Shown here: piece by piece, positions 1 to 8,478 of the stretch
Layout: each line of letters opens with the position of its first letter
Position numbering within the stretch: position 1 is the stretch's first letter
Origin: Spirochaetales bacterium
GTDB lineage: Bacteria > Spirochaetota > Spirochaetia > Sphaerochaetales > Sphaerochaetaceae
NCBI GenBank assembly: GCA_017962865.1
Contig: JAGCUM010000246.1
Coordinates: 1 to 8,478 of the forward strand
Direction: 5' to 3'
Length of the DNA stretch: 8,478 bases
The notes under the pieces: generated by a model
Told to the model about the DNA's origin: nothing
Database searches by the model: none
What the model saw: the letters and a program-made list of their open reading frames with translations, nothing else
Made by a program: the position numbers and the translations under genes

Positions 1-1
1 C

Positions 2-1168
2 TGGAAGACCTTCATGTCCCGTGCAGCAGAATGTGACACAGATCCTTCGGTCAAAAAGTACGGAGCAGATCAGGCAGTCGTGCTCTTCTCCGGCGGAACA
101 ACCGGCGTCACCAAGGGAATCAGACTTACCAATCTGAACTTCAACGCCCTTGCACTCCAGACAGGCACGATGTGCAACAAACCCATACAGGGAAAGACAA
201 TGCTTGCCGCAATGCCCATGTTCCACGGCTTCGGCCTCGGTGTCTGCGTACATACCCTCATGTTCTGGGGCGGACGCAGCGTCCTGGTTCCGCAAGTCAG
301 CGTCAAGGGCTATTCCAACATGCTCAGAACCGCTCAGCCCAACTACATCGCCGGTGTTCCCACCCTCTATGAGGGAATCACCCGCAACAAGGACATGGAC
401 AACGTCGACCTCTCCTGCCTCATGGGTGTATTCTCCGGTGGAGACAGCCTGACAGTGGAACTCAAGACGAAGATCGACAAGTTCCTTGCAGACCACGGCT
501 CAACGGTCAGGGTCCGCGAAGGCTACGGCACCACCGAGTGCGTCACCGCCAGCTGCCTTACTCCTTACAACAAGGAAAAGGAAGGCTCGATCGGACTTCC
601 CTATCCCGATACCTACTACTGCATCTGCCAGCCCGGTACCGAGGAAGAGGTCCCGTTCGGAACCGACGGAGAAATCTGTCTCAGAGGACCTTCGGTCATG
701 CTTGGATACATCAACCACGAGGACGAGAACCGCAATACCCTCAGACGCCATGCCGACGGCAACATCTGGCTCCATACCGGAGACCTCGGATACATGGACG
801 AGGAAGGCTTCATCTACTTCAAGCAGCGCATCAAGCGCATGATCATCACCAGTGGCTACAACGTCTACCCCTCACAGATCGAGAACATCATCGATGCCCT
901 CGACGAGGTTCAGATGAGCTGTGTCATCGGAGTACCCGATTCCTACAAGATCCAGAAGGTCAAGGCATTCGTCCAGCTGAGGCCTGGTATCCAGCCGAGT
1001 GAGGAAATAAAGGCCAAGATATTGTCCCATTGCCGCGAGAGAATCGCCAAATACGCAATGCCTTACGATATCGAGTTCCGAGAGCAGCTTCCCAAGACAC
1101 TAGTAGGAAAGATCGCCTACACAGTCCTCGAGAAGGAAGAGCTTGAGAAGATCAAGGCCCAGGGCTGA
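2..1168 (+). CDS. AMP-forming acyl-CoA synthetase (FadD-like), 5'-truncated by window edge
   Basis: This is an adenylate-forming ligase that would activate a carboxylic acid, probably a fatty acid, to acyl-AMP and then acyl-CoA in the cytoplasm. The reading frame is open to the left edge, so the Met at 14 is probably internal and about 388 residues are visible. In the visible numbering, the ATP-binding A3 loop SGGTTGVTKG is at 30-39. Its GGTTGV form resembles E. coli FadD more than the common SGTTGxPKG. EGYGTTE (A5) is at about 173-179, HTGDLG (A7) at 258-263, and the hinge plus A8 region (RIKRMIITSGYNVYP) at about 276-290. The A10 catalytic lysine is in PKTLVGK, at about residue 370. The C-terminal domain is complete. 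The missing N-terminus would be roughly 100-180 residues. It converges on the SDR gene and shares a terminator with it. The acyl substrate cannot be told from sequence; aryl or medium-chain acids remain possible. Confidence 0.9.
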   Translation, partial: WKTFMSRAAECDTDPSVKKYGADQAVVLFSGGTTGVTKGIRLTNLNFNALALQTGTMCNKPIQGKTMLAAMPMFHGFGLGVCVHTLMFWGGRSVLVPQVSVKGYSNMLRTAQPNYIAGVPTLYEGITRNKDMDNVDLSCLMGVFSGGDSLTVELKTKIDKFLADHGSTVRVREGYGTTECVTASCLTPYNKEKEGSIGLPYPDTYYCICQPGTEEEVPFGTDGEICLRGPSVMLGYINHEDENRNTLRRHADGNIWLHTGDLGYMDEEGFIYFKQRIKRMIITSGYNVYPSQIENIIDALDEVQMSCVIGVPDSYKIQKVKAFVQLRPGIQPSEEIKAKILSHCRERIAKYAMPYDIEFREQLPKTLVGKIAYTVLEKEELEKIKAQG

Positions 1169-1183
1169 ATAGCTTCAGAATAA

Positions 1184-1229
1184 CAAAAGAGGTCCGATGG
1201 AAAACCACCGGACCTCTTGTTTTTTCTTT
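1184..1229. terminator. Bidirectional intrinsic terminator between convergent genes
   Basis: A perfect 10-bp stem (AAGAGGTCCG at 1187-1196 pairs with CGGACCTCTT at 1209-1218) can be extended past one A/C mismatch by a TGG/CCA pairing around an AAAA loop. On the plus strand it is followed by GTTTTTTCTTT, which would end the acyl-CoA synthetase transcript 16 bp after its stop. On the minus strand the stem is followed by TTTTGTTATT, a weaker U-tract that can end the SDR transcript. Confidence 0.88.
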
Positions 1230-1237
1230 GAATGGGA

Positions 1238-2011
1238 TTACATGCAGGTGTAACCGCCGTCGACGGCGATGTTCTGGCCGTTGACATAGCTTGAGAACGG
1301 GGATGCAAGGAAGATTGCACAGCTGTCAAGCTCGCCCTCGTTTCCGTAGCGTGAAAGAGGAATCATTGTCTTGGCATAGTTCTGGAAGAACTCGGATTTG
1401 AGAGTCTCCTCTGTCAGCGGGGTATAGAAATAACCCGGGCAGATTGAGTTGACTGTGATTCCGCGCTCGCCCCACTCTGCTGCGAGAGCTCTTGTCATGT
1501 TGACGACACCGCCCTTGGCTGCATGGTAGCAGACTGTCGGAGCAATCTTGTTTCCGACAAGGCCGTACATCGAAGCGATATTGATGATTCTGCCGTACTT
1601 GGCGGGAAGCATTGCCTTCTTGGCAACTGCTCTGGCAACCTTGAAGGTTCCGAACAGGTCGATGTTAAGCTCGTTCTGGAATGTTGCATCCGGCATTTCC
1701 TCTGCAGGAGTGACTCCGCCGGTTCCGGCATTGTTGATGAGGATATCTATGCGTCCGAACTCCTTGAGTGCTGCATCGACTGCAGACTCGACGCTCTCTG
1801 TATCTGTGATGTCACATCTGATTCCGATGGCCTTGACGCCATAGGTCTCTGAAATCTCTTTCGCAACCTCATCGATGAGGTTCTGTCTTCTTGCCATGGC
1901 AACGATGTTACAGCCCTGATTGGCAAGAGCCTTGGCCATCTGAACTCCGAGGCCTGTTGAACAACCGGTTACAACAGCCACCTGTCCTGTTAGATCAAAA
2001 TACTTCTTCAC
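1238..2011 (-). CDS. SDR-family dehydrogenase, gluconate 5-dehydrogenase/KduD-like
   Basis: This is a cytosolic NAD(P)-dependent short-chain dehydrogenase of 257 residues, normal for classical SDRs. The dinucleotide loop TGCSTGLG is at 15-22, NNAG at 93-96, and the catalytic tetrad is N116, S147, Y162 and K166 (YHAAK). The C-terminal part (CPGYFYTPLT, then P-x-S-R-x-G, then VNGQ-x-I-x-VDGGY) resembles gluconate 5-dehydrogenases and KduD. Arg residues right after strand 2 (MARR, 40-41) suggest NADP(H), though this is only indicative. The start is GTG, supported by GGAGG six bases upstream; the stop is TAA. It has its own 73-bp upstream gap. A uronate/gluconate cluster lies nearby, so the substrate may be gluconate/5-ketogluconate, or fructuronate/mannonate as proposed for the SDR-type UxuB (YjmF) of Bacillus subtilis. 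The exact substrate is inference. Confidence 0.88.
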   Translation of the reverse strand: MKKYFDLTGQVAVVTGCSTGLGVQMAKALANQGCNIVAMARRQNLIDEVAKEISETYGVKAIGIRCDITDTESVESAVDAALKEFGRIDILINNAGTGGVTPAEEMPDATFQNELNIDLFGTFKVARAVAKKAMLPAKYGRIINIASMYGLVGNKIAPTVCYHAAKGGVVNMTRALAAEWGERGITVNSICPGYFYTPLTEETLKSEFFQNYAKTMIPLSRYGNEGELDSCAIFLASPFSSYVNGQNIAVDGGYTCM

Positions 2012-2017
2012 TGTATT

Positions 2018-2022
2018 CCTCC
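2018..2022 (-). promoter_or_regulatory. Ribosome binding site fixing the GTG start of the SDR gene
   Basis: On the minus strand ACGGAGGAATACA precedes GTG at 2011-2009. GGAGG lies six bases before the GTG, and no in-frame ATG with a similar site is present nearby. This site decides the GTG start. Confidence 0.8.
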
Positions 2023-2045
2023 GTAGTAGTCAAGGTTATCCTTGC

Positions 2046-2084
2046 TTTTAGTAAATACTATACTATTATGCAAACAAAGCCAAG
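2046..2084 (-). promoter_or_regulatory. Probable promoter/operator region of the SDR gene
   Basis: This AT-rich stretch lies between the permease stop and the SDR ribosome binding site. On the minus strand TTGGCT is followed by TATAGT (15-bp spacing) or TAGTAT (17-bp spacing), either of which could be a weak sigma-70-type promoter. On the plus strand TAGTA (2049-2053), AA, TACTA (2056-2060) is an inverted repeat, and TACTA repeats at once at 2061-2065. The TTAGTA core is shared with the boxes upstream of the larA-like gene, which hints at a common regulator, but the match is short. Confidence 0.3.
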
Positions 2085-3224
2085 TCAGCGCTTGTCCTTG
2101 TCGATGAATTCGAGGCTCACCGTCGCAAGAATCGCACACACCATTGAGAACAGGATCAGGGCTCCCCAGTACCTGTAGACATTCTCACGGCTCTTTTCGT
2201 AGTAGGGTCTTCTGAGCGTTGCGGAAGTCTTCTCCTTGACGTAGGTTCCCACGGCATCCTCACCCACGAGGTCGATCATGTCCTTTATGGTGAAGCTGAA
2301 GGTTATCTGATCCTGATTCTCCCTCAGATTGAAGGCATCTATCACGGAATCGGCAACCTCTCCTACCTTGATATCCACATTCTTGATCGGAACATCGAGG
2401 CTTCTCAGTTCCCGAATCGGAGTCAGGCTATCGTTCTGGAACGTAATTGCAATCTGCCCCTTGGTCAGCGTCACGGGAATATCGGCCTCCTTCATCTTCT
2501 GAAGGGTATTCCATGCTGTAACGGACGGAAGCTCGTTGAAATCAGCCTGTGCGGCAATACACCTGAGTCCGTAATGGGAAACCGTGAACTTGGCAATCCC
2601 GTCACTCCAGGAAGGAAGCGTGAAGATTCCGCCGGAGAAAATCAGCTGCACTATCAGCAGAAACGGCATGACAGTCATGGCGGTGGTGGTGTTTCTCACG
2701 ATGGCGGAAATAAAGAGCGCCATCATGTCCGCGGCATAGGTAATCAGAAGCAGCGTCACGCCCATGTCCACCACCAGATAATCGGAAACCGCACCCGTAA
2801 CCGGGAACTTGATTCCTATCACGACCAGAATTCCCATGGTGGCGATGGTCTGAAGGATGCAGAGAATCAGCTGGTACAGCATGTGGGAAATGATATAGGA
2901 CGATATGTGCATGCCTGCACGGTGCTCTCTCTTGACGATATCCCTCTCGCGGCAGATGACCTGGATTGAATTGAAGCATCCGTTCCAAATTCCTATGCAG
3001 GAAAGCGCCAGAGCACCCTTGAGCGTTCCTTCCATGTTGACGAAGAAATCGTTCTTGACGACCATCGATACCACCGCTGCAATCAGCATTGCCATTGGGA
3101 TGACCTTCCAGTCGTTCTGATAGAGGAACATGCGTATCAGCTTTCCGAAGCAGAGGGCAATCTGGTCGATTCTTCTTCTATGTCTGTCAGTGATGTTGTA
3201 GCCCTGGGTCTTTGTTTCAGCCAT
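2085..3224 (-). CDS. ABC-2/ABCG-type transporter permease
   Basis: This is the membrane-spanning half of an ABC exporter, 379 residues from the start chosen here. Hydrophobic segments at about 41-57, 70-90, 108-138, 150-176, 183-203 and 352-371 give six helices. The segment before the third helix (CRERDIVKREHRAGMH, 91-106) resembles the charged elbow of ABCG/ABC2_membrane permeases. Between helices 5 and 6 lies a loop of about 145 residues that would face outside; it is large for the family and could bind substrate or a partner. The start at 3224 is chosen because GGAGGT lies five bases upstream; an upstream in-frame ATG at 3239 would contain that site inside the coding region. The start overlaps the last 8 bases of the ATPase fusion gene, so the two proteins are probably translationally coupled and form one transporter. 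The substrate is unknown. Confidence 0.88.
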   Translation of the reverse strand: MAETKTQGYNITDRHRRRIDQIALCFGKLIRMFLYQNDWKVIPMAMLIAAVVSMVVKNDFFVNMEGTLKGALALSCIGIWNGCFNSIQVICRERDIVKREHRAGMHISSYIISHMLYQLILCILQTIATMGILVVIGIKFPVTGAVSDYLVVDMGVTLLLITYAADMMALFISAIVRNTTTAMTVMPFLLIVQLIFSGGIFTLPSWSDGIAKFTVSHYGLRCIAAQADFNELPSVTAWNTLQKMKEADIPVTLTKGQIAITFQNDSLTPIRELRSLDVPIKNVDIKVGEVADSVIDAFNLRENQDQITFSFTIKDMIDLVGEDAVGTYVKEKTSATLRRPYYEKSRENVYRYWGALILFSMVCAILATVSLEFIDKDKR

Positions 3225-4602
3225 TTGCCACCTCCGCATATGCGCCGCTTGCGTACTTCTTGATGAATTCGTCGGCCCTGCCCTCGCCGCCGACGTTCTT
3301 GCTGTTGATGGCCATGACTATCTTCTCCATCTCCTTGCGATCGAAGAAGGCCCTTGCCTCCTCGACAGGCCCGTAGAATGCAAGCCTTCCGACGCGGTCC
3401 TTGTCCCTGGCCAGGACAATCACATCATCGAACAGGTCTATGACTCTGTCCGGCGTATGTGTTATCACGATTACTATCTTGCCCTGGTCAGCGATCTTTC
3501 TCAGCTGGACCATCAGCTCGCGGGCCATGACTCCGTCCAGACCCGAATCCGGCTCGTCAAGGATGAAGAGCGACGGGTTGGAAACGAACTCCATGGCAAT
3601 CGAAAGACGCCTGAGCATACCGCCAGAGAGCTTCTCGACCATGTTCTTTCGGCTCTGGTAAAGGCCGAAAATCTCCATGACCTCCTTCTCCCTGGCTATC
3701 ATATCCGCTTTCCTGACGGACAGCGGCAGGCGGAGCTTGGAGGCATCGTTTATGGTATTCTCGACCGTATCCTTGCCCCTCATGAGGTTCTGCTGGGGCA
3801 CGAATCCGATGTCATATTTGATCTTTTTGTAATTGGCATAGACATCCGTTCCATTCAGGAAAACCTTGGCCTTGGCCTTCTCATATCCGTTGACGGCATT
3901 GAGGAACGTTGTCTTTCCGGCTCCCGAGCCACCCAGAAGAAGGACCATGTGGCCAGGCTTGATGTTGAGGTGGATATCGCGCAACAGGCATTTCTTATGC
4001 ATGAAATCGTTGACTGTCCTTTCCTCGAGGTTCACTGAAAGCCCTGTATCCGTGGGTTTGACCGTACTTCCTGATATGGCTGCAAGGGATTCCTCGCGAA
4101 GGTTCTCGACCTTGATGGAAGGCTGCCACTTCTTGGAATAACCGGTGACCATCGCGGAGATTCCCCTGAAGAAAAGCCAGATCCAGATGTGGCGTCTCTT
4201 TCTGCCGTAGACCTCATCCAGGCCGTAGAAGACCCTGAGGGTATATATACGGAGAATCACGAAGACGGTTAAGGTCAGGATACTCAGTAGAATCCTAGTC
4301 GTTTCATCGAAGTTCTCAACGGAATAGAACTCGCTGAACAGCGAGTCCAACTCATAGAAGAGCTCGGCAAAGAACAGGGCCTTGCCCTCAGCCTCCCTGT
4401 CGGCGCACTTTGCCAGGACGAACATCCTGTAGCATGGGACCAGTGCCCAGAAGGGACTTACCCCTGACTTTCTGAATATCCCGGAAAGTCCTATGATGAA
4501 CAGGACACCCATGATAAAGGTCACGGCACTGAATCCGTCGTAGATTCTCGTTCCGACCAGAATCAGGGACAGAAAATTAAATATATCTATCAATATGGCC
4601 AT
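3217..4602 (-). CDS. Membrane domain fused to ABCG-type ABC transporter ATPase
   Basis: This is a 461-residue two-part protein. Residues 1 to about 155 form a membrane domain with hydrophobic helices near 1-19, 25-43, 104-123 and 137-152. Its segment SGVSPFWALVPCYRMFVLAK (46-65) resembles the G-W-x-A-[IL]-[IV]-P-x-Y-[NR] signature of small DUF5684-like bacterial membrane proteins. Residues about 188-425 form an ABC ATPase: Walker A GGSGAGKTT (224-232), Q-loop at 270-271, signature LSGGM (325-329, Met where Gln is usual), Walker B LFILDE (345-350), D-loop SGLD (353-356), switch His382. The layout and spacing resemble the ABCG (White) subfamily. It pairs with the ABC2 permease whose start overlaps this gene's stop, forming an exporter. 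No Shine-Dalgarno site is visible before the ATG. The transported molecule is unknown. Family assignment of the N-terminal domain is from motif resemblance only. Confidence 0.85.
   Translation of the reverse strand: MAILIDIFNFLSLILVGTRIYDGFSAVTFIMGVLFIIGLSGIFRKSGVSPFWALVPCYRMFVLAKCADREAEGKALFFAELFYELDSLFSEFYSVENFDETTRILLSILTLTVFVILRIYTLRVFYGLDEVYGRKRRHIWIWLFFRGISAMVTGYSKKWQPSIKVENLREESLAAISGSTVKPTDTGLSVNLEERTVNDFMHKKCLLRDIHLNIKPGHMVLLLGGSGAGKTTFLNAVNGYEKAKAKVFLNGTDVYANYKKIKYDIGFVPQQNLMRGKDTVENTINDASKLRLPLSVRKADMIAREKEVMEIFGLYQSRKNMVEKLSGGMLRRLSIAMEFVSNPSLFILDEPDSGLDGVMARELMVQLRKIADQGKIVIVITHTPDRVIDLFDDVIVLARDKDRVGRLAFYGPVEEARAFFDRKEMEKIVMAINSKNVGGEGRADEFIKKYASGAYAEVANG
3230..3235 (-). promoter_or_regulatory. 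Ribosome binding site fixing the permease start
   Basis: GGAGGT on the minus strand lies five bases before ATG at 3224-3222, inside the end of the upstream ATPase gene. It decides the start against the ATG at 3239, and supports coupled translation of the two transporter subunits. Confidence 0.8.
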
Positions 4603-4643
4603 GCATTATTTATACCACGAAACGCAGTGCCGTAGACAGATGA
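4603..4643 (-). promoter_or_regulatory. Candidate promoter of the ABC exporter genes
   Basis: The exporter genes follow the uxaC terminator, so they need their own promoter in this short gap. On the minus strand TATAAA (4614-4609) lies only six bases before the ATG, which would put the transcription start at or near the ATG and give a leaderless message. The -35 region is poor (GTCTAC at about 17-bp spacing). Confidence 0.3.
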
Positions 4644-4683
4644 AAACACAAAAAGATAGCCCCGCCGTTCCAAGCGGCAGGGC
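4644..4683 (-). terminator. Intrinsic terminator of the gnd-larA-uxaC unit
   Basis: GCCCCGCCG (4659-4667) pairs with CGGCAGGGC (4675-4683) around a seven-base loop with one C/A mismatch. On the minus strand the stem is followed by TATCTTTTTGTGTTTT. It lies 26 bp past the uxaC stop codon, as expected for the end of that transcript. Confidence 0.85.
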
Positions 4684-4709
4684 TTTGTAATCCTATCGGA
4701 TAACCTAGA

Positions 4710-6101
4710 TCAGGCACCTTCGAAATATCTCTTTGCATTGTTGAAGGAAATGTCCTTCACCATGCCTCCGACGAGGTCGAAGTCTGCCGGAATCTCACCG
4801 TTCTCCATCCAGGTTCCCAGCATGTTGCACAGGATTCTTCTGAAGTACTCGTGTCTGGGATAGGAAAGGAAGGATCTGCTGTCGGTCAGCATTCCGATGA
4901 AGCGTGAGAGAAGTCCGAGGTTTCCGAGGACCTTCATCTGCTCCGTCATTCCGTCGATGTGGTCGCAGAACCACCATGCGCTTCCCATCTGGATCTTACC
5001 GGGAAGGTCACGCTGGAAGCAGCCCATCAATGTCCCGATTGAATAGTAGTCCTTCGGATTCAGTGAATAGATGATTGTCTTGGGCAATGCATTCTTCATG
5101 TCCAAAGTATCAAGGAAGCGGGACAGATTGTGGGCGATCTCCCTGTCCGTTACCCCGTCATAGCCGGTATCGGGTCCGAGGGCCTTGAAACCGCGGGTAT
5201 TGTTGTTTCTGGAAGACTGCATGTGAAGCTGCATGGCGATATTGCGCTTGGAGTACTCCTCTGCAAGGCTCATCAGGATGAATGTCCTGTAGATCTCTGC
5301 CTCTTCGGCGCTGACGCTCTGGCCGCTTCTTGCCTTGAGGAAAACCTCGTTGACCTTGGCATCGCTTGCAGGTGCATAAGGCGGGACGATGATTGCATGG
5401 TCGGTTGCCAGACATCCGTTGGCCACGAACCAGTCAAGTCTCTGTGCAAGGGCTGTCATGACATCGGCGGCGCTTGTGATCTTGACTCCGGAAGCTACGG
5501 CAAGCTTGTCGATATAGGCATTGAAGCCCTCGGCATCGATGTTCATCGCTTTGTCGGGTCTGAAGGACGGGATGACCTTGGTATCGGTCTTTCCTGCCTT
5601 TCTGATGGCGGCATGGTACTCGAGGCTGTCGATGGGATCATCGGTTGTTCCGACTGCGTAGACATTGAACTTCCTGAAGATACCGTAGGCATCGAGAGAA
5701 GGATCGTTCTTGAGCTTCTCGTTTGCTGCATCGTAGATCTCGCGGGCTGTCTTGGGGCTCAGCGGAGTATGGATGTCGAAGAATCTCTGAAGCTCGAGGT
5801 GCGACCAGTGGTACAGCGGATTTCCGATTGCATGGGAGATCGTATCTGCATAGTTGAGGAATCTCTGATAGTCATCGCCCTCTTTCTCGTCGTAGCCGTT
5901 GGTTCTCATCTGGCGCCACTTGTAGTGGTCTCCGTAGAGCCATGCGCTGGTGATGCTGGGCTCGCGCTTGTTGTCCGCAATCTCCTTGGGAATGAGACGG
6001 CAGTGATAGTCGAAGATCGGCATCTGCTTTGCATACTCGTGGTAAAGCCTTTCGGCGCAGTCGTTGTTAAGAAGGAAGTTTTCGTCCATGAATGCTTTCA
6101 T
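4710..6101 (-). CDS. uxaC: Uronate isomerase UxaC (with H35R in the H-x-H motif)
   Basis: This cytosolic enzyme interconverts D-glucuronate with D-fructuronate, and D-galacturonate with D-tagaturonate, the first step of hexuronate breakdown. The 463 residues align from end to end with E. coli UxaC as I recall it (about 470): FM-x-E-x-FLL at the N-terminus, GDHYKWR-x-MRTNG (57-69), IGNPLYHW (92-99), GTTDDPIDSL (151-160), PS-F-RPDKA (178-185), RNNN then LGPD, LPKTI-x-Y-x-LNP, and LTDSRSFLSY with RHEYFRRILC near the C-terminus. Equivalents of catalytic H33, Y60, R186 (R181 here) and D412/R414 (D407/R409 here) are present. The odd point is DYHCRL at 31-36: the family almost always has DYHCHL, so the second His of the metal-binding H-x-H is Arg, from codon CGT at 5999-5997. 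The start ATG has AGGAG six bases upstream. Only 12 bp separate it from the larA-like stop, so both are surely cotranscribed. Confidence 0.96.
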   Translation of the reverse strand: MKAFMDENFLLNNDCAERLYHEYAKQMPIFDYHCRLIPKEIADNKREPSITSAWLYGDHYKWRQMRTNGYDEKEGDDYQRFLNYADTISHAIGNPLYHWSHLELQRFFDIHTPLSPKTAREIYDAANEKLKNDPSLDAYGIFRKFNVYAVGTTDDPIDSLEYHAAIRKAGKTDTKVIPSFRPDKAMNIDAEGFNAYIDKLAVASGVKITSAADVMTALAQRLDWFVANGCLATDHAIIVPPYAPASDAKVNEVFLKARSGQSVSAEEAEIYRTFILMSLAEEYSKRNIAMQLHMQSSRNNNTRGFKALGPDTGYDGVTDREIAHNLSRFLDTLDMKNALPKTIIYSLNPKDYYSIGTLMGCFQRDLPGKIQMGSAWWFCDHIDGMTEQMKVLGNLGLLSRFIGMLTDSRSFLSYPRHEYFRRILCNMLGTWMENGEIPADFDLVGGMVKDISFNNAKRYFEGA

Positions 6102-6107
6102 TTCATT

Positions 6108-6112
6108 CTCCT
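6108..6112 (-). promoter_or_regulatory. Ribosome binding site of uxaC
   Basis: AGGAG on the minus strand sits six bases before the uxaC ATG and one base after the larA-like TGA. A ribosome ending the upstream gene would cover it, so translation of the two genes is probably coupled. Confidence 0.75.
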
Positions 6113-6113
6113 G

Positions 6114-7355
6114 TCAGGAATTGAATTTCTCTCTGTTGATCCAGAGTCCGAGTGCTGGATTGGGGATGTAGAAGATCTCCTCCCCATCAACTGTATTGTA
6201 GCCGTACTGAAGCTTGGCAGGGTCATACTTCTTTGCAAGCTCGTCATAGGATGCAGGGCTGAATCCGACGTCCTCGATCTCCTTCTGGGAGATGTCACGT
6301 ACTGCATATGTGATGCTGAATCTTCCGTCGCTTGAGCCGTGGATCAGATGGGCTGCAACACCCATGTTGGCCTGAAGGTCCTCGTTCTGGTTCAGAAGCT
6401 CCAGGGTGTGGATCCTTCCCTTGTAGCCGTACTTTCTGATCAGGGCATCGTTGGTCTTGTCCTCGCCGAACTTGTCCACTGCAGGGGCAAGGATGATCAG
6501 CTCACCGCCGTCGGCAATTGCCATTCTGGTGCGGTAGACTGCCTTGTTACCCAGCCATGTGCTGTGGAACTCCTTCTCGTTGAGGTACACGACGCACTTC
6601 TTGATCCCGGTATCCACATAGTCGATGTTCTTTTCCTGTGCCAGGGCTACCGCATCCTCGAGAGGTTTTCTGTCCTCTCCGATGAACAGTCCGTGAGTCT
6701 GGATGACATTGTTGGGAGCCGTACAGACCGTGAGCATCCACAGGAGGTGGCATCTCTTGGAAAGGAAATGCTCAAGAGCATAGTCGAAGATTCTCCTGAC
6801 GGGGGTGAAATCGCGGCCCATCATCCTCTCCATGCCGTAGACGGCACCGATGATATGGCTCTGGTTGATCATGTCCGATCCGCCTGCTCCGACAAAGAGG
6901 TTCTTTGCCTGGTTGGCCATTCCGATGACCTCATGCGGAACTACCTGACCCGGTGAAAGGACAAGGTCGAACTTCGGGTCAAGGACCATCCTGTTGACCT
7001 CAACCGCAACACCCTTCTTCCACAGGCCCTCGGTGACCTCCTCGACGAATGAGGCGGGAACCTCACCTATGTTCTCGACATCGTGGCGCCAGTCATGGCC
7101 GTGGAACTTCTCGAGGGGGATATCCCCGTACATGGCCTTGATTTCCTTCTCGGTCATGGGGACATGGGTTCCCAGGGCTTCCAGGATCTCAACTCCGACG
7201 TTGTTCTCCACACACCAGTGATAGGCGACGTTGGCAATCAGGCCTGCGTTGGAGAAACATCTTGTGTAATCGGGCACCACCATGAGGATATTTTTCGGCT
7301 TGCGCTCCTCAAGGGCCTTGATGACCATCTCTTTGATCTGTTTATCAGTAAGCAT
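6114..7355 (-). CDS. LarA-like nickel-pincer-nucleotide 2-hydroxyacid racemase/epimerase
   Basis: This 413-residue protein belongs to the LarA (DUF2088) superfamily, which moves a hydride at C2 of 2-hydroxyacids using a lysine-linked nickel-pincer nucleotide. Compared with Lactiplantibacillus plantarum LarA from memory, these key residues are kept: D-x-T-R (D29, R32; LarA R75), G-x-H (H64; H108), H141 (H174), cofactor lysine K151 (K184) and H167 (H200). The gaps H141-K151 (10) and K151-H167 (16) match LarA exactly. K271 aligns with K298, while the Gln three residues before it becomes Leu268, so the substrate probably differs from lactate. The start at 7355 is chosen for AAGGA six bases upstream; the in-frame ATG at 7451 would run back through the operator array. 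Lying between gnd and uxaC, it may be a D-gluconate/D-mannonate C2 epimerase (GntE-like). That substrate is inference. The cofactor genes larB, larC and larE are not in the window. Confidence 0.85.
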   Translation of the reverse strand: MLTDKQIKEMVIKALEERKPKNILMVVPDYTRCFSNAGLIANVAYHWCVENNVGVEILEALGTHVPMTEKEIKAMYGDIPLEKFHGHDWRHDVENIGEVPASFVEEVTEGLWKKGVAVEVNRMVLDPKFDLVLSPGQVVPHEVIGMANQAKNLFVGAGGSDMINQSHIIGAVYGMERMMGRDFTPVRRIFDYALEHFLSKRCHLLWMLTVCTAPNNVIQTHGLFIGEDRKPLEDAVALAQEKNIDYVDTGIKKCVVYLNEKEFHSTWLGNKAVYRTRMAIADGGELIILAPAVDKFGEDKTNDALIRKYGYKGRIHTLELLNQNEDLQANMGVAAHLIHGSSDGRFSITYAVRDISQKEIEDVGFSPASYDELAKKYDPAKLQYGYNTVDGEEIFYIPNPALGLWINREKFNS

Positions 7356-7361
7356 TAGCTT

Positions 7362-7366
7362 TCCTT
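7362..7366 (-). promoter_or_regulatory. Ribosome binding site fixing the larA-like start
   Basis: AGAAGGAAAGCTA precedes ATG at 7355-7353 on the minus strand, with AAGGA six bases before the start. The upstream in-frame ATG (7451) has no purine-rich site at a comparable distance, and its first 32 codons do not look like LarA family sequence. Confidence 0.7.
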
Positions 7367-7384
7367 CTACAAGTCCTAAATGCA

Positions 7385-7466
7385 AAGTTAGTACAAAACG
7401 CCGCTTAAGGTCGATTTGTACTAACTTCTTAGTACGGAAACCACATTGCATGGCTCCTGTACTAAC
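7385..7466 (-). promoter_or_regulatory. Operator array of four TTAGTAC boxes upstream of the larA-like gene
   Basis: Four copies of TTAGTAC or its reverse complement occur in 82 bp: 7388-7394 (plus orientation), 7418-7424 (reverse), 7429-7435 (plus) and 7459-7465 (reverse). Centre-to-centre distances are 30, 11 and 30 bp, so a two-box unit repeats with a 41-bp period, close to whole helical turns. The first two boxes lie in a perfect 13-bp inverted repeat (7385-7397 with 7415-7427). Boxes 2 and 3 form GTACTAA-CTTC-TTAGTAC. Single boxes 1 and 2 are nearly palindromic around GTAC (TTnGTACnAA), a form compatible with GntR/FadR-family operators. This is probably the binding site of a regulator responding to a uronate or aldonate. 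A weak -10 (TAGAAT, minus strand 7477-7472) would start transcription at box 4, but its -35 is poor, so the promoter itself is not firmly placed. Confidence 0.65.
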
Positions 7467-7500
7467 ATTTCATTCTATTATTTCATTCACTTCCCGCCGA

Positions 7501-8478
7501 TCAGGCATTGTAGGTGGATGCACTGGTGCTTCCGCCCTCGCCTGTCCAGTTCGTATGGAAGAACTGTCCACGCGGAGCATCGACTCTCTCGTATGTGTGG
7601 GCACCGAAGTAGTCTCTCTGCCCCTGAAGCAGGTTCGCCGGAAGCCTTTCGGTGGTGTAGCCGTCGAAGTAGCTCAGAGCACTTGAGAATGCCGGTGTCG
7701 GGATTCCGCAGAGAGCTGCGTTGGCAACAACCTTTCTCCATGCCGGTACCAGGCTCTCGATAAGGGCCTTGAAGTACGGGTCCAGAAGCAGGTTCGAAAG
7801 CTCGGGATCCTTGTCGTAGGCTTCCTTGATCTTGCCCAGGAAGGTCGAACGGATGATACAGCCGCCTCTCCACATCAGGGCGATTCCGCCGTAGTTGAGC
7901 TTCCAGCCGTAGTTCTTGGCGGCAGCCTTCATCAGGACATAACCCTGGGCGTAGCTGATGATCTTGGATGCAAGAAGAGCCTTGCGGATGTTCTCGATCA
8001 TCTCTTTCCTGTCGCCCTCGAACTTGCCGCGGACGACGTTGTAGGCCTTTGAAGCCTCGACACGCTCTGCCTTCATAGCGGACAGGCAGCGTGCGAAGAC
8101 AGCCTCACCGATCAGTGTAAGGGGAACACCCTCGTCGAGAGCGGCGATTCCGGTCCACTTTCCGGTTCCCTTCTGTCCTGCAGTATCGAGGATCTTGTCA
8201 ACCAGAGGCTTTCCGTCCTCGTCCTTCTTTGCAAGGATCTCGCTTGTGATCTGGATGAGATAGCTGTCAAGCTCGGTCTTGTTCCAGGCATCGAAAACCT
8301 CATGCATCTCGTCTGCTGTCATGCCGAGAAGGTCCTTCATGAGCTGGTAGGCCTCGCAGATGAGCTGCATGTCACCGTCCTCGATTCCGTTGTGGACCAT
8401 CTTGCCGAAGTGGCCTGCACCGCCGTTTCCGACCCAGTCGCAGCAGGGACGTCCGTCCTCGACCTTCGCGCTGACAGC
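7501..8478 (-). CDS. gnd: 6-Phosphogluconate dehydrogenase, decarboxylating, C-terminal 325 residues
   Basis: Gnd oxidises and decarboxylates 6-phosphogluconate to ribulose 5-phosphate with formation of NADPH (or NADH) in the cytosolic pentose phosphate pathway. The frame is open to the right edge; the N-terminal Rossmann domain (roughly the first 140-150 residues) is outside the window. Visible are AKVEDGRPC, then [20 protein letters not shown], which holds the catalytic Lys (26), the substrate-contacting His and Asn, and the catalytic Glu (33). Next come the family signature [25 protein letters not shown], and the C-terminal tail [20 protein letters not shown] with FHTNW. All belong to the long (about 470-residue) E. 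coli-like type rather than the short type. It is followed by the 145-bp operator gap and the larA-like gene on the same strand. No terminator is seen between them, so read-through is likely. Confidence 0.97.

Follow-up and report, generated by a model that had tools for sequence, protein, structure and literature searches.

The locus raises the question of what a LarA homologue does between gnd and uxaC. The window, the whole stretch of 8,478 nt of spirochaete DNA analysed here, carries on its minus strand an open ORF of 413 aa (6114..7355, with its ATG start codon at 7355). It encodes a LarA homologue of group 18, a putative nickel-pincer-nucleotide (NPN)-dependent hexonate 2-epimerase. The downstream gene on the same strand is uxaC (4710..6101), encoding glucuronate/galacturonate isomerase (PF02614, 618.3 bits; NF002794, 575.9 bits, cut-off 387), and 12 bp separate the two. 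The 6-phosphogluconate dehydrogenase gene gnd (minus strand, 7501..8478) scores 497.2 bits with TIGR00873 on its visible part (cut-off 426.7). Its 5' part lies beyond the window edge, and its end at 7501 is 145 bp upstream of the LarA homologue. Gene order, strand and Pfam and NCBIfam scores thus agree with the preliminary description, in which the ORF was tightly joined to uxaC and downstream of gnd. On balance, we favor the reading that the gene encodes an NPN-dependent C2-epimerase that converts D-mannonate to D-gluconate inside a uronate operon.

The protein scores 591.6 bits over residues 2-406 of 413 with the NCBIfam model NF052594 (NPN_18_hexonate, "nickel-dependent putative hexonate epimerase"; cut-off 500), and the same model is matched by 23/23 rows of alignment A1, window included. 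An ordinary lactate or malate racemase would have the same superfamily and fold, but this explanation is hardly credible, given 28.4 bits with the lactate racemase model (NF033504, cut-off 460) and 43.9 and 42.5 bits with the malate racemase models (NF052593 and NF052595, cut-offs 500 and 462). The earlier claim of an enzyme other than lactate racemase is therefore upheld. Just two solved structures are matched by sequence at 0.001, namely the Thermotoga maritima D-gluconate 2-epimerase GntE2 (4nar) with 118.6 bits and a lactate racemase apoprotein (2yjg) with 23.4 bits.

In LarA, R75, K184 and H200 bind NPN, and D72, H108, H174 and K298 serve in catalysis (PMC7583248). Mapped through sequence alignments, with the LarA numbering of that paper, these correspond in the window protein to R32, K151 and H167, and to D29, H64, H141 and K271, respectively. 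All seven are invariant in 81/81 group-18 sequences, window included, so their presence is not due to chance. The preliminary description had the Lys and three His residues of LarA kept with the same spacing. The residues are indeed kept, and so are two of the intervals (H141-K151, 10; K151-H167, 16), but the gap from the first to the second catalytic His is 77 in the window protein versus 66 in LarA, 11 longer.

An AlphaFold model of the protein built with 23 sequences (pLDDT 85.8, pTM 0.83) has the LarA fold over both domains. The Foldseek list obtained with this predicted model is headed by 14 LarA-like chains, including I. pallida and malate racemase entries; the closest is GntE2 (4nar, TM 0.83), followed by LarA (6c1w, 0.72). 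Membership in the LarA family, as first proposed, is borne out by the predicted fold together with the seven residues and the NF052594 score. Groups 18-20 share a signature consisting of an EV/S loop, a W in helix 11 and an A/V in helix 14 (PMC7583248). With positions placed by sequence alignment to GntE2 and the signature taken from the text and legend of that paper, the window protein carries it as E142-V143, W267 and V333, and all rows of alignment A1 have A or V at position 333. The sequence supports placing the protein in the LarA superfamily, within a group predicted to consist of hexonate epimerases. Group 18, which the window protein fits both as defined in PMC7583248 and as modelled by NF052594, has as its substrate a hypothesis: a hexonate was guessed there from the shared EV/S, W and A/V features, and the available parts of the paper list no group-18 protein among the LarA homologues assayed.

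The proposed route would begin with UxaC, forming fructuronate, which a UxuB-type or short-chain (SDR) reductase would reduce to mannonate. The LarA homologue would then convert D-mannonate to D-gluconate, the substrate and direction that we infer for it. A PfkB-type kinase encoded beside gnd would phosphorylate gluconate to 6-phosphogluconate, from which Gnd would produce ribulose 5-phosphate, CO2 and NADPH. LarA itself acts by proton-coupled hydride transfer with two histidines and NPN (PMC11770544, PMC7583248), and the mechanism for the window protein is read across from it. In such a hidden redox reaction, one His would take the C2-OH proton and the hydride would pass to the cofactor; the hydride would then come back to the opposite face of the carbon, and reprotonation would fall to the second His. 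The mannonate-gluconate route itself is already published for Thermotoga: Rodionova 2012 put forward the sequence from mannonate through gluconate to 6-phosphogluconate for T. maritima (via PMC6978723), and the activity of GntE2 on mannonate was shown in 2020 (PMC7583248). What is new relative to the published route is a group-18 module that co-occurs with a dedicated PfkB kinase, together with the undetected cofactor genes described below. No earlier description of a group-18 module with its own kinase was found in the open-licence literature searched. An uncharacterised LarA-homologue group would thereby gain a concrete and testable metabolic place, with one kinase family named as its likely partner.

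GntE2 (LarAH20) resembles the window protein in predicted fold, in its cofactor and catalytic residues, in the E after the second catalytic His and in its uronate pathway setting. The two proteins are, however, only 24% identical in structural alignment, and their substrate-side residues differ: N270 stands for G286 of GntE2, H339 for N355 and R345 for T361, which counts against the D-mannonate reading. The substrate of the epimerase may be the free acid or its 6-phosphate. If the order were reversed, the PfkB kinase would phosphorylate D-mannonate first and the LarA homologue would be a 6-phosphomannonate 2-epimerase yielding 6-phosphogluconate, an arrangement that we consider rather unlikely. 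Both activities, mannonate kinase and 6-phosphomannonate 2-epimerase, exist (PMC6978723). The hybrid galacturonate pathway of Lactobacillus suebicus resembles the route proposed here, since uronates reach the pentose phosphates through UxaC, UxuB and Gnd and UxuA is not used, but in that organism the mannonate kinase acts first, and the gene for the 6-phosphomannonate 2-epimerase is unidentified (PMC6978723). The window gene may be a candidate for this activity, for which cell extracts are the sole evidence. In the regions of helix 11 and helix 14, group 18 carries invariant basic residues that GntE2 lacks (R277 for Q, and the R345 and H339 already named); they would suit a phosphorylated substrate, though they are suggestive only. 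A phosphorylated aldose has been modelled, speculatively, in the active site of another LarA subfamily (PMC12611868), whereas the LarA homologues with tabulated activities use unphosphorylated acids (PMC7583248, PMC11770544).

Another hexonate or aldarate of uronate breakdown, such as altronate, gulonate or glucarate, would also suit the family, with gnd a neighbour for another reason. The precedent is GntE1 (LarAH19) of Corynebacterium glutamicum, which shares the uronate context and the signature features but belongs to a separate group and has a very high Km for mannonate (120 mM), so that its authors suspect another substrate (PMC7583248). This explanation appears improbable for the window protein, since genes of its group lie beside mannonate-forming reductases and gnd in several phyla, and UxuA, the alternative user of mannonate, seldom passes its cut-off (11/76 genomes; see below).

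Conversion of D-mannonate to D-gluconate, the preferred reading, is consistent with the gene neighbourhood in relatives. A scan of the genome collection yielded at least 587 relatives, of which the best 80 loci were kept with the window to give 81, a set that leans towards the window. The first ORF caller returned the anchor gene in 56/81 loci, longer antisense ORFs probably displacing it; a conservation-weighted caller returned it in 75/81, and the remaining 6 were forced. Counting up to four genes away on the same strand, gnd is found in 52/81 of these loci, a PfkB-type kinase cluster that includes paralogues in 38/81, an SDR in 20/81, uxaC in 19/81, a Mannitol_dh-family reductase in 9/81 and UxaE in 7/81. 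These counts are lower bounds, many contigs being short, and the clusters are named from one representative each (419.2 bits with the D-mannonate oxidoreductase model, cut-off 281, for the SDR; 547.8 bits for UxaE). The link to gnd is thus conserved, and that to uxaC less often so. In 10/81 loci (e.g. L044:505-1359) the LarA homologue has a Cof-type HAD phosphatase nearby, directly upstream in eight of them; this is a possible sugar-acid phosphatase.

The nearest locus, L001, is syntenic with the window (87.7% nucleotide identity along it) and has the order Mannitol_dh-family reductase, PfkB kinase (L001:6177-7253), gnd, LarA homologue, uxaC. With the Mannitol_dh-family protein as reductase and the PfkB protein as kinase, L001 would encode the complete route in adjacent genes. 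In the tree, the window sequence groups with those of eight spirochaete loci in a single clade (support 97/95), and gnd directly precedes the LarA homologue in all nine. Mis-binning of the gene into spirochaete drafts is therefore unlikely.

The kinase, UxuA and uxaC were followed in 76 genomes from several phyla, those of the best 80 loci minus L013, L025, L037 and L057. uxaC is found in 67/76 (64 over the cut-off). UxuA, the usual mannonate dehydratase, is over its cut-off in 11/76, all with uxaC, and five more have weaker matches; 56 of the 67 uxaC genomes have no UxuA over the cut-off. A PfkB kinase with at least 60% identity to the gnd-adjacent copy is present in 71/76, six of these as partial matches. 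The UxuA and kinase frequencies refer only to genomes that carry the enzyme. The GntK gluconate kinase is detected in 0/76 genomes at E 1e-15, with just 40 candidates scored in many of them. The FGGY gluconokinase model is likewise reached in 0/76, at a high cut-off (648.55 bits) that one of three matching control genomes itself does not reach, and one of the 76 has a 350-bit match. The T. maritima control genome matches the FGGY gluconokinase model, as well as those for UxuA and LarC, whereas the group-18 genomes have the PfkB kinase. The check for a gluconate kinase suggested earlier thus found neither known type over its cut-off and a PfkB kinase in their place. The same pattern would also fit phosphorylation of mannonate ahead of epimerisation.

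The gnd-adjacent PfkB kinase is likely the gluconate or mannonate kinase of the route, an identity and a place in the order of steps that we infer. It is most like 2-keto-3-deoxygluconate (KDG) kinases (PDB 2afb, 104 bits) and meets no NCBIfam cut-off, and judged by sequence it could phosphorylate KDG instead. Two spirochaetes encode a fusion of KDPG aldolase and a KDG-type kinase just after uxaC (L002:12643-14385 and L003:12618-14393). The fusion in L002 is named by a model score just under the cut-off, and in both loci it is a separate paralogue of the gnd-adjacent kinase. The preliminary description had the route bypass UxuA, KdgK and Eda. With UxuA over the cut-off in so few genomes, a bypass of UxuA is plausible, but given the fusion in two close relatives, a bypass of KdgK and Eda would describe the metabolism incompletely.

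The cofactor genes are unevenly distributed. Over their cut-offs, LarB is found in 32/76 genomes, LarE in 33/76 and LarC in 35/76 (8/26 and 27/50), each with one further partial match. Counting partials, 29 genomes have all three, 35 have none and 12 are mixed (LarC alone in six, LarB and LarE without LarC in three, LarE alone in two, LarB and LarC without LarE in one). For these counts, sub-cut-off matches to LarB and LarE were taken as absent, apart from one for each protein at the edge of a contig, while a single partial LarC was scored as present. The weak LarB and LarE matches are presumably other enzymes (PurE-like and other PP-loop proteins). The whole LarC family (PF01969) is found in 0/35 lar-negative genomes, compared with 3/3 comparison genomes. 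The isolate Pseudoflavonifractor sp. MSJ-30 has LarB, LarE and then only the C-terminal third of LarC (L081:2749-3240), and the N-terminal part of LarC was not found in its genome.

The 35 lar-negative genomes are all metagenome drafts by title. Of these, 32 have recA and 30 have gyrB (best match at least 500 bits; some weaker gyrB matches may be parE), with both in 27. Incompleteness is thus unlikely to be the sole cause. With gene loss set at 15%, the probability of at least 35 absences among 76 would be about 1e-10, an estimate that treats the genomes as independent although related drafts are not. Speaking for gaps, presence and absence are only weakly clustered on the tree, with 18 changes versus a shuffled mean of 21.5, and 34/500 shuffles are as low. 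One close pair differs outright, L016 having all three genes and L021, a 1.3 Mb draft, none, which suggests that some absences are draft gaps. Draft gaps probably explain part of the lar absence, not all of it. The earlier proposal that growth on uronates depends on nickel is in doubt, because the search for LarB, LarC and LarE, set beforehand as a refuting test, detected none in the five genomes nearest the window (G001-G005, those of loci L001-L005). These five each have recA, uxaC and the PfkB kinase; G001, the nearest, has no gyrB at 500 bits or more.

In lar-negative organisms the protein might work without the nickel cofactor, using another one, or be inactive. The missing LarB, LarC and LarE and the PF01969 result would fit such a loss, but the cofactor Lys, the nickel His, the phosphate Arg and both catalytic His are unchanged in 36/36 sequences of the lar-negative class, window included, and we regard a nickel-free protein as slightly less probable still than a different hexonate. 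With the lar genes undetected and the cofactor residues unchanged, we favor cofactor salvage over cofactor loss, with moderate confidence. Hosts without LarB, LarC and LarE would then obtain the cofactor from outside the cell or by an unknown route. Against salvage stand the draft nature of all 35 genomes and the scatter of the lar genes on the tree, and we know of no NPN transporter. A tentative extension is that NPN serves rumen and gut communities as a common "vitamin": bacteria such as this spirochaete would need an NPN enzyme for uronates, be unable to make NPN, and take it or a precursor from neighbours with LarB, LarC and LarE. The module would also bring an uncharacterised hexonate kinase of PfkB type and perhaps the gene missing for 6-phosphomannonate 2-epimerase. 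No mention of NPN trading between gut microbes was found in the literature searched, as far as its accessible parts go. If the absence of lar genes holds in complete genomes, NPN would count among the vitamins that gut microbes exchange.

Between gnd and the LarA homologue, a repeat search found an inverted repeat with 16-nt arms that are 94% complementary (7385..7427). Several TTAGTAC/GTACTAA half-sites, arranged as inverted repeats, precede the LarA homologue at 7379-7474. Among the window and the eight spirochaete loci searched, these half-sites occur only in the window and at the corresponding position of L001, and close relatives may therefore differ in regulation. The repeat with its half-sites to 7474 is a possible operator.

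Downstream of uxaC, the window encodes an ABC ATPase (461 aa) and an ABC-2 permease (2085-4602), for both of which TIGR00955 (pigment precursor, ABCG-type) is the best model, far under its cut-off. A short-chain dehydrogenase is encoded at 1238-2011, just over the cut-off of NF006070, the gluconate 5-dehydrogenase subfamily (281.6 versus 279 bits). A partial acyl-CoA synthetase family protein is encoded on the opposite strand at 2-1168.
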